Assembly: GCF_001298735.1 (NCBI RefSeq)
Contig: NZ_CYSP01000009.1
Span: forward strand, 62,001 to 126,000
Length of the DNA stretch: 64,000 nucleotides
DNA from: Propionispora sp. 2/2-37
GTDB taxonomy: Bacteria; Bacillota; Negativicutes; Propionisporales; Propionisporaceae
Direction of reading: 5' to 3'
A program made the position numbers and the translations under genes. The notes under the pieces are model-generated. The model was not told the DNA's origin. It did not search any database and saw nothing but the letters and a program-made list of their open reading frames with translations. Positions 1-64,000 of this stretch are shown in pieces; the first letter of the stretch is position 1; every line of letters starts with the position of its first letter.

Positions 1-1569
1 GAAGCTTTGCCGCCGGAAGAGGATCCAACTGAAATTCCGGAAATTGAGGATGATGAAAAAAGTCTGGTTTTACGTCCTCCGGTTGTAACGGTTATGGGGC
101 ATGTCGACCATGGGAAAACTTCTTTGCTCGATGCTATCAGAAAAACCCGTGTCACGCAGCAGGAAGCAGGCGGTATTACCCAGCATATTGGTGCTTATCA
201 GGTAAATTGCCAGGGTAAGAAAATTGTATTTTTGGATACTCCGGGGCATGAAGCTTTTACAGCTATGCGTGCCCGCGGCGCACAAGTTACGGATATTGCT
301 ATTTTGGTCGTAGCTGCCGATGACGGGGTCATGCCGCAAACGATTGAAGCCATTAATCATGCTAAATCGGCAAAAGTACCTATTATTGTTGCCATCAATA
401 AAATGGACCGTCCGGGGGCCAATCCCGACCGGGTTAAACAACAGCTTGCTGATCACGGGCTGATTCCGGAAGATTGGGGCGGCGATACAATTATGGTGCC
501 TGTTTCAGCACACCAACGAACAGGTATTGAAGAACTTTTGGAAATGATTCTGTTGGTAGCGGAGATGCAGGAAATTAAGGCCAATCCCAACCGTGCTGCC
601 TATGGTATCATTATTGAAGCTGAATTGGATAAAGGCCGTGGCCCGGTAGCGACCGTTCTGGTGCAAAAAGGAACCTTGCGTATTGGCGATTCCATTATAG
701 CAGGTACGGCTTATGGCAAGGTTCGTGCTATGGTAAATGACCGGGGTGAAAAGGTTAAAAAAGCCGAGCCATCTACACCGGTTGAAGTTTTGGGACTGGC
801 CGATGTACCGCAGGCGGGGGATATTTTAGCTGCTGTCGATGAAAAAGTGGCCCGGGCGGTTGCGGAAAAACGCGTTGCTAAACGGCGTACAGAAGAAATG
901 CAGCAGGCACAAAAAGTTTCCTTGGATGATTTGTTTAAACAAATCCAGGAAGGCAATATAAAAGATCTGAATATTGTTATTAAAGCAGATGTGCAGGGAT
1001 CTATTGAAGCCTTGCGCCAATCACTGCTTGGCCTGAACACTAATGAAGAGGTAAGGGTCAGTATCGTCCATGCCGGAGTCGGAGCGATCAATGAATCAGA
1101 CGTTATGCTGGCTTCAGCTTCCAATGCACTGATTCTTGGTTTTAATGTACGGCCTGACGGCAATGCACGCAAAGCGGCCGAAAACGAGAAGGTGGATATC
1201 CGCACCTATCGCGTCATTTATGAGGCGATCAATGATGTGGAAGCGGCAATGACAGGTATGTTGGCACCGGAATATAAGGAAGTTGTCCAGGGACGCTTGG
1301 AAGTCAGAAAAGTAATTTCCGTACCTAAAACGGTGGTGGCCGGTTCTTATGTACTGGAGGGAAAAGTAACCAATTCATCGCAAGTGCGTATTGTTCGTAA
1401 TGGTGTTGTTATTCACGAGGGAGAAATAGAAGCTTTGCGACGGTTCAAAGATGATGTTAAAGAAGTGGCAGCCGGTTATGAGTGCGGTATTTCCGTGGAA
1501 AAATTCCGGGATATTAAAGAAGGCGACATCATTGAAGCCTTTATTATGGAAGAAACAAAAAAAAGCTAG
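1..1569 (+). CDS. infB: Translation initiation factor IF-2 (5' end outside window)
   Basis: GTPase that places initiator tRNA on the 30S subunit and promotes subunit joining. The reading frame is open from base 1, so the N-terminal linker is cut off and only the last 522 codons are seen. The G domain is complete: GHVDHGKT (P-loop), DTPGHEAF (G3) and NKMD (G4), followed by the beta-barrel domain II, the IF2 core domain and the C-terminal fMet-tRNA-binding barrel. It is followed after 20 bases by rbfA, as in the Bacillus nusA-infB-rbfA operon. Nothing in the visible part is unusual. Confidence 0.98.
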
Positions 1570-1589
1570 TTTAAGAACGGAGGGTGGGT

Positions 1590-1946
1590 ATGGGACAACT
1601 CCGGGTTGAGAAGGTTCAGGCGTTTATCAAACAGGAAGCTAGTAAAATGATTCTGAATGAACTGAAAGATCCGCGCATCGGGTTTGTTACGGTAACCCAG
1701 GTTGAGGTGAGTGGTGATTTAAGGCATGCTAAGATTTATTTAAGTTTAATGGGCAGTGACGAGGAGAAAGCCAAATCTTGGCAAGGGCTTAGCAAGGCAG
1801 TGGGATTTTTGCGGACTGAAATCGGTAAACGGCTCAAGATGCGTTTTTCGCCGGAACTGACTTTGCATTTAGATGAATCGCTAGATTATAGTGAAAAAAT
1901 TCAAAAATTGTTATTAAAAATAAAACAAGACGAGGATACGAAATGA
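1590..1946 (+). CDS. rbfA: Ribosome-binding factor A
   Basis: Small KH-fold protein for late 30S maturation and cold adaptation (family knowledge). 118 residues, normal length, with the typical start LRVEKVQAFIKQEASKMI and the DPRIGFVTVTQVEVSGDL segment. I place the start at ATG 1590: GGAGG at 1579-1583 is six bases away. A GTG at 1584 in the same frame overlaps the Shine-Dalgarno sequence and is unlikely. The next gene starts one base after its stop codon, so the two are probably translationally coupled. Confidence 0.96.
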   Translation: MGQLRVEKVQAFIKQEASKMILNELKDPRIGFVTVTQVEVSGDLRHAKIYLSLMGSDEEKAKSWQGLSKAVGFLRTEIGKRLKMRFSPELTLHLDESLDYSEKIQKLLLKIKQDEDTK

Positions 1947-1947
1947 T

Positions 1948-2898
1948 ATGGAAATATCGTTTTCCCGGATAGCAGAATTACTAAAAACAGCCCGTAAAAT
2001 CATTTTGACCGGTCATATACATCCGGATGGTGATTGCCTGGGTTCCCTGTTAGCTCTTTATCACGCCCTTGTAGCCAGGGGTAAGGAAGTACAGATGCTT
2101 ATTGATGACAATATTCCGGTAACGTATCATTTCCTGCCGGGTATTGAGCAGATTGCCAGGCCGGTAGTTGAAACAACATGTGATGTGCTGGTGGTCCTTG
2201 ATGCTAGTGATGCGGAGAGAATAGGCAGGGTTGCCGGTATGGTGAAGGCACCTGTAATCAATATTGACCATCATGCTTCCAATCTCAAATTTGCCGATTA
2301 TTGGCTTCTTGACAACCAGGCTGCAGCAACCGGTGAATTGATTTTTGAATTGTTAGAGGAACTTAAATGTGAGATTACCTGCGATATAGCTGTATGTTTA
2401 TATACAGCCATCGCTACTGACTGCGGATTTTTTCGTTATGCCAATACAACTGCCAGAACTTTGCGTTATGCGGCTTTTTTAATTGAATGCGGTGCACAGC
2501 CGCATGTCATATCAGAATATATTGAAACAAAACCTTTGACAAGTATTATTGCGTTAGGTCAGGTACTGCAAACATTGGAATTTTATCTGGATGGTAAAAT
2601 TGCTTCCATATCCATTGACAGGGAATTGGGAGATTCTGTACAAAGTACCGAAGGGTTTATCAATTATCCGCGGACTATTGAAGGCGTGGAAGTTGCCATT
2701 ATGTTTAAAGCGGACGAGGAGAATCTGATACGAATCAGCTTTCGCTCCAAACAAGTCGATGTGAGTAAGATTGCCTTGTCGTTCGGCGGTGGGGGACATG
2801 TTCGGGCGGCCGGATGCACTTTGGCAGGAACCTTAGCAGAAGTGAAAGCTAGTATTGTGGCTGCAGTTAGCAAAGAAATTCTGGAGAGCGACGTATGA
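1948..2898 (+). CDS. nrnA: DHH-family nanoRNase/pAp phosphatase (NrnA-like)
   Basis: Cytoplasmic DHH/DHHA1 phosphoesterase that degrades 2-5 nt RNAs and, in many Firmicutes, dephosphorylates pAp or c-di-AMP breakdown products. 316 residues. The DHH domain shows HIHPDGDCLGS (about residue 23), VVLDASD and the signature IDHHAS (about 108); the C-terminal DHHA1 domain carries FGGGGHVRAAGCTL. It lies between rbfA and truB as in many Clostridia. Its stop overlaps the truB start (ATGA). Which substrate dominates cannot be told from sequence. Confidence 0.93.
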   Translation: MEISFSRIAELLKTARKIILTGHIHPDGDCLGSLLALYHALVARGKEVQMLIDDNIPVTYHFLPGIEQIARPVVETTCDVLVVLDASDAERIGRVAGMVKAPVINIDHHASNLKFADYWLLDNQAAATGELIFELLEELKCEITCDIAVCLYTAIATDCGFFRYANTTARTLRYAAFLIECGAQPHVISEYIETKPLTSIIALGQVLQTLEFYLDGKIASISIDRELGDSVQSTEGFINYPRTIEGVEVAIMFKADEENLIRISFRSKQVDVSKIALSFGGGGHVRAAGCTLAGTLAEVKASIVAAVSKEILESDV

Positions 2899-3764
2899 CG
2901 GCAGGAGTTATTAATGTATTAAAACCGCCGGGAATGACCTCACACGACGTAGTCTCCTTCATCCGTAGGACCTATGGTATAAAACGTGTGGGGCATGCAG
3001 GTACGCTGGACCCGGCTGCTACCGGTGTTTTACCGGTTTTTTTCGGCCAGGCTACGCGCATGATCGAATATGTAAGTGACTGTGATAAAAGTTACCGGGT
3101 GGAGTTGACTTTTGGATATGCTACCGATACTGGTGACGATACAGGGCGGATTATGGAAAGTGCCAAACCTCCTGCTATTGATGTTACTTTAGTACAGTCG
3201 GTTTTACAATCTTTTACTGGAGAGATTGAACAAGTTCCTCCCATGTATTCTGCAATAAAGATTGGCGGGAAAAAACTCTATGAACTGGCACGGTCGGGTG
3301 CTACTGTAGAACGGAAACCACGTAAGGTAACAATTTCGGCGATCAACCTGTTAAAAACCAATACCAATTCCATTCTTTTTGATGTAAATTGTTCCAAAGG
3401 CACTTATATACGTTCTTTATGCATTGATATTGGACAAAAGATAGGATGCCCGGCGGTTATGTCATTTTTAGTCCGGACCAGGGTTGGACAGTTTTTGTTG
3501 CAAGATGCACGGACTTTGGAAGAAATCGGATTACAAGCAGAGACGGCCTGTCAGCCGGTGGACAGCGCGCTTCAGCATCTGCCTGCTATCGAACTTACTG
3601 TAGAGCAGGTCCAGGCTTTTCGGCATGGGCAAAAGATCATTTGCCAGAAAAACGCGGCAGGACCGATTCGAATTTATGATCAGAATCATTGTCTTATCGG
3701 TATAGGAAAACAATCCGAAACGGCAATGCTGATTCCGTTAAAGGTTTTTCCGGCAGGAAATTAG
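2895..3764 (+). CDS. truB: tRNA pseudouridine-55 synthase
   Basis: Makes pseudouridine at position 55 in the T-loop of tRNAs. 289 residues with the catalytic motif GHAGTLDPAATGVLPV (Asp about residue 40) and the KKLYELAR and KGTYIRSL motifs of the TruB core. The C-terminal part has room for a small PUA-like domain. It starts inside the nrnA stop codon (ATGA overlap), so it is likely translated by coupling. Confidence 0.96.
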   Translation: MTAGVINVLKPPGMTSHDVVSFIRRTYGIKRVGHAGTLDPAATGVLPVFFGQATRMIEYVSDCDKSYRVELTFGYATDTGDDTGRIMESAKPPAIDVTLVQSVLQSFTGEIEQVPPMYSAIKIGGKKLYELARSGATVERKPRKVTISAINLLKTNTNSILFDVNCSKGTYIRSLCIDIGQKIGCPAVMSFLVRTRVGQFLLQDARTLEEIGLQAETACQPVDSALQHLPAIELTVEQVQAFRHGQKIICQKNAAGPIRIYDQNHCLIGIGKQSETAMLIPLKVFPAGN

Positions 3765-3798
3765 TCTGAAAGCCGGATGCGGTGACGAGGGGAGTAGA

Positions 3799-4728
3799 AT
3801 GGAGAGATTCAATGAGATTGTAACGCTTAAAGACCGGTATAAAAATGTGGTTATCGCATTAGGTACTTTCGATGGTTTGCATATCGGACATCAAAGCGTG
3901 ATTAATAAAGCCGTTGCACGCGCCCGAGCTTGTGACGGCACCAGCGTAGTATTTACTTTCAGCAATCATCCGCTTTCCATGCTGGATCCGGAACGTTGCC
4001 CGCCGCAACTTGTAACGTTGCAGGAGAAAATCAAACTGCTGGCCGGTATGGGAGTCGATGTTTTATTTACCGTTCCGTTTACACCGTCTTTTCTAACGCT
4101 AAAAGCAGAACAGTTTATTCAGTTGTTGGCAGATCACTTTCAGCCAAGACATATTGTAGTAGGACCTAATTATTCTTTTGGCAGCAAAAGTGCCGGCACA
4201 CCGGAGTTGTTGCGGGCCGCAGGCTGTAACTATCATTTTTTTGTTGATGTGGAACCGGCGGTTAAAATTGATGATCAGGTAGTAAGCAGTACATTGATTA
4301 GACAGTTGATTAGTGAGGGCAGGGTTAGTCAGGCAGAACGGTTTTTAGGACGGCCTTTTGCACTGGCCGGACAAGTGGTTGGTGGCGAAAAAAGGGGACG
4401 AACCATAGGTTTTCCCACTGCTAATATCAAAATTGATATAAGTCTGGCTATACCGGCTAATGGTGTGTATGCTGTCAGGGTTTTTGCTAGGGGACAAATT
4501 TATAATGGTGTGGCCAATATTGGAACCAATCCGACTTTCCAGGGCGTACAAAAACGTCTGGAAGTGCATCTGCTTGACTTTGCCGGTAATTTATACGATT
4601 CTACGATTGAAGTCCATTTTTTGGCCTGGCTGCGCGGAGAAACTGTTTTTAAAGACATTGAGGAATTGAAATTGCAGATTATCCGGGATATTGAAACTGC
4701 ACAGCGCTATTTTCCTTCTACAACATAA
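3799..4728 (+). CDS. ribF: Bifunctional riboflavin kinase/FAD synthetase
   Basis: Converts riboflavin to FMN and FMN to FAD. 309 residues, normal size. The N-terminal adenylyltransferase domain has LGTFDGLHIGHQ (about residue 22) and ISSTLIR-type S-S-T-L-I-R (about 162). The C-terminal kinase domain has RGRTIGFPTANI. A good SD (GAGGGGAG) precedes ATG 3799. It follows truB by 34 bases and is the last gene before a new promoter in front of rpsO, the same order as B. subtilis truB-ribC-rpsO. Confidence 0.96.
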   Translation: MERFNEIVTLKDRYKNVVIALGTFDGLHIGHQSVINKAVARARACDGTSVVFTFSNHPLSMLDPERCPPQLVTLQEKIKLLAGMGVDVLFTVPFTPSFLTLKAEQFIQLLADHFQPRHIVVGPNYSFGSKSAGTPELLRAAGCNYHFFVDVEPAVKIDDQVVSSTLIRQLISEGRVSQAERFLGRPFALAGQVVGGEKRGRTIGFPTANIKIDISLAIPANGVYAVRVFARGQIYNGVANIGTNPTFQGVQKRLEVHLLDFAGNLYDSTIEVHFLAWLRGETVFKDIEELKLQIIRDIETAQRYFPSTT

Positions 4729-4744
4729 ATTTTTATATTATTAT

Positions 4745-4773
4745 TTGCATTACCTGATTGATTATGGTAAAAT
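4745..4773 (+). promoter_or_regulatory. Sigma-A-type promoter of rpsO
   Basis: TTGCAT at 4745-4750, a 17-base spacer, and TAAAAT at 4768-4773. It lies 16 bases beyond the ribF stop. Confidence 0.6.
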
Positions 4774-4779
4774 CAGACT

Positions 4780-4894
4780 TGTGCTACCAGTTGATTTCTA
4801 GCAGTTAGGTAGCTGGCGAACCGTAGCGAGGATGATCGAACCTCCAACGATGATCTTGGCTAGCGGGGATAGAAAGTAAAAAAGGAGGTGTTTT
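4780..4894 (+). promoter_or_regulatory. rpsO 5' leader, probable S15 autoregulatory RNA
   Basis: About 110 transcribed bases separate the promoter from rpsO. They contain several short complementary blocks (for example GCTACCAG near 4782 and TAGGTAGCTGG near 4806; GATCG and CGATG around 4833-4852). Firmicute rpsO leaders often fold into a three-way junction bound by S15. That this leader does so is inference from position and local complementarity; no recognised consensus was matched. Confidence 0.4.
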
Positions 4895-4897
4895 GTG

Positions 4898-5164
4898 ATG
4901 TTAACACCGGAATTAAAGCAACAGTTGATTGAGAAATATCGAGTACATGAAGCCGATACCGGATCACCGGAAGTACAGATTGCCATTTTGACGGAACGGA
5001 TTAATTATCTGACTGAACATTTAAAGGAACATAAAAAGGATCATCATTCCCGTCGCGGCCTTTTAAAGATGGTTGGTCAACGCCGAGGTCTGCTGAACTA
5101 CTTGCGTGATAATGATATTGCGCGGTATCGTTCTATTCTTGAAAAACTGAATTTGCGGAAATAG
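4898..5164 (+). CDS. rpsO: Small ribosomal subunit protein S15 (uS15)
   Basis: Primary 16S rRNA-binding protein of the 30S platform. 88 residues starting [14 protein letters not shown], with the conserved [13 protein letters not shown] and [15 protein letters not shown] motifs. ATG 4898 is chosen over the adjacent in-frame GTG 4895 because the family starts at this Met; both are at acceptable distance from AAGGAGGTG at 4882-4890. It has its own promoter and terminator, so it is monocistronic or only weakly linked to pnp. Confidence 0.96.
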
Positions 5165-5166
5165 TT

Positions 5167-5193
5167 AAAAGCGGGCTAATCCCGCTTTTAATT
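5167..5193 (+). terminator. Intrinsic terminator after rpsO
   Basis: AAAAGCGGG-CTAAT-CCCGCTTTT hairpin followed by AATTT. It separates rpsO from pnp, as in Bacillus. Confidence 0.85.
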
Positions 5194-5293
5194 TATTTGA
5201 CAGGTTAAATAATGATAAAAGAGGGAATAATAAAAAAAATGTCGAAGCACTATCTTTGGGATATTAAGGGGATATAGAGGAGGAAAAGCACAG

Positions 5294-7393
5294 ATGCATA
5301 GTTTTGAAACAATAGTAGGAGGCAGAAAACTGATTATTGAATCAGGAAAAATGGCTAAACAGGCCAGCGGTGCGGTACTGGTGCGCTACGGTGACACGGC
5401 AGTACTGGTAACCGCCACGGCGTCTGCTGAACCCCGGGAAGGAATTGATTTCTTTCCGTTAACTGTAGATTATGAAGAACGTCTATATTCAGTTGGCAAG
5501 ATTCCCGGAGGTTTTATTAAAAGAGAAGGGCGCCCCACTGAATCCGCTATTTTATCTGGACGTTTAATTGACAGGCCTATTCGTCCACTATTTGCGGAAG
5601 GATTTCGTAATGACGTGCAAGTAGTAGCAACTGTCATGTCGGTAGACCAAAATAATCCACCGGAAATACCGGCCATGATTGGAGCATCGTGTGCTTTATG
5701 CATATCTGATATTCCTTTCAACGGGCCGATTGCCGGTGTACGGATCGGATTAATCAATAATGAGTTTATTGTCAATCCTACTGTGGAGCAACAGGAGAGC
5801 AGCGATTTAAATCTTGTTGTTGCCGGTACCAAGGATGCAGTACTTATGGTAGAGGCCGGTGCGAATCAGTTATCGGAAGAAACCATGCTAGATGCGATTT
5901 CTTTTGGTCATGAAATTATTAAGGAAATTGTAGAGTTCCAGGACAAAATAGTAGCTCAAATAGGGAAAAGCAAACGCGAAATTAAATTATATGAGGTAGA
6001 CGCAGATATTAACGCCAAAGTGCGCGAATTTGCCGGTGATATTCTGGCAACTGCAGTACGGCATCCCGACAAATTAACACGCGAAGAGGAAATAAAGAAA
6101 GTTAAGACAATGACTCTTGAACATTTCGCTACAGAATACCCGGAAAACCAAAAAGAAATTTCGTATGTATTACAAAAAATGTTGAAAGAAATTGTACGTA
6201 AAATGATTACCATAGATAAGATCCGTCCGGACGGCAGAAAAGTGGATGAGGTCCGGCCTATTACCTGTGAGGTCGGTTTACTCGCCCGTACACATGGATC
6301 CGGTTTGTTTACCCGGGGGCAGACCCAAGTATTATCCATAACGACCCTAGGCGCTATCGGTGATGAGCAAATTCTTGATGGTCTGGGTGTTGAAGAGTCG
6401 AAACGTTACATGCATCATTATAATTTCCCGGCTTTTAGTGTTGGCGAGACAAAACCGTCCCGTGGACCGGGGCGACGTGAAATTGGGCATGGAGCACTGG
6501 CTGAACGAGCTTTGCTGCCTGTTATCCCTTCTGAAGCGGAATTCCCCTATACTATCCGGGTGGTATCCGAAGTATTGGAATCGAACGGTTCTACTTCCAT
6601 GGGAAGTGTGTGCGGCAGCACAATGTCGCTGATGGATGCCGGTGTACCGGTTAAGGCACCTGTATCCGGGGTGGCCATGGGATTGGTTAAAGACGGTGAT
6701 CACTTTACTATTCTAACCGACATTCAGGGAATGGAAGATGCTCTGGGCGATATGGACTTTAAAGTAGCCGGTACGGCAGAAGGTATCACTGCTATGCAAA
6801 TGGACATGAAAATTGCGGGCATAACCAGGGAAATTTTCATAGAAGCTTTGGAACAAGCAAAGCGGGGCCGCATGCACATACGCCAGAAAATGTTGGAAGC
6901 CATTCAGGAACCGCGTAAAGAATTGTCGCCGTTTGCACCGCGGATTATTACCATGGAAATTGATCCTGATAAAATTCGCGATGTGATTGGACCAGGCGGC
7001 AAAATCATTAAAAAGATTATCGAAGAAACAGGTGTCAGCATTGATATTGAAGATGACGGTAAAGTCTTTATTGCCGCTGTCGATGTAGAAGCCGGGCAGA
7101 AGGCTGTCAGAATTATTGAGAATTTAATCCGTGAAGTTGAAGTTGGCGGAATATATAATGGTAAAGTAACGCGTCTGATGAATTTCGGTGCATTTGTAGA
7201 AATTCTGCCTGGTAAAGAAGGTTTGGTACATATCTCTCAACTGGCTCGTGAACGAGTTGCCAAAGTAGAGGATGTAGTCAAAGTAGGAGATGAAGTTTTG
7301 GTGAAAGTTACCGAAATTGATCGTCAGGGACGCATCAATCTTTCCCGTAAAGAACTGTTAAAAGCCGAACCGGACAATAAAGACCACGCATAA
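5294..7393 (+). CDS. pnp: Polyribonucleotide nucleotidyltransferase (PNPase)
   Basis: 3'-5' phosphorolytic exoribonuclease, trimeric, part of mRNA decay with RNase Y and RNase J, both also in this window. 699 residues. Two RNase PH domains (about 10-140 and 325-465) flank an all-alpha linker; a KH domain follows with [13 protein letters not shown] (about 566) and an S1 domain with [19 protein letters not shown] (about 627-650). SD AGGAGGAAAAG precedes ATG 5294. Domain order and length are ordinary. Confidence 0.98.
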
Positions 7394-7398
7394 TTGGT

Positions 7399-7428
7399 AA
7401 AACATAAACCATTTGGTTTATGTTTTTT
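7399..7428 (+). terminator. Intrinsic terminator after pnp
   Basis: AACATAAACC-ATTT-GGTTTATGTT hairpin followed by a T run. Confidence 0.85.
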
Positions 7429-7515
7429 ACTTTTCATGAAAAAGCCACTACATTAATACATTTACCATAGGATAAATAATTCACTGCCTAAAGGCAGTGT
7501 TCAACAGGAGTGATT

Positions 7516-8235
7516 ATGGTGAAATGGATGATCGTGGCACGTATACAAAGCTGGTATATTTTTTTTGCGGCCGGGATTTTCCTGGTAATGGCTGCTTTAT
7601 CCGGATTTATACAACCCCTTGTTTCGGTAGTAGAGCAACAGGGAAAGCCGCAGGCAATTTTTCATGGAAACTTAGCCAATCCTAAAGTGGCATTTGCCTG
7701 TAATGTATTCTGGGGTGAAGAATTTTTGCCGGAAATGTTAGCCACGTTAGATCAAAATCAGGTCAAAATTACCTTTTTTATCGGGGGAAGCTGGGCCAAA
7801 AGGTATCCAGATGTTTTAACCGACATAGCCCGGCGTGGACATGAATTAGGCAATCACACTTATAGCCATCCCCACCCGAACAGTATAAGCGCAGAGAAAA
7901 ATCAGGAAGAGATTATTCGTACGGAAGAGCTAATAAAGGAACTTACCGGAATAAAAACGACACTGTATGCGCCGCCTTATGGTGAATATAATGATATGGT
8001 GTTGCAGGCTGCCGCTGGGTTAGGCTATAAAAATATCATGTGGAGCATTGATACAATTGACTGGAAGCGTCCGGCACCGCAGGTCATTACAGACAGGGTG
8101 CTTAAGAAAATACACAATGGTGCCATTATTTTAATGCATCCTACCCAGCCGACCATGACCGCTCTTCCTGTTTTGATTCAAGAATTGCAAAAACGAGGAT
8201 ATACAGTATCCACGGTATCTGATATACTTCAATAG
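7516..8235 (+). CDS. ylxY: YlxY-type polysaccharide deacetylase-fold protein, altered active site
   Basis: About 239 residues: an N-terminal membrane anchor (WYIFFAAGIFLVMAALSGFI) and a NodB/CE4 domain facing outside. Start ATG 7516 is five bases after AGGAG; a GTG at 7510 is inside that SD. Its position after pnp matches B. subtilis ylxY, a family confined to spore-formers. The metal-binding pair of motif 2, HTYSH, is kept. In motif 1 the usual TFDDG reads ACNVF, so both Asp are lost, and the motif 3 Arg (RPPY) is Ala (APPYGEY). A standard deacetylase mechanism is therefore doubtful; a structural or altered role in spore or wall assembly is possible. Confidence 0.85.
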   Translation: MVKWMIVARIQSWYIFFAAGIFLVMAALSGFIQPLVSVVEQQGKPQAIFHGNLANPKVAFACNVFWGEEFLPEMLATLDQNQVKITFFIGGSWAKRYPDVLTDIARRGHELGNHTYSHPHPNSISAEKNQEEIIRTEELIKELTGIKTTLYAPPYGEYNDMVLQAAAGLGYKNIMWSIDTIDWKRPAPQVITDRVLKKIHNGAIILMHPTQPTMTALPVLIQELQKRGYTVSTVSDILQ

Positions 8236-8240
8236 TAAAA

Positions 8241-8269
8241 ATAGGCATATAATTGCCTGTTTTTTTTAT
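8241..8269 (+). terminator. Terminator after ylxY
   Basis: AGGCA-TATAAT-TGCCT hairpin followed by GTTTTTTTT. Confidence 0.7.
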
Positions 8270-8297
8270 TGATATAATCTGTTAAGTATGATATTAT
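8269..8297 (+). promoter_or_regulatory. Sigma-A-type promoter for the GH18/amidase pair
   Basis: TTGATA (8269-8274), 17-base spacer, TATTAT (8292-8297), about 90 bases before the GH18 gene. Confidence 0.6.
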
Positions 8298-8389
8298 GTT
8301 TACATAAAAACTATGAAATAACATGGTTTTTTTTTGTTGGGATCAAATTTTGAAGGGAAAGACCAATTTGGCGGAATGGAGGTTGATAT

Positions 8390-9601
8390 ATGAAACACTA
8401 TGCTAAGCATGTGACCTGGATAGTAGTTTTTATGATGATGATGACTATGTTTGCAGCGTCAACTCCCGCCTATGCTTTTTCAGTCAATGATTTGCTAGGC
8501 TCTTCATCGGGCATGTCAGGCGGTGGAGGATTGCTGGACATCATCATTGGATTACTATTAGGAAACATTCTGGGAAAATCAGCAGACATTCCTGAGGGAA
8601 CAAATAATACAACAACATTTCCTACGGGGACCACAACCAAAAATAATAAAGAACTAGTAGGCTTTTATGCCGAATGGTGGGGTTCGGATACTTCTTCCTT
8701 TACATCGATGTCTAAACACACTGATATCATCAAAACTATTGCTCCTTTTTGGGCAACACTGCAGGAAAATGGCACAGTTTCTGACCGGGGAGGGGATAAT
8801 CATGCCGGTGTGGTGGAATTTGCCCATGAAAATGATATCTCAGTATTATTATTGGTGAATAATGAGAAACAAAAGAATGGTAATATCCCCATTCATACGA
8901 TATTGAATAATCCTGCATTGCGAACAAAAGCGATTACCAGCATGGAGGCATATATAAAAAAATACAATCTTGATGGCATCAATATTGACTTTGAAATGGT
9001 GCCGCCTGAAGACCGTGATAACTTATCAGCCTTTATGAAAGAACTGTACGGTCGCTTAAAACCACAGGGATATACAGTATCGATAGATGTTTTCCCGAAA
9101 CAGGATGAGTCCAATGATGTCGCTGCTGCTTATGATTATGCCGCGTTGGCAAAGTATGCCGATAAGATTATGGTCATGACTTATGATAACCACGGCATGT
9201 GGAGCGGTGCCGGGCCTATCGCTGATATTAATTGGGTAGAGAATAATTTAAAATACGCTTTAAAATATATCCCTAAAAACAAACTGTATCTTGGTATTGC
9301 CGGATATGGATACGACTGGTCGGCCAGGGGAGTGGAAAGTCTGGAATATGCTCCGCTTACAGCGTTGGCCGAAAAACACAATGCGACCATTAAGTGGGAT
9401 GATACTGCGAAGTCTCCTTATTTTTACTATACCGACGAAGCCGGTGTGGCACACGAGGTCTGGTTTGAAAATAGTGAGAGTCTAAAGCATAAACTTGATT
9501 TGGTGAACCAATATGATATTGCCGGTGCCGCCTTGTGGAAGCTTGGTGAGGAGGACCCAGGTTATTGGCGGGTGTTTAAGGACAAGCAGTTTAAAAAATA
9601 G
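8390..9601 (+). CDS. Secreted GH18-family glycoside hydrolase (spore-cortex/wall type)
   Basis: 403 residues with a cleavable signal peptide ending near AYAF (about residue 30). A Gly/Ser-rich hydrophobic stretch (about 35-70) and a Thr-rich linker follow, then a GH18 barrel from about residue 85. The catalytic motif DGINIDFE (about 193-200) is intact, including the acid Glu. VGFYAEWW and MTYDNHGMW are the other barrel strands seen. Such enzymes (YaaH, YdhD, SleL) cleave N-acetylglucosamine links in cortex or wall; chitinase activity is a less likely alternative. It is followed 23 bases later by an amidase whose N-terminal segment has the same design. Confidence 0.85.
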   Translation: MKHYAKHVTWIVVFMMMMTMFAASTPAYAFSVNDLLGSSSGMSGGGGLLDIIIGLLLGNILGKSADIPEGTNNTTTFPTGTTTKNNKELVGFYAEWWGSDTSSFTSMSKHTDIIKTIAPFWATLQENGTVSDRGGDNHAGVVEFAHENDISVLLLVNNEKQKNGNIPIHTILNNPALRTKAITSMEAYIKKYNLDGINIDFEMVPPEDRDNLSAFMKELYGRLKPQGYTVSIDVFPKQDESNDVAAAYDYAALAKYADKIMVMTYDNHGMWSGAGPIADINWVENNLKYALKYIPKNKLYLGIAGYGYDWSARGVESLEYAPLTALAEKHNATIKWDDTAKSPYFYYTDEAGVAHEVWFENSESLKHKLDLVNQYDIAGAALWKLGEEDPGYWRVFKDKQFKK

Positions 9602-9624
9602 GAGCAGCTAACAAGGAGGTTACG

Positions 9625-10515
9625 GTGTATAACTATAAAACATGGGTGTACTGTGTACTTTTTTTGATGATGGTTACCGTTATCGTGCCGATGCCAGCCG
9701 CTCAGGCCGCTAATGCCGATAGTATACTTGGAGCCTTGGCTTCATCTACACTTTCCGATGAGAGTACGGACAGCGGAGGATCAGGCCTGATCGGTCAGAT
9801 ACTTGATTTTCTGTTTAACAAAATGTTAGGACCAATCGTTAATATTTTTGGTGGTGGCGGTAGCGCCAATTCTTCGGGCAGTTCTCCGGTTAAGGTTATT
9901 CCCTTGCCAGATTCGCAGCCGAACTCCGGCAGCGGACAAGATAGTGGCTTATTGCAGGGAAAGGTGATTGTTATAGATCCCGGTCATGGTGGCAGTAATC
10001 CGGGAGCTGTAGCAAATAATATCCGTGAAACGGATAATAACCTGGCTGTTGGTTTAAAACTGCGCGATCGGTTGAAACGAGCCGGTGCGAAAGTAATTAT
10101 GACTCGTGATACGGACCGGAATGTCGCGGCAGAGGGAAGTTCATTGGGAAGCGAGTTACAGGCTAGAGTGGATATAGCGGAAGAGAATCAGGCTGATATT
10201 TTTGTCAGTATCCATTCCAACTCCAATCCTAATACCAATATTGCCGGAGCAATGACTTTCTATCATAGTGCCAAAACTCCGGCTTTGGCGAAGGCCGTGC
10301 AAAGAGAATTGATCAAAAAGACGGGAGCAGTTGACAAAGGAGTTGCTCCGGAAACTTTCTATGTATTGCGCAATACCTCCATGCCGGGTATATTAGTGGA
10401 GATGGGCTTTGTTACCAACAAGCAGGAAGCCGCACAATTGAAAAGCAATGCTTACCGGGAACGTGTAGCAGAAGGCATATACAATGGGGTTGTTAATTAT
10501 TTTAACAGCCGCTAA
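9625..10515 (+). CDS. Secreted N-acetylmuramoyl-L-alanine amidase (Amidase_3)
   Basis: Zn-dependent amidase that removes stem peptides from peptidoglycan. 296 residues: signal peptide ending at AQAA, then a hydrophobic and Gly/Ser-rich region (about 30-110) and the catalytic domain from about residue 115. Zn ligands and catalytic residues are visible as IDPGHGG (His), RETDNN (Glu), SIHSN (His) and ILVEMGFVTN (Glu). GTG 9625 follows AAGGAGGT at 9613-9620. It forms a two-gene unit with the GH18 enzyme: one cuts glycan strands and the other the peptide link. Confidence 0.92.
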   Translation: MYNYKTWVYCVLFLMMVTVIVPMPAAQAANADSILGALASSTLSDESTDSGGSGLIGQILDFLFNKMLGPIVNIFGGGGSANSSGSSPVKVIPLPDSQPNSGSGQDSGLLQGKVIVIDPGHGGSNPGAVANNIRETDNNLAVGLKLRDRLKRAGAKVIMTRDTDRNVAAEGSSLGSELQARVDIAEENQADIFVSIHSNSNPNTNIAGAMTFYHSAKTPALAKAVQRELIKKTGAVDKGVAPETFYVLRNTSMPGILVEMGFVTNKQEAAQLKSNAYRERVAEGIYNGVVNYFNSR

Positions 10516-10529
10516 CTAAGGGATTTCTT

Positions 10530-10569
10530 GTTAGAAAACAGAGGCAAAAAACCGTCTCTGTTTTCTAAC
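10530..10569 (+). terminator. Long hairpin after the amidase gene
   Basis: Perfect 14-bp stem GTTAGAAAACAGAG / CTCTGTTTTCTAAC with a 12-base loop. There is no T run after it, so a processing or stabilising hairpin is also possible. Confidence 0.55.
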
Positions 10570-10670
10570 ATATAGCCTGGAAGGAAATAATATAATACCT
10601 TATGCAGGGATTTAACAGGTGCGCACGAATTATAAAGAAATATCTCTAGATTACGACAAAGGAGTTTTTT

Positions 10671-11909
10671 ATGTATTCTAAATCTATTTTGCCGAATGGA
10701 ATTCGTGTTGTTTCGGAATTCATTCCTTATGTTAAATCCGTAACGTTAGGGGTATGGGTAGGTACCGGGGCGCGGTCGGAGCAGGATTATAACCATGGAA
10801 TCTCTCATTTTATCGAGCATCTTATGTTTAAAGGCACAGCTACACGCACAGCCCGGGAAATTGCTGAAGAAATAGATGCCGTAGGTGGACAGTTAAATGC
10901 TTTTACTGCCAAAGAACATACCTGTTATTATATAAAAGTACTGGATTCTCATATCGATCTGGCGATTGATATGCTTAGCGATATGTTATTACGATCTAAA
11001 TTTGATCAGGAAGATATAAACCGTGAGAAGGAAGTCGTGCTGGAAGAGGTGCATATGTATGAGGATACCCCGGATGAATTAATACATGATATTCATTTAG
11101 GAAAAATCTGGCCCAGTCACCGTTTAGGCAGCAATATTCTCGGTACGAAAGAATCTATTGAAAAGTTTGACCATACTTTAGTGCAAGAATATTATACAAA
11201 ATATTATACTCCCGATAATTTGGTTATAGCTGCTGCCGGTAATTTTTTGCATGAGGACTTGCTGAAGCTGGTAGAAAAATATTTTGGTGAGCTGACGGGC
11301 TGTAAGGCTAGACTGCAGACGGTACCACCTGTGCTGCAGCCGGTTCGTACTGTTTATAACAAAGATACCGAGCAGGTACATTTATGCTTGGGCATGCCGG
11401 GGGTGCCGCAAAGGCATCCGGACATATACGGAATTCATCTCCTGAATAACATGCTGGGGGGAGGAATTAGCTCCCGGCTGTTTCAGTCTATCCGAGAGGA
11501 AAGAGGGCTGGCTTATTCGGTATATTCTTATCAAACCAATTATAGCGATGCCGGCTTGTTAACCATTTATGCCGGAACGCGTCCGGCCAATGTCAAACAG
11601 GTTATGGAACTCATTCTGGAAAATGTTTCTGATTTGCGTAAGTGCGGAATTACGGAACAAGAGTTAATTAAGAATAAGGAGCAGCTTAAGGGAAGTCTCA
11701 TGCTGGGCATGGAAAGCTCCAGTAGCCGTATGTCCAGGATAGGAAAAATGGAAATTAGTTTGGGACGATATGTCAGCCTTGATGAAGTCATCGAGAAAAT
11801 TGAACGTGTTACTTTGGCTGATTTGCAGCAAATCGCAGGCAGAATATTTGATCCGCTGCAAATGGCATTTACGGCTCTGGGGCCGGTTGATGAGACTATT
11901 TGGACTTAA
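10671..11909 (+). CDS. mlpA: M16-family zinc metalloprotease (MlpA/YmxG)
   Basis: 412 residues, one M16 half-molecule pair. The inverted zinc motif HFIEH (H-x-x-E-H, about residue 43) is intact, with the downstream Glu in EEVHMYEDTPDE (about 125). Related to mitochondrial processing peptidase subunits; B. subtilis YmxG/MlpA lies in the same place between pnp-ylxY and the dap operon. The substrate in bacteria is not established. SD AAAGGAG precedes ATG 10671. Confidence 0.93.
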   Translation: MYSKSILPNGIRVVSEFIPYVKSVTLGVWVGTGARSEQDYNHGISHFIEHLMFKGTATRTAREIAEEIDAVGGQLNAFTAKEHTCYYIKVLDSHIDLAIDMLSDMLLRSKFDQEDINREKEVVLEEVHMYEDTPDELIHDIHLGKIWPSHRLGSNILGTKESIEKFDHTLVQEYYTKYYTPDNLVIAAAGNFLHEDLLKLVEKYFGELTGCKARLQTVPPVLQPVRTVYNKDTEQVHLCLGMPGVPQRHPDIYGIHLLNNMLGGGISSRLFQSIREERGLAYSVYSYQTNYSDAGLLTIYAGTRPANVKQVMELILENVSDLRKCGITEQELIKNKEQLKGSLMLGMESSSSRMSRIGKMEISLGRYVSLDEVIEKIERVTLADLQQIAGRIFDPLQMAFTALGPVDETIWT

Positions 11910-11926
11910 AGAATTAGGAGAGAGCG

Positions 11927-12376
11927 ATGAAAATAAGAGGGTTTGAAATAGTCAGCCAGTATAGGCATACGCAGATAAAACTGCCGGAACGGAAAACGTC
12001 CTTAAGTGCCGGTTATGATTTAGCTGCGGCAGAGGCTATGACGATACATCCGCAGACTATTACGGTAATACCAACCGGACTAAAAGTATATATGCAACCT
12101 GACGAATATCTTGGTATTCATATCCGTTCCAGTTTAGCGATTAAGAAGGGGCTTGTTCTTATCAATGGGCAGGGCATTATTGACGCAGATTATTATAATA
12201 ATCCGGATAATGAAGGGCATATCCTGATTGCCGTTTTCAGTCATAATGAAAGACCGGTAGAGGTTGCCGCCGGTGATCGTATTGCGCAGGGAATTTTCTA
12301 CAAGTATTTACTAGCCGACACTGACCATCCCGGGCAGGGATTACGGGCCGGAGGGATTGGCAGTACCGGAAAATAG
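11927..12376 (+). CDS. dut: dUTP diphosphatase
   Basis: Trimeric dUTPase (dUTP to dUMP plus PPi). 149 residues with motif 1 AGYDLAAAE, motif 2 IRSSLAIK, motif 3 NGQGIIDADYY, motif 4 GDRIAQGIF and the Gly-rich C-terminal motif 5 RAGGIGSTGK. Motif 3 is slightly unusual (QGIID rather than AGVID) but its key Asp and Tyr are kept. It is 17 bases after mlpA and probably cotranscribed. Confidence 0.93.
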   Translation: MKIRGFEIVSQYRHTQIKLPERKTSLSAGYDLAAAEAMTIHPQTITVIPTGLKVYMQPDEYLGIHIRSSLAIKKGLVLINGQGIIDADYYNNPDNEGHILIAVFSHNERPVEVAAGDRIAQGIFYKYLLADTDHPGQGLRAGGIGSTGK

Positions 12377-12392
12377 TGTCCGTCACTTGAAG

Positions 12393-12418
12393 CCTCCGAA
12401 ATGTTTCGGAGGTTTTCC
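12393..12418 (+). terminator. Intrinsic terminator after dut
   Basis: CCTCCGAAA-TG-TTTCGGAGG hairpin followed by TTTTCCATTTT. Confidence 0.8.
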
Positions 12419-12486
12419 ATTTTATGATACATATTTCTTTTTCGTGGCTAATATCTATAAACAAAAAGTATCGTGGAGGGCGGATC

Positions 12487-12798
12487 ATGTTCACGGTATT
12501 GGCCGTTATCATACTGTCACTGGTTTTGCCGGTTTCACTTTGGCTGCGTGTGTGCTGGTTCCGTCAGCAATCGGAAAAGATGGAGGTACGGGCATCACCT
12601 TTGTCATTAGCGGTGCAGGAACTGCTCGCCAATGCCGGGGGAATCTATTTATCATTGGTGATGCTGATTTCTTTTCTTAAAATAGATATTCCGGAAAAAA
12701 CCGTTATTTTCGGTGTTGGGATTGATCCCTTGCCCTGTACCGCCATTATATTGGCCATAATTCAGCCTTTGTTTTTGCGGTTGTTTTACAAAAAGTGA
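12487..12798 (+). CDS. Small membrane protein of unknown function
   Basis: 103 residues from ATG 12487, placed by GGAGGG at 12475-12480. An upstream in-frame ATG (12424) lies in the T stretch after the dut terminator and has no SD. Three hydrophobic segments are visible: about 2-22, 46-62 and 75-98, ending in a basic tail (RLFYKK). I do not recognise the family. It lies 15 bases before ymxH and is probably cotranscribed with it. Confidence 0.6.
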   Translation: MFTVLAVIILSLVLPVSLWLRVCWFRQQSEKMEVRASPLSLAVQELLANAGGIYLSLVMLISFLKIDIPEKTVIFGVGIDPLPCTAIILAIIQPLFLRLFYKK

Positions 12799-12813
12799 GA
12801 TGGGGGATGCTGC

Positions 12814-13104
12814 ATGCGTTTGAGTGAATTATCCGGGAAGGAAGTCATTAATCTGGGGGATGGAGCACGAATGGGGATAATTAGTGAATGTGAACTGACA
12901 TTTAATGAAGCAACAGGTGAAGTTGATGCTATTTTATTGCCTACACGCCAGGGATTGATGAGCTTTTTAGGTGAAAGTAAAGTAGCGGCTATTCCCTGGA
13001 AAAGTATAAAAAAAATTGGTGATGATGTCATTATTATTGATTTGAATTATCTTAATCAACAGACGAATAAAAGGTTGTTACACCGTTTTAACGATACATA
13101 TTAA
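12814..13104 (+). CDS. ymxH: YlmC/YmxH-family PRC-barrel protein
   Basis: 96 residues. The start MRLSELSGKEVINLGDGARMG is typical of the sporulation-associated YlmC/YmxH family, a single PRC-barrel domain. B. subtilis ymxH lies in the same place between mlpA and the dap/spoVF region. Molecular role unknown; the tail after residue 80 is variable. Confidence 0.88.
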   Translation: MRLSELSGKEVINLGDGARMGIISECELTFNEATGEVDAILLPTRQGLMSFLGESKVAAIPWKSIKKIGDDVIIIDLNYLNQQTNKRLLHRFNDTY

Positions 13105-13112
13105 CAGGGACT

Positions 13113-13180
13113 ATGGACAAACTAATTGTAGTGAAATTGGTTATAACCAATTTACATTTCATGTTAGGAGGTTTGTCCAT
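13113..13180 (+). promoter_or_regulatory. Nested inverted repeats masking the start of the stress-protein gene
   Basis: Outer 10-bp arms ATGGACAAAC (13113-13122) and GTTTGTCCAT (13171-13180) are perfect complements. The right arm begins at the last G of the SD (AGGAGG, 13166-13171) and ends immediately before the ATG. Inside is a perfect 20-bp palindrome AAATTGGTTATAACCAATTT (13134-13153). In RNA, the outer stem would cover the gap between SD and start codon. Confidence 0.55.
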
Positions 13181-13876
13181 ATGGCAGGTTCCAATAAGAA
13201 CCAATCTTTTCAACAGCAGTCTAATAGCGCAATTGCAAGCAGCTATACGAATGCACAGGCAAGTGGTATGCAGGGGCAGCAGAATCAAAATGCAGCCGGT
13301 AGTCAGAATACCCAGGGAAATAATGCGGCAATGGCACAAGGCGCAAACAACACTATGACTTCTGCAACACAGTCCGGGCAAGCGGCTTCCGGCACGGCAC
13401 AAAGTGTTGTCGGAGTGTTTAAATCGCGCGATAGTGCGGAAAAAGCGGTTCAACAACTGCGGCAGCAGGGCTTTACTACAGAAGAAATTAATCTGGTCAC
13501 GAAAAAACAACAAGGACGAGATTCAGAACGTGGATTTTATGACGATGATGTTACCGATGGGGCTTTAACCGGTGGAACATTAGGCGGAATTGGCGGATTG
13601 CTGCTGGGAGCCGGTGCGATGGCAATTCCCGGTATTGGTCCGGTGATTGCGGCAGGTCCGATTGCAGCGGCGATTAGCGGAGTTGTAGCCGGTGGCATAG
13701 CCGGAGGCTTAATTGACTGGGGAATCCCTTCGGAAGCCAGCCATCGTTATGAGGAAAGTGTGGCACAGGGGAATACCCTGGCAGTCATACGTGCCAGTGC
13801 CGGGAAAGTAAATATGGCGGCTCAGATTCTCAGACAAAACGGTGCCAGCCAAGTCGAAAGCCACGTTGCCAAATAG
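13181..13876 (+). CDS. YflT-type general stress protein with glycine zipper
   Basis: 231 residues. The N-terminal 70 are low complexity (Gln, Asn, Ala, Ser) and likely disordered. A YflT/GSP17M-type alpha/beta unit follows (VVGVFKSRDSAEKAVQQL, about 73-105), then a Gly/Ala-rich hydrophobic segment with repeated GG and GxxxG (about 128-180) that may insert in or contact membrane. The C-terminus has a second small alpha/beta unit (NTLAVIRASAG to the end). B. subtilis GSP17M is sigma-B dependent; no sigma-B promoter is seen here. The start region is strongly structured. Confidence 0.75.
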   Translation: MAGSNKNQSFQQQSNSAIASSYTNAQASGMQGQQNQNAAGSQNTQGNNAAMAQGANNTMTSATQSGQAASGTAQSVVGVFKSRDSAEKAVQQLRQQGFTTEEINLVTKKQQGRDSERGFYDDDVTDGALTGGTLGGIGGLLLGAGAMAIPGIGPVIAAGPIAAAISGVVAGGIAGGLIDWGIPSEASHRYEESVAQGNTLAVIRASAGKVNMAAQILRQNGASQVESHVAK

Positions 13877-13915
13877 GCTGATTGGCTTCAATTTGAATTT
13901 TTTCCATCAAAAAGA

Positions 13916-13945
13916 TTGACACTGGAGGAACCATTAGTATACAAT
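13916..13945 (+). promoter_or_regulatory. Sigma-A-type promoter of the lysine operon
   Basis: TTGACA (13916-13921), 18-base spacer, TACAAT (13940-13945). Confidence 0.7.
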
Positions 13946-13982
13946 GTACGTAAAATAAATAGACCTCATCCTGCGCGGGGTG

Positions 13983-14148
13983 GAGTAGAGGTGCGAACAA
14001 AAAGAGTACTTTCAGTAAGAGTGGTATCAATGATCTGAAAGGAAAGGGTTGTTTGCCGAAGTGTGATAGGTTACCGAGCCTTTTACACTGGTCTTACATC
14101 GAACAGGTCTAAGACTGTCATCAAATTATTTTGGTGGAGCGCTATCTC
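13983..14148 (+). ncRNA. Lysine riboswitch (L box) aptamer
   Basis: The conserved L-box blocks appear in order: AGAGGTGCGAAC (13986), AGAGT and AGTAAGAG (13999-14020), TGCCGAAGTG (14054), GACTGTCAT (14112) and GGAGCGCTATCT (14136-14147). GAGTAG and CTATCTC close the P1 stem. It sits between the promoter and dapB with a terminator downstream, so lysine is expected to cause premature termination of dapB-asd-dapG-dapA. Confidence 0.95.
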
Positions 14149-14221
14149 AAATCGACGGCAGGAATACTATATTGTTGTATTTCCTGATGTCATGTTTAGG
14201 CTGTTTTTATGATAGTTAAGA

Positions 14222-14259
14222 AGACAGCCGGTGAGATAAGCTTCACCGGTTGTCTTTTT
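14222..14259 (+). terminator. Riboswitch-controlled terminator
   Basis: AGACAGCCGGTGA / TTCACCGGTTGTCT hairpin followed by TTTTTATTATTT, 20 bases before dapB. It is the expression platform of the lysine riboswitch. Confidence 0.9.
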
Positions 14260-14280
14260 ATTATTTAGGAGGCGAACGCT

Positions 14281-15075
14281 GTGATTCGAGTTATGGTGTG
14301 CGGCGCTTACGGGAAAATGGGCCGTGAAGTGTTAAAAGCTGTGTATAATGATGGAGATTTGGATTTGGTGGGGGCTATGGACGTTAATTCCGGCTTTGCC
14401 GATATTGGTGAATTGATTGGCAAAGGAAAAACAGGAGTTATTGTCGGTAATGATTTGGAAACAGTAATTCACTCGACAAAACCGCAGGTTATGGTTGATT
14501 TCACCAATCCGGATGCAGTAATGCCCAATATTCGCTGCGCTATCGCCAATGGCGTCTGCCCGGTGGTAGGTACAACCGGTTTGTCGGTGTCCAATATTGA
14601 AGAGGTCAAACAGTTGTGTAAGGAAAAACAGGTGAGTGCACTGATTGCTCCTAATTTTGCGATTGGAGCGGTGTTGATGATGAAAATGGCACAGGATGCT
14701 GCAAAATATCTTCCTCATGTGGAAATTATAGAGTTACATCATGATCAAAAATTAGATGCCCCCTCAGGTACTGCATTACGGACTGCTGAATTAATAACCA
14801 AAACTCGTGGCAGTTTCCGACAAGGGCATCCGGAGGAAGTTGAAAAATTAGCAGGAGCAAGAGGCAGTGATTATGAAGGCATCCGCATTCATAGTGTGCG
14901 ACTACCAGGTTATGTGGCTCACCAGGAAGTTATTTTTGGTGGCTTAGGGCAGACATTAACTATTCGTCATGATTCTATCTCCCGTGAATCGTTTATGCCG
15001 GGTGTGGTGTTCGCTTGCAAAAAGGTTATAAATCTAGATGGATTAATCTGCGGACTGGAACATATTTTAAATTAG
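14281..15075 (+). CDS. dapB: 4-hydroxy-tetrahydrodipicolinate reductase
   Basis: Second committed step of the DAP/lysine pathway, using NAD(P)H. 264 residues with the Rossmann motif GAYGKMGREV at the N-terminus and the catalytic segment ELHHDQKLDAPSGTA (about 157), where His-His and Lys act. GTG start 14281 with AGGAGG at 14267-14272. In Bacillus, dapB lies elsewhere and spoVFAB occupies this place before asd; here dapB is the first gene of the riboswitch-controlled operon. Confidence 0.96.
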   Translation: MIRVMVCGAYGKMGREVLKAVYNDGDLDLVGAMDVNSGFADIGELIGKGKTGVIVGNDLETVIHSTKPQVMVDFTNPDAVMPNIRCAIANGVCPVVGTTGLSVSNIEEVKQLCKEKQVSALIAPNFAIGAVLMMKMAQDAAKYLPHVEIIELHHDQKLDAPSGTALRTAELITKTRGSFRQGHPEEVEKLAGARGSDYEGIRIHSVRLPGYVAHQEVIFGGLGQTLTIRHDSISRESFMPGVVFACKKVINLDGLICGLEHILN

Positions 15076-15132
15076 ACAGATTACATGTAAAATAGAAGTT
15101 GTTACGGACAAGGGAAAGGGAGTGCGAATAGA

Positions 15133-16164
15133 ATGAAAAAATATAATGTGGCAATATTGGGAGCTACTGGAGCCGTTGGTAAAGAGTTTTTGAATTTGAT
15201 AGAAGAACGCAATTTTCCATTTAATGAACTGAAATTATTAGCCTCTTCGCGGTCTGCAGGTAAAAAGATCGATTTTATGGGGAAAACCTATATTGTTGAA
15301 GAGGCAAAACCGGAATCTTTTGAAAATGTTCAAATTGCTCTTTTTGCCGGAGGAGCAGCCAGTAAGACTTTGGCTCCCGGGGCAGTTAGACATGGTGCCG
15401 TAGTAATTGATAATTCCAGCGCTTTTCGGATGGAGCCGGAGGTGCCGCTGGTTATTCCCGAGGTCAATCCGGAAGCAATAAAGCAGCATAAAGGTATTAT
15501 TGCCAATCCTAATTGTTCTACCATTATCATGTTAATGGCATTAAAACCCATCTATGATAAAGTCAAAATAAAAAGAGTGGTTGTATCTACGTATCAGGCA
15601 GTATCCGGTGCCGGCAAAGAGGCTATTGATGAACTGAATGAACAGGTGATTGACTATCTTCATGACCGCCCGATTAAAGCCAATGTTTTGCCTGGAGCCA
15701 GCCTATCCAAACATTATCAGATTGCATTTAATCTTTTGCCGCAGATTGACGTGTTTGTTGATGGTGGCTATACCAAAGAAGAAATGAAAATGGTGCACGA
15801 AACACATAAGATTTTACAGGATGATACGATCGGTATTTCGCCGACTACGGTAAGAGTACCTGTGTACCGCAGCCATTCGGAAGCCATCAATATTGAGTTG
15901 GAGGGACCTTTGTCTGTGCAGGAGGCACGAGAGTTGATAGCAGCTTTCCCTGGCGTAATTGTTGAGGACAATCCAGCGGAAATGATTTATCCAATGCCGT
16001 TGTTTACCTCTGGAAAAAATGATGTAGCGGTCGGAAGGATTCGGGAGGATAAATCGGTGCCATATGGCTTGAACATCTGGGTTGTTGGCGACCAAATCCG
16101 TAAGGGGGCCGCGTTAAATGCGTTGCAAATTGCGGAGTACATGGTTGGACATAATTTAGTTTGA
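15133..16164 (+). CDS. asd: Aspartate-semialdehyde dehydrogenase
   Basis: Reduces aspartyl phosphate to aspartate semialdehyde, the branch point to lysine/DAP, threonine and methionine. 343 residues with GATGAVGKEFL (NADP loop) and the catalytic cysteine in NPNCSTI (about residue 128); the active-site His is in VPVYRSHSEA (about 245). Second gene of the lysine operon, 57 bases after dapB. Confidence 0.96.
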   Translation: MKKYNVAILGATGAVGKEFLNLIEERNFPFNELKLLASSRSAGKKIDFMGKTYIVEEAKPESFENVQIALFAGGAASKTLAPGAVRHGAVVIDNSSAFRMEPEVPLVIPEVNPEAIKQHKGIIANPNCSTIIMLMALKPIYDKVKIKRVVVSTYQAVSGAGKEAIDELNEQVIDYLHDRPIKANVLPGASLSKHYQIAFNLLPQIDVFVDGGYTKEEMKMVHETHKILQDDTIGISPTTVRVPVYRSHSEAINIELEGPLSVQEARELIAAFPGVIVEDNPAEMIYPMPLFTSGKNDVAVGRIREDKSVPYGLNIWVVGDQIRKGAALNALQIAEYMVGHNLV

Positions 16165-16174
16165 GGTGTGATGA

Positions 16175-17395
16175 ATGCGAATAATTGTCCAAAAATTTGG
16201 CGGGACATCGGTTGCAAATGAAGAAGTCCGGAAATTGGTCGTACGAAAAGTTGAGAAGGTGAGAGAACAGGGGTATAGTCCTGTTGTTGTCGTTTCAGCC
16301 ATGGGACGTAAGGGGGAAAACTATGCAACCGATACTCTGATTGGTTTGGCACGTTCAGCCAATAAGAATATTGCCGCCCGTGAACTTGATCATATTATGT
16401 ATTGCGGGGAAATGATTTCGGCTGTTATCATGGCCAGTACCCTGCAAGCTTCCGGTATGGACGCAGTTATGCTCACCGGCGGCCAGGCGGGAATCATTAC
16501 CGATGATCAGTTTAACCGGGCCCGTATTTTGAAAATTGATCCTAAAAGAATCAGCAGCCTGGTTAAAGCCGGGAAGATTCCTGTAGTTTGTGGTTTTCAG
16601 GGGGTTACTGCTGATGGGGAATTTACCACCCTCGGTCGAGGTGGCAGCGATACTACGGCGGCGGCACTGGGAGCAGCCCTTATGGCAGAAATGATTGAGA
16701 TTTATACCGATGTGGACGGGATTATGACCGCTGATCCGCGTATGGTCACTAATGCGCAAATTCTTGACTGTATAAGTTATGGCGAGGTATGTCAGTTAGC
16801 ACATCAGGGGGCGAAAGTCATTCACCCCCGGGCAGTGGAGATTGCCATGCAAAAAAATATTCCGCTGATGGTAAAATCTACATTTTCAGATGAACCGGGT
16901 ACACTTATCACCAATATATCAGAGGGTGACCATGGTGGTACTATTGTTACTGACCGGATTGCTACCGGTGTTACTTGTTTAAATAATATTGCCCAGCTTC
17001 GAATAGATGTATATCCGGAAGAATCTTGTACGGCAAGCTTCGAAGTATTTAAATTGATGGCCGATAATCATATTAGTGTTGATTTAATCAATGTACATCC
17101 CGGCCAGATTATGTTTACCGTATCTGGAGAGGTGGTGGAAAGAGCAGCTGCTGAATTACAAAGGCATGGCTATCAAGCAGCTGTAACTTACGACTGTGCC
17201 AAGGTATCCGTTGTGGGCGGAGGTATGAGAGAAGTGCCAGGCGTTATGGCAAATTTTGTTGAGGCTTTGGCGGTAAAACATATTCCTATATTGCAGACGG
17301 TGGATTCGCATACTTCAATATCGGCGTTGGTAAAAAAAGAAGACGTACAGGCTGCCGTGACAGCCCTGCATGAAAAGTTCGGTTTAGCTGGTTAA
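16175..17395 (+). CDS. dapG: Aspartokinase (DapG type)
   Basis: Phosphorylates aspartate, first step of the pathway. 406 residues: amino-acid kinase domain starting VQKFGGTSVAN and containing GRGGSDTTAAALGAAL, followed by two ACT regulatory domains (about 265-405). Length and the asd-dapG-dapA order match B. subtilis dapG, the DAP-inhibited isozyme. Effector specificity is inferred only from that match. Confidence 0.94.
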   Translation: MRIIVQKFGGTSVANEEVRKLVVRKVEKVREQGYSPVVVVSAMGRKGENYATDTLIGLARSANKNIAARELDHIMYCGEMISAVIMASTLQASGMDAVMLTGGQAGIITDDQFNRARILKIDPKRISSLVKAGKIPVVCGFQGVTADGEFTTLGRGGSDTTAAALGAALMAEMIEIYTDVDGIMTADPRMVTNAQILDCISYGEVCQLAHQGAKVIHPRAVEIAMQKNIPLMVKSTFSDEPGTLITNISEGDHGGTIVTDRIATGVTCLNNIAQLRIDVYPEESCTASFEVFKLMADNHISVDLINVHPGQIMFTVSGEVVERAAAELQRHGYQAAVTYDCAKVSVVGGGMREVPGVMANFVEALAVKHIPILQTVDSHTSISALVKKEDVQAAVTALHEKFGLAG

Positions 17396-17441
17396 ACTGT
17401 AACAAGATTTTTATGGGAATCGAAAAACAGGAGGGGAATTT

Positions 17442-18323
17442 GTGAAAAACTTTGGCCGGGTCCTTACCGCGATGATTACGCCTATGTATGATGATTGTAG
17501 TGTCAATTATGCTGCCGCTGCCAATTTGGCTCGGTATTTGGTTGCTAATGGTTCGGATGGTTTGGTCGTGGCAGGAACGACAGGTGAATCGCCAACGTTG
17601 ACGAAAGAGGAAAAGCTAAAACTATACAGTACTGTTTTGGAAGCTGTAGGAAATGACGCCGTGGTTATTGCAGGAACGGGTTCGAATGATACCCAGTCTT
17701 CCATAACATTGACGCAAGCGGCTCAAAAACTGGGTGTACATGGCGCCATGCTGGTAGGCCCGTATTATAATAAACCTTCTCAGGAGGGCTATTACCAGCA
17801 TTTTAAAGCAATTGCCGAAAGCACAGATCTTCCTTTGATTATATATAATGTACCCGGACGAACGGGATCTAACATTCAACCAGCGACAATCGCCAGACTT
17901 GCTGAATTGGAAAATATCGTGGCAGTTAAGGAGGCCAGTGGCTCTCTTGATCAAGCTTCTGATATCCTGCGCAGTACCGAGGAACATTTTATGGTTTACA
18001 GCGGCGATGACAGTCTGACATTACCTATTTTGTCGGTTGGCGGAACAGGAGTTATCAGCGTCGCTAGTCATATTGTCGGCAAGCGTATGAAAGAGATGAT
18101 TACCGCCTTTTTAACGGGTGACATCCGTCAGGCGCAAAGCATTCATCAAGGTCTTTATCCATTTTTTAAGATGATGTTTATCACTAGCAACCCTACACCG
18201 GTTAAAACCGCTGTAAACTTATTAGGATATGCTGCAGGACCGCTGCGTTTGCCGCTGATAGCGCCGACGGCAGCTGAGGCGGAACAGATTAAGGCTGCTA
18301 TGCAACAGTTGCAGGTAATATAA
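17442..18323 (+). CDS. dapA: 4-hydroxy-tetrahydrodipicolinate synthase
   Basis: Condenses pyruvate and aspartate semialdehyde. 293 residues, class I aldolase barrel with GTTGESPTL (about 43), YNVPGRTG (about 134, proton-relay Tyr) and the Schiff-base Lys in VAVKEASG (about 162). GTG start with AGGAGGGG upstream. Last gene of the lysine operon, closed by a very long hairpin. Confidence 0.96.
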
Positions 18324-18331
18324 AAAAGGAG

Positions 18332-18380
18332 CAATATAAATACAACCCCATTCCGATTGAATGGGGTTGTATTTATATTG
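18332..18380 (+). terminator. Perfect 22-bp hairpin after dapA
   Basis: Arms 18332-18353 and 18359-18380 are exact reverse complements (CAATATAAATACAACCCC... ) with a 5-base loop CGATT. It is followed by TTAAAATG rather than a clean T run. The right arm also contains the -35 element of the next promoter. Confidence 0.75.
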
Positions 18381-18396
18381 TTAAAATGCATATAAT
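18367..18396 (+). promoter_or_regulatory. Candidate promoter of the RNase J gene
   Basis: TTGTAT (18367-18372), 18-base spacer, TATAAT (18391-18396). The -35 lies inside the right arm of the dapA hairpin. Confidence 0.5.
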
Positions 18397-18498
18397 AAGG
18401 CAAATCGCTTCAGGATGAGTAAAAATGGGAAATGGCAGACAGCGTTACCTGGTTGCGAAAATTAAGAATGCGGCTAATTTATATATACGGAGGTGTGC

Positions 18499-20169
18499 TT
18501 GTTTTTGACGAAGATACCACCAAAATTGCAAATTATTCCTTTAGGTGGCTTGGGAGAAAGCGGGAAAAATATGATGGTTATCCGTTATGGTGATGATATC
18601 ATTGTGATTGATTCCGGCCTGATGTTTCCCGGAGAGGATATGCCGGGCATCGACTCGGTTATCCCGGATATTTCTTATTTAATTGATAATCAGGATTTAG
18701 TGCGCGCCATCATCTTGACCCACGGGCATGAAGCTCATATTGGTGCATTGCCATATGTTTTACGGAAATTAGATGTTCCCGTCTATGGCACAAGAATGAC
18801 ACTTGGAATTCTGGCCGGCAGGCTAAAGAAGAATAAACTTATACATTCTACGCTCGTTCCCGTAGAGCCCGGTGATCAACGACAAATTGGATTGTTCCAG
18901 GTTGGTTTCATCCGAGTCAGCCATAGCATTGCCGACAATGTGGCGGTTTCTGTCGGGACTCCCGCGGGAACCATTGTATATACCGGAGATTTTAAACTGG
19001 ACCAGACTCCGGTGGATGGAAAGGTTACCGATTTTTACAGGTTTGCCGATCTTGGGGATCAGGGTGTGCTTGTCCTTTTATCTGACAGCACTAATGCTGA
19101 GAAGCCGGGGTATACCAGGAGTGAAAAAACGGTAGGGAGGACCTTTGATGAAATTTTTCGCATGGCCCGTGCCCGCATTATTATCGCAACTTTTGCTTCT
19201 CATATTCACCGCATACAGCAAGTCTTTGATGTTGCCTGTAAATATCAAAGAAAAGTTGCCCTCTTAGGATACAACATGGTTGAAGTGGTCAAAGTTGCGC
19301 TGGAACTGGGATATCTTAATGTACCGGACGGTGTACTAATTGAAATGGATGAGATTGGTGATTATCCGGTTTCCGGCATTGTGATCCTTACTGTCGGCAG
19401 CCAGGCTGACCCCTTGGCTGCATTAAGCCAAAGAATGATGCCGGATCACCGTAAAATGGACGTTATTCCCGGTGATACTATTGTTATTTCAACTGCCCCT
19501 ATTCCCGGCAATGAAAAACTGCTGGCACGTACCATTGACTCCTTACTGCGCCAGGGAGCCGATGTTGTATATGGAACCATTTCAAAAGTTGATGTTTCCG
19601 GCCATGCAAGCCAGGAAGAATTAAAACTGATGCATAATCTGATTCGACCTAAATTTTTTGTTCCTGTTCATGGGGAATACCGTCATTTAAAAAGGCATGC
19701 GCAACTGGCGGAGGAAGTTGGAATGCCTAAGCAAAATATTTTTATTGTTGAGAACGGGCAGGTATTGGAATTCTCGCAAGATTCGGCCGCAATTGCTGGA
19801 AAGATAACGTCCGGTGATATTTTAATAGATGGTTTTGGTATCGGTGACGTGGGCAATATTGTGCTTAGGGATAGAAAACAGCTATCTCAGGACGGGATAT
19901 TGATTGTGGTGATTACTATGGATAAGCAAAGTGAAACGGTAGTTTCAGGACCGGACATTGTTTCGCGGGGATTTGTCTATGTGCGTGAATCGGAACAGCT
20001 TATGGAAGAAGCTAAAGGAAAAGTAAAGCAGGCGTTGGAAATCTTCGAAAAAAGCCACATTACGGAATGGGCGTCAATAAAAAATACAGTTCGCGACATA
20101 TTAGGTAAATATCTGTATGAACGGACTCGCCGCCGCCCGGTGATCTTGCCGATCATCATGGAGGTGTAG
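18499..20169 (+). CDS. rnjB: Ribonuclease J (RnjB position) with altered metal motif
   Basis: Metallo-beta-lactamase/beta-CASP ribonuclease of mRNA decay and rRNA maturation. About 556 residues. The start is uncertain: TTG 18499 lies five bases after GGAGG, while GTG 18493 overlaps it. Most motifs are normal: VIDSGLMFPGEDMPGIDSVIPD, RVSHSIADN, YTGDFKLDQTPVDG, SDSTNAEKPGYT, APIPGNE and VPVHGEYRHLK. The key metal motif HxHxDH reads HGHEAH (18721-18738), so the bridging Asp is Ala. B. subtilis RNase J2, in the same place after dapA, also has a degenerate motif and is a weak nuclease working with J1. A second, active RNase J elsewhere in the genome is expected. Confidence 0.92.
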   Translation: MFLTKIPPKLQIIPLGGLGESGKNMMVIRYGDDIIVIDSGLMFPGEDMPGIDSVIPDISYLIDNQDLVRAIILTHGHEAHIGALPYVLRKLDVPVYGTRMTLGILAGRLKKNKLIHSTLVPVEPGDQRQIGLFQVGFIRVSHSIADNVAVSVGTPAGTIVYTGDFKLDQTPVDGKVTDFYRFADLGDQGVLVLLSDSTNAEKPGYTRSEKTVGRTFDEIFRMARARIIIATFASHIHRIQQVFDVACKYQRKVALLGYNMVEVVKVALELGYLNVPDGVLIEMDEIGDYPVSGIVILTVGSQADPLAALSQRMMPDHRKMDVIPGDTIVISTAPIPGNEKLLARTIDSLLRQGADVVYGTISKVDVSGHASQEELKLMHNLIRPKFFVPVHGEYRHLKRHAQLAEEVGMPKQNIFIVENGQVLEFSQDSAAIAGKITSGDILIDGFGIGDVGNIVLRDRKQLSQDGILIVVITMDKQSETVVSGPDIVSRGFVYVRESEQLMEEAKGKVKQALEIFEKSHITEWASIKNTVRDILGKYLYERTRRRPVILPIIMEV

Positions 20170-20172
20170 GAA

Positions 20173-20198
20173 GCAACCTTGTGTTAAGGTTGTTTTTT
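20173..20198 (+). terminator. Intrinsic terminator after RNase J
   Basis: CAACCTT-GTGTT-AAGGTTG hairpin followed by TTTTTT. Confidence 0.85.
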
Positions 20199-20275
20199 AT
20201 GTGTCGTTATTGCAGGGTATGAAAGTCTATTCAACGTCAATACTATAAGTGATCAATCATATGGGAGGTAATGTG

Positions 20276-21055
20276 ATGCTAGAAAATGACAATCCGGTAG
20301 TTCCTATGCCAGAGACTCCGGAGACACCGGATCATCCGGCAACACCTGAGCCACAAAAGAAAACAAAACGGGCAAGAAAAGCGGCGGAAACGGCCGGAAA
20401 TATTCAGGAACTGGGATCGACCGAAGTTCCGACGGCGAAAAGCAATATTCATGTCATGACGATAATTGGGCAAATTGAGGGGCATATGGTACTGCCGCCA
20501 CAAAATAAAACAACAAAATATGAACATATTATGCCTCAATTAGTGGCTATAGAACAGAACCCGGAGATTGAAGGCTTACTGTTATTACTAAATACAGTTG
20601 GGGGCGATGTGGAGGCGGGACTTGCTATTGCAGAATTAATTGCCAGTATGTCGAAACCGTCGGTTTCTATCGTTTTAGGCGGTGGACACAGTATTGGCGC
20701 ACCTATTGCAGTTTCGGCAACCTATTCTTTTATTGTGGAAAGCGCCAGCATGACAATACATCCCATTAGACTGACAGGGCTGGTTATCGGAGCGCCAAGC
20801 TCCTTTGATTATTTGGAAAAAATGCAGGAACGGGTTAATAAATTTGTTGTTTCTCACTCAGAGATTACAGAGAAAAAATGGAAGGAGTTATTATACAAAA
20901 CAGGAGAATTGTCCAGAGATATAGGGACATCGGTTATTGGCAAAGATGCCGTTCATTATGGGTTAATTAATGAAGTGGGGGGAGTGGCCCAGGCGCAACA
21001 AAAGCTACAGCAGCTCATTAGTGTACAAAAAGACAGTAAGGGGATGAAACAGTAA
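20276..21055 (+). CDS. tepA: ClpP-fold protease TepA
   Basis: About 259 residues. The first 65 are Pro/Thr/Lys rich and likely disordered; a ClpP/crotonase-fold domain follows. The nucleophile Ser is in [11 protein letters not shown] (about 140), preceded by the oxyanion loop [13 protein letters not shown], and [10 protein letters not shown] supplies the likely catalytic His. TepA is located between rnjB and ylzJ-spoIIIE in Bacillus as here. ATG 20276 lies seven bases after GGAGG at 20264-20268. Linked to secretion or spore DNA protection in Bacillus; substrate unknown here. Confidence 0.92.
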
Positions 21056-21285
21056 TGATTTTATGGACAGTCATGCCGACAGAACTAATCTTTGACACGG
21101 CAGGATATCAGCCTTGTTACGAGGAAGTAAAAATGGATGGTACAAGTTTGCTGGTTGAGAGAATAAATGCTACACAATGCAAGATTGTCCGTTTGTTGGC
21201 GACCGATCCCATGCAGTTTTTGCGACCGGAGTTACAACCGGGAAGTATAGTGGAGTATTACCCGTTCATTGAGGCGCTCAGATAA
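21055..21285 (+). CDS. ylzJ: YlzJ-like small protein
   Basis: 76 residues starting [13 protein letters not shown], the typical opening of YlzJ. Its ATG overlaps the tepA stop by one base, so translation is probably coupled. Function unknown; conserved next to tepA and spoIIIE in spore-formers. The last codons lie in the left arm of the terminator hairpin. Confidence 0.88.
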   Translation: MILWTVMPTELIFDTAGYQPCYEEVKMDGTSLLVERINATQCKIVRLLATDPMQFLRPELQPGSIVEYYPFIEALR

Positions 21286-21300
21286 TAGAGCGCTTTTTTT
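21274..21300 (+). terminator. Intrinsic terminator overlapping the ylzJ stop
   Basis: GCGCTC-AGATAATA-GAGCGC hairpin followed by TTTTTTT. The ylzJ stop codon is in the loop. Confidence 0.8.
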
Positions 21301-21359
21301 ACAAAAAATAAAGGATTTTATAGTAGGACGTAGAAAAAAATAGTTCAGGGGTGATGTAA

Positions 21360-23543
21360 TTGCCTAAAGTTTTTTCGGAACTGACGCCGGAAACAAAGTA
21401 TGAGTTGTTAGGCATTATTTTATTTACTGCAGGCGTTTTGGCATTTCTCAGTCTCCTTGGTTTGCATACCGGCCCTATTGGACTGTTTACAGCCAAATTA
21501 CAGCGGTATGTATGTGGAATTGGTGCGCCTTTAGTTCCCGTAGTCGTAATGGCCATTGGTTTGCGTTATATTTGGACACGGCTTCCTATTGTCTATTCCT
21601 TGAAGTTTTGGGGCTTGTTCTTATTATACATACTTCTGTTAGCTATCTTCCATCATTTCAAGATTCCAGCCGGTGAAGAAATTTTGCCCGGAAGTTTAAT
21701 ACCTGGCGGTGGTATTATCGGTGGAATGCTTTTATTTTTTTTGCGTAAACTCTTCGGAGTTGACGGTTCCTTGGTAGTGCTGATTTCTTTGACTGTTTGT
21801 GCTGTTATTGGAACAACTACTTGGTCGATTCACCGCACTCTTTTTCTGGCCAGACAAAAGGCCTCAGAAGGCTTGGAGAGCGCGAGGGAGGCAATTGCCT
21901 CTGCTCGTGATACTTTAGTGGAAAAAACACTCTGGGAAGAGCCGGAGGATAGTGGCCCTATGTTTCGGCCACGGTCCTTTTACAATCAGGAAAAAGACAA
22001 ACGGTATGTTGCCGATAAAACCCCGGATGAATTGCCGGAGCGTAAACCACAGTCTGCTGAATTGAATGAAACTCCGGCGGAAGTAGATTTGAACGGGAAT
22101 GCAAAGGAGGACGCTTCTTATGTTTTGCCCCCCTTGTCTATCTTAAAGAAAATAGCAAAAAACAAGCAGCCAAGAGCCTCCAGAGAAATAGAAGAAAATG
22201 CCCAAATTCTTATAGGAACATTGGCAAGTTTCGGGGTAAACGCAAAAATTATCAATACCTGTCAGGGACCGGCAGTAACGCGCTATGAGCTTGAACCGGC
22301 TCCAGGCGTCAAGGTAAGTAAAATTGTTGGTCTGGCGGATGATATTGCTTTAAAATTAGCGGCAACGGGAGTTCGGATTGAGGCTCCCATACCGGGAAAA
22401 GCCGCTATTGGCATTGAAGTACCTAACAAAGATATTGCAGGAGTGCATTTGCGTGAGGTATTAGAAAGTGAAGTCATTAAAAAGACGGTTTCCAAACTTA
22501 CAGTTGCTTTGGGAAAGGATATTGCCGGACAACCGATTTGGGCTGATTTAGCTAAAATGCCGCATTTATTAGTGGCAGGGGCCACCGGGTCAGGCAAAAG
22601 TGTCTGCATCAATACATTGATTACCAGTATTCTGTTTCGGGCAAAGCCAACAGAGGCGAAGTTTATTCTTATTGATCCCAAAGTGGTTGAGCTATCAAAT
22701 TACAACGGAATACCCCATTTAATGACCCCGGTGGTTACCAATGCGAAAAAAGCGGCGTCATCGTTGAACTGGGCTGTCCAGGAAATGGAACGGCGTTATG
22801 CGGTTTTTGCCACTGCCGGTGTACGTGATATCAGTCGCTATAATGAAACGATAGAAGGGGAAGGTTTGCCGCTGATTGTGATCATTATCGATGAATTAGC
22901 TGATTTGATGATGGCGGCACCGGTTGATGTTGAGGACGCTATTTGCCGGCTGGCACAAAAGGCCCGGGCAGCCGGTATACACCTGGTTTTGGCCACTCAA
23001 CGGCCTTCTGTTGACGTTATTACCGGTACTATTAAAGCAAATGTTCCTTCCCGTATCTCTTTTGCGGTTTCTTCACAGATTGATTCCCGAACAATTTTAG
23101 ATATGGCCGGGGCGGAAAAACTTTTGGGAAAAGGGGATATGCTTTTTTATCCTGTTGGAGCGCCTAAACCGTTGCGTGTTCAAGGAGCTTTTATTTCCGA
23201 TGATGAAGTAGAAAATTTGGTGAATTATATAAAACATCAGGCGGAGCCGGAGTACACAGAAGGCATTACGACCTGTGAAAGTCAAAATCAACCGCAGGAG
23301 AACAAAGAAACGGAAAGTTATGAAGATGAACTTCTGCAAGAAGCTGTGCGAATGGTGCTGGAAACGGGACAGGCATCCGTATCCATGCTGCAGCGCAAAT
23401 TCCGTATTGGTTACACCCGGGCTGCCAGACTCATTGATACTATGGAAGAAATGCATATTGTCGGACCCAATATGGGCAGTAAAGCACGTGAAATATTGAT
23501 GACTTCGGATCAGATTTTTGCGCGTTACTTTAAAGATGAGTAG
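21360..23543 (+). CDS. spoIIIE: DNA translocase FtsK/SpoIIIE
   Basis: Pumps chromosomal DNA through the closing septum in division or into the forespore. 727 residues. Four to five N-terminal membrane segments (about 15-175), an acidic/Pro-rich linker (175-255), then the motor domain with Walker A GATGSGKS (about 407) and Walker [13 protein letters not shown] (about 510), and a C-terminal winged-helix gamma domain (about 655-727) that reads oriented DNA sites. TTG start 21360 with AGGGGTG upstream; no better start exists. Same place as B. subtilis spoIIIE. Confidence 0.95.
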
Positions 23544-23581
23544 TAAATAATGACTATTAGCATGAGTAAGGAGGATGTTTC

Positions 23582-24340
23582 ATGAACAGCGTTGGTGAAA
23601 TATTACGCTCTGAACGGGAAAAAAAAGGTTTATCAATTAAAGATGTGGAGTCGGCAACAAGTATCAGAGCCCTATACATACAGTCCATTGAACAAGGTGA
23701 ATTTCAGGTGATTCCGGGGGAAGTATATCTTAAAGGATTCATTCGAAATTATGCCAACTATTTGGGGCTTAACGGTCAGGAAATGGTAAATTTATATCGT
23801 CAAGAGCAAAATCCCGCTGTTTCTCAAGAGGCTTCTGCAGAGACTAAAGGTGTTTCAGCGGAACCGTCGGACACTTCTGGCGAAAAAACAGAATCTACGG
23901 GAATACTAAAGTGGGTAATTATTCTGTTTTTAGCGATAGGGGCCAGTGGAGCGGCATGGTGGTTTATTGGTGGAACTCAGGAGCCGGAGGCAACACCTCC
24001 GCCGGTTAATAAACAACAGCAAGCCGCTCCGGCTCCTGCACCGGTTCCCGTTACACCTCCGACTCAGCAAGCTCCACCTGCTCCTGCGGTCCAGGCTAAA
24101 CCTGTTAGTGTAACGGCAAAATTTACCGAGGCAAGCTGGATATCTGTAACTATTGACGGGAAAAATAGTTTTGAGGGTATTCCTCAGGCAGGCGAATCCA
24201 TGACTTGGGATGCGCAGAAGAGCATTGCAGTAAAACTGGGAAATGCCGGTGGCGTAGACTGGGTATATAACGGTCAAGCGGTGGGAAAACTCGGAAATAA
24301 AGGTGAAGTCGTAACAAAGATCTTTAATGCAAAACAATAA
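23582..24340 (+). CDS. ymfM: RodZ-like helix-turn-helix membrane protein (YmfM type)
   Basis: 252 residues: N-terminal RodZ-type HTH domain (VGEILRSEREKKGLSIKDV, residues 3-75), a spacer, one membrane segment (WVIILFLAIGASGAAWWFI, about 107-127), a Pro/Gln/Ala-rich linker (about 133-175) and a C-terminal DUF4115-type beta domain outside (VSVTAKFTEASWISVTIDG). RodZ links MreB to the envelope in rod-shaped cells. Its place after spoIIIE is that of B. subtilis ymfM. Confidence 0.88.
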   Translation: MNSVGEILRSEREKKGLSIKDVESATSIRALYIQSIEQGEFQVIPGEVYLKGFIRNYANYLGLNGQEMVNLYRQEQNPAVSQEASAETKGVSAEPSDTSGEKTESTGILKWVIILFLAIGASGAAWWFIGGTQEPEATPPPVNKQQQAAPAPAPVPVTPPTQQAPPAPAVQAKPVSVTAKFTEASWISVTIDGKNSFEGIPQAGESMTWDAQKSIAVKLGNAGGVDWVYNGQAVGKLGNKGEVVTKIFNAKQ

Positions 24341-24364
24341 AAGCCTATTCAGGCTTTTTTATTT
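24339..24364 (+). terminator. Intrinsic terminator after the RodZ-like gene
   Basis: AAGCCT-ATTC-AGGCTT hairpin followed by TTTTATTTT. Confidence 0.8.
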
Positions 24365-24379
24365 TGGGAGTTAAATATA

Positions 24380-26290
24380 ATGAATAGATTTTTACCAATA
24401 TCGATGGATGATGTAAAAAAACGGGGCTGGTCACAGTTGGATTTTATCCTGGTAAGCGGAGATGCTTATGTTGATCATCCCAGTTTTGGTCCGGCCATCA
24501 TCGGCCGGCTGTTAGAGAAATATGGCTATAAGGTGGGAATCATTGCTCAGCCGGATTGGCGTTCGGTAACTGACTTTAAAAAGCTGGGTAAACCGCGCCT
24601 GGGGTTTTTGGTCACTGCCGGCAATTTGGATTCTATGCTGAATAAATTTACGGCAGCAAAAAAATACCGCAGCACGGACAGTTATTCTCCCGGAGGAGTA
24701 GCGGGGCAACGGCCTGATCGTGCCGCAATTGTTTATTCCAACCGGATACGGGAAGCATATAAACATGTCCCGGTTATCGTAGGGGGAATTGAAGCCAGCC
24801 TTAGGCGCTTTGCCCATTATGATTATTGGTCGGACAGCGTACGCCGTTCCTTATTGATTGATAGTAAAGCTGATCTGTTGATTTATGGCATGGGGGAAAA
24901 ACAAAGTCTTGAAATTGCCAGGCAGTTAGCAGAAGGTATTAATGTGGCAAATATCCGCGATGTCCGCGGAACCTGCTACCGCACACCTGATCTGGAACAT
25001 TTATGGGATTTTATTGAGGTCCCGGACTATAGCGCTGTTAGTACGAATAAACGAAGTTTTGCAGAGGCTTTTAAAGTGCAATATCTGGAACAGGATCCGA
25101 TTCGGGGGAAAATTATTGTTCAACAGTTCGATAATCAGTATGTGGTACAGAACCCCCCTGCACTCCCGTTATCTACGGTAGAAATGGATGAAATCTACGG
25201 CCTGCCGTATCAACGGACCTATCATCCGGTGTATGAAGCAGTCGGTGGAGTGCCTGCCATTCAGGAGGTGAAGTTCAGTATTGTAAGCCACCGTGGCTGT
25301 TTTGGCGGGTGTTCTTTTTGTGCCATTGTTTCCCATCAAGGAAGAATCATACAGAACCGCAGTAAGGAATCCATTGTGACAGAAGCCAGACTGATTACGG
25401 CGCTGCCTGACTTCAAAGGCTATATCCATGATGTGGGAGGACCAACGGCAAATTTCAGGCAGCCCTCCTGCCAGACGCAATTGGAGCGGGGCTCCTGCCG
25501 GGGACGGCAATGCCTTCACCCGGAGCCATGCAGCAGACTGAATGCTGATCATTCGGAATATTTGGATATGTTAAGAACAATACGGTCTCTGCCAAAGGTG
25601 AAAAAGGTCTTTATCCGTTCCGGATTGCGGTACGATTATCTGCTGGCTGGAAATAATAAAGAGTTTTTACGGGAACTTTGTAAGTATCATGTAAGCGGGC
25701 AGCTAAAAATTGCTCCTGAGCATATTGCGCCGCAAGTAACTCGGCTTATGGGCAAAGCAGGAAAAAGTATTTACCTTAAATTTATGAAAGACTATCAACG
25801 CATCAACCAAGAAATTGGCAAAGAGCAGTATTTGGTACCTTATTTCATGTCCAGTCATCCAGGGGCCGGACTAAAAGAAGCGGTCGAACTGGCGGAGTTT
25901 ATTCGTGATTTAGGGTATCGTCCCGAGCAAGTGCAGGATTTCATTCCCACACCGGGAAGTCTGTCAACATGTATGTACTATACCGGCATCCATCCATTAA
26001 CCGGTGAAAAAGTATATGTGGCTAAAGATCGTCATGAAAAAAAATTGCAGCGAGCTTTACTGCAATACCGTGATCCTAAATATTATCAACTGGTGTACGA
26101 AGCACTTACTAAAGCCAAACGGCAGGATCTGATCGGTTTCGGACCAAAATGTCTTATTCGTCCGCAACAGCATAGTCAGCCTAGGCAGAAGGGAATAAGT
26201 ACAGACTTATCTTTTTCAAACAAACGGCTTGACCGGTTTTCTGTGGGGGATGCAAGGATGAAAAAGGCTGTACGAAAGAAGCGACGCTGA
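24380..26290 (+). CDS. YgiQ-family radical SAM protein
   Basis: 636 residues. The N-terminal half ([36 protein letters not shown]) is the YgiQ domain, a B12-binding-like fold. The radical SAM cluster motif is [13 protein letters not shown] (C-x3-C-x2-C, about residue 308). The C-terminal basic tail is typical. The reaction is unknown in the family. It follows the previous terminator by only 16 bases, so transcription probably depends on read-through or a promoter inside the preceding gene. Confidence 0.92.
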
Positions 26291-26479
26291 TAACATTACG
26301 GATCTAGGCTATACTAACAATAGAACAATGATTGTAGCGAAGCATAAATGGATCCTGCCAGTAGTACGGTTGTTCCAAAGGTTCATTATAGTCATCTGTG
26401 GATGGTTCCTATTTTCTTTATGGTTATGAAAATTAGTAGAATCAAAGCAGTAGCGTCATTTCTTAGTAGGAAATTTTTC

Positions 26480-26508
26480 TTGCATGACGAAAGAATAAAA
26501 GGTATAGT
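26480..26508 (+). promoter_or_regulatory. Promoter of the solute-binding protein gene
   Basis: TTGCAT (26480-26485), 17-base spacer, TATAGT (26503-26508). The preceding 190 bases (26291-26480) hold no recognisable gene. Confidence 0.55.
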
Positions 26509-26546
26509 ATTATTGTTTTGTATTTACGTTTAGTTGGAGGGAATAT

Positions 26547-27722
26547 ATGCGACGTTATTTATGGGTCTTATTTGTTTCCTATTTATTGATCATCGCAGTC
26601 GTCTCGGGTAGCACCTACCTGTCTGGACAAGCAGGGAAACAACAAGAAAAAGATGCCAAAAGTATTACCGTATATACAGCATTGCCTCTGGAGCAAATAG
26701 AGCCTTTGGCTCAGGATTTCGAAAGCAGTCAGGGTATTCGGGTCAATATTGTACCTTTGTCTGAGAATGATCTGATTACAAGGGTAAATAGTGAAAAAAG
26801 TACACCGCAGGCGGATTTAGTTTTAGCGAATCAGTCGGTGCTGGAACAGTTAAAGACTGCTAAAGCACTGCTGCCTTACACCTCTGAACAGACAGACATT
26901 ATTCCTCACCGCTTTGTTGATAAGGATAATTATTGGACAGGCATTTGGTATGATCCGATCGTATTTGCCGTTAACCGGGATTTCCTGAAAAAAATGCCGC
27001 AACCGCTTACGAAATGGACAAATTTAGTACAGGCATCCGATTCAGCGAATGTCAATACGGCCAGCCATGAAAATGAAGCGAATCCCGCCAGTCAACCTGA
27101 CAATAACAAGGATGTTCATGTTTCTGATAGAACAACAACGGATGCTAAATTAGCAACGAAACCAGCAGCCGCAGTTAATAATCTAAGGGTTGGAATTACT
27201 GATTTTCTGGCTTCGGAGGCTTCGGCGAATTTGTTATATACATTAGTATCGGTTAACGGAGAAAATCAGACACTGGCCTTTTTTAAGCAGCTTCATCCGC
27301 ACATTGTACAATATGCCAAGTTTTTGGCTACTCCTGTTCGAATGGCTGCTTTGAGTGAGGTGGATATCGCCATTGCTGTTCAAAGTGAAGCCATGCGTTA
27401 TGTACGGGACAATTTTCCGCTGACCATTCTTTATCCTGAAGAAGGGACCGCTTATCTGTTGACAGGAGCGGCTCTGGTAAAGGATTCTTCCCATAGTGCG
27501 GAAGCCAAACAGTTTCTTGAATGGCTGATACAAGATCATGCGCAGGCAGTCTTACAGAAAAATAAGTTGTATTTTATCCCGGCTAATCCGGCAAATCAGG
27601 CTTATAAGGAATATGAAGCCCAGAATATTAAATTGTTAGAGAATCGCGTGAATGACCGGGAGCAGCAACGCCAACTGCTTGACCGGTGGGTAGCGACAGT
27701 GCGTTTAAATACAAAACAGTAG
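26547..27722 (+). CDS. Periplasmic-binding-protein-like (type II) solute-binding protein
   Basis: 391 residues. An N-terminal hydrophobic segment (residues 5-25) has no Cys lipobox, so it is a signal anchor or cleaved signal. The mature part resembles iron/2-aminoethylphosphonate-type binding proteins: ITVYTALPLEQIEPLAQDFE (about 40), YWTGIWYDPIVFAVNRDF and AKQFLEWLIQDHAQ. A low-complexity stretch rich in Ala, Asn, Asp and Ser (about residues 160-212) interrupts the fold and looks like a flexible insert between lobes. No permease or ATPase gene is adjacent. SD TTGGAGGG precedes ATG 26547. Confidence 0.75.
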   Translation: MRRYLWVLFVSYLLIIAVVSGSTYLSGQAGKQQEKDAKSITVYTALPLEQIEPLAQDFESSQGIRVNIVPLSENDLITRVNSEKSTPQADLVLANQSVLEQLKTAKALLPYTSEQTDIIPHRFVDKDNYWTGIWYDPIVFAVNRDFLKKMPQPLTKWTNLVQASDSANVNTASHENEANPASQPDNNKDVHVSDRTTTDAKLATKPAAAVNNLRVGITDFLASEASANLLYTLVSVNGENQTLAFFKQLHPHIVQYAKFLATPVRMAALSEVDIAIAVQSEAMRYVRDNFPLTILYPEEGTAYLLTGAALVKDSSHSAEAKQFLEWLIQDHAQAVLQKNKLYFIPANPANQAYKEYEAQNIKLLENRVNDREQQRQLLDRWVATVRLNTKQ

Positions 27723-27756
27723 TGGTTAACCCTGTAGAAGTTTAGGAGGAGAATTC

Positions 27757-29097
27757 ATGTTAAAAGCCGGGTTTGTCAGCCTAGGCTGTGCTAAAAATCT
27801 TGTTGATACGGAAGTGATGCTGGGGATGCTGTCGGCCAATCAAGTGGAGATTGTCGATGATCCCCAGGCAGCAGATATTCTAATTGTTAATACTTGCAGT
27901 TTTATTGATTCGGCTAAGGAAGAATCTATTTCAACCGTATTGCAGATGGCTGAATATAAAAAAAACGGAAGATGCCGTGGGTTAATTGTTGCCGGATGCC
28001 TAGGGCAACGATACCGGCAGGATCTTTTAGCGGAACTGCCGGAAATCGATGCCATTATAGGGACCGGGGCATGGCACCGCATAAATGAAGCCGTTGCGGC
28101 CGTACTGGCGGGTAAAAGGGTGGTTCTTGCTGATAAAATTAATACTATTTATGATGAAACTATGCCACGGATTAATGCCACTCCTTTTTATAGTGCCTAT
28201 ATTAAAGTCGCGGAGGGCTGCAGTAATTGCTGTTCTTACTGTGTGATTCCTCAGGTACGGGGGAACTTTCGCAGCCGTTCGGTTGAATCTATTATTACGG
28301 AAGCTAAGAACTTGGCTGCGCGCGGCATTAAAGAAATTAATCTTATTGCTCAGGATACGACCAGTTATGGCCGGGATTTATATAATAAACCTTATTTAAG
28401 CTATTTACTGAAAGAACTTGTTCAAGTAGAAGATATTGCCTGGATTCGTTTATTATATTGTTATCCCAAATATTTTACTGATGAATTGATTGATATGATT
28501 GCTGCTAATGCTAAGATCTGCAAATATATTGATTTACCGCTGCAGCATGTGCATGACGATATATTGCAGGCTATGTACCGGAAGGATAATCGCAGTGAGT
28601 TGGAGAATTTACTGAAAAAGTTACGTGAGCGAATTCCGGGAGTTGCCATCCGTACTTCCTTTATTGTCGGTTTTCCCGGCGAGACGGATGCACAGTTTCA
28701 AGATTTGAAACGGTTTATCCAGGAGCAGAAATTTGAACGGGTAGGTGTTTTTACCTATTCCCGTGAAGAGGGAACCCCGGCTGCTACATTGCCTGAGCAA
28801 GTGCCTGATGAGGTAAAACAGGAGCGTTATCATGAACTAATGGCGCTTCAGTGCCAGATATCCGAAGAGTTGAATCATGGCATGGAAGGCACTACTCTTG
28901 ACGTTTTGGTAGAGAGCATTGATTCACAGCAGCCGGCTACAGTAGCGGGACGTTCGTACCGTGAGGCACCGGATATCGACGGGCAGATTTTTGTTGAGAA
29001 TGCAGCAGGTGTCCGGATTGGTCAATTGATTAAAGCCAAAGTTGTACAGGGTTTTACGTATGATCTGGTAGCAGAAAAGCTTCCTGAGAAGGTATAG
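27757..29097 (+). CDS. rimO: Ribosomal protein S12 methylthiotransferase
   Basis: Radical SAM enzyme that methylthiolates an Asp of S12. 446 residues. The N-terminal UPF0004 domain shows SLGCAKNLVDTE and VNTCSFID with the auxiliary-cluster Cys; the radical SAM motif is EGCSNCCSYCVIPQVRG (C-x3-C-x2-C, about 156); a C-terminal TRAM domain is present. FIDSAKEES and the SLGCAKN start distinguish RimO from MiaB. SD AGGAGG precedes ATG 27757. Confidence 0.96.
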   Translation: MLKAGFVSLGCAKNLVDTEVMLGMLSANQVEIVDDPQAADILIVNTCSFIDSAKEESISTVLQMAEYKKNGRCRGLIVAGCLGQRYRQDLLAELPEIDAIIGTGAWHRINEAVAAVLAGKRVVLADKINTIYDETMPRINATPFYSAYIKVAEGCSNCCSYCVIPQVRGNFRSRSVESIITEAKNLAARGIKEINLIAQDTTSYGRDLYNKPYLSYLLKELVQVEDIAWIRLLYCYPKYFTDELIDMIAANAKICKYIDLPLQHVHDDILQAMYRKDNRSELENLLKKLRERIPGVAIRTSFIVGFPGETDAQFQDLKRFIQEQKFERVGVFTYSREEGTPAATLPEQVPDEVKQERYHELMALQCQISEELNHGMEGTTLDVLVESIDSQQPATVAGRSYREAPDIDGQIFVENAAGVRIGQLIKAKVVQGFTYDLVAEKLPEKV

Positions 29098-29118
29098 CGA
29101 ACAACGGAGAATTGGCAT

Positions 29119-29153
29119 AATAGTAGTGGCATTGTCCTACTATTTTCTTTTTC
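29119..29153 (+). terminator. Terminator after rimO
   Basis: AATAGTAG / CTACTATT hairpin with a 10-base loop, followed by TTCTTTTTCTT. Confidence 0.7.
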
Positions 29154-29232
29154 TTGCTTATCAGGGAGTTTTTCCAAAAGGTTGGTTGCGGTGTTAGACA
29201 GCCTATTTTGATAGATACTGTGAGGGCTTGTT

Positions 29233-30480
29233 ATGATTGTTGAAATAGTAACTACGGGTACGGAGTTATTACTCGGACAAATTGTTAATAGTAATGCGGC
29301 CTATTTGGCGGCAAAACTTAATGAATTTGGCTTTGATGTATTGTATCAGACAACAGTTGGAGATAATAGGGAAAGAATGCAGGAAGTCCTGCTTCATGCA
29401 TTACGGCGGGCGGATATCGTGATTACTTCCGGTGGCTTAGGACCTACCCAGGGGGATATAACCAGAGAAGTGACAGCCAAGATATGTAACCGAGAGCTGC
29501 AATTGCACCAACCCAGCCTGGAACGCATCAAAGAGATTTTTGCCCGTCGGATGGTTGCTATGCCTGAAAGTAATGTTCGGCAGGCGATGATTCCGGAAGG
29601 CGCAGTTGTTGTCAATAATGACAAGGGAACTGCGCCAGGGGTTATTTTAGAGATTGACGGCAAAATGATCGTTAATCTCCCGGGGCCGCCGAGTGAGCTG
29701 AAATCTATGTTTCAGCATTCGGTGCTTCCTTACTTGCAAAAGCATTTCGGCCTGCAAGGAACTATCATCTCCAGGGTGTTGCATACTTACGGGATCAGTG
29801 AATCCGTGTTAGAAGAGCAAATTAAGGATTTTATACTGTCGCAGAGCAATCCTACCCTGGCCTTATTGGTGCGCCAGGGCGGTGAAATTATCATACGTCT
29901 TACGGCCAAAGGAGAAAGCGCGGAAGCTGCAAAGCTTCTTATTGCCGGTTTAGAAGAAAAACTTCGTCAACGCATTGGTGAATTTATTTTCGGAGTGGAT
30001 GGACAAAGTATGGAATTGGTTGTGGGTCAGAGTTTATCAGCGAAACGGTTGAAAATTTCGTTTGCGGAATCCTGTACCGGTGGACTGGTTTCAAGCCGGA
30101 TGACCGATGTGGCTGGCAGCTCAGACTATCTCTTAGGGTCAATTGTATGTTATGATAATAGCATAAAAATTTCCCAGGTAGGTGTGCCGGCGGAGATACT
30201 TGCTGCGCATGGAGCTGTCAGTTATCAGACGGCCGAAGCGATGGCTTCGGGAATTCGTAATACTTTTAAGTCGGATATTGGTGTTGGTATTACCGGGATC
30301 GCCGGTCCGGGCGGCGGCAGTGCGGATAAACCTGTCGGACTGGTATTTGTTGCGATTGACGGCCCTTTGGGACTAAAGCATTATCAATTAAATTTTAGCG
30401 GTCAACGTACTTATATTAAAGATCGTACCGCAAAAACTACTCTTAATCTAGTGCGACAGTATGTTGGAGAGTTATCATAG
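29233..30480 (+). CDS. cinA: CinA-family protein (competence/damage-inducible, NMN deamidase)
   Basis: 415 residues in two parts: an N-terminal COG1058/MoaB-like domain (TTGTELLLGQIVNSNAAYL; GLGPTQGDITRE) and a C-terminal PncC-type domain (about 265-415) with FAESCTGGLVSSRMTDVAG and GITGIAGPGG. The latter deamidates nicotinamide mononucleotide; the former is ADP-ribose pyrophosphatase-like. cinA lies upstream of recA as in many Firmicutes, but a helicase gene separates them and pgsA is missing between rimO and cinA. Confidence 0.94.
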   Translation: MIVEIVTTGTELLLGQIVNSNAAYLAAKLNEFGFDVLYQTTVGDNRERMQEVLLHALRRADIVITSGGLGPTQGDITREVTAKICNRELQLHQPSLERIKEIFARRMVAMPESNVRQAMIPEGAVVVNNDKGTAPGVILEIDGKMIVNLPGPPSELKSMFQHSVLPYLQKHFGLQGTIISRVLHTYGISESVLEEQIKDFILSQSNPTLALLVRQGGEIIIRLTAKGESAEAAKLLIAGLEEKLRQRIGEFIFGVDGQSMELVVGQSLSAKRLKISFAESCTGGLVSSRMTDVAGSSDYLLGSIVCYDNSIKISQVGVPAEILAAHGAVSYQTAEAMASGIRNTFKSDIGVGITGIAGPGGGSADKPVGLVFVAIDGPLGLKHYQLNFSGQRTYIKDRTAKTTLNLVRQYVGELS

Positions 30481-30494
30481 GGAGGATATAATCA

Positions 30495-32075
30495 TTGAAA
30501 GACAATAATACTTTATTTGGCGATATTCCATTGAGTAAAAAGCTGTGTTCGGCTATCACGGCTATGGGGTTCGAAGAGCCTTCGCCGATTCAGTCGAAAA
30601 CTATTCCGCTGGTTTTGGAAGGACACGATGTTATTGGGCAGGCTCAAACAGGAACCGGTAAAACGGCTGCTTTTGGCATCCCGGTTATTGAGCGCCTTAC
30701 GGAGCAGCGGCAAATACAGGCACTGGTGCTTACACCGACACGGGAGTTAGCTATTCAGGTTTCGGAAGAATTAGCTAAAATCGGTAAGTTTCGTCGCATT
30801 AAAACCTTACCAATCTATGGAGGCCAGTCTATTGACCGGCAAATACGGGCATTGCAATTCGGTGTTCAGGTGGTGATCGGGACCCCGGGACGGCTGCTGG
30901 ATCATATTCGGCGCAATACAATTAAATTAAATGCTGTCAATATGCTGGTGCTGGATGAAGCCGATGAAATGCTGGATATGGGTTTTGTGGATGACATTGA
31001 AACTATTTTGCAAAATATTCCGGCTGAGGGACGGCAAACCCTGCTATTTTCGGCGACCATGCCTAAACCCATTGCGGCTTTGGCAGCAAAATATATGAAA
31101 AATCCTAAGACCGTTACGGTTAGCAAAGAGCAACTGACGGTACCGCTGATTGACCAGATTTATTACGAAACGAGGGATAAACTGGATGGCTTATGCCGTG
31201 TACTAGACTTGGAAACAGCGGATAAACTGATTATTTTTTGCCGCACCAAGCGGGGTGTGGACGATCTAGTTGTATCGCTGCAGGCCAGAGGCTTTATGGC
31301 CGATGGGTTGCACGGCGATTTAAGTCAGTCGCAGCGGGACAAAGTTATGAAAAAATTCCGGGATGGCAAGCTGGAAATTTTAATCGCTACCGATGTGGCT
31401 GCACGGGGACTTGATATTGATCATGTGAGTCATGTTATAAATTACGATATACCACAGGATCATGAATCCTATGTCCACCGGATCGGCAGAACGGGCCGTG
31501 CCGGGAAAAAAGGCATTGCCATTACTTTTATCGGCCCGCGTGAATATCGGCAGTTGAAGCTCATCGAAACTTTGGCCAAAACACGGATTATCCGCAAGCA
31601 ATTGCCGTCACCGGCAGATGTGCTGGAACGGCAGCGGGATTTACTGAAGAGCCGCTTAAGCCATACCGTTGAACAGGGCGGTTTCAGTGATTATCATACG
31701 ATAGTATCCGAGCTGGCAGCTGATTACGATCCACTGGATATTGCTGCAGCAGCTCTAAAGCTTTTCCAGGAAGGTTTTAAGGAAAAACCGGATAGTGGAG
31801 AGGGAAATAATTTTGCTAATACAGGCGGTCAGCCAGGGATGGTGCGGTTATTTATGAATGCTGGTAAAGCCCAGAAAATACGGGCTGAAGATGTGGTACG
31901 CACGATTGCCAGTGAAGCGGATATCCCGGGTAGCCGGATCGGTTTAATTAATATCTATGAAAAGTTCAGTTTTGTGGAAGTGCCGGAGGATGTGGCGGAA
32001 CGGGTCATTTCCGTTATGCACAGAAACACGATTAAGGGTTATAAAATTAATGTAGAACCAGCAAAAGGACGTTAA
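30495..32075 (+). CDS. DEAD-box ATP-dependent RNA helicase (DeaD/CshA/DbpA type)
   Basis: 526 residues. Q motif (FEEPSPIQ), motif I AQTGTGKT (about 50), Ia PTRELA, Ib GTPGR, II DEAD (about 154), III SAT, V RGLDI and VI HRIGRTGRAG are all present. The C-terminal 75 residues (GMVRLFMNAGKAQKIRAEDV to the end) match a DbpA/CsdA RNA-binding domain, which suggests rRNA or structured RNA as target. TTG start 30495 follows GGAGGA by eight bases; 14 bases after cinA, so cotranscribed. Confidence 0.94.
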   Translation: MKDNNTLFGDIPLSKKLCSAITAMGFEEPSPIQSKTIPLVLEGHDVIGQAQTGTGKTAAFGIPVIERLTEQRQIQALVLTPTRELAIQVSEELAKIGKFRRIKTLPIYGGQSIDRQIRALQFGVQVVIGTPGRLLDHIRRNTIKLNAVNMLVLDEADEMLDMGFVDDIETILQNIPAEGRQTLLFSATMPKPIAALAAKYMKNPKTVTVSKEQLTVPLIDQIYYETRDKLDGLCRVLDLETADKLIIFCRTKRGVDDLVVSLQARGFMADGLHGDLSQSQRDKVMKKFRDGKLEILIATDVAARGLDIDHVSHVINYDIPQDHESYVHRIGRTGRAGKKGIAITFIGPREYRQLKLIETLAKTRIIRKQLPSPADVLERQRDLLKSRLSHTVEQGGFSDYHTIVSELAADYDPLDIAAAALKLFQEGFKEKPDSGEGNNFANTGGQPGMVRLFMNAGKAQKIRAEDVVRTIASEADIPGSRIGLINIYEKFSFVEVPEDVAERVISVMHRNTIKGYKINVEPAKGR

Positions 32076-32078
32076 AAT

Positions 32079-32102
32079 GGGGGGCTGATCACCCTCCTTT
32101 TT
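32079..32102 (+). terminator. Terminator before recA
   Basis: GGGGGG-CTGATCA-CCCTCC hairpin (one G-T pair) followed by TTTTT. Confidence 0.75.
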
Positions 32103-32107
32103 AATAC

Positions 32108-32136
32108 TTGACAAATCGAACAAGTGTTTGTAAAAT
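32108..32136 (+). promoter_or_regulatory. recA promoter
   Basis: TTGACA (32108-32113), 17-base spacer, TAAAAT (32131-32136). The spacer is filled by a LexA box. Confidence 0.8.
32117..32130 (+). promoter_or_regulatory. LexA (SOS) operator of recA
   Basis: CGAACAAGTGTTTG fits the Gram-positive LexA consensus CGAAC-N4-GTTYG with near-perfect dyad symmetry and sits exactly between -35 and -10. Confidence 0.85.
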
Positions 32137-32167
32137 AAAAATGTAAGCAAGGGAGAGGATGTGCGGA

Positions 32168-33205
32168 ATGGATAAGCTGAAAGTAATAGAAAGCGTCGTC
32201 AAACAGGTGGAGAAGGATTTTGGTAAGGGAGCCATCATGAAGCTGGGGGAAGCGGTGGCTAAGATGAATGTAGAAGTCATTCCCACCGGTTCACTGTCTC
32301 TCGACGCAGCTCTGGGGGTAGGCGGAGTACCGCGTGGCCGGGTTGTGGAAATATATGGACAGGAATCTTCCGGGAAAACTACAGTGGCGTTACATATTAT
32401 CGCTCAGGCACAAAAGACGGGTGGCTTCGCCGCTTTTATTGACGCGGAGCATGCTCTCGATCCTGTTTATGCACGTAAACTGGGAGTTGACATTGACAAT
32501 CTGTTGATATCCCAGCCGGATAATGGTGAGCAGGCATTGGAAATTGCCGAAGCACTGGTACGCAGTAATGCTATTGACGTGATTGTCGTGGATTCGGTGG
32601 CGGCATTAGTACCTAAAGCGGAAATTGACGGTGACATGGGAGACTCCCATGTTGGTTTACAGGCACGTCTCATGTCACAGGCATTGCGCAAACTTACCGG
32701 TATTCTCAGTAAATCCCGTACTACGGCTGTGTTTATCAATCAAATCAGGGAAAAGGTCGGAGTCATGTTTGGTAACCCGGAAACCACAACAGGTGGACGG
32801 GCGCTAAAATTTTACTCTTCCGTGCGCCTGGAAGTAAGAAAGGGAGAACCGCTCAAACAAGGGAATGATGTCGTCGGCAGCCGGACCAAGGTAAAAGTGG
32901 TTAAAAACAAAATAGCTCCTCCCTTTAAACAAGCTGAATTCGACATTATGTACGGTGAAGGCATTTCCCGCGAAGGCAGTATCGTAGATATGGCTGCTGA
33001 CCTGGAAATTATCAATAAGAGCGGCGCGTGGTATTCTTATGGTGATAATCGCCTCGGACAAGGACGCGAGAATGTAAAGGAATTTTTGAAAGAAAACGCC
33101 GATATAGCTAATGAATTAGAAGCTAAAATCCGTGAGGCATTGGCAATTGCGCCAGTTAAATCAGCGGCTTATAGTGAAGCGGGGGAGAGTTTGAGTGAGG
33201 AATAA
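32168..33205 (+). CDS. recA: Recombinase RecA
   Basis: Strand-exchange ATPase and co-protease for LexA. 345 residues with Walker [10 protein letters not shown] (about 64), the MAW motif and L2 loop [22 protein letters not shown]. Start ATG 32168 is chosen; an in-frame ATG at 32159 lies within the SD (GGAGAGGA). SOS control is shown by the LexA box upstream. The recX start codon is inside the end of recA. Confidence 0.98.
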
Positions 33206-33641
33206 ACGGGAAGCGTTACCCGCAGCGGTGAGTTTGCTGGCACGCCGGGATTATAGTGAGTACGAATTGCGTTGTCGTCTGCAGGCCAAAGGCTATGATG
33301 AACTGGCAGTTGGCGAAGCTGTTCGTAGATTAAAAGAGCGCGGTTATCTAAATGAGGCCGCGCTTTGCCATGCACTGTACAGCAAATGGATAAACAGCGG
33401 CAAATTCGGATTAAAATCTATCGTATATAAATTAAAACAACGGGGATTTTCCGAAGATATGATACAAGAAATGATGGCTGGATATGATTTGGATGCAGAG
33501 CAGGAAAGAGCATATATTTTAATAAAAAAGAGGTTTGGTGAATTGAATTGGGATGGACAAAAACAAAAAATTGTCCGTTATTTAAACGGAAAAGGATTTA
33601 CTGATTCGATTATTGCCAGAATTTTTGATCAAATTCAGTAA
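33195..33641 (+). CDS. recX: Regulatory protein RecX
   Basis: Modulates RecA filaments. 148 residues made of three-helix repeats: [22 protein letters not shown] and [20 protein letters not shown] are typical. GTG 33195 overlaps the last 11 bases of recA, with its SD (GGGGGAGAG) inside recA, so translation is coupled. Confidence 0.92.
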
Positions 33642-33679
33642 GTTTATACTCAATGCGCGTTATTTAAGGGCTGGCTGGC

Positions 33680-33708
33680 TTGACACTAATTTCAAAAAGC
33701 TTTACAAT
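33680..33708 (+). promoter_or_regulatory. Strong sigma-A promoter before rny
   Basis: TTGACA (33680-33685), 17-base spacer, TACAAT (33703-33708). Confidence 0.8.
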
Positions 33709-33714
33709 AAAAGT

Positions 33715-33826
33715 GCTTAATCTTGCGGCATTATGGATTAGCCAAACTTTTAAGAGTCCTTTTGCTAAGGGGGAGCAAAAAGGTGAAGAAACTTTTAAAA
33801 GCCGAGTAAATATTGCTCGGCTTTGC
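33715..33826 (+). ncRNA. Structured leader RNA of rny, unassigned
   Basis: About 110 bases from the expected transcription start to a hairpin. Visible elements: TAATC/GATTA hairpin (33720-33742), CCTTTTGCT / AGCAAAAAGG hairpin (33760-33783) with a G-rich loop, a direct repeat AAACTTTTAA on both sides of it (near 33748 and 33790), and a final hairpin AAAGCCGAG / CTCGGCTTT (33798-33824). I match it to no riboswitch class I know. Confidence 0.45.
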
Positions 33827-33830
33827 CCTT
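33798..33830 (+). terminator. Terminator-like hairpin in the rny leader
   Basis: Perfect 9-bp stem AAAGCCGAG / CTCGGCTTT, nine-base loop, followed by GCCCTTAC, so the T run is short. It may be an attenuator or an end point of a small RNA. Confidence 0.5.
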
Positions 33831-33860
33831 ACTATAGTTTAAAGAAGGAGGTGTAATACC

Positions 33861-35402
33861 ATCAATATTTTCGAAATACTATTTATAGCAGTTGTTGCAG
33901 CAGTTTTAGGATCTGGCGTGGGATATGTAATACGAAAAAGAATTGCGGAAGCTAAAATTGCTTCAGCAGAGGAAGCTGCGAAGAAGATTGTGGTAGAAGC
34001 AGAACGGGCTGGCGAAGCAAAAAAGAAAGAGGCACTGGTCGAAGCAAAAGAAGAAATTCACCGGCATCGCAGTGAATTGGAGCGTGAAACCAGGGAGCGC
34101 CGCGCAGAACTTCAGCGTTTGGAAAGACGGTTATTGCAAAAAGAAGAGAATCTTGACAGGAAGATCGACTCGCTTGAAAAAAAAGAAGAGGTTCTTAGCC
34201 GCAAAGAGGCTGAGTTGGATAAAAGTCAAGAAACTATTAATGAACTGTATGCTAAGCAATTAACTGAACTGGAACGTTTATCGGGCTTAACATCAGAGGA
34301 GGCACGCAGCCTTTTACTGGCTAATGCGCAAGAGGAAATAAAACATGAGACAGCTATGATGATCAAAGAGCTGGAACAACAGGCCAAAGAGGAAGCGGAT
34401 AAACGAGCACGGGAAATTATTTCATTGGCTATTCAACGTTGTGCTGCAGACCATGTGGCCGAAACCACCGTATCGGTGGTGGCTTTGCCAAATGATGAAA
34501 TGAAAGGACGCATTATCGGTCGTGAGGGTCGTAATATTCGGACTTTAGAAACCCTGACAGGGATAGATCTCATTATCGATGACACGCCAGAAGCTGTTAT
34601 TTTATCAGGCTTTGATCCTGTACGCAGGGAAGTAGCTCGCATTGCTCTGGAAAAACTGATTACTGACGGAAGGATTCACCCGGCACGCATTGAAGAAATG
34701 GTTGAAAAGGCGCAAAAAGAAGTGGAACAGAAAATAAAAGAAGCTGGCGAGCAGGCTACTTTTGAAACCGGTGTGCATGGTTTGCATCCAGAGATTATCC
34801 GTTTATTAGGACGCCTAAAGTACCGTACCAGTTATGGGCAAAATGTGCTTAAGCATTCAGTTGAAGTAGCGCATTTAGCTGGAGTTATGGCTGCCGAACT
34901 TGGTGTAGATGTGATGCTGGCCAAACGGGCCGGATTACTGCATGATCTTGGGAAAGCTGTCGATCATGAAGTGGAAGGGCCACATGTAACCATTGGGGCG
35001 GATTTAGCCAAGAAGTACCGCGAGTCTGCTGAAGTGGTGAATGCGATCGGTGCTCACCATGGGGATGAAGAACCTAAGACCGTTCAGGCGGTGTTGGTAG
35101 CTGCTGCGGATGCTGTGTCTGCTGCCCGCCCGGGAGCACGTCGGGAAAGTCTGGAAAGTTATTTGAAACGCTTAACGCGCTTGGAAGAAATTGCTGATGC
35201 TTTTGAAGGTGTTGAAAAATCATTTGCAATTCAAGCAGGGCGGGAAATCCGCATTATGGTTAAACCAGATAAAATTGATGACTTGACTTCCGTACGCATG
35301 GCACGGGATATTGTGAAAAAGATCGAAAATGAACTGGAATACCCTGGACAGATCAAAGTTACCGTTATACGTGAGACACGCGCAGTTGATTATGCTAAAT
35401 AA
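33861..35402 (+). CDS. rny: Ribonuclease Y, probable AUC start codon
   Basis: Membrane-bound endoribonuclease that starts mRNA decay. About 513 residues from 33861. N-terminal membrane segment ([18 protein letters not shown]), a long charged coiled coil (about 30-200), a KH domain ([17 protein letters not shown], about 215) and an HD domain with [10 protein letters not shown] (about 356). The first standard start codon in frame, GTG 33918, lies after the membrane segment and has no SD. A strong SD, AGGAGG 33846-33851, is nine bases before an in-frame ATC at 33861, and no stop lies between. ATT 33867 is the other option. Confidence 0.93.
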
Positions 35403-35410
35403 GTAAACTC

Positions 35411-35440
35411 AAACGACCTTTAACCGGGTCGTTTTTAATT
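35411..35440 (+). terminator. Intrinsic terminator after rny
   Basis: AAACGACC-TTTAACC-GGGTCGTTTTT hairpin followed by AATTTAAT. Confidence 0.85.
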
Positions 35441-35515
35441 TAATAGCTCTATTTGTTGTTCATAGTTGTGGATTTCCAGTAATTGAGATAGTGAAAAAGA
35501 AGGATTTAGTTTGCT

Positions 35516-35550
35516 CTTAGAGAATATTATTTAAGTATATTTTCTCTAAG
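35516..35550 (+). repeat. Inverted repeat, possible operator
   Basis: CTTAGAGAA / TTCTCTAAG, 9-bp perfect arms separated by 17 AT-rich bases, overlapping the likely -35 region (TAAAAT at 35554-35559 could be a -10) of the next gene. It could also be a hairpin at the transcript start. Confidence 0.45.
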
Positions 35551-35628
35551 ACATAAAATAGTTCCTTTGCAGGGGAGGATATGCGAATTGGATTGTTACA
35601 CTATGATAGATAATTTACAGTAGAGTGG

Positions 35629-36162
35629 ATGGTGACCTGGATTATGCCTAAATATCAGCAGAATGATGAGCAACTTTCCGATGGCGTCAATTTACTTATT
35701 TCCATTTTGGTGCGTTATCCAGAAATCGGCACAATTAGTTTTGATCCGCAAAATGATAATTTAAAAATGACATTTTTGCTCTCTGGGATACCTTCGCCCC
35801 AAGAGTTTGAAGCGATTCGGCAACTGTTATCCAATAGTGTTTATGCTTATCAGATGCTGGAAGGCGTAACCGGGACTATAATAGATATCCAGTTAAGCAG
35901 TTATGATAAGGTGGCTATGTTAACTATAGTACGTGATGTTAATACATTATCTAAGGGAGAAATTGCTTTAGTCATCACTTTGCTGAGGGAAAAATTGCGG
36001 GAGCGTTTAATTACCGATCATAATGAGTCGATGCAGGAAGAAGACTTGCTCCTTCAGGAAGAATTGATCGATAATATGTTGGAAAGCATGAAGCAGCGGC
36101 AGACAGTCCAAAGCCTTATTGCCATACGGGAAGATGGCCGGGTTTTAGTTTTTAATAAATAA
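35629..36162 (+). CDS. Conserved-looking hypothetical protein
   Basis: 177 residues from ATG 35629, or 172 from ATG 35644 (MPKYQQND); neither has a clear SD. Soluble, no signal or membrane segment. Residues about 20-100 look like an alpha/beta domain (LLISILVRYPEIGTISFDP, TGTIIDIQLSSYDKVAMLTI); a helical, acidic region follows (about 115-160) with a short beta C-terminus. I do not recognise it. It has its own upstream region and stands alone between rny and spoVS, two sporulation/RNA genes. Confidence 0.65.
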   Translation: MVTWIMPKYQQNDEQLSDGVNLLISILVRYPEIGTISFDPQNDNLKMTFLLSGIPSPQEFEAIRQLLSNSVYAYQMLEGVTGTIIDIQLSSYDKVAMLTIVRDVNTLSKGEIALVITLLREKLRERLITDHNESMQEEDLLLQEELIDNMLESMKQRQTVQSLIAIREDGRVLVFNK

Positions 36163-36262
36163 AAAGAAAGATAGAGGAAGGGCTATGCTATTATCCGGCA
36201 TATGTGCCCTTTTCTATTATGATGAATTTACTAAATTATAAAAAATTTTCCAATTGAAAAAA

Positions 36263-36288
36263 AGGAATTATTTGGCCGGATAACGAAT
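36263..36288 (+). promoter_or_regulatory. Sigma-H-like promoter candidate for spoVS
   Basis: AAAGGAATT (36261-36269) followed by 13 bases and ACGAAT (36283-36288); the Bacillus sigma-H consensus is RNAGGAWWW, 11-12 bases, RNGAAT. Spacing is one base long. B. subtilis spoVS is sigma-H dependent. Confidence 0.35.
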
Positions 36289-36343
36289 ACCCAATTAAGA
36301 CAGATATATTTCATTGCTTTTATTAAAGGAGGGTACTTAAAAC

Positions 36344-36604
36344 ATGGAAGTCTTGAAAGTATCAGCAAAGTCTAATCCCAATTCTGTAGCAGGAGCTTTG
36401 GCTGGAGTGCTGAGAGAACGTGGTGGCGCGGAGATCCAAGCCATTGGCGCCGGGGCACTCAACCAGGCGGTGAAAGCAGTAGCAATTGCAAGAGGTTTTG
36501 TAGCTCCGCATGGTGTCGATTTAATTTGCATCCCTGCCTTTACTGACATTCTTATTGATGGTGAAGAACGTACCGCTATGAAATTAATCGTAGAACCGCG
36601 TTAA
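36344..36604 (+). CDS. spoVS: Stage V sporulation protein S
   Basis: 86 residues, an Alba-like small nucleic-acid-binding fold. Nearly invariant family sequence: MEVLKVSAKSNPNSVAGALAG at the start and ALNQAVKAVAIARGFVAP in the middle. Needed for coat assembly and septation control in Bacillus, also found outside spore-formers. Lies downstream of rny as in Bacillus. SD AAAGGAGG. Confidence 0.96.
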   Translation: MEVLKVSAKSNPNSVAGALAGVLRERGGAEIQAIGAGALNQAVKAVAIARGFVAPHGVDLICIPAFTDILIDGEERTAMKLIVEPR

Positions 36605-36611
36605 TATTTTT

Positions 36612-36649
36612 AGTAGAACCTGTTCAACAGAGCAGGTTCTACTGTTTTA
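36612..36649 (+). terminator. Terminator after spoVS
   Basis: GTAGAACCTG / CAGGTTCTAC 10-bp stem with a 10-base loop, then TGTTTTAT. Confidence 0.8.
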
Positions 36650-36652
36650 TCT

Positions 36653-36681
36653 TTGTAAGATATGGCATACTAATTTATATG
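36653..36681 (+). promoter_or_regulatory. Promoter candidate of the aminopeptidase gene
   Basis: TTGTAA (36653-36658), 17-base spacer, TATATG (36676-36681). Confidence 0.4.
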
Positions 36682-36734
36682 GAGCTAAGAAATTGGCCCT
36701 CGCCTATTATAGAGTATACTCAAGGAGTGAAGAT

Positions 36735-38225
36735 ATGCAAGTCCAGATAAAAGCAAGTTCGGAGCTTAATACAATTTGTGACGGTTTAATTGTTGGAGTG
36801 TTTGAAAAAACTGTAGTATTGCCGGATACCTTGCAAGTGATTGACCAGGCTCTGTCAGGCTATATTGGGAAGTTAATAGAACAACAACCGGAGTGTACGA
36901 AGTTCGGTGAAATTAATTTTATCCATACCTGGGGGAAAATTGCTGCACGGGAAGTGATTTTGCTTGGGTTGGGTAAACGGGAAGAATTGTCGTCGGATAA
37001 AGTGCGTATAGCTTCAGGTATAGCAGTACGGGCAGCGAAAAAAGCCAATTGCCGTTCCCTGGTATCGGTATTGCATACAGCGCAAGAGGCTGTGATCTTA
37101 CGGTCTGTTATTGAAGGAAGCATATTAGGAACTTACTCATTTGATTATTATAAAAGTGATAAAAAGAAAACAAAAAGCATCGAAACTCTTGCTTTTCTTC
37201 ATCACCAAATTGACAAAATAGCAGACTATGAAGAACTGGTAGCCGAGATACAAGTAGTTGCCGACAGTGTAAATCTGGCCAGGGATTTGGTTAATCACCC
37301 GGCGTGTTATATGACGCCTGCTCAGATGGCTGCTGAAGCCGAAGAAATAGCACGGCAGGGGGATATAGAAGTAAAAGTTCTGGATAGAAAAGCAATGGAA
37401 AAAGAAGGCATGCATGCTTTGTTGGCTGTGGCTCAGGGAAGCAGTGAGCCACCCAAATGTATCATTTTAAAATATACAGGTGCCGGCCGCAACAGGCCAT
37501 ACGTTGCTTTTGTCGGTAAGGGAGTTACCTTTGATAGTGGGGGAATTTCCCTTAAACCCAGTGCCAATATGGAGGAAATGAAGGGGGATATGGCGGGAGG
37601 AGCTACTGTACTGGCGGCTATGGCAGCTATAAACCGTCTGAAATTGCCGGTAAATATTATCGGGGTTATTCCTTGTACGGAGAATATGCCTTCCGGCTCG
37701 GCACTGAAACCGGGAGATATCATTACTTCCATGAGTGGAAAAACTATTGAAATTGTAAATACCGATGCAGAAGGACGGCTAATTTTGGCTGATGCCATTA
37801 CTTACGCGTGTAGGCAGGGCGCTAGCAAAATTGTGGATTTGGCGACGTTGACCGGAGCCTGTGTCGTTGCGCTGGGGGATGTTGCATCGGGGGTGATTAC
37901 TAATGATCAAACATGGTGTGACGAAGTGCTCAATGCGGCTGCTGAAGCCGGTGAAGTGATGTGGCAAATGCCCAACCTGGAAGAATACAAAGAGCAAATT
38001 AAAAGTGAGATTGCCGATCTCAAGAATTCGGGCGGCAGAATGGCCGGAATGATTACAGCGGGACTGTTTATCGGTTGTTTTGTCGACAAGGTGCCTTGGG
38101 TTCATATTGATATTGCCGGAACCTCGGATACTAGTAAAACCAAAGGTTATAATATAAAAGGCGGTACTGGCGTGGGAGTACGTACACTGGTAAATTTGGC
38201 GAAGGCTATGGGTGGCAATGGATGA
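36735..38225 (+). CDS. pepA: Leucyl aminopeptidase (M17 family)
   Basis: 496 residues from ATG 36735, placed by AAGGAG 36722-36727; a TTG at 36693 extends the frame but has no SD and adds a non-family N-terminus. N-terminal macro-like domain and C-terminal catalytic domain with metal/active-site motifs GKGVTFDSGGISLKPS (about 266), MKGDMAGGA and the signature NTDAEGRL (about 343). Cytosolic, removes N-terminal residues from peptides in protein turnover. Its stop overlaps the next start (ATGA). Confidence 0.95.
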   Translation: MQVQIKASSELNTICDGLIVGVFEKTVVLPDTLQVIDQALSGYIGKLIEQQPECTKFGEINFIHTWGKIAAREVILLGLGKREELSSDKVRIASGIAVRAAKKANCRSLVSVLHTAQEAVILRSVIEGSILGTYSFDYYKSDKKKTKSIETLAFLHHQIDKIADYEELVAEIQVVADSVNLARDLVNHPACYMTPAQMAAEAEEIARQGDIEVKVLDRKAMEKEGMHALLAVAQGSSEPPKCIILKYTGAGRNRPYVAFVGKGVTFDSGGISLKPSANMEEMKGDMAGGATVLAAMAAINRLKLPVNIIGVIPCTENMPSGSALKPGDIITSMSGKTIEIVNTDAEGRLILADAITYACRQGASKIVDLATLTGACVVALGDVASGVITNDQTWCDEVLNAAAEAGEVMWQMPNLEEYKEQIKSEIADLKNSGGRMAGMITAGLFIGCFVDKVPWVHIDIAGTSDTSKTKGYNIKGGTGVGVRTLVNLAKAMGGNG

Positions 38226-39049
38226 GCATTGATCTGCATATACATACCACTGCTTCTGACGGGCGCTACTCTCCTGAAGAAATCATAGTCCAGGCGCAAA
38301 AGGCAGGACTTACGCATATTGCCATTACCGATCATGATACAGTGGATGGACTGCTTGCTTTAGCTAGGCAGGGAAGGCTGCAGAGATCACCTTGCTTGAC
38401 AGTAATTCCGGGTATAGAATTTAGTACCGATTTGCCGCAGCACGAAGTCCATATTCTTGGCTACCATATTGATATACATCAGCGTGCATTTCAGGAGCAA
38501 CTAGCCATTCTTAAAAAAGACCGCCAGTTGCGCACCCGGCGTATTATCGAAAAGCTGAATCAACTGGGCTATGATATTGATTACGAGCAAGTTGTAAAAA
38601 TTGCCGGTCAGAACGCGGCGCTTGGCCGAGCCCAAATTTCGAAAGCTTTGGTAGAGAAGGGGTATTTTAACACAGTTGGCGAGGTTTTTGAACGACTATT
38701 ACAAAAAAACGGACCTGCTTATGTACCCCATTATAAATTGTCACCTGACAACGTTATACAATTGATTCGCCAGGTTGGTGGAAAGGCAGTGCTCGCACAT
38801 CCGGGCCTGGTGGGTGATGATGGTGTGGTTTTAGCTATGATTCATGCCGGGATTGATGGGTTGGAAGTATATCATCCCAGGCATGATGCCAGAGATACCC
38901 AGAAATATTTAGAAATGGCACAACAGCATGGGCTGTTGATAACTGGTGGATCGGATTTTCACGGTATTGCTGGTCGTTTTCCTGAAAGACTGGGTATGAT
39001 GAGTATCCCCCGTTCGCTGCTACAAGGCCTTTGCCAAAAGCAAATATAG
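38222..39049 (+). CDS. PHP-domain phosphoesterase (RNase AM/YciV type)
   Basis: 275 residues. Metal-binding PHP motifs: DLHIHTTASDG (residue 4), ITDHDT (about 37), GIEFS, HILGYH, AHPGL (about 195) and GSDFHG (about 243). The family includes 3',5'-nucleotide bisphosphate phosphatase and 5'-3' exonuclease of short RNAs. Translationally coupled to pepA by a four-base overlap. Confidence 0.9.
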   Translation: MSIDLHIHTTASDGRYSPEEIIVQAQKAGLTHIAITDHDTVDGLLALARQGRLQRSPCLTVIPGIEFSTDLPQHEVHILGYHIDIHQRAFQEQLAILKKDRQLRTRRIIEKLNQLGYDIDYEQVVKIAGQNAALGRAQISKALVEKGYFNTVGEVFERLLQKNGPAYVPHYKLSPDNVIQLIRQVGGKAVLAHPGLVGDDGVVLAMIHAGIDGLEVYHPRHDARDTQKYLEMAQQHGLLITGGSDFHGIAGRFPERLGMMSIPRSLLQGLCQKQI

Positions 39050-39052
39050 GAG

Positions 39053-39081
39053 TTTCAAAGTGCTGTTAAATATAGTATACT
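39053..39081 (+). promoter_or_regulatory. Promoter candidate before the P-loop/Asp23 gene
   Basis: TTTCAA (39053-39058), 17-base spacer, TATACT (39076-39081). Confidence 0.45.
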
Positions 39082-39116
39082 AATAAGTGTCAGATTCGGG
39101 TCTACGCCTACTTGAC

Positions 39117-39141
39117 AACACCTATCCGGGTGTTTATTTTT
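39117..39141 (+). terminator. Terminator in the leader of the P-loop/Asp23 gene
   Basis: AACACC-TATCCG-GGTGTT hairpin followed by TATTTTTT. It lies between the candidate promoter and the gene, so it may act as an attenuator, or end transcription from the aminopeptidase/PHP genes. Confidence 0.65.
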
Positions 39142-39178
39142 TATGTATAAGAAATGCAATTATGTGGAGGTCAATGCA

Positions 39179-40006
39179 ATGGATGTGATCGCGCTAGTAG
39201 GACCAAGTGGAACCGGAAAAAGTCACCGCGCTTTGATTGTTGCTCATGAGTATGCTGCAGATGCAATTATCGATGATGGTATTTTTATCAAAGACAGCAA
39301 AATAATTGCTGGTTACTCTGCCAAAAAGGAACCTAGTAAAATAAAGGCAGTACGACGGGCTATTTTTATGGAACCCGACCACGCCAGTGAGGTTAGGGAA
39401 GCCATTGCTAAAGTCATGCCGGTACGGGTATTGGTACTAGGCACTTCGGAAAACATGGTGCAAAAAATCGTAGAGGCCCTGCAACTCCCCGGAATTAGCA
39501 AAGTGATTCATATTGAAGATATAGCGACGAGAGCAGAAATAGCAAAAGCGCGTGAGAGCAGGTTGAAGGAAGGCAAGCATATTATCCCTGTGCCTACAAT
39601 TGAATTGAAACCACATTTCTCCGGCTACATGATTGATCCATTGGAAATCTTTTTTAAAAAACCGCAGGCCAAACGGAGAAATAAACTAGGAGAAAAATCA
39701 ATTGTCCGACCTACTTTCAGCTATTACGGAAAATTGCTAATCTCTGATGCAGCCATTGCTTCCATTGTCGACTTTGTTGCCGTCCATGAAACGGATATTA
39801 CTAGGACCGGGCAAATCAATATAAAAAATTCACATGATAAAGAAAAAGGAATTTCAATATCATTAGATGTTACCGTAATCTATGGCAGCGTTCTTCGGGA
39901 AGTTGTGTATAATGCTCAGTGCCGTATTAAAAATATGGTGGAATTCATGACTGGGTTACTGGTAAAGGAAGTAAATATAGCTGTAAAACGTTTGAGCTTA
40001 GAGTGA
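39179..40006 (+). CDS. P-loop NTPase fused to an Asp23/Gls24 domain
   Basis: 275 residues from ATG 39179, nine bases after GGAGG (39165-39169). The N-terminal half has a Walker A motif GPSGTGKS (residues 8-15) and IIDDG (about 31) as possible Walker B or switch; LVLGTSENMVQKI and IEDIAT suggest a small kinase- or ABC-like nucleotide fold. The C-terminal half from about 180 (YYGKLLISDAAIASIVDFVA, ISISLDVTVIYGS, IKNMVEFMTGLLV) is an Asp23/Gls24 envelope-stress domain. Function unknown. It is followed 19 bases later by a DUF3870 protein. Confidence 0.8.
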   Translation: MDVIALVGPSGTGKSHRALIVAHEYAADAIIDDGIFIKDSKIIAGYSAKKEPSKIKAVRRAIFMEPDHASEVREAIAKVMPVRVLVLGTSENMVQKIVEALQLPGISKVIHIEDIATRAEIAKARESRLKEGKHIIPVPTIELKPHFSGYMIDPLEIFFKKPQAKRRNKLGEKSIVRPTFSYYGKLLISDAAIASIVDFVAVHETDITRTGQINIKNSHDKEKGISISLDVTVIYGSVLREVVYNAQCRIKNMVEFMTGLLVKEVNIAVKRLSLE

Positions 40007-40025
40007 AACTAGGTGGTGTTTTTAA

Positions 40026-40376
40026 ATGGATAGGACATTTCAGGAGCATATGGTTTTGTTCTCTGGATATGCTAAACTGCCAATTGGGATTACCGCGAAT
40101 GAAATATATAAAGTTGTAGGCATCGTTGTACTTGTCAACGTTAATACAGGCGAGATTGTTGAAGCGGATTGCACTTTGGCTACCAAGCTGGCCCGCAGGC
40201 ATATTGCGGATGCCTTGACCGGTTATAATTTGAATCAAGGTATGGAAGATCTGGTGCATTTGATTGACCGGATTTATCAGGGGGGAGCTAAAAAATCACT
40301 CATCACAACGATCCGAATTATCTATGATAAATATCGTAATTATAGAGAAGAAAATCATATGCATTCTTCCGGATAA
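40026..40376 (+). CDS. DUF3870-family protein
   Basis: 116 residues. FSGYAKLPIGITANEIYKVVG, DCTLATKLARRHIADALTGYNL and YQGGAKKSLITTIRIIYDKY fit my recollection of DUF3870, small cytosolic proteins of unknown role in anaerobic Firmicutes. Likely cotranscribed with the P-loop/Asp23 gene. Confidence 0.75.
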   Translation: MDRTFQEHMVLFSGYAKLPIGITANEIYKVVGIVVLVNVNTGEIVEADCTLATKLARRHIADALTGYNLNQGMEDLVHLIDRIYQGGAKKSLITTIRIIYDKYRNYREENHMHSSG

Positions 40377-40405
40377 ATGAAAAAAGAATAATAACAGCAG
40401 GTATA

Positions 40406-40434
40406 TTGACATAATTGAAAAATTGTCTTATTAT
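40406..40434 (+). promoter_or_regulatory. Promoter of the c-di-AMP riboswitch transcript
   Basis: TTGACA (40406-40411), 17-base spacer, TATTAT (40429-40434). Confidence 0.75.
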
Positions 40435-40441
40435 ATCTATA

Positions 40442-40585
40442 ATGCCGAATCCTTGTAGGTACGGGGGAACCGATAGAAATATAGGGGTGAATCCAGATTT
40501 TTTTGGAGGGGTTATTCTCTAATCTTCTCTTTTACCCTAACCCGACAGCTAACCTCGGAGGCTGAGATGCCACAATCCTGCCTTG
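40442..40585 (+). ncRNA. ydaO-yuaA riboswitch (c-di-AMP)
   Basis: Conserved blocks in order: CCGAATCCTTG (40445), GGTACGGGGGAACC (40458-40471), GGGGTGAATCC (40484), GGGGTTATTCTCT (40509), TACCCTAACCCGACAGCTAACCTC (40533-40556) and GGAGGC. This is the class that senses c-di-AMP and typically turns off wall hydrolase and ion transport genes. Downstream CCACAATCCTGC / GCGGATGTGG complementarity (40569-40614) may form the expression platform; no T run follows, so control may be other than simple termination. Confidence 0.92.
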
Positions 40586-40639
40586 TTGCTTGCTTGCATA
40601 AGAGTGCGGATGTGGTTGAGTAAAGAGAGGTGGTACAAA

Positions 40640-41221
40640 ATGAAGAAATTTTTCCTCATGGCAGTGCTAACTTGTTTACTACTGCTGACAAGTACCGTCG
40701 TTTTTGCAGCTCCGGGTGACGTGTCACTTAAAGTTGGTGCACGTGGTGATGACGTGCAGGTATTGCAAAGACTATTGACTGAAGCTGGTTTTTATAATGG
40801 TGCAATTGATGGTATATTTGGTAATGGTACGTTCCGTGCAGTTATGGATTTTCAAATCAGTAATGGGCTAACTGTGGATGGTATTGCCGGCAGGGAGACG
40901 TTTGCTTATTTGAACCGTGGTGATTCCAATTCGAGTCGGTATAGCCGGTCTTTAGTAATGAAAGCATCGGCCTATAGCGCTTATGATCCTGGTAATTCCA
41001 GTTATACGGCTCGCGGGAATTTATTGCGCAGGGGCTTAGTTGCAGTTGATCCCAATGTTATTCCACTAGGAACTCGATTATACATACCCGGGTATGGTTA
41101 TGCCATTGCCGATGATACCGGCGGTGCTATACGAGGCAATGTGATTGATCTTGCTTTTGATAGTCACGCTGAGGCTATCCAATTCGGAAGACAGCAAGTT
41201 ACTGTTTATATTTTAGAATGA
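40640..41221 (+). CDS. Secreted peptidoglycan-binding and 3D-domain protein
   Basis: 193 residues from ATG 40640 (GAGAGGTGG upstream). Signal peptide of about 25 residues; PG_binding_1 domain (VQVLQRLLTEAGFYNGAIDGIFG, about 30-90); a short Ser-rich linker; then a 3D domain (ASAYSAYDP ... GTRLYIPGYGYAIADDTGG ... IDLAFDSHAEA), named for its conserved Asp residues, as in lytic transglycosylase-type Rpf/Stps proteins. Likely a wall-remodelling enzyme. Control by c-di-AMP fits the known link between this messenger and wall turgor. Confidence 0.9.
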   Translation: MKKFFLMAVLTCLLLLTSTVVFAAPGDVSLKVGARGDDVQVLQRLLTEAGFYNGAIDGIFGNGTFRAVMDFQISNGLTVDGIAGRETFAYLNRGDSNSSRYSRSLVMKASAYSAYDPGNSSYTARGNLLRRGLVAVDPNVIPLGTRLYIPGYGYAIADDTGGAIRGNVIDLAFDSHAEAIQFGRQQVTVYILE

Positions 41222-41248
41222 CAGGCTTTTTGCCTGTCTTATTTTTTT
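41220..41248 (+). terminator. Intrinsic terminator after the 3D-domain gene
   Basis: GACAGGC-TTTTT-GCCTGTC hairpin followed by TTATTTTTTT. Confidence 0.85.
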
Positions 41249-41271
41249 GAGCACATTAGTAAGTTGCTAGG

Positions 41272-42002
41272 ATGGTGAAAAATACTGTGAAAGAATTCTG
41301 GCTTAGAGAAAGCAATATTTTATTGGCTGCCGTTTTACATGAGGCTGTGTCAGACAAGGTTCTGATTATTTGCCATGGATTTCTTGGTTCGAAAGATGGG
41401 AGCGGACGAGCCGTTTTACTGCAAACGAAGTGACAAACCTGGGAATAGCAGTAGTACGGTTTGATTTTACTCCTTTGGGAAATATTACCAGACAGGTTGA
41501 GGAAGTTAGTGCCGTCGTAAATTACTGCCGGCAGGTACTTGAAAGGCGTAGAATCTATTTGCTGGGGCGTAGTATGGGAGGCAGTGCTGCATTGGTTTAT
41601 GCTGCTCAATATGGCCACATTGCCGGTATTTGTTTGTGGGCTACGCCATGGGATTTAAGAGAAACTTTTCGGCTGGTTTTACATGAGGATTATGAGAAAC
41701 TGGTGATGGGACAAACTATAGGTATAGACACCGGTAATAAAACAATTATCTTACAACCGGATTTTATCCAGGACTTTGCTAACTATCAGTTATTGTCATC
41801 CATAAAGCAGTTAAATGTCCCTGTATTCATACTCCATGGTGATCAGGATGAAATTGTTCCTGTACAGCAGGCTCAACTGCTGTATCAGAGTGCAAAGCAA
41901 CCCAAAAAGATCCATGTCATTCATGGTGGTGATCACCAACTGCATAAATTTTATGCCGAGAGCACGAAAGTCATTTTGTCATGGCTTCATTCTGTTTGTT
42001 AA
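41272..42002 (+). pseudogene. Alpha/beta hydrolase broken by a one-base frameshift
   Basis: Two frames together make one serine hydrolase of about 243 residues. Frame from ATG 41272 gives VLIICHGFLGSKDGSGRAVLL and ends at TGA 41431. The next frame continues with ANEVTNLGIAVVRFDFTPLGN, the nucleophile elbow GRSMGG (Ser), HGDQDEIVP (Asp) and GGDHQL (His) to 42002. A single missing base near 41420 accounts for the break, because LL then joins directly to ANE. The oxyanion HGF motif and the triad thus lie in different frames. It could be a real pseudogene or a sequencing error. Confidence 0.8.
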
Positions 42003-42055
42003 AGGTGGTATATGAACCCGAGACTAATGCCATAATAAATTTAACTAGAAGAATT

Positions 42056-42082
42056 GCCCTGTTAACTCCATTAGTTCAGGGC
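42056..42082 (+). repeat. Hairpin before the YdcZ-type gene
   Basis: GCCCTG / CAGGGC outer stem with inner AACT / AGTT; followed by ATGTTTGTTTT. It could be the terminator of the hydrolase gene. Confidence 0.5.
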
Positions 42083-42109
42083 ATGTTTGTTTTAAGGAGT
42101 GCATTATTT

Positions 42110-42559
42110 TTGGATATATCAAATCACATTATGGCATTAGGCTTGGCTTTGCTTTCCGGTATCTTAATGGCAGTACAGGGGTCGTTGAACGCAGCATTAA
42201 GCAAAGTAATTGGGCTGATGGAAACAACATTTATTGTTCATCTTATCGGAACAGTGCTGCTGATTGTTATCCTGTTTTTGCTAAAATTGGGTCGCGGGAA
42301 TTTGTATGCTTTAACTGACGCTCCTTGGTATGCCTATTTAGGAGGAGTGATCAGTATCTTTATCATCTATCTGGTTGCCGCCAGCATTCCGCAGGCAGGC
42401 ATGGCTAATGCCACTACGGCAATTATTGTCGGGCAAGTACTGACTGCGATTATCATTGATCATCTCGGTGCCTTTGGTATGGAGCAGGCATCCTGGGAAT
42501 GGAATGATCTGGCGGGTTTAGCACTGCTGGCTATTGGTGCTTATTTGCTGTTGAAGTAA
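42110..42559 (+). CDS. YdcZ/DUF606-type small DMT membrane protein
   Basis: 149 residues from TTG 42110, ten bases after AGGAG (42095-42099); the frame is open further upstream but without SD. Five hydrophobic segments: ALGLALLSGILMAVQGSLNA is the characteristic first one, then IVHLIGTVLLIVILFLL, YAYLGGVISIFIIYLVA and ATTAIIVGQVLTAIIID and a C-terminal one. Members are half-size drug/metabolite transporters whose substrate is unknown. Confidence 0.85.
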   Translation: MDISNHIMALGLALLSGILMAVQGSLNAALSKVIGLMETTFIVHLIGTVLLIVILFLLKLGRGNLYALTDAPWYAYLGGVISIFIIYLVAASIPQAGMANATTAIIVGQVLTAIIIDHLGAFGMEQASWEWNDLAGLALLAIGAYLLLK

Positions 42560-42591
42560 ATATCTTCTGTAAATATACTTATTCAGTTCGC

Positions 42592-42621
42592 TTGACAGAG
42601 TTTACTTGATCATGATATAGT
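42592..42621 (+). promoter_or_regulatory. Promoter of tRNA-Val
   Basis: TTGACA (42592-42597), 18-base spacer, TATAGT (42616-42621), 15 bases before the tRNA. Confidence 0.65.
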
Positions 42622-42635
42622 ATATATTGTTTTGA

Positions 42636-42712
42636 GGGGTTATAGCTCAGTTGGTTAGAGCGCTTCGTTGACATCGAAGAGGTCAGGGATTCGAGTTCCT
42701 TTAACCCCACCA
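42636..42712 (+). tRNA. tRNA-Val (anticodon GAC), CCA encoded
   Basis: Acceptor stem GGGGTTA/TAACCCC, D arm GCTC-AGTTGGTTA-GAGC, anticodon arm CTTCG-TTGACAT-CGAAG with GAC at 42669-42671, variable loop AGGTC, T arm AGGGA-TTCGAGT-TCCTT, discriminator A, encoded CCA. All stems pair. Its 3' half is duplicated at 44986. Confidence 0.95.
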
Positions 42713-42764
42713 GTAAATACGCGGGTTTGCAGGTTGTCTGTGAACCCGCTTTTTTGCGTTTTCT
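42667..42764 (+). repeat. Direct repeat, copy 1 (tRNA-Val 3' half plus terminator)
   Basis: From the anticodon loop (GTTGACATCGAAGAGGTC) through the CCA and the terminator to GCGTTTTCT. About 97 bases recur at 44986-45081 with scattered mismatches and one deletion. It is the intact end and looks like the attachment site of an integrated element. Confidence 0.85.
42721..42755 (+). terminator. Terminator of tRNA-Val
   Basis: GCGGGTT / AACCCGC hairpin (15-base loop) followed by TTTTTT. Confidence 0.85.
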
Positions 42765-42930
42765 AGTCTTGCTAATCAACTCAGCTATAGCCCCTCATTT
42801 TAATTTCTATAAAGGTTCCGCAAATTGTCGATTTGGCCGATGTTATTTTTTGAGTGGGATAAATTCCAGTAAATTGCCAATACCGCAATTCAACAACGTA
42901 TAAATACGGGCCACACCAGTTTATTTAGAA

Positions 42931-42959
42931 TTGATTTGCCAAGAAGAATATGTTATATT
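42931..42959 (+). promoter_or_regulatory. Promoter of the cupin regulator gene
   Basis: TTGATT (42931-42936), 17-base spacer, TATATT (42954-42959). Confidence 0.5.
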
Positions 42960-42990
42960 ATATATTGTTCGTTATAGTGGAGGAGCAGTT

Positions 42991-43563
42991 ATGGACAATT
43001 TGAAATCTATCATTGTAGAACGAATGAAAATGATCAGATACAACAAGCAATTGAGTCTGGATCAGGCGGCGGAAATCACAGGAACCAGCAAAGCTATGTT
43101 AAGTCAGATTGAACGTGGCCAGTCAATGCCTACTATTACAACATTATGGAAAATTGCCACGGGATATAAGGTCCCGCTTACGTATTTTTTGGAAGAGGAA
43201 AAAAGCAGTTATACTTTAGTTGATTATTCCCAATCGAAGCCGGTTTTTGAAGAAAACGGCAAGATGCGGACATATACGCTTTTCCCATATAATCCTGTCC
43301 AAAACTTTGAAATGCTGTATATTGAATTCGATCAAGGCTGTGTACATGAATCCTCAAAACACATGGATGGTGTAGAGGAATATATTTTTGTTCAGACAGG
43401 AAGTCTGGAACTGCGCCTGGGGCAGGAAAAGCTTAGGATTTTCGAAAAACAGTGCTTTCGATTTAAAGGAGATATCCCACACAGCTATGTGAATTTAACG
43501 CAAGATCCGTGTACCATTTTAAATATTATATTTTATCCGGGCGCCATGTCTATAAACATATAG
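42991..43563 (+). CDS. XRE-family regulator with C-terminal cupin domain
   Basis: 190 residues from ATG 42991 (GGAGGAG upstream). HTH_3 domain (LDQAAEITGTSKAMLSQIERGQSMPTITTL split over residues 20-50) and a cupin domain (about 105-185: MDGVEEYIFVQTGSLELRLG, FRFKGDIPHSY). Such regulators bind a small ligand in the cupin and usually control an adjacent transporter. Here the next gene, ten bases downstream, is a DMT exporter. It lies inside the tRNA-flanked island. Confidence 0.9.
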   Translation: MDNLKSIIVERMKMIRYNKQLSLDQAAEITGTSKAMLSQIERGQSMPTITTLWKIATGYKVPLTYFLEEEKSSYTLVDYSQSKPVFEENGKMRTYTLFPYNPVQNFEMLYIEFDQGCVHESSKHMDGVEEYIFVQTGSLELRLGQEKLRIFEKQCFRFKGDIPHSYVNLTQDPCTILNIIFYPGAMSINI

Positions 43564-43573
43564 GAGACTCCAT

Positions 43574-44494
43574 ATGAAAAAAGCATTTTTACTAGGTATA
43601 GCAGGCTCTTTCTTTTTTGCATTCACATTTGTCTTAAACAGAAGCATGAATTTGTCCGGGGGAAGCTGGATATGGAGTGCGAGCCTCCGTTTTTTGTTCG
43701 CCCTGCCGATTATGGCATTGATTGTCAAAAAGAGATATGGATTTCAAAATGTCCATAAGGCGATTAAAAAGCAGTATAAAGAGTGGCTAATATGGAGCAC
43801 CATCGGCTTTGGACTTTTTTACGCGCCACTTTCCTATGCCGGAGACCATGGAGAGGCATGGCTGATTGCGGCATCATGGCAAATAACAATTGTCACGGGG
43901 ATACTCATGACACCTTTATTCGGTAAAAGAATTCCCGTTAAAAATCTATGTGCATCCGGGATTATACTAATGGGCGTTTTTTTATTGCAACTCTGCAATT
44001 TAGAGGATTTGAAAATACATACAATCTTGTTAACGGTTCTACCAATACTTGTCGCGGCCATTTCCTATCCACTTGGAAACAGGAAGATGATGGAGGTTTG
44101 TGGCAATCAATTGTCCACGATAGAGCGTGTTTATGGAATGATATTATCCAGTATTCCTTTCTGGCTCATATTGTCCCTTTGGGGTGTGGTAAAAGTAGGA
44201 TTACCTTCTTTGTCACAAACGCTACAATCGTTTTGTGTTGCTTTGTTTTCGGGGAGTATCGCCACCTTGCTGTTTTTCAAGGCCACCGATTATGTGAAAT
44301 CAAATCAGAGATGGATTGCTGTCATTGAATCGACACAGTCAGGTGAAGTTGTTTTTTCTCTTTTAGGCGGTATTCTGTTACTAGGTGATGCATTCCCTGA
44401 TTTTTGGGGGGTGGTTGGAATTTTGCTTATTATCTTTGGAATGATTTTGAATAGCCTTTTATCGTCTGTCAGTCGAAAGGGTGTAAGGGCATAA
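43574..44494 (+). CDS. EmrE/DMT-type multidrug or metabolite exporter
   Basis: 306 residues with about ten membrane segments (first: FLLGIAGSFFFAFTFVLNRSM; last: VVGILLIIFGMILNSLL). Two-repeat layout of the DMT superfamily, close to the multidrug-resistance efflux family PF13536. Likely exports a compound sensed by the upstream cupin regulator; no substrate can be named. The transcript probably ended at the hairpin now split by the MITE-like element. Confidence 0.85.
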   Translation: MKKAFLLGIAGSFFFAFTFVLNRSMNLSGGSWIWSASLRFLFALPIMALIVKKRYGFQNVHKAIKKQYKEWLIWSTIGFGLFYAPLSYAGDHGEAWLIAASWQITIVTGILMTPLFGKRIPVKNLCASGIILMGVFLLQLCNLEDLKIHTILLTVLPILVAAISYPLGNRKMMEVCGNQLSTIERVYGMILSSIPFWLILSLWGVVKVGLPSLSQTLQSFCVALFSGSIATLLFFKATDYVKSNQRWIAVIESTQSGEVVFSLLGGILLLGDAFPDFWGVVGILLIIFGMILNSLLSSVSRKGVRA

Positions 44495-44570
44495 GTTTAT
44501 TGGAAGGCGGTTTAGTATTGATTAAGATTATGAACTTGGTAATATTTACATTAGCTGATTGCAATAGAGA

Positions 44571-44647
44571 CCAAAGAAAAACGAAGCAATATTATTTATG
44601 ATATATATAAGGAACAGGATGTTTCTTCAAAGATGATAGCGCCTTAA
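44571..44647 (+). other. Possible gene remnant in the island
   Basis: A short stretch reads as IAIETKEKRSNIIYDIYKEQ then DVSSKMIAP and a stop, with coding-like character but no start or SD. It may be the end of a lost gene. Not recognised; low confidence. Confidence 0.2.
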
Positions 44648-44667
44648 GGAACGCCTGTAAGATTATT

Positions 44668-44828
44668 GCCCGGCGGCTTTTAGGGCCTGTTGACAAACTG
44701 CTTCTAAACCCTTAAATTCACAAAAAATGGCATTTAAAACCCTAGTAGTTTCACGGGTTCTCAAATGCCATTTTTTTACGAAAAAGTCTTTTGTCAACAA
44801 GCCCTTTTAGCTGCCGGGCTTATTTTTT
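44668..44828 (+). terminator. Terminator hairpin split by an insertion
   Basis: GCCCGGCGG (44668-44676) and CTGCCGGGC (44811-44819) are complementary (one G-T pair) and the right arm is followed by TTATTTTTT. Removing 44684-44803 and one copy of the 7-bp duplication restores a compact hairpin with the loop CTTTTAG. Confidence 0.7.
44684..44803 (+). mobile_element. 120-bp MITE-like element with 7-bp target duplication
   Basis: Terminal inverted repeats GGCCTGTTGACAAA (44684-44697) and TTTGTCAACAAGCC (44790-44803) match at 13 of 14 positions. CTTTTAG flanks both sides (44677-44683 and 44804-44810). Inside, AAAAAATGGCATTT and AAATGCCATTTTTT form a perfect 14-bp stem (44722-44735 and 44763-44776). 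No coding capacity, so it would have been moved by a transposase encoded elsewhere. Confidence 0.8.
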
Positions 44829-44985
44829 GGGGGTACCAGAGTTGTGGGATAGTCGCGAACCGAGGCAACTTTCTCCGGCGACATACATTCCGCGATCGGT
44901 TTTCGCTGACATTCAGACACATGCCGCTATTACGGACAAGTTCGGTATTTCGGAACAGGTTGTGTCCGCTAGACCTGTGAGCCAA

Positions 44986-45081
44986 GTTGACATCGAAGAG
45001 GTCGGAGATTCGAGTTCCTTTAACCCCGCCGGTAATACGTGGCTTTGTAGGCTATCTGTGAAGCCGTTTTTCGTGTTTTCT
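44986..45081 (+). repeat. Direct repeat, copy 2 (displaced tRNA-Val 3' half)
   Basis: GTTGACATCGAAGAGGTC, then the T arm and TAACCCC, a degenerate CCA (GCC) and a degenerate terminator GGCTT / AAGCC + GTTTTT. No D arm or acceptor 5' strand lies upstream, so it is not a functional tRNA. It marks the far end of the island. Confidence 0.85.
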
Positions 45082-45296
45082 ATTTTCCCGAATTACCATA
45101 GTTAATTTGATTTTTGTTATTGTCATGGTGTAAATGTGTTGAAGATGGCAATAGTTTATGCTTTATTATTAGAAACTTGGTGTTGTGGAGTTCTAGAGTG
45201 GCGTGAGTGCCTCATATGACGTGTCTACGAATCGTGGGCTTTATTGCTTAAAGACATGTGTCTATAATTCTTTCAAAAAAACAAATCTGCTTAAAT
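45082..45296. other. Intergenic stretch without recognised features
   Basis: About 215 bases between the displaced tRNA half and the 3' end of the RpiR gene. I see no gene, no clear terminator and no strong promoter. Confidence 0.5.
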
Positions 45297-46151
45297 TTAT
45301 AATCGATGCTTAGCGATTTCCCGACGCCATTGCTTCAGGTTTTCTATATAGCTGTCGGGATCTTTCATAATGATACAGGTATATAACACATCAGCAATAG
45401 CCAGGTGAACCAGTCTAGAAGCAGTTGATTCGGAACGATAGGTAACTTCGCAGCCCATACCGCTTAGAACAATATCAGCCAGTTTAGTTATTGGTGAATT
45501 GGGGTAACCGGTGATGACAATAATGGGAGCGCCGGAATTCTTGGCAACTTTTACGGAATTTAATAAGTCGATATTAGAACCGGTGTGCGAAATGGCAATC
45601 AAAACGTCTTCCGGCGTAAGCAAGGATGCTGAAATAGCTTGCATATGCGTATCGGAAAATGAATGTGCCGATTTGGTAAGGCGTATCAAATGATTTTCCA
45701 TGTCGTGAGCTACAATGCTGGACATGCCCAGAGCGTAAATATCAATTTTGCGGGCGGAGTTGATTTTTTCGGCGGCAGCTTCCATGGCAGAAAAATCAAG
45801 AATCTTTAATGTATCCTGCAGGCCAGTGCAAATATTGCCGAATAATTTCTTTGCCATGTATTCAACAGAATCGTCGACTTTGATATCTTGGAACACCGAT
45901 TCTAAAGGAGTAAATATTTCTCCGGACAACGATATCTTAAGATCCTGTAATCCACTAAAACCTGCTTTACGGCAAAAACGCGATACGGTGATTTCCGATG
46001 TATTCGTTTTTTCGGCTATTTCCGATATGGTCTGCTTCATAGCCTGTTGTGGATAGTTTGAAATATAAGCTGCCAATTTCTGCTCTGATTTGGTGAAGTT
46101 TTTATAATATGGAACTAAAAAAGACAGTAGATTGGGTGAGGAGTTTTCCAT
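45297..46151 (-). CDS. RpiR/MurR-family transcriptional regulator
   Basis: 284 residues: N-terminal HTH_6 domain (AAYISNYPQQAMKQTISEIA, TNTSEITVSRFCRKAGFSG, about 25-75) and C-terminal SIS domain (about 110-250: IDIYALGMSSIVAHDMENHL, DVLIAISHTGSNIDLLN) that binds a phosphosugar. It is divergent from the PTS/dehydrogenase operon and is most likely its regulator, responding to a phosphorylated sugar acid. SD GGGAGGA in front of the ATG at 46151. Confidence 0.92.
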   Translation of the reverse strand: MENSSPNLLSFLVPYYKNFTKSEQKLAAYISNYPQQAMKQTISEIAEKTNTSEITVSRFCRKAGFSGLQDLKISLSGEIFTPLESVFQDIKVDDSVEYMAKKLFGNICTGLQDTLKILDFSAMEAAAEKINSARKIDIYALGMSSIVAHDMENHLIRLTKSAHSFSDTHMQAISASLLTPEDVLIAISHTGSNIDLLNSVKVAKNSGAPIIVITGYPNSPITKLADIVLSGMGCEVTYRSESTASRLVHLAIADVLYTCIIMKDPDSYIENLKQWRREIAKHRL

Positions 46152-46553
46152 GTCACCAATCCTCCCTATGAATAATTGATTGGCTTGTAAAACTTATTGT
46201 TGATAGAAGTATATCATTTATTATAAAAAAAATGCAATAACTACATCAAAAAAGTGTTGTGATTTTTGCGAATTTAGGATACAATTAAAACAAATGAAAA
46301 GAAATTATCAAAAAATATTATTTTAAATGAAGTAGTACTATCTTTAGTCTGTATTTTTTTAATATTATTGATATTGAATACTTGACAGTTTCATAATATT
46401 GAAATTTCTAAATATACATTTTTTTAATGTTTATAAGTCAAATTAAAATATATCTAAATTTTCTGATATTCAATAGGCTGAATATCTGTCATTTACATCG
46501 TTTTAATTTGATTTATATATCTAAGTCTAGTATCCATAATGGAGGGAGTTACT
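46152..46553. promoter_or_regulatory. Divergent control region between RpiR regulator and sugar-acid operon
   Basis: About 400 AT-rich bases. Plus-strand promoter candidates: TTGTGA-17-TACAAT (46257-46285), and TTGACA at 46382 with a weak -10. An inverted repeat TTTCA-N6-TGAAA lies at 46389-46404. No gene is visible here. The long leader is unusual for this type of operon. Confidence 0.45.
46389..46404 (+). promoter_or_regulatory. Candidate RpiR operator
   Basis: TTTCATAATATTGAAA: 5-bp dyad arms with a 6-base centre, overlapping the spacer of a TTGACA (46382-46387) promoter. The arm sequence resembles reported RpiR-family sites; assignment is inference. Confidence 0.35.
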
Positions 46554-47510
46554 TTGAACAAAGTACTAATTACCGCCCGCTCGGCTGCGCACTGTGGGGA
46601 ATGCCTTGATTTATTAAAACAAAATGGCTGTGAGGTGATTGATGGTTCTGGTGATGCACCGCGGAGCGAAAATGAAATGACTGCACTCATAACCGGGGTA
46701 GACGCTGTAATCGCCGGCGTTGATGAGGTAAGTGCCAAGGTTATTGCAGCCGGTAAGCCTACCTTGAAAGTAATCAGCCGGAATGGAGTCGGCTATAACA
46801 AGGTAGATGTACAGGCTGCACGGGCTAATGGGGTAGTAGTAACCTTGAGTCTGGGAACCAATAATATTTCCGTATGCGAACTGGTTTTTGGGTTACTTTT
46901 GTCGGTAGGGAGAAATATTGTCCGGCAAAACGAAGTGGTCCGTGCCGGTGGATGGCAAAGAACTCAGGGCATAGAATTGTTTGGTAAGACACTGGGGGTC
47001 ATTGGTACCGGCCATATTGGCACAGAGGTTATTAAACGGGCTAAGGCGTTTGGTATGAGAACGCTGGCATTTGATTTGTATCCTCTGGCAGAACTGTCGG
47101 AATTATACGGGACGAGGTATGTTAGCCTGGAGGAGCTTTATAAAGAAGCCGACATGATCACCTTACATGTTCCCGCAACGAAAGCGACAATGGGTATGAT
47201 TAATGAAGAAGTTTTACAATCGATGAAAGACTCTGCAATCATAATTAATACGGCACGAGGGGATTTAGTTCATGAAGAGGCTTTAGCGGTTGCTTTGAAG
47301 ACCGGAAAAATTGCAGGTTATGGTGCCGATACGACCGTTCAGGAGCCGCCGGAAAAGGGGCATCCCTTTTTAGATCTCCCCAATGTGGTAATTACTCCAC
47401 ATTGTGGAGGCTATACTCGGGAAGCTGTAGTGCGCTGCAGTGTGACAGCTGCCGAAGAGGTATTAAGGGTGTTGCGCGGGGAAAAACCGTTGTTTCCAGT
47501 GACTCATTAA
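46554..47510 (+). CDS. D-2-hydroxyacid dehydrogenase (first of two)
   Basis: 318 residues from TTG 46554, eight bases after GGAGG (46541-46545); an in-frame ATG at 46539 lies before that SD. NAD(H) domain motif GVIGTGHIGTEV (about 146), catalytic residues Arg in NTARGDLV, Glu in TTVQEPPEKG and His in TPHCGG. Family members reduce 2-keto acids, including 2-ketogluconate and phosphoglycerate-type substrates. First gene of the sugar-acid operon; 27 bases before the aldolase. Confidence 0.9.
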   Translation: MNKVLITARSAAHCGECLDLLKQNGCEVIDGSGDAPRSENEMTALITGVDAVIAGVDEVSAKVIAAGKPTLKVISRNGVGYNKVDVQAARANGVVVTLSLGTNNISVCELVFGLLLSVGRNIVRQNEVVRAGGWQRTQGIELFGKTLGVIGTGHIGTEVIKRAKAFGMRTLAFDLYPLAELSELYGTRYVSLEELYKEADMITLHVPATKATMGMINEEVLQSMKDSAIIINTARGDLVHEEALAVALKTGKIAGYGADTTVQEPPEKGHPFLDLPNVVITPHCGGYTREAVVRCSVTAAEEVLRVLRGEKPLFPVTH

Positions 47511-47537
47511 GGATAGATTAAGCTAGGAGGTTGAAAA

Positions 47538-48191
47538 ATGTCGAATTTATTAAGAAAATATCAGACCGTCCAAAGGATTATCGATGTCGGTGTGGTAGCG
47601 GTTGTTCGCGCTGAAACTGAAGAACAGGCCAAGAAAATTGCGGATGCCTGCATAGCGGGAGGTGTCACTGCCATTGAGATGACATTTACTGTGCCGGATG
47701 CACATAAAGTTATGGAAAGTTTAGCGCAGATGTATTCGCCGGAGCAGTTGATATTAGGTGCAGGTACTGTACTGGATCCTGAAACTGCCCGCATAGCTAT
47801 TTTAAGCGGGGCCAGCTATGTAGTAACGCCCATGTTGTCGCTGCCGACGGTTACGTTGTGTAATCGTTACCATGTTCCGGTAATGCCCGGTGCAGCGACT
47901 GCCAAAGAGGCGGTGGAGGCTTTAGAAGCCGGTGCCGACGTGATCAAGGTATTTCCGGGGGAATTATACGGACCGAAAGTCATAAAGGCCTTGAAGGGAC
48001 CGCTGCCACAGGCTAATTTCATGCCGACCGGTGGCGTGACCCCGGATAATGCCGCGGAATGGATCAAAGCCGGAGCAGTAGCAATCGGAGCCGGCGGGGC
48101 ATTAAGCGGGCCTGCAGCTAAGGGTGATTATGCCGGTGTAACTGAAAATGCCAAAAAATTTATTGCCGCAGTAAAATCGGCCCGCAGTTAA
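47538..48191 (+). CDS. KDPG/KHG-type aldolase
   Basis: 217 residues, class I trimeric aldolase of the Entner-Doudoroff type (KDPG to pyruvate plus glyceraldehyde 3-phosphate). The Schiff-base Lys is in ADVIKVFPGELYGP (about 138), the general base Glu in IEMTFTVPD (about 48), and the phosphate loop in PTGGVTPDN. No 6-phosphogluconate dehydratase or KDG kinase gene is adjacent, so how its substrate arises is unclear. Confidence 0.9.
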   Translation: MSNLLRKYQTVQRIIDVGVVAVVRAETEEQAKKIADACIAGGVTAIEMTFTVPDAHKVMESLAQMYSPEQLILGAGTVLDPETARIAILSGASYVVTPMLSLPTVTLCNRYHVPVMPGAATAKEAVEALEAGADVIKVFPGELYGPKVIKALKGPLPQANFMPTGGVTPDNAAEWIKAGAVAIGAGGALSGPAAKGDYAGVTENAKKFIAAVKSARS

Positions 48192-48232
48192 CGGTAGTAA
48201 TGAATGATTTCGAATTTACCTTTTAGGAGAGG

Positions 48233-49240
48233 ATGAATACGCACATGAGAACTAAAATTGCCATAGTCAATTCCAGCAGTTTTGGAGAAATTTTTCCGGA
48301 GCATATAGAAAGGCTGGAAGCTCTGGGCGAGATTAAAAAATTTACCTTGCCTAAAGACCTGGGAGGGAAAGAACTGGCGGAATGCCTGAAGGGTCATGAA
48401 GTTATTATAGCTAGTGTGACGGCACTATATAACAGAGAATTTTTTGAGCATAAAGATAGGACGCTGTTGATTTCCCGGCATGGTATTGGTTACAACAATA
48501 TTGATGTTACAGCAGCTACTGAGAAAGGCACCCTGGTTACCAAGGTTTCCAGTCTGATTGAAAGGGAAGCCGTAGCCGAAAATGCGGTTGCATTACTGAT
48601 GACCGTGATGCGCAAAGTGCGGGAAGCTTCATGGGAGGCTAAGGAGGGTAAGTGGGCAGAACGGGCAAGGTTCGTTGGCAATGAGATTAAAGATAAAACA
48701 GTGGGTGTTATCGGTTTTGGTAATATTGGCAGCAGAGTCGGCGAAATATTAAAATATGGTTTTAATGCAAAACTGGTTGCTTATGACCCCGAACTATCAG
48801 CAGAAAAGATACAACAAAGAGGCGCAATACCCGTTACGCTGGAAGAACTGCTTTCCACAGCAGATATTATTTCGCTGAATGCCTGTGTAACTCCCCTGAA
48901 TTATCATTTGCTTTCTGCGCAACAATTTTCTCTTCTAAAAAAGAAGGTATTTCTCGTCAATACTGCCCGCGGGGAACTAATGGATGAGAATGCGCTGATT
49001 GATGCTTTAGATAATGGCACAATAGCAGGGGCTGGTCTTGATGTGATCGAAGGTGAGCCAATTACAGCAGAACATCCTTTACTCAAATATGAAAATGTAG
49101 TCATTACTCCTCATACTTCTGCCTATACCTATGAATGCTTATATGGTATGGGGAATAAGGTTGTTACTGATGTAGAAAGGGTACTTGCCGGTCAGATTCC
49201 GGAGAATGTTATTAATACAGAAGTTTTATCCTGCAGATAA
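48233..49240 (+). CDS. D-2-hydroxyacid dehydrogenase (second of two)
   Basis: 335 residues from ATG 48233, or 331 from ATG 48245 (MRTKIAIVNSSSFG), which lines up better with its paralogue; AGGAGAGG at 48225-48232 is close to the first and far from the second. NAD motif GVIGFGNIGSRVGEI, catalytic Arg in NTARGELM, Glu in DVIEGEPI and His in TPHTSA. Clearly a paralogue of the 46554 gene but diverged, so the two probably act on different 2-keto or 2-hydroxy acids. Confidence 0.9.
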   Translation: MNTHMRTKIAIVNSSSFGEIFPEHIERLEALGEIKKFTLPKDLGGKELAECLKGHEVIIASVTALYNREFFEHKDRTLLISRHGIGYNNIDVTAATEKGTLVTKVSSLIEREAVAENAVALLMTVMRKVREASWEAKEGKWAERARFVGNEIKDKTVGVIGFGNIGSRVGEILKYGFNAKLVAYDPELSAEKIQQRGAIPVTLEELLSTADIISLNACVTPLNYHLLSAQQFSLLKKKVFLVNTARGELMDENALIDALDNGTIAGAGLDVIEGEPITAEHPLLKYENVVITPHTSAYTYECLYGMGNKVVTDVERVLAGQIPENVINTEVLSCR

Positions 49241-49330
49241 TGCCGGAGTTATGGTTAGAGGATGGACATACAGTAACGTTTTGTGTTTTTTTGTTTAATA
49301 ATTTAAATTTATGAAAAAGAGGTGTGGGAA

Positions 49331-50098
49331 ATGGGAGAAATAAGTGTAACCCAGGCGGCTCTTATTGCGCTGTGGGTAACGGTAGTTCAGGCTCGTGCTC
49401 TAGGTTATTCAACGTTAATGCTCAGGTTTAGCCCAATGATGACAGGTTTAGTTGTCGGTATCGTCTTAGGTAATGTACCGTTGGCTATGACAATTACGGC
49501 GGCTATTCAATTAATTTATATGGGCATGATAGCGCCCGGTGGTGCCATGCCAAGCGAACCGGCCGTCGCAACCGCGATAGCGGTACCGGTTGCCATGCTC
49601 GCCGGTTTGGCACCTACAGAAGCGATTGCGGTAGCTGTACCGGTTGGCCTTTTAGGCAGTTACATTTATTCTTTTCGATTTTTTATTAACTCATTTATTG
49701 TTCGATTGATGGATAAGTATGCTGCGGAAACGAATGACAAGGGATTGACTTTTGCTATTATCATTCTTCCGATAGCTGTTAGTATGGTTTTGTTCTTTCC
49801 ATTACTGTTTGTGGGTCTCTATGCAGGGGCTCCTGTCATTGCGTCCTTCCTTTCTCAGCTTTCAGGAGGAACCGTATTCCATGTCTTAGGGGCTGTTGGC
49901 GGTGGACTTGCTGCATTAGGTATTGCTTTGATTATGAAGGTAATTGGAAAAACTCAGTTTATTGTGTTCTTTTTGCTGGCATATTTCATGGCGGTAAGTT
50001 TTAAAAGCCTAGGGATCAATACGGTAACTTACGCCATTTTTGGTGGTATTATTGCGTATCTGTATACAATTTTTGCCAATGAAAATGTTGAACGCTAA
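49331..50098 (+). CDS. PTS system mannose/fructose/sorbose-family IIC component
   Basis: 255 residues, polytopic permease subunit. ISVTQAALIALWVTVVQARA and the motif MIAPGGAMPSEPAVATAIAVP are typical of mannose-family IIC. ATG 49331 follows GAGGTG; a GTG at 49322 overlaps it. Works with IID as membrane channel for phosphorylating uptake. First of four PTS genes in the operon. Confidence 0.95.
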   Translation: MGEISVTQAALIALWVTVVQARALGYSTLMLRFSPMMTGLVVGIVLGNVPLAMTITAAIQLIYMGMIAPGGAMPSEPAVATAIAVPVAMLAGLAPTEAIAVAVPVGLLGSYIYSFRFFINSFIVRLMDKYAAETNDKGLTFAIIILPIAVSMVLFFPLLFVGLYAGAPVIASFLSQLSGGTVFHVLGAVGGGLAALGIALIMKVIGKTQFIVFFLLAYFMAVSFKSLGINTVTYAIFGGIIAYLYTIFANENVER

Positions 50099-50107
50099 AA
50101 GGAGTGA

Positions 50108-50992
50108 ATGACCATGAGTGAAGAATTTGTTGACAAACAGACAAACAATATTGCTCCTCCGGAGAAAATTACGACCAAAGACTTAGCCAAGAGTTGGTTT
50201 CGGTGGTGGTACGCCAATGAAATTCCGCATAGTTTTGACAGAATGATAGCTCCCTCATTGTTATGGGCATTAATGCCGATATTAAGAAAATTATATAAAG
50301 AGGAGCGGCATTTAAAAGAAGCCTACGAAAGGCATACGCAGTTTTATAATACGCAGGCGATCTGGGGTGGAGGAACGATACTGGGGATAACCATATCGCT
50401 GGAAGAGGCCAGAGCCAAAGGATTGGCTGATGGCAGTGTTGATCCGGACAGTGAAGAGAGCGGAATTATTAATGCTACAAAAGTTGGTTTGATGGGGCCG
50501 CTGGCTGGTATCGGGGATGCCATTGACTCTGGTACGGTTCAGTATATTTTACTGGCCATTTTCTTGCCGTGGGCACAGGCAGGGAGTGGCCTGGGAGCGT
50601 TGATACCCTGGCTTGCTTTTGTGGTTTTAACCTATCTATATGGCTTTTATTTTGTAAGATTAGGGCATGGATTAGGCCGGGCAGCAGTCAGTGAAATTGT
50701 TGGCGGTAAAAATATAAAGAGGATTATCAATGGGTTATCCGTGTTAGGGATATTTATGATGGGGATTTTGGCAGCCTCTTATGTAAAAGTGGGAAGCAGC
50801 CTGAAGTGGACTATATCCGGTAAAGAGTTTGCCCTTCAGCAGATATTCGACCAAATCCTGCCCGGGTTGCTGCCGTTGATTACTGTTATGGGAATATATT
50901 GGTATTTCACCAAAAAGGGATTAAAAATAACGCAGGCACTTGTAGGAACGTCCGTTATTTTAGGAGTTCTGGCAGCGGTTGGCATATTGTAG
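50108..50992 (+). CDS. PTS system mannose/fructose/sorbose-family IID component
   Basis: 294 residues (start ATG 50108 or 50114). Family motifs HSFDRMIAPS, HTQFYNTQAIWGGGTILGI and KVGLMGPLAGIGDAIDSGTV are present, with membrane segments in the C-terminal half. IID is found only in the mannose PTS family, which also transports gluconate, glucosaminate and amino sugars. Nine bases after IIC. Confidence 0.95.
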   Translation: MTMSEEFVDKQTNNIAPPEKITTKDLAKSWFRWWYANEIPHSFDRMIAPSLLWALMPILRKLYKEERHLKEAYERHTQFYNTQAIWGGGTILGITISLEEARAKGLADGSVDPDSEESGIINATKVGLMGPLAGIGDAIDSGTVQYILLAIFLPWAQAGSGLGALIPWLAFVVLTYLYGFYFVRLGHGLGRAAVSEIVGGKNIKRIINGLSVLGIFMMGILAASYVKVGSSLKWTISGKEFALQQIFDQILPGLLPLITVMGIYWYFTKKGLKITQALVGTSVILGVLAAVGIL

Positions 50993-51078
50993 GATTGGAT
51001 CACGCAGCGATAATAACAGGTTGTCCTGTTATATCGTTAACTAGGATGGATTGGTCATGTTAATTATGAGGTGAGTTT

Positions 51079-51474
51079 ATGAAACAAACGGCTGTGTTAA
51101 TTATTACACACGGAAAATTCGGCATAGAATTACTAAAAAGTGTTGAAATGATTATTGGTGAACAACAAGATGCCTTTGCATTGGGACTGTGCTTAGGTAA
51201 CGATGTGGATGATTTGCGTAATGATGCCGAAAAAATTGTCAGAAAAGCAAAAGAATCAGGGAAAGATGTTATTATTCTTGTCGATCTATTGGGTGGCAGT
51301 CCGTCCAATGTTGCCCTGTATATGGCCAAGGCCCATGATGTCAAGGTAGTTACCGGTGTTAATATATTAATGCTCATAGAATTATTTTCTTCCCGGGAGT
51401 CCAAAGAGGTGGATGAGCTTCTTGCGGCCGTGGTTAGCACCGGAGTGGAAGGCATAAAACAATTTCCACAATAA
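51079..51474 (+). CDS. PTS system mannose-family IIA component
   Basis: 131 residues, cytosolic. Phosphorylated by HPr on His11 in LIITHGKFG; LVDLLGGSPSNVAL is the second family motif. IIA is a separate protein here, not fused to IIB. 86 bases after IID. Confidence 0.94.
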   Translation: MKQTAVLIITHGKFGIELLKSVEMIIGEQQDAFALGLCLGNDVDDLRNDAEKIVRKAKESGKDVIILVDLLGGSPSNVALYMAKAHDVKVVTGVNILMLIELFSSRESKEVDELLAAVVSTGVEGIKQFPQ

Positions 51475-51496
51475 AAAAGTAGAGAGGGATGATAAA

Positions 51497-51991
51497 ATGG
51501 GTGCAATTTGTTTAACCAGAGTGGATGATCGGTTAATTCATGGTCAGGTTATGACAAAATGGTCAAAGGGTGGTTTTAACAGTAATGCAATTTTTGTTGT
51601 GGATGACGAAATAGCAAAAGATCCTTTTATGAAAGATATCTATGCCATGTCGACTGCCAACTCGGGAATGACGATTAAAGTATTTTCTATAGATGGCGCC
51701 GTAGAGTATTGGGAAAAAGCTAATTTTGAAAACGACAGAGCCATTTTACTGTTTAAAACCATTGCTGCCGTCAAACAAGCTATTGAAAAAGGATTGCCGA
51801 TAGATAATTTAAATGTGGGCGGAATCAGCAAGAAAAAAGATGCAAAGTTTGTAATTGACAGCGTAGCATTGCTTTCAAGCGATGTTGAAATACTGAAGGA
51901 GTTAAATGGCAAGGGGGTAAAGATATTTTTCCAGACAGTTCCGGATACCAAATTGGTTAGTTTTGAAAGTGGATTAAAGTCAATATCTTAA
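51497..51991 (+). CDS. PTS system mannose-family IIB component
   Basis: 164 residues, cytosolic. Phospho-acceptor His15 in RVDDRLIHGQVMTKW; FKTIAAVKQAIEKG and NVGGIS are typical. It takes phosphate from IIA and passes it to the sugar carried by IIC/IID. Confidence 0.95.
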   Translation: MGAICLTRVDDRLIHGQVMTKWSKGGFNSNAIFVVDDEIAKDPFMKDIYAMSTANSGMTIKVFSIDGAVEYWEKANFENDRAILLFKTIAAVKQAIEKGLPIDNLNVGGISKKKDAKFVIDSVALLSSDVEILKELNGKGVKIFFQTVPDTKLVSFESGLKSIS

Positions 51992-52022
51992 AGTTACAAC
52001 AGTTAATTTGGATTTTTGATAG

Positions 52023-52099
52023 ATGATCCGGGGCAGGTAGGAATTTTGCTTTTTGAAACTTGCTGGCTCAAAAGTTATTTGTTACCGGTCCCGGATCAT
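52023..52099 (+). repeat. Wide inverted repeat after the PTS genes
   Basis: ATGATCCGGG (52023-52032) and CCCGGATCAT (52090-52099), perfect 10-bp arms enclosing 57 bases, followed by TTTATAAT. It may be a terminator with a large structured loop between the PTS genes and the HAD gene. Confidence 0.5.
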
Positions 52100-52216
52100 T
52101 TTATAATGCGCAAGTATATGGAACCTTATCCTATAAACGTAATGTTTTGGTTTGCTCTCATTGCGCCTAAGTCAAGAGGTTAAGATTTACTGGCATGTGA
52201 ATTTGAGGGGGAATAT

Positions 52217-53026
52217 ATGCAACATAACGATATAAAATTGGTAGCCCTTGATCTTGATGGTACCTTGCTGGATAGCGCCAAAAGGCTCCCTGAGAGTACG
52301 GCAGAGTATATTAGCCACATAAGCGGACAAGGCATCAAGGTGGTGCTGGCATCGTCCAGAATGCCACCAGGTGCGTTGCCGGTTTACAGGCAATTGGGGC
52401 TTAGGACACCGATGATCGCTCTGGGGGGAAGTTATGTATTTATCCCATCCAGCGATGAAATCATTTATGATCAGCCGATGTCCTTAAACGATTATCATTA
52501 TGCAGTACGATTGCTGGAACAGCATCAGACTTATTTTAAAGTTTACGGCAGGAATTTCTTCTATACTCGGGAAATGGATGAACGGACAAGAAATTTTTCG
52601 CAAACTCACCACTCACCCGGTCGGTCTATGGAAGGCAAAAGTCTGACGGCTATGCCGGAATCTGCCTATAATTTGTTTGCTTTGGAAATTACTGACGAAT
52701 TATTGCAGCTTTATTTATCTGAATTTAAAAAAAATTGTCCGCAGCTTCAAGTATTTACGGAAGGAAAGAATGGACTGGGGCTGGTTGATAAGCGGGCTGG
52801 CAAGGAAAATGCTTTGATCGCAATTGGCGCATATTATGGTATTAAAATGACAAATATCCTGACTATTGGCAATGAAAGCAATGATGTAAAGATGATTCAA
52901 TGCGCCGGTATCGGACTTGCTATGGCCAATGGCTGTAAAGAAATCAAAGAGGCCGCGGATGCAGTTATTGGAGATAATGATCATTTAGGTGTGGAAACAG
53001 CGTTAAAACAGTATCTGGGTTTGTAA
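52217..53026 (+). CDS. HAD-superfamily Cof-type phosphatase
   Basis: 269 residues, class IIB HAD. Motif I LDLDGTLLDS (residue 11, nucleophile Asp), motif II SSRMP, motif III Lys and motif IV IGNESNDVKMI (about 215). Such enzymes hydrolyse sugar phosphates and other small phosphates. Downstream of the PTS genes, it may limit sugar-phosphate build-up; the wide inverted repeat before it may separate its transcription. Confidence 0.88.
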   Translation: MQHNDIKLVALDLDGTLLDSAKRLPESTAEYISHISGQGIKVVLASSRMPPGALPVYRQLGLRTPMIALGGSYVFIPSSDEIIYDQPMSLNDYHYAVRLLEQHQTYFKVYGRNFFYTREMDERTRNFSQTHHSPGRSMEGKSLTAMPESAYNLFALEITDELLQLYLSEFKKNCPQLQVFTEGKNGLGLVDKRAGKENALIAIGAYYGIKMTNILTIGNESNDVKMIQCAGIGLAMANGCKEIKEAADAVIGDNDHLGVETALKQYLGL

Positions 53027-53135
53027 TATTATCGTAATTTGATAAAGTCAATGATGAAAATTACGGAGGACGGAGCTTAATGCTAAGCTAAAAAGACGTA
53101 GTCAAAGTGCGTCAACACAGTCTAGGAGGAAATAT

Positions 53136-54041
53136 ATGAAACTGGGGCTAATTGGTATCGGGAAGATGGGCTATAATCTGGCAGAAAATTTTTTGGATAA
53201 AGGGCATGAGCTTATTGTCTATGATATTAATCCTGACAATATGAAAGGACTGGATACAAAAGGTGCAAATATTGCCGGTTCGATAGAAGAACTCGTCAAT
53301 GGTCTTCGTGCACCTAAAATTATTTATTTAATGCTTCCGGTTGGCGATCCGGTCGAACAGACGATTCAGGCAGTGGTGCCGTACCTAAGTATGGGGGATA
53401 TCGTCATTGATGGTGGTAATTCACATTATAAAGATACCGTGCGTCGTTATGCAATGTTGAAAGAGCGTGGCATCTATTATCTTGACTGCGGCACCAGCGG
53501 CGGTATAAGTGGTGCTAAACAAGGGGTATGTTTGATGATTGGCGGCGATAGGGAAATATATGATTACTGTGCACCTTTGTTTCTCAGCATGTCGCTTGCT
53601 GATGGATGCATTTACACCGGCCCAAGCGGTAGCGGCCATTATTGCAAGATGATTCACAATGGTATTGAATATGGAATGATGCAAGCCATTGCTGAAGGAT
53701 TTGAGTTACTGCAGAGAAGTGGCTTTGCCTACAATCTCAAGGAGGTTGCCAGTGTGTGGAATCATGGCTCGGTCATTCGCAGTTGGCTGATGGAGTTATT
53801 GGAAAATGCATTAAGTGCAGATAATACTTTAAGTAATATCAAGGGGGTCATGTATTCGACCGGTGAAGGTAAATGGTCGGTTGAAGAAGCACTTGATAAT
53901 TCTGTTTGTACCCCGGTGATTGCATTGTCGCTCTTGATGCGATATCGTTCCCTGGAAACAGATACATTTTCCGGTAAAGTAGTAGCTGCATTACGCAATC
54001 AGTTTGGTGGACATGCGGTTGCGAAATGTATAGCGGAATGA
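53136..54041 (+). CDS. 6-phosphogluconate dehydrogenase, short form (GndA/YqeC type)
   Basis: 301 residues, the short decarboxylating type found in some Firmicutes. NAD(P) motif GLIGIGKMGYNLAENFL at the N-terminus, IDGGNSHYKDT (about 90), CGTSGGISGAKQG (substrate loop, about 117) and SGHYCKMIHNGIEYGMMQA (catalytic Lys, about 170). Converts 6-phosphogluconate to ribulose 5-phosphate. It makes a 6-phosphogluconate-forming route the simplest reading of this operon. Confidence 0.92.
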   Translation: MKLGLIGIGKMGYNLAENFLDKGHELIVYDINPDNMKGLDTKGANIAGSIEELVNGLRAPKIIYLMLPVGDPVEQTIQAVVPYLSMGDIVIDGGNSHYKDTVRRYAMLKERGIYYLDCGTSGGISGAKQGVCLMIGGDREIYDYCAPLFLSMSLADGCIYTGPSGSGHYCKMIHNGIEYGMMQAIAEGFELLQRSGFAYNLKEVASVWNHGSVIRSWLMELLENALSADNTLSNIKGVMYSTGEGKWSVEEALDNSVCTPVIALSLLMRYRSLETDTFSGKVVAALRNQFGGHAVAKCIAE

Positions 54042-54167
54042 TTAGTCAGTATATAAAAGATTGGGTTTAGCAAATTTCATTTACTTCACTAAGTGCCCAT
54101 TCTGCCTTTTAAGATGACTTAATAAAACTAACTTGTGAAGACTTATATTGAGGACGTGCGAAAAGTT

Positions 54168-54239
54168 ATGGGAGAGATAGTTAAGCCTGGATCTGATATG
54201 TACAGATTTTACGCAGAAACAGAATGTAAGGATGAGTAA
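54168..54239 (+). other. Possible 23-codon ORF
   Basis: ATG 54168 to TAA 54239, reading MGEIVKPGSDMYRFYAETEC plus KDE. No good SD and not recognised. The rest of 54042-54320 holds nothing I can support. Confidence 0.15.
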
Positions 54240-54320
54240 GAACAGGCATACATGGCTTATGTGTATTTATCCATATAGCTGGGGAAAGGGATTAAATACC
54301 AAATGAATAACTGACATTGT

Positions 54321-54356
54321 AATAATAGCGCCGCAGAGATCTGCGGCGCTATTATT
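54321..54356. terminator. Bidirectional terminator between gnd-type gene and aminotransferase
   Basis: Perfect 16-bp stem AATAATAGCGCCGCAG-AGAT-CTGCGGCGCTATTATT between convergent genes. T runs on both sides are weak but the stem is AT-flanked. Confidence 0.75.
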
Positions 54357-54372
54357 GTTATTGTTTATTAAT

Positions 54373-55539
54373 CTACAAATATTTTTTTACAAAACGGGCG
54401 ATGCGTTCTAAGGCCAGTGTCAGATTTTCACTGGATGTGGCATAGGAACAGCGGACATAACCTTCACCGCAGGTGCCGAAAGCATCACCGGGCACCAGAG
54501 CTACCTTTTCTGCTTTCAAAAGCTCTTCCGCAAAAGCCAACGAAGACAGGCCGGTTTCTTTAATTGAAGGAAAAATGTAGAAAGCTCCCTTGGGCTCAAA
54601 ACAGGATAGTCCAGCGCTACGAAATCCCTCTAGCATTAAACGGCGGCGGTGGTTATATTCCGAGACCATTTCCTGTACGGCCTTATCACCACGGCGCAGA
54701 GCTTCAAGTGCTGCAATTTGAGCGGTGATAGGAGCACAGAGCATAGTAAACTGGTGGATTTTAGTCATAGCCGCAATAAATTCTGGATTGGACATAGCAT
54801 AGCCAATGCGCCACCCGGTCATGGCATAAGCTTTAGAAAAACCGTCTAGCAGTATGGTCCGGTCTTTCATATCCGGCAAGCTGGCAAAGCAGGTATGTTG
54901 CCCGTCATAGGTTAACTTTCCATAAATTTCGTCGGAAATGACGACTAAATCATATTTTTTTACGAATTTTGCTATTTTTTCCATCTCGCGATGCGGCATA
55001 ACAGCACCGGTGGGATTGTTGGGATAGCCAATGATGAGCACTTTTGTACATGGCGTAACGTATTTTTCTAGCTGTTCGGCCGTGACGCAAAATTCCGTCG
55101 CAATACTGGTCGGTACAGTGACCGGAATACCGCCTGCTAGAGTGACACAGGCTTTATAGGAGACATAGCATGGCTCGGGAATCAATACCTCATCACCTGG
55201 GCAAAGCAGGGTCCTCATAGCCAAATCAAGTGCTTCGCTGACGCCGACAGTGACTAATATTTCATTACGGGGATCATATGAAATCCCAAAATCATTAGAT
55301 TTTAACAGGGCAATTTCTTTTCTCAGTTCCAATAAGCCATAGTTGGAGGTATAGGAAGTATAGCCGCGGTGCAGACCGTCGACACAACTGTCGCGGATAT
55401 GCCAGGGGGTTACAAAATCAGGTTCTCCCACTCCTAAGGAGATTACATCTTCCATTTCCGAGACTATGTCAAAAAAGCGGCGAATACCTGAGGGCGGGAT
55501 GGATTGCACTCTGGGAGATATGCGTTCCGACCAGCTCAT
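54373..55539 (-). CDS. alaT: Class I/II aminotransferase (AlaT/PatA type)
   Basis: 388 residues, fold type I PLP enzyme. Motifs SLGVGEPDFVTPWHIRD, YPNNPTGAV (substrate-binding Asn), ISDEIYGKL (Asp) and the PLP Lys in DGFSKAYAMTGWRIGY (about 234). Its ATG overlaps the Lrp gene stop by four bases, so it is second in an operon. The pair resembles B. subtilis alaR-alaT (yugG-yugH), where AlaT makes alanine from pyruvate; the T-box upstream with an alanine codon agrees. Aromatic or aspartate transaminase activity remains possible. Confidence 0.88.
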   Translation of the reverse strand: MSWSERISPRVQSIPPSGIRRFFDIVSEMEDVISLGVGEPDFVTPWHIRDSCVDGLHRGYTSYTSNYGLLELRKEIALLKSNDFGISYDPRNEILVTVGVSEALDLAMRTLLCPGDEVLIPEPCYVSYKACVTLAGGIPVTVPTSIATEFCVTAEQLEKYVTPCTKVLIIGYPNNPTGAVMPHREMEKIAKFVKKYDLVVISDEIYGKLTYDGQHTCFASLPDMKDRTILLDGFSKAYAMTGWRIGYAMSNPEFIAAMTKIHQFTMLCAPITAQIAALEALRRGDKAVQEMVSEYNHRRRLMLEGFRSAGLSCFEPKGAFYIFPSIKETGLSSLAFAEELLKAEKVALVPGDAFGTCGEGYVRCSYATSSENLTLALERIARFVKKYL

Positions 55540-56015
55540 GGTGATATCACCAGCCGGTGATCTTCTTCACGATCTTCCATAATGACATGCGCTTCCTTGT
55601 ATTTTTTTAACATAAAGTGTGTGGTGGTGCTTACAACACCTTCAATAGTTGAAAGTTTGGTTGAAACAAAAGTAGCTACTTCTTTTAACGAATTGCCCTC
55701 AATCATAACCTGCAAGTCATAAGCGCCGGACATGAGATATAAACTGCGCACTTCCGGAAAGCGATAGATCCGTTCCGCGATAGCATCAAACCCCACTTCG
55801 CGCTGTGGGGTTATTTTTACGGCGATGATGGCAGTAACGCTGTCAACGCCGGCTTTTTCCCAGTTGATGATGGTATGGTACTTAACAATAATTTTTTCCT
55901 TTTCCAATTGCTTAATAAGGCTGGCAACTTCTTCTTGCGGTTTGTTTAACATAATCGCCAGTTTTTCCAAGGGCAATGTGTGATTTTTTTCCAATAATTC
56001 CAGCAATTCTTTCAT
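55536..56015 (-). CDS. alaR: Lrp/AsnC-family regulator (AlaR type)
   Basis: 159 residues: winged-helix HTH (EKLAIMLNKPQEEVASLIKQ, about 17-45) and RAM/ligand-binding domain (AIIAVKITPQREVGFDAIAE; YLMSGAYDLQVMIEGNSLKE). Lrp-type proteins bind amino acids. First gene of the operon with the aminotransferase; SD AGGAGG in front of the ATG at 56015. Under T-box control, which is unusual for a regulator gene. Confidence 0.9.
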   Translation of the reverse strand: MKELLELLEKNHTLPLEKLAIMLNKPQEEVASLIKQLEKEKIIVKYHTIINWEKAGVDSVTAIIAVKITPQREVGFDAIAERIYRFPEVRSLYLMSGAYDLQVMIEGNSLKEVATFVSTKLSTIEGVVSTTTHFMLKKYKEAHVIMEDREEDHRLVISP

Positions 56016-56034
56016 AAAAAAACCTCCTGATTAA

Positions 56035-56268
56035 AAATAAAAAATCCCGTCCCTGAAAGGACGAGATTAGATTCCCGTGGTACCACCTAAATTAGCCATA
56101 CGGCTCACTTGATCCTGTTAACGCCAGGATACGGCAATGCTTACTCTTAATTCAGCACACGGCTCAAGGAGGGCATTCAGTAACAGATTCTCCGCCGGAT
56201 TTCACCTCAGCCGGCTCTCTGCAGAAGAAGTACTGTACCTACTATTCCTATCATCGCTTTAACTTATT
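56035..56268 (-). ncRNA. T-box leader of the alaR-alaT operon, alanine (GCC) specifier
   Basis: On the minus strand: stem I start AGCGATGATAGGAATAGTA, AG-bulge region GAGAGCCGG, specifier region CTGAATGCCCTCCTTGAG, T-box AGGTGGTACCACGGGA (56073-56088) and terminator CTCGTCC-TTTCA-GGGACGGGA + T run (to 56041). Aligned with the TTC specifier of the pheS leader (codon, six bases, GAG), the specifier is GCC (56172-56174), alanine. TGGT in the T-box fits a tRNA with discriminator A. Reading the specifier one base earlier would give TGC (Cys). Confidence 0.9.
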
Positions 56269-56275
56269 TTTCAAT

Positions 56276-56304
56276 ATAGTACCATAGTAATTTTATTATT
56301 GCAA
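56276..56304 (-). promoter_or_regulatory. Promoter of the alaR-alaT T-box transcript
   Basis: Minus strand: TTGCAA (56304-56299), 17-base spacer, TACTAT (56281-56276). Confidence 0.65.
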
Positions 56305-56404
56305 GCAACTCTTGAAATCTTTTTTATAAGAGCCATAACTGTTAGCTGACTGTATGCAAATATTTTTTAATACATATAATACAGCAAGGAAGGGAGTGAT
56401 ATTA

Positions 56405-57313
56405 TTGAAATTGCTTTCTGTCGGCTTGAGCGGAGAAACAGAAGAAATTCGGGAAAAGCTTCAGCAGAACTGCAGTACATTGGCACAGGAAGGATTTCGG
56501 ATTGCAATAGATGAGATAACGAAGGGAAATTATACTTTTCTGTGGTGCAACGTGCTGGAAGGTGAATTGTCCTTTCGTAGTTATGAACATATTAAACAAT
56601 TGTTAAAAATTTACGTAGCTAACATTCTTTCCGATGTGATTATCGTGAAGGAAGAGAAAGATATAATCCGCAAGATCATCCGGCAAAATTATTATTATTT
56701 TAGTGATGAGGAGCGTAAGGCAGTTTATGATAATACGCTGAAAGTGTTAAATGGCAATAGCGCGATTGTCAATGAGTTTAATATTACCGACCGGCGAAAG
56801 AAAATATTGACAAAATTAATTGATTACCTGGATAATCACCATGAATTGATCGTAGAAGGTTTTGTCAATTTTCGTCTGAAGGAGTACCGTAAAGAACTGG
56901 TGCAGGTGGTTGATAAAGTAGTTGATGACTTTATGATGGAACTGGAATATAAAGAATTTATCCGTGTATTGCGATACTTCGTGGATATTCAGGAATCACA
57001 GATAGAGGAAGTTCATATATTGATGAATCAAAAAGGTATCTTCAAAATTATTGACACCTCCGGAAAAGCTATACACAATCAGTATCTGGAGAATTATATA
57101 AGTCAAAGCGTAGAAGAAATCAACTATGGTGATTTGCTGGTTACCGCCTTGATTACCATGGCACCGGAACATATCATACTGCATGGCAGTGATCCGACAG
57201 ATGGTCAGGAAACAGTCGAGATTATCAAAAATATTTTTGAAGGCAGGGTTATGACTTGTAAAGGCTGCGCCGTTTGCCGGGCAAATATTTTTGAGAACAT
57301 AACTCCCGATTAA
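56405..57313 (+). CDS. ytxC: YtxC-family sporulation protein
   Basis: 302 residues from TTG 56405 (AAGGGAGTG upstream); a frame extension to ATG 56354 has no SD. Charged, mostly helical, no membrane segment. Block RKKILTKLIDYLDNHHELIVEGFVNFRLKEYRK and a C-terminal CKGCAVC motif are visible. YtxC precedes thrS in Bacillus too. Role unknown. Confidence 0.87.
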   Translation: MKLLSVGLSGETEEIREKLQQNCSTLAQEGFRIAIDEITKGNYTFLWCNVLEGELSFRSYEHIKQLLKIYVANILSDVIIVKEEKDIIRKIIRQNYYYFSDEERKAVYDNTLKVLNGNSAIVNEFNITDRRKKILTKLIDYLDNHHELIVEGFVNFRLKEYRKELVQVVDKVVDDFMMELEYKEFIRVLRYFVDIQESQIEEVHILMNQKGIFKIIDTSGKAIHNQYLENYISQSVEEINYGDLLVTALITMAPEHIILHGSDPTDGQETVEIIKNIFEGRVMTCKGCAVCRANIFENITPD

Positions 57314-57343
57314 TTGACAAAGACCGGAAAGCTATATTACAAT
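57314..57343 (+). promoter_or_regulatory. Promoter of the thrS T-box transcript
   Basis: TTGACA (57314-57319), 18-base spacer, TACAAT (57338-57343), directly after the ytxC stop. Confidence 0.65.
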
Positions 57344-57359
57344 ACTTAAAAGTATACAG

Positions 57360-57600
57360 AAAAAAGTAATGCAGAGGACATGGCAGTATTGTCAGGCGTT
57401 GCAGAGAAAAGATGCCTAAGGCTGTGAGCATCTTTACGTAACTCTTTATTGTTACCACCTCTAAACTGTGCGGCTGAAGACTTAATTGGTAAGCCGTGCC
57501 GGGAGTTTGTTCCCGTTATCAAATAGTCAAGATGAGTTTTTTAACTAATCAGGGTGGAACCGCGGGTAAACTCTCGTCCCTATGGGATGGGAGTTTTATT
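57360..57600 (+). ncRNA. T-box leader of thrS, threonine (ACC) specifier
   Basis: Specifier ACC at 57454-57456 in ATTGTTACCACCTCTAAAC; T-box AGGGTGGAACCGCGGG (57551-57566); terminator AAACTCTCGTCCC-TAT-GGGATGGGAGTTT (57569-57596) with T run. TGGA in the T-box calls for a tRNA-Thr with discriminator U. Uncharged tRNA-Thr is expected to block termination. Confidence 0.95.
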
Positions 57601-57623
57601 TTTTTCTGAAGGAGGAAGCTGAA

Positions 57624-59540
57624 ATGAAAAAGATAAAAATTAAATTGCCGGATGGTGCTGTTCGGGAAGTGGAATCCGGGACTACTTTAGCTGAGGTGGC
57701 ACAAGCGATTAGCCGTAGCTTGGGTAAGGCGGCATTAGTCGCTAAAGTAGATGGGCAAGTATGTGATTTACAGCGCAAAGTGGAGAAAGATGCCAAAGTT
57801 AAATTTTTGACTTTTGCAGATGAGGAAGGAAAAGCTGCGTTGCGTCATAGTGCTGCGCATATTATGGCTCAGGCGGTTAAACATTTATATAAGAATGTCA
57901 AAATAGCAATCGGACCGGCTATCACCAATGGATTTTATTATGACTTTGATGCGGAAAACAATTTTACTCCTGAAGATCTGGCTAGTATCCAGGCGGAAAT
58001 GGAGCGCATTATTAAGGAAGATATACCAATCGAACGAATGGAAATGAGCCGGGAGGAGGCAGTCCGTTTTTTTGACGGACAGGGAGAAACTTACAAAGTG
58101 GAACTGATTGAAGGATTGCCGGAAGACGCAGTAATTTCGCTCTATCGTCAGGGTGATTTTGTCGATTTATGCGCCGGTCCTCACGTACCGTCTACCGGTA
58201 GGGTAAAGGCTGTAAAACTACAGAGTCTGGCGGGAGCCTACTGGCGGGGCGATGAAAAACGGAAAATGCTGCAGCGCATTTATGGAACTGCTTTTGAAAA
58301 AAAAGTGGAATTAGACGCTTATTTATTGATGTTGGAAGAGGCGGCAAAACGTGATCACCGGAAGCTTGGCCGTGAGATGGATTTATTTAGCATTCAGGAT
58401 GAAGGTCCGGGTTTTCCTTTTTTTCATCCCAAGGGAATGGTTATCCGCAATGAATTGGAGGCATTCTGGCGTAAGCTGCATATTAAGTTTGGCTACCAGG
58501 AGATTAAGACGCCGATTATTTTAAGTCAGACTTTGTGGCAACAATCCGGTCATTGGGATCACTATCGTGAAAATATGTATTTTACCCAAATTGACGGTGA
58601 AGGATATGCTATTAAGCCGATGAACTGTCCGGGCGGTATTTTAGTATATCGTACTCAGCATCATAGTTATCGTGACCTGCCGCTCAGAACGGCAGAACTG
58701 GGGTTGGTTCACCGGCATGAATTGTCAGGTGCGCTCCATGGTTTAATGCGGGTTCGCAGCTTTACACAGGATGATGCTCATATCTTTATGCTGCCATCGC
58801 AAATAAAAGAAGAAATCAAGGGTGTTATTGATCTTTTTAACACAGTCTACAGCACTTTCGGTTTGTCTTATCATGCGGAATTAAGTACGAAGCCGGAAAA
58901 AGCGATGGGCGATGATGCCGTCTGGGAATTGGCTACAACTGCTTTGAAAGAAGCACTCGAAGATTATGGTATGTCATATAAAGTGAATGAAGGCGACGGT
59001 GCATTTTACGGACCAAAGATCGATTTTCATTTACAAGATTCCATTGGCCGCACATGGCAATGCGGTACGATACAATTAGACATGCTGCTGCCGGAAAAAT
59101 TTGACCTGACCTATATCGGAGAAGATGGACAAAAACATCGTCCGGTTATGATTCATCGTGTTGCCTATGGAAGTATGGAGCGGTTTATCGGCATACTGAT
59201 TGAGCATTATGCCGGAGCTTTCCCGACCTGGCTGGCACCGGTACAGGTTAAAATTCTGCCGATTACCGACCGGCATGTTGCTTATGCACAAGAAGTGGCT
59301 AAGCTGATGCAGAATTCGGATATCCGGGTCGAAGTCGATGACCGTAATGAAAAGATTGGTTATAAAATTCGGGAAGCACAGGTTCAAAAAATTCCCTATA
59401 CCCTGGTTATTGGCGATAAAGAGCAGGAAAGCCGGAGTGTTGCTGTTCGTAAGCGGGGGCAGGGAGATTTAGGAAGCCGGAAAGTGGAAATGTTTATAGA
59501 GGATATAGGAAAAGAAATTGATGAAAAGGTTAATTCCTAA
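57624..59540 (+). CDS. thrS: Threonine-tRNA ligase
   Basis: 638 residues from ATG 57624 (AAGGAGGAAG upstream). TGS domain (1-62), editing domain with HSAAHIMAQAV (about 76) and DLCAGPHVPSTG, class II catalytic core (about 245-535: motif 2 RVRSFTQDDAHIF, Zn ligand Cys in MNCPGGI) and C-terminal anticodon-binding domain (PVQVKILPITDRHVAYA). All active-site elements are present. T-box controlled. Confidence 0.98.
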   Translation: MKKIKIKLPDGAVREVESGTTLAEVAQAISRSLGKAALVAKVDGQVCDLQRKVEKDAKVKFLTFADEEGKAALRHSAAHIMAQAVKHLYKNVKIAIGPAITNGFYYDFDAENNFTPEDLASIQAEMERIIKEDIPIERMEMSREEAVRFFDGQGETYKVELIEGLPEDAVISLYRQGDFVDLCAGPHVPSTGRVKAVKLQSLAGAYWRGDEKRKMLQRIYGTAFEKKVELDAYLLMLEEAAKRDHRKLGREMDLFSIQDEGPGFPFFHPKGMVIRNELEAFWRKLHIKFGYQEIKTPIILSQTLWQQSGHWDHYRENMYFTQIDGEGYAIKPMNCPGGILVYRTQHHSYRDLPLRTAELGLVHRHELSGALHGLMRVRSFTQDDAHIFMLPSQIKEEIKGVIDLFNTVYSTFGLSYHAELSTKPEKAMGDDAVWELATTALKEALEDYGMSYKVNEGDGAFYGPKIDFHLQDSIGRTWQCGTIQLDMLLPEKFDLTYIGEDGQKHRPVMIHRVAYGSMERFIGILIEHYAGAFPTWLAPVQVKILPITDRHVAYAQEVAKLMQNSDIRVEVDDRNEKIGYKIREAQVQKIPYTLVIGDKEQESRSVAVRKRGQGDLGSRKVEMFIEDIGKEIDEKVNS

Positions 59541-59550
59541 CTAAAAATAC

Positions 59551-59579
59551 TTGACTTATGAATCATTAGATGATATTAT
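59551..59579 (+). promoter_or_regulatory. Promoter of the infC operon
   Basis: TTGACT (59551-59556), 17-base spacer, TATTAT (59574-59579). Confidence 0.7.
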
Positions 59580-59604
59580 TCATAAGTACGATTAATAGTT
59601 ATTA

Positions 59605-59716
59605 AGTGGAAGCCATCCGCTTCTCACCTTGCGGCTTTAGCTAGTAAGGTTAATATGGGCATGGTTTGATTGTGCTTTTTAGCGGGTGGCATGTATGTGC
59701 CATCCGTTTTTATTTT
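59605..59716 (+). ncRNA. L20 leader (infC-rpmI-rplT autoregulation)
   Basis: Contains CGCTTCTCACCTTGCGGC and TTTAGCTAGTAAGGTTAATA with TGGGC, which fit the Firmicute L20-binding leader that mimics 23S rRNA. It ends in a terminator, CGGGTGGCA-TGTATG-TGCCATCCG (59683-59706) plus T run. L20 excess should cause premature termination. Confidence 0.85.
59683..59716 (+). terminator. Attenuator terminator of the L20 leader
   Basis: Nine-bp stem (one G-T pair) followed by TTTTTATTTT, 30 bases before infC. Confidence 0.85.
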
Positions 59717-59745
59717 AGTTCAAAAATAACAGGAGGTGAGCGGCA

Positions 59746-60264
59746 ATTAGCAAAGAGACTTTAAGGATTAATGAGGAAATCCGTGCCAGAGAGGTTCGTG
59801 TCGTAAGTCATAACGGAGAGCAGTTGGGAATTCTTGCGACCAGAGAGGCTTTGCGTTTGGCTGCAGAGCAGCATCTTGATCTAGTGGAAGTGGCTCCGAC
59901 GGCGAAACCGCCCGTATGTCGTATTATGGATTTTGGTAAGTTCAAATATGAACAGCAAAAACGGGAAAAAGAAGCCAAAAAGAAACAGAAAGTGGTTACA
60001 GTAAAAGAAGTAAAATTACGTCCTAATATTGAAGATCATGACTTTAATGTCAAATTAAAAAATGCGCAGCGTTTTTTACAGGATGGCGACAAAGTTAAGG
60101 TAACCATTATGTTCCGCGGCCGGGAACTTTCCCATCCGGAGCTTGGGAGACAGGTGCTTGTTAAAATGGCCAATGAACTGAAAGACATGGTCATTGTTGA
60201 GCGTGAGCCTAAACTCGAAGGTAAAAATATGATTATGATTTTGGCAGCTAAATCACATAGCTAA
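59746..60264 (+). CDS. infC: Translation initiation factor IF-3, AUU start
   Basis: 172 residues if started at ATT 59746: (M)SKETLRINEEIRAREVRVVS. No ATG, GTG or TTG lies upstream of 59824 in frame, and a start there would lose the first third of the N-domain. SD AGGAGG (59731-59736) is nine bases before the ATT. AUU starts are known for infC in many bacteria, because IF-3 rejects non-standard starts and so limits its own synthesis. Domains: N-terminal (to about 75), helical linker KYEQQKREKEAKKKQK, C-terminal. Confidence 0.96.
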   Translation: MSKETLRINEEIRAREVRVVSHNGEQLGILATREALRLAAEQHLDLVEVAPTAKPPVCRIMDFGKFKYEQQKREKEAKKKQKVVTVKEVKLRPNIEDHDFNVKLKNAQRFLQDGDKVKVTIMFRGRELSHPELGRQVLVKMANELKDMVIVEREPKLEGKNMIMILAAKSHS

Positions 60265-60292
60265 GCCTTACAATTAGAAGGAGGACCCACAA

Positions 60293-60490
60293 ATGCCTAA
60301 AATAAAAACACGTAGAAGCGCCGCTAAGCGGTTTAAAGTTACAGGCTCAGGCGAATTTAAACGCGCCAAGGCTTTTAAGAGCCATATTCTTGAGAAAAAG
60401 TCTCCGTCACGCAAACGTAATTTGCGTAAAGCCGCTTTGGTAAGCAAGTCTGATCATGAGCGTGTAGCAAAAATGCTTCCTTACGCTTAA
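60293..60490 (+). CDS. rpmI: Large ribosomal subunit protein L35 (bL35)
   Basis: 65 residues, [20 protein letters not shown] start and the [12 protein letters not shown] motif; strongly basic. 28 bases after infC, with a strong SD GAAGGAGG. Second gene of the L20-controlled operon. Confidence 0.97.
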
Positions 60491-60520
60491 AAATTAATAT
60501 TTAAACAGGGGGTAAATGAC

Positions 60521-60877
60521 ATGCCAAGAGTTAAAAAAGGCGTGACTGCACATAGACGTCATAAAAAGATCTTAAAATTGGCGAAGGGTTATAGAGGCGC
60601 TAAGAGCAAACAGTTTAAAAAAGCAAATGAAACGGTAATGAAAGCTCTGTATTATGCTCGCCGCGACCGTCGTGCCAAAAAAGGCGAGTTCCGTAAGCTG
60701 TGGATTGCTCGTATCAATGCAGCTGCCCGTATCAATGGTATTTCCTACAGTCAGTTGATGAATGGCCTGAAAAAGGCAGGAGTTGAGGTCAACCGTAAAA
60801 TGCTGGCCGAGTTAGCCGTAAGCGATATGCCTGCCTTTGGCAAATTGGTCGCTGCTGCTAAAGAACAGTTGCGTTAA
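60521..60877 (+). CDS. rplT: Large ribosomal subunit protein L20 (bL20)
   Basis: 118 residues: [20 protein letters not shown] start, [19 protein letters not shown] and [18 protein letters not shown]. Binds 23S rRNA early in assembly and represses its own operon through the leader. Last gene before a strong terminator. Confidence 0.98.
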
Positions 60878-60884
60878 ATCTGCG

Positions 60885-60917
60885 CAAAAAAGTCCGGAAA
60901 ATTCCGGACTTTTTTTG
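60885..60917 (+). terminator. Intrinsic terminator after rplT
   Basis: AAAAAAGTCCGGA / TCCGGACTTTTTTT hairpin with a short loop. Confidence 0.9.
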
Positions 60918-61025
60918 TAATTTGTAATATGAGTAGTTTTCCTGTTTTTCTGTGAAAACTAAATGTAATTCAGTTAAAGAGCCTGCCTTGCCGAACGTAC
61001 AGATCGGAAAAAGGAGGGAAGGGGT

Positions 61026-61838
61026 ATGGCAGAATGTATAACCAGTCTGCAAAATAAATATATTAAACTGGCTGCAGCATTAAAACAAAAGAAATACCGT
61101 GAAGAAACCGGGTTGTTTGCAGTAGAAGGAGTACGGTTGGTTGAAGAAGCGGCCCGGTCTCATTATCGAGTGGATACGTGTCTGTATGTTCCCAAAGCCT
61201 TGGAGCAAAAGCGGGTACAAGATATTTTAAATAGGTTTAAAAATTCGGGAACCCGTGTATTGGCAGTTTCAAACGAAGCGTATCATAAGGTGACGGATAC
61301 ACAGGAACCACAAGGAATTATGGCTTTAGTGGAGAAGTTTCAGCCGGATATTTCCGATTTGCTTGCGTCCGAAAAGTTGCCCCTGCTACTTGTTTTGGAT
61401 CATCTACAAGATCCGGGAAATGTGGGCAGCGCCATACGTTCGGCCGATGCGGCCGGTTGTACCGGAGTGATTTTATCCCGTGGATGTGCTGACTTGTACG
61501 CTGGCAAAACCGTGCGCTCCACCATGGGTTCTCTGTTCCATCTGCCGGTTTTGGAGAATGTTGATTTGCCTGCTTTTCTGGCAGTGTGTAAAAATAACAG
61601 GATTAATATTATGATAACAACTTTGTCTGACGCCCGTGTATATTTCCATGTGGATTTTACCCGTCCTGTTGCTATTGTTTTTGGCAACGAGGGAAATGGG
61701 GTTACTGCCAGCCTTTTGCCAGAGGCGGATGAACGATTATATATTCCTCTTAAGGGGAAAGCGGAATCTTTAAATGTAACTGCGGCAGCATCTGTTATTT
61801 TGTACGAAGCTGTCCGGCAGCGACAGTACATGGGCTGA
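61026..61838 (+). CDS. SpoU-family 2'-O-ribose RNA methyltransferase
   Basis: 270 residues: N-terminal substrate-binding domain (about 1-95) and SPOUT domain with LDHLQDPGNVGSAIRSADAAG (about 120), IVFGNEGNGV (about 215) and LNVTAAASVILYEA (about 248), the three knot motifs. Close to B. subtilis YsgA, which is also upstream of pheS; likely a 23S rRNA methyltransferase. SD AAAGGAGGGAA precedes ATG 61026. Confidence 0.92.
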   Translation: MAECITSLQNKYIKLAAALKQKKYREETGLFAVEGVRLVEEAARSHYRVDTCLYVPKALEQKRVQDILNRFKNSGTRVLAVSNEAYHKVTDTQEPQGIMALVEKFQPDISDLLASEKLPLLLVLDHLQDPGNVGSAIRSADAAGCTGVILSRGCADLYAGKTVRSTMGSLFHLPVLENVDLPAFLAVCKNNRINIMITTLSDARVYFHVDFTRPVAIVFGNEGNGVTASLLPEADERLYIPLKGKAESLNVTAAASVILYEAVRQRQYMG

Positions 61839-61871
61839 TGCTGCCGGAGGGGGGAAAAGACGTGAAGCAAC

Positions 61872-61900
61872 TTGTAAATTACGGATTCTTATGCTACAAT
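61872..61900 (+). promoter_or_regulatory. Promoter of the pheST T-box transcript
   Basis: TTGTAA (61872-61877), 17-base spacer, TACAAT (61895-61900). Confidence 0.65.
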
Positions 61901-62044
61901 AAAAAAGCGTAAATATTCAAATTCCGATAACTAATTAGGGAGGGTGTGGTCTCTTGTGTTGACCGCCGAATTCTTTTGGAAACTGTTTAAAGCTACAGGT
62001 TCTGTTGCTGCGTATTTATCCTATCGACAATTAATGATACAATA

Positions 62045-62282
62045 AGCCAGTGTGGCATTGCGATGACGGAGAAAGTATGTTAGGGGTGTTTCCTACAGGG
62101 AGGGTGCTGCCATAGATTGAGAGCGGCCCGGAGACATATAGCAGAAGTTCGCTCCTGAGTATCTGGGCTGAAAATTCATGTAGGCCGGACGTTTTCCGCG
62201 TTAAGGAATCGGAGTAGATAAGTAGGGTGGTACCGCGGAAGTATGACTTCCGCCCCTTTAGGGGCGGAAGTTTTTATTTTTT
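62045..62282 (+). ncRNA. T-box leader of pheST, phenylalanine (TTC) specifier
   Basis: Stem I begins GCGATGACGGAGAAAGTA (62058); GAGAGCGGCCC; specifier TTC at 62148-62150 in GCAGAAGTTCGCTCCTGAG; T-box AGGGTGGTACCGCGGA (62225-62240); terminator ACTTCCGCCCC-TTTA-GGGGCGGAAGT (62247-62272) plus T run. The stretch 61901-62044 between promoter and stem I is unusually long and contains nothing recognised. Confidence 0.95.
62247..62280 (+). terminator. T-box-controlled terminator of pheST
   Basis: Perfect 11-bp stem, four-base loop, TTTTATTTTTT. Confidence 0.9.
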
Positions 62283-62299
62283 AGGAGGTTGGGTTAGCT

Positions 62300-63322
62300 A
62301 TGGAAGAACAATTAGAGTCCTTGAAAAAGGCAGCACTTCAGGAACTTAAAGAAGCCGATACTTTGGGTGTGTTGAATGAATTACGTGTTAAATATTTAGG
62401 GAAAAAGGGAAGTTTGACCGGGGTGTTAAAAGGACTTGGTAATTTACAGCCGGAGGAAAGACCGCGTATTGGGCAAATTGTAAATGCCATCCGGACACAG
62501 TTGGAAATGGAAATTGCCAATAAAAGCGATGAACTGAAGCAAGCGGAACTGGATAAACGCCTTGCTTCGGAGCGGATTGACGTCACCTTGCCGGGAAGAA
62601 CCTCCAATATCGGCAGCAGGCACCCGCTGACTTTAACACTTGACCGTATTAAGGATACATTTATGAGAATGGGGTTTGATATAGCAGACGGACCGGAAGT
62701 GGAAACCGATTATTATAGTTTTGAGGCGCTGAATTTGCCGAAGGATCACCCGGCGCGCGATATGCAGGATTCTTTTTATATTACCAGTGATATTTTGCTC
62801 AGACCCCATACTTCACCGGTGCAGGTACGTACCATGCAGGCGGCCGATCCCGGACAGCCTATCCGCATTATTGCACCGGGAAAAGTATACCGCCGCGACT
62901 ATGATGCAACTCATTCTCCGATGTTTCATCAGGTCGAGGGTTTGGTGGTTGACAGGGGCATTCGTTTTTCCGATTTAAAAGGAACGCTAGAGTTGTTTAT
63001 TTATGAAATTTTTGGCAACGATGTTCGGGTAAGATTCCGTCCCAGTTTCTTTCCGTTTACCGAACCTAGTGCTGAAGTCGATGTATCCTGCGTAATGTGC
63101 GGCGGTAAAGGGTGCCGGGTATGTTCGGGAACAGGATGGCTGGAGATACTGGGATCAGGCATGGTGCATCCAAGGGTGCTGGAGATGAGCAGGTTTGATT
63201 CGGATAAAGTGAGTGGCTTTGCTTTTGGCATGGGTGTGGAGCGGATTGCCATGTTAGTTTACGGCATTGATGATTTGCGTCTCTTTTATGATAATGATTT
63301 GCGCTTTTTGCGGCAGTTTTAA
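62300..63322 (+). CDS. pheS: Phenylalanine-tRNA ligase alpha subunit
   Basis: 340 residues. N-terminal coiled coil (1-85) that contacts tRNA-Phe, then the class II catalytic core: motif 1 region [19 protein letters not shown], motif 2 [19 protein letters not shown] (about 207) and motif 3 [14 protein letters not shown] (about 312). [12 protein letters not shown] is a usual feature of the loop. SD TAGGAGG. Followed 14 bases later by pheT. Confidence 0.98.
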
Positions 63323-63336
63323 GGAGGGTCTGATAT

Positions 63337-64000
63337 ATGCGCGCATCAATTAAATGGCTTAAAGATTATGTAGACTTTAGAGAAACACCGGAACAACTGG
63401 CTGATATGCTAACGATGGCCGGTGTTCCGGTTGCAACTGTGGAATATTTGGGAAAAGATATTGAAAATATCGTTACCGGGAAGATTCTTGCTATTGAGCA
63501 TCATCCCAATGCGGATAAATTATCAATATGTAAAATTGATACCGGTTCAGAAGAGCCTCTTACCATCGTAACGGGTGCCAACAATATTAAAACCAATGAT
63601 ATGGTGCCGGTAGCGCTGGTAGGGGCTAAGCTGCCGAATGGAATGGTCATTAAACCCAGTAAGCTGAGAGGTATTCTGTCCAACGGTATGCTGTGTTCGG
63701 CAGAAGAACTAAAGCTTGACAGCAAGTTGCTGCCGCAGGAAGCCAAAGCGGGAATTTACATATTGCCGCCGGCGACGCCCGTTGGCATGGATATAAGACC
63801 TGTATTGGGATTGGATGACACAATATTAGAGTTTGAACTTACCGCCAACCGGGCAGATTGCTTTTCTATCTTAGGATTGGCCCGTGAAATTGCTGTATTG
63901 ACAGGCGGCAGTGTCAAAAAGCCGATGTTAAATCTCAGGGAAACGGGAAAAGAAAAGGCGTCGGCTCTTGTTCAGGTTAGGATTGAGGATAGGTCATTAT
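63337..64000 (+). CDS. pheT: Phenylalanine-tRNA ligase beta subunit (3' end outside window)
   Basis: Open to the window end; 221 codons seen of a normal 800. Start MRASIKWLKDYVDF, then the tRNA-binding (EMAP/OB) domain (about 40-150: ILAIEHHPNADKLSICKID, VALVGAKLPNGMVIKPSKLRG, MLCSAEEL) and the beginning of the B1/B5 region (LTANRADCFSILGLARE). ATG 63337 after AAGGAGGG. Confidence 0.97.
   Translation, partial: MRASIKWLKDYVDFRETPEQLADMLTMAGVPVATVEYLGKDIENIVTGKILAIEHHPNADKLSICKIDTGSEEPLTIVTGANNIKTNDMVPVALVGAKLPNGMVIKPSKLRGILSNGMLCSAEELKLDSKLLPQEAKAGIYILPPATPVGMDIRPVLGLDDTILEFELTANRADCFSILGLAREIAVLTGGSVKKPMLNLRETGKEKASALVQVRIEDRSL

Follow-up and report, generated by a model that had tools for sequence, protein, structure and literature searches.

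A probable remnant of an integrated element, devoid of its integrase, at the tRNA-Val(GAC) gene of Propionispora sp. 2/2-37

The tRNA-Val(GAC) gene of Propionispora sp. 2/2-37 is followed by a detached second copy of its own 3' half, and the interval of about 2.2 kb between the two is very probably the immobile remnant of an element that integrated at the anticodon loop of this gene and has since shed its integrase and the bulk of its sequence. The stretch of DNA that was analysed, referred to as the window, comprises 64,000 nucleotides (positions 62,001 to 126,000 of contig NZ_CYSP01000009.1). The interval is regarded as a relic, and not as a functional island, because no integrase is present in it. 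At the level of sequence, this reading draws on the duplicated half, its exact boundary, the integrase-bearing elements that occupy the same site in relatives and an attP of this design on a viral contig. The features of the locus are collected in Table 1.

Table 1. Features at and around the tRNA-Val(GAC) gene, in window coordinates
Feature	Position	Strand	Evidence and remarks
YdcZ-type (DMT_YdcZ) membrane protein ORF	41981..42559	+	Pfam PF04657 1.4e-36; start codon uncertain
tRNA-Val(GAC)	42636..42712	+	ARAGORN; Rfam RF00005 70.3 bits; target gene, putatively reconstituted
tRNA 3' half, anticodon loop to terminator; putative proximal attachment-site copy	42667..42765	+	Repeat; starts where the distal copies of relatives and the viral attP start
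Inverted fragment of the tRNA 5' half	42772..42797	-	blastn E 2e-4; 26 bp, 88%
HTH-cupin transcription regulator (putative cargo)	42991..43563	+	Pfam HTH_3 1.6e-12, Cupin_2 3.8e-8
EmrE/EamA-type DMT exporter (putative cargo)	43574..44494	+	Pfam PF13536 5.8e-98
Intrinsic-terminator hairpin, loop interrupted by a MITE-like element	44668..44821	.	Inverted repeat
Displaced tRNA-Val 3' half and terminator; putative distal attachment-site copy, decayed	44986..45082	+	Repeat, alignment
RpiR-family regulator, the gene bordering the remnant on its right	45297..46151	-	Pfam HTH_6/SIS

According to ARAGORN, tRNA-Val(GAC) is the sole tRNA in the window; it has one full match in the genome, where it is the single copy of this isoacceptor found, and the in-place copy has a normal fold and score (Table 1). 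Its 3' half recurs in the same orientation 2,319 bp away, start to start, and the repeat begins with the last base ahead of the anticodon loop (TTGACAT, 42668-42674, read from the sequence). Identity reaches 92% over the first 50 bp (42667-42716 and 44986-45035), while the gapped match (42667-42765 and 44986-45082) covers 97 aligned bases that are 88% identical, its 99 columns containing 12 substitutions (10 transitions and 2 transversions) and two 1-bp gaps. This match has E = 9e-25 in a genome-wide search, which finds no further copy of the half and, besides the full tRNA-Val and the distal half, only one weak match (73%); the duplicate is therefore not due to chance.

The repeat described in the initial annotation is thus a real, single recurrence, with its ends at 42765 and 45082. 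The annotation had also stated that the distal copy lacks a tRNA 5' half, and a search of the 31 bases upstream of that copy agrees, yielding 10 identities out of 31, which is within the range of shuffled sequence. The distal half is mutated in its T-stem and CCA end, as would be expected of a copy free to decay. The divergence had furthermore been taken to suggest an old event, but the age is not readable from divergence alone: the 12% by which the halves differ is no clock, since attP and attB may already have been unlike at the time of integration.

The comparison with relatives and viral contigs provides the main argument for an integrase. An alignment of 11 sites, comprising distal copies, the viral attP and tRNA genes, showed that every distal copy and the viral sequence agree from T33, a position of the anticodon loop, as far as the CCA end, whereas the sequences before T33 are unrelated; the distal copy of the window has the same boundary as the other aligned sites. 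Several of these sites are accompanied by integrases. In G037, an integrase of 430 aa lies directly downstream of an intact tRNA-Val, and at a distance of 21 kb a detached 3' half has a second integrase next to it. G008 has a prophage at this gene: tRNA-Val is followed by a 402-aa integrase and, 47 kb further on, by the detached 3' half, a distal site shared by a 48-kb IMG/VR provirus contig. Additionally, the viral contig L179 carries the 3' half, with CCA and terminator, next to an integrase gene immediately downstream; a 3' half devoid of its 5' half and adjoining an integrase identifies this sequence as an attP. With regard to the viral contigs in general, the commoner T-arm version of the pattern gave two element copies, the exact pattern of the window's own 3' half had no match, and a match on contig L178 was rejected as an element copy as it sits inside a full tRNA-Val. 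Phage and plasmid collections returned nothing useful. Integrases next to tRNA-Val elsewhere, which the initial annotation had proposed to look for, are therefore present directly downstream of the gene in both G008 and G037 and beside the attP of the viral contig, while the congener G001 has a remnant of one, and the relatives' detached halves start at the same anticodon-loop position. Its interpretation of the locus as the relic of an island gains support from both.

The congener G001 has a detached 3' half 5.2 kb downstream of its tRNA-Val. This displaced half shares 98% identity with the window's tRNA-Val and has the T-arm type of the genus, shared by the window and the second congener, G002, whereas the G001 tRNA-Val itself has a different T-arm. 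Such a swap fits integration, in which the functional gene would receive its 3' half from the element while its previous one is displaced. Next to the displaced half lies a remnant of 50 aa with 74% identity to the C-terminal end of the G037 integrase. Beyond the displaced half, G001 also contains Wadjet-like defence genes (L031 2105-4220 and L056 11533-14983), a set made up of DUF3375, DUF4194, SMC-like and topoisomerase-like ORFs.

The following course of events is proposed for the window. A temperate phage or an integrative island with a lambda-like tyrosine integrase would have entered the anticodon loop of tRNA-Val(GAC). Its attP would have borne the tRNA 3' half and terminator, so that the left junction would have a reconstituted tRNA, while the 3' half that originally belonged to the gene would be moved to the right junction. 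Deletions may then have removed the integrase and the greater part of the element. What is left would be a 2.2-kb remnant made up of a regulator–exporter pair, a MITE-like element that inserted afterwards and a distal 3' half in decay. We infer the identity of the element, the loss of the integrase, the order of these events and the arrival of the cargo with the element. Counting against this scheme are the lack of an integrase, or of any other phage or conjugation gene, in the interval, the normal codon use of the regulator, the lack among the relatives of an empty site with the same right flank, and the presence of the terminator in both copies, which would require attP and attB to have been alike beyond the tRNA itself.

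The contents of the interval are those that the initial annotation had listed, a cupin regulator, a DMT exporter and a MITE-like element with no integrase, as confirmed by the domain matches and by the finding of a further copy of the repeat. The phage-type integrase domain (PF00589) has no match in the window, pieces of three integrases known from the tRNA-Val site were sought between 42700 and 45300 without any being recognisable, and the interval holds no other phage or conjugation gene. The proposed check of GC and codon use was partly favourable to a foreign origin: GC is low, at 39.8% against 43.3 +/- 1.9% for the window (4th percentile), and the exporter is atypical in codon use (z = -3.9), whereas the codon use of the regulator is not. 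The exporter is present in 8 of 60 relatives, with its closest relatives among Clostridia proteins (71-73%), and was not found in either congener or in the one other genome of the same family. The idea that regulator and exporter travel as a pair was rejected, since they are adjacent in only four other loci, with regulators of 41-45% identity that do not lie beside the closest exporters. From the exporter to the distal half, a span of 490 bases, only the repeat element gave matches, and an ORF at 44791-45105 matches no family.

The MITE-like element (44682-44806) is a 125-bp inverted-repeat element with an apparent TTTTA target duplication. Its second copy (G000:C6:241555-241675, 95%), beyond which the genome has no further one, likewise lies in a terminator loop, and in both cases the loop is duplicated (TTTTA and TTCG, respectively), which suggests loop-targeted insertion. 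About 1.3 kb from this second copy there is an integrase remnant (L149 8084-8284, on G000:C6) with 41% identity to the L179 integrase over 63 aa, probably another degraded element of the same genome.

The surroundings of the tRNA are conserved on one side only. YdcZ is the upstream neighbour of tRNA-Val in most of the class: of 17 genomes in which the two genes were seen together, 14 keep their order and orientation. G001 and G002 are about 94-98% identical on both sides of the variable region; downstream of the tRNA they have almost nothing in common for 10-24 kb, except for a diverged LevR-like regulator gene. The RpiR regulator to the right of the remnant has an orthologue of 88-89% identity at G001:C8:75643-76494, which places the operon on another contig in that genome. 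As the YdcZ side is kept, the downstream DNA differs even between congeners and the RpiR-PTS genes lie elsewhere in G001, the downstream side is a hotspot. A comparison with relatives lacking the island, as the initial annotation had envisaged, was thus informative for the conserved YdcZ side and the wholly different downstream side, but provided no empty site with the same right flank: no relative was found that shares the right flank of the window, or both flanks around an empty site, the left flank being conserved. Near tRNA-Val, the window contains at 45297-51991 an operon with the RpiR regulator, two 2-hydroxyacid dehydrogenases, a KDPG aldolase-like gene and a mannose-family PTS, while G001 and G002 have an unrelated mannose-family PTS operon with a LevR-like regulator in this place. 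On the other side, a c-di-AMP riboswitch (ydaO/yuaA leader, 80.7 bits) lies at 40433-40578, upstream of a gene for a 3D-domain cell-wall protein.

The window may record a single integration or several stacked ones. The second course, a variant compatible with the main reading, is given an appreciable but lesser probability. An older element would then have its left end at the half at 44986 and may survive in part as the RpiR-PTS block, and the 2.2-kb interval would be a younger element that displaced this half from the tRNA. Tandem elements at tRNA-Val do occur, as seen from the two integrases and two halves of G037 and from the integrase remnant beyond the displaced half of G001. Moreover, the location of the RpiR operon elsewhere in G001 means that it is not an ancestral neighbour of the tRNA there, and the two window copies have the same terminator type, also found in G020 of another family (94%, 126 bp). 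Against stacking, no integrase remnant was found to the right of 45082 and no third half in the genome, and the RpiR operon resembles resident metabolic DNA (GC 42%).

The other two explanations dispense with an integrated element. That recombination, transposition or repair of the ordinary kind duplicated the 3' half would agree with the lack of an integrase and with the transposon-like repeat nearby, but it is very unlikely, as it leaves unaccounted for the same anticodon-loop start in four genomes and a viral contig, and the MITE-like element, which has a target duplication of its own, stops well short of the half copy. The decay of a second, tandem tRNA-Val at 44986 that lost its 5' half, for which a distant relative with two full tRNA-Val genes about 160 bp apart (G018) offers a precedent, is hardly credible given that the 3' half is well kept while the 5' half is gone (10/31, shuffle-like), that the boundary is the anticodon loop, as in the integrase-bearing elements and the viral attP, that two foreign-looking genes lie in between, and that the ancestral array allowed for in the initial annotation is not what relatives show, since G001 and G002 have one full tRNA-Val(GAC) each and no congener has a pair.

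A further trace of the tRNA is an inverted piece of its 5' half, located 60 bp past the gene and just beyond the terminator. This fragment scored 20, and none of the other control segments of the window exceeded 12, the two equal scores coming from overlapping segments that contain the fragment itself. Similar pieces occur in G001, where a perfect 25-bp inverted fragment lies 146 bp past the tRNA, and in G008, where one of 30 bp lies 137 bp past the distal half; both end exactly at the start of the 3' half, at the same anticodon position. Among 380 genomes of the class, only 2 have the spaced arrangement of 3' half and inverted 5' half, which is therefore characteristic of a single element lineage at most. 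Next to the inverted 5' half, no relic of a promoter could be demonstrated.

The tRNA-Val gene itself is inverted relative to YdcZ in G002 (L032 8742-8818), G020 (L033 7968-8044) and G021 (L036 5884-5960), which represent three families; in G002, a congener of the window, the promoter is inverted along with the tRNA. This orientation was rejected as the ancestral one, co-orientation with YdcZ being the common state. It is conceivable, though improbable, that elements of this site family carry the 3' half with an inverted 5' half 60-150 bp further on, and that the opposed halves could flip the tRNA gene, accounting for the stray pieces in the window, G001 and G008 as well as for the independently inverted genes of G002, G020 and G021. 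The link between the inverted pieces and the inverted genes is only a guess.

The remnant belongs to a known and common kind of event and involves no new mechanism, although the comparative support is unusually clean and the inverted 26-bp piece of the 5' half past the tRNA is new. Islander (PMC4383910) recognises islands by an intact tDNA and a displaced 3' tDNA fragment, classifies crossovers in the anticodon loop as class A and has collected thousands of islands with such a signature, about half of them with an anticodon-centred site. The window shares with these islands a full tRNA upstream and, downstream, a displaced 3' half in the same orientation that reaches the 3' end. Its end fragment starts at a known crossover subsite, the anticodon loop, and its length of 2,319 bp lies within the 2-200 kb that Islander accepts. 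It differs in its decayed distal half, in the very little cargo left and in having no tyrosine integrase inside, for which Islander's own filter would reject it. The locus is useful for mapping integrase-less islands that standard island finders miss.

The closest counterparts use the same gene. The G008 prophage (IMG/VR 2588253753_000001) and the viral contig IMGVR_UViG_3300042923_000341 have the same tRNA-Val(GAC) site and the same 3'-half boundary as the window, but are 47-48 kb long, possess integrase genes and have another T-arm (CTGCGG...CCGCC). The G001 island resembles the window in its locus after YdcZ, its boundary, the lack of an intact integrase and the inverted 5' fragment near the tRNA, and differs in its length of 5.2 kb, its dUTPase and dCTP deaminase-like genes and the integrase remnant and Wadjet-type genes beyond, the two having no common cargo. 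For phages, it has been described what part the 3' half plays in attP and how the tRNA is rebuilt at attL (PMC10865867). The phages of tRNA-dependent lysogeny (PMC10865867) also have tyrosine integrases that act at the anticodon loop of host tRNA genes; these phages carry their own tRNA and do not rebuild that of the host, whereas the element of the window would have carried a 3' half and rebuilt the tRNA. Taken with the congener G001, where the tRNA itself seems to be partly replaced by element DNA, these cases point to tRNA-Val(GAC) as an insertion hotspot used repeatedly by phages and islands in this bacterial class.
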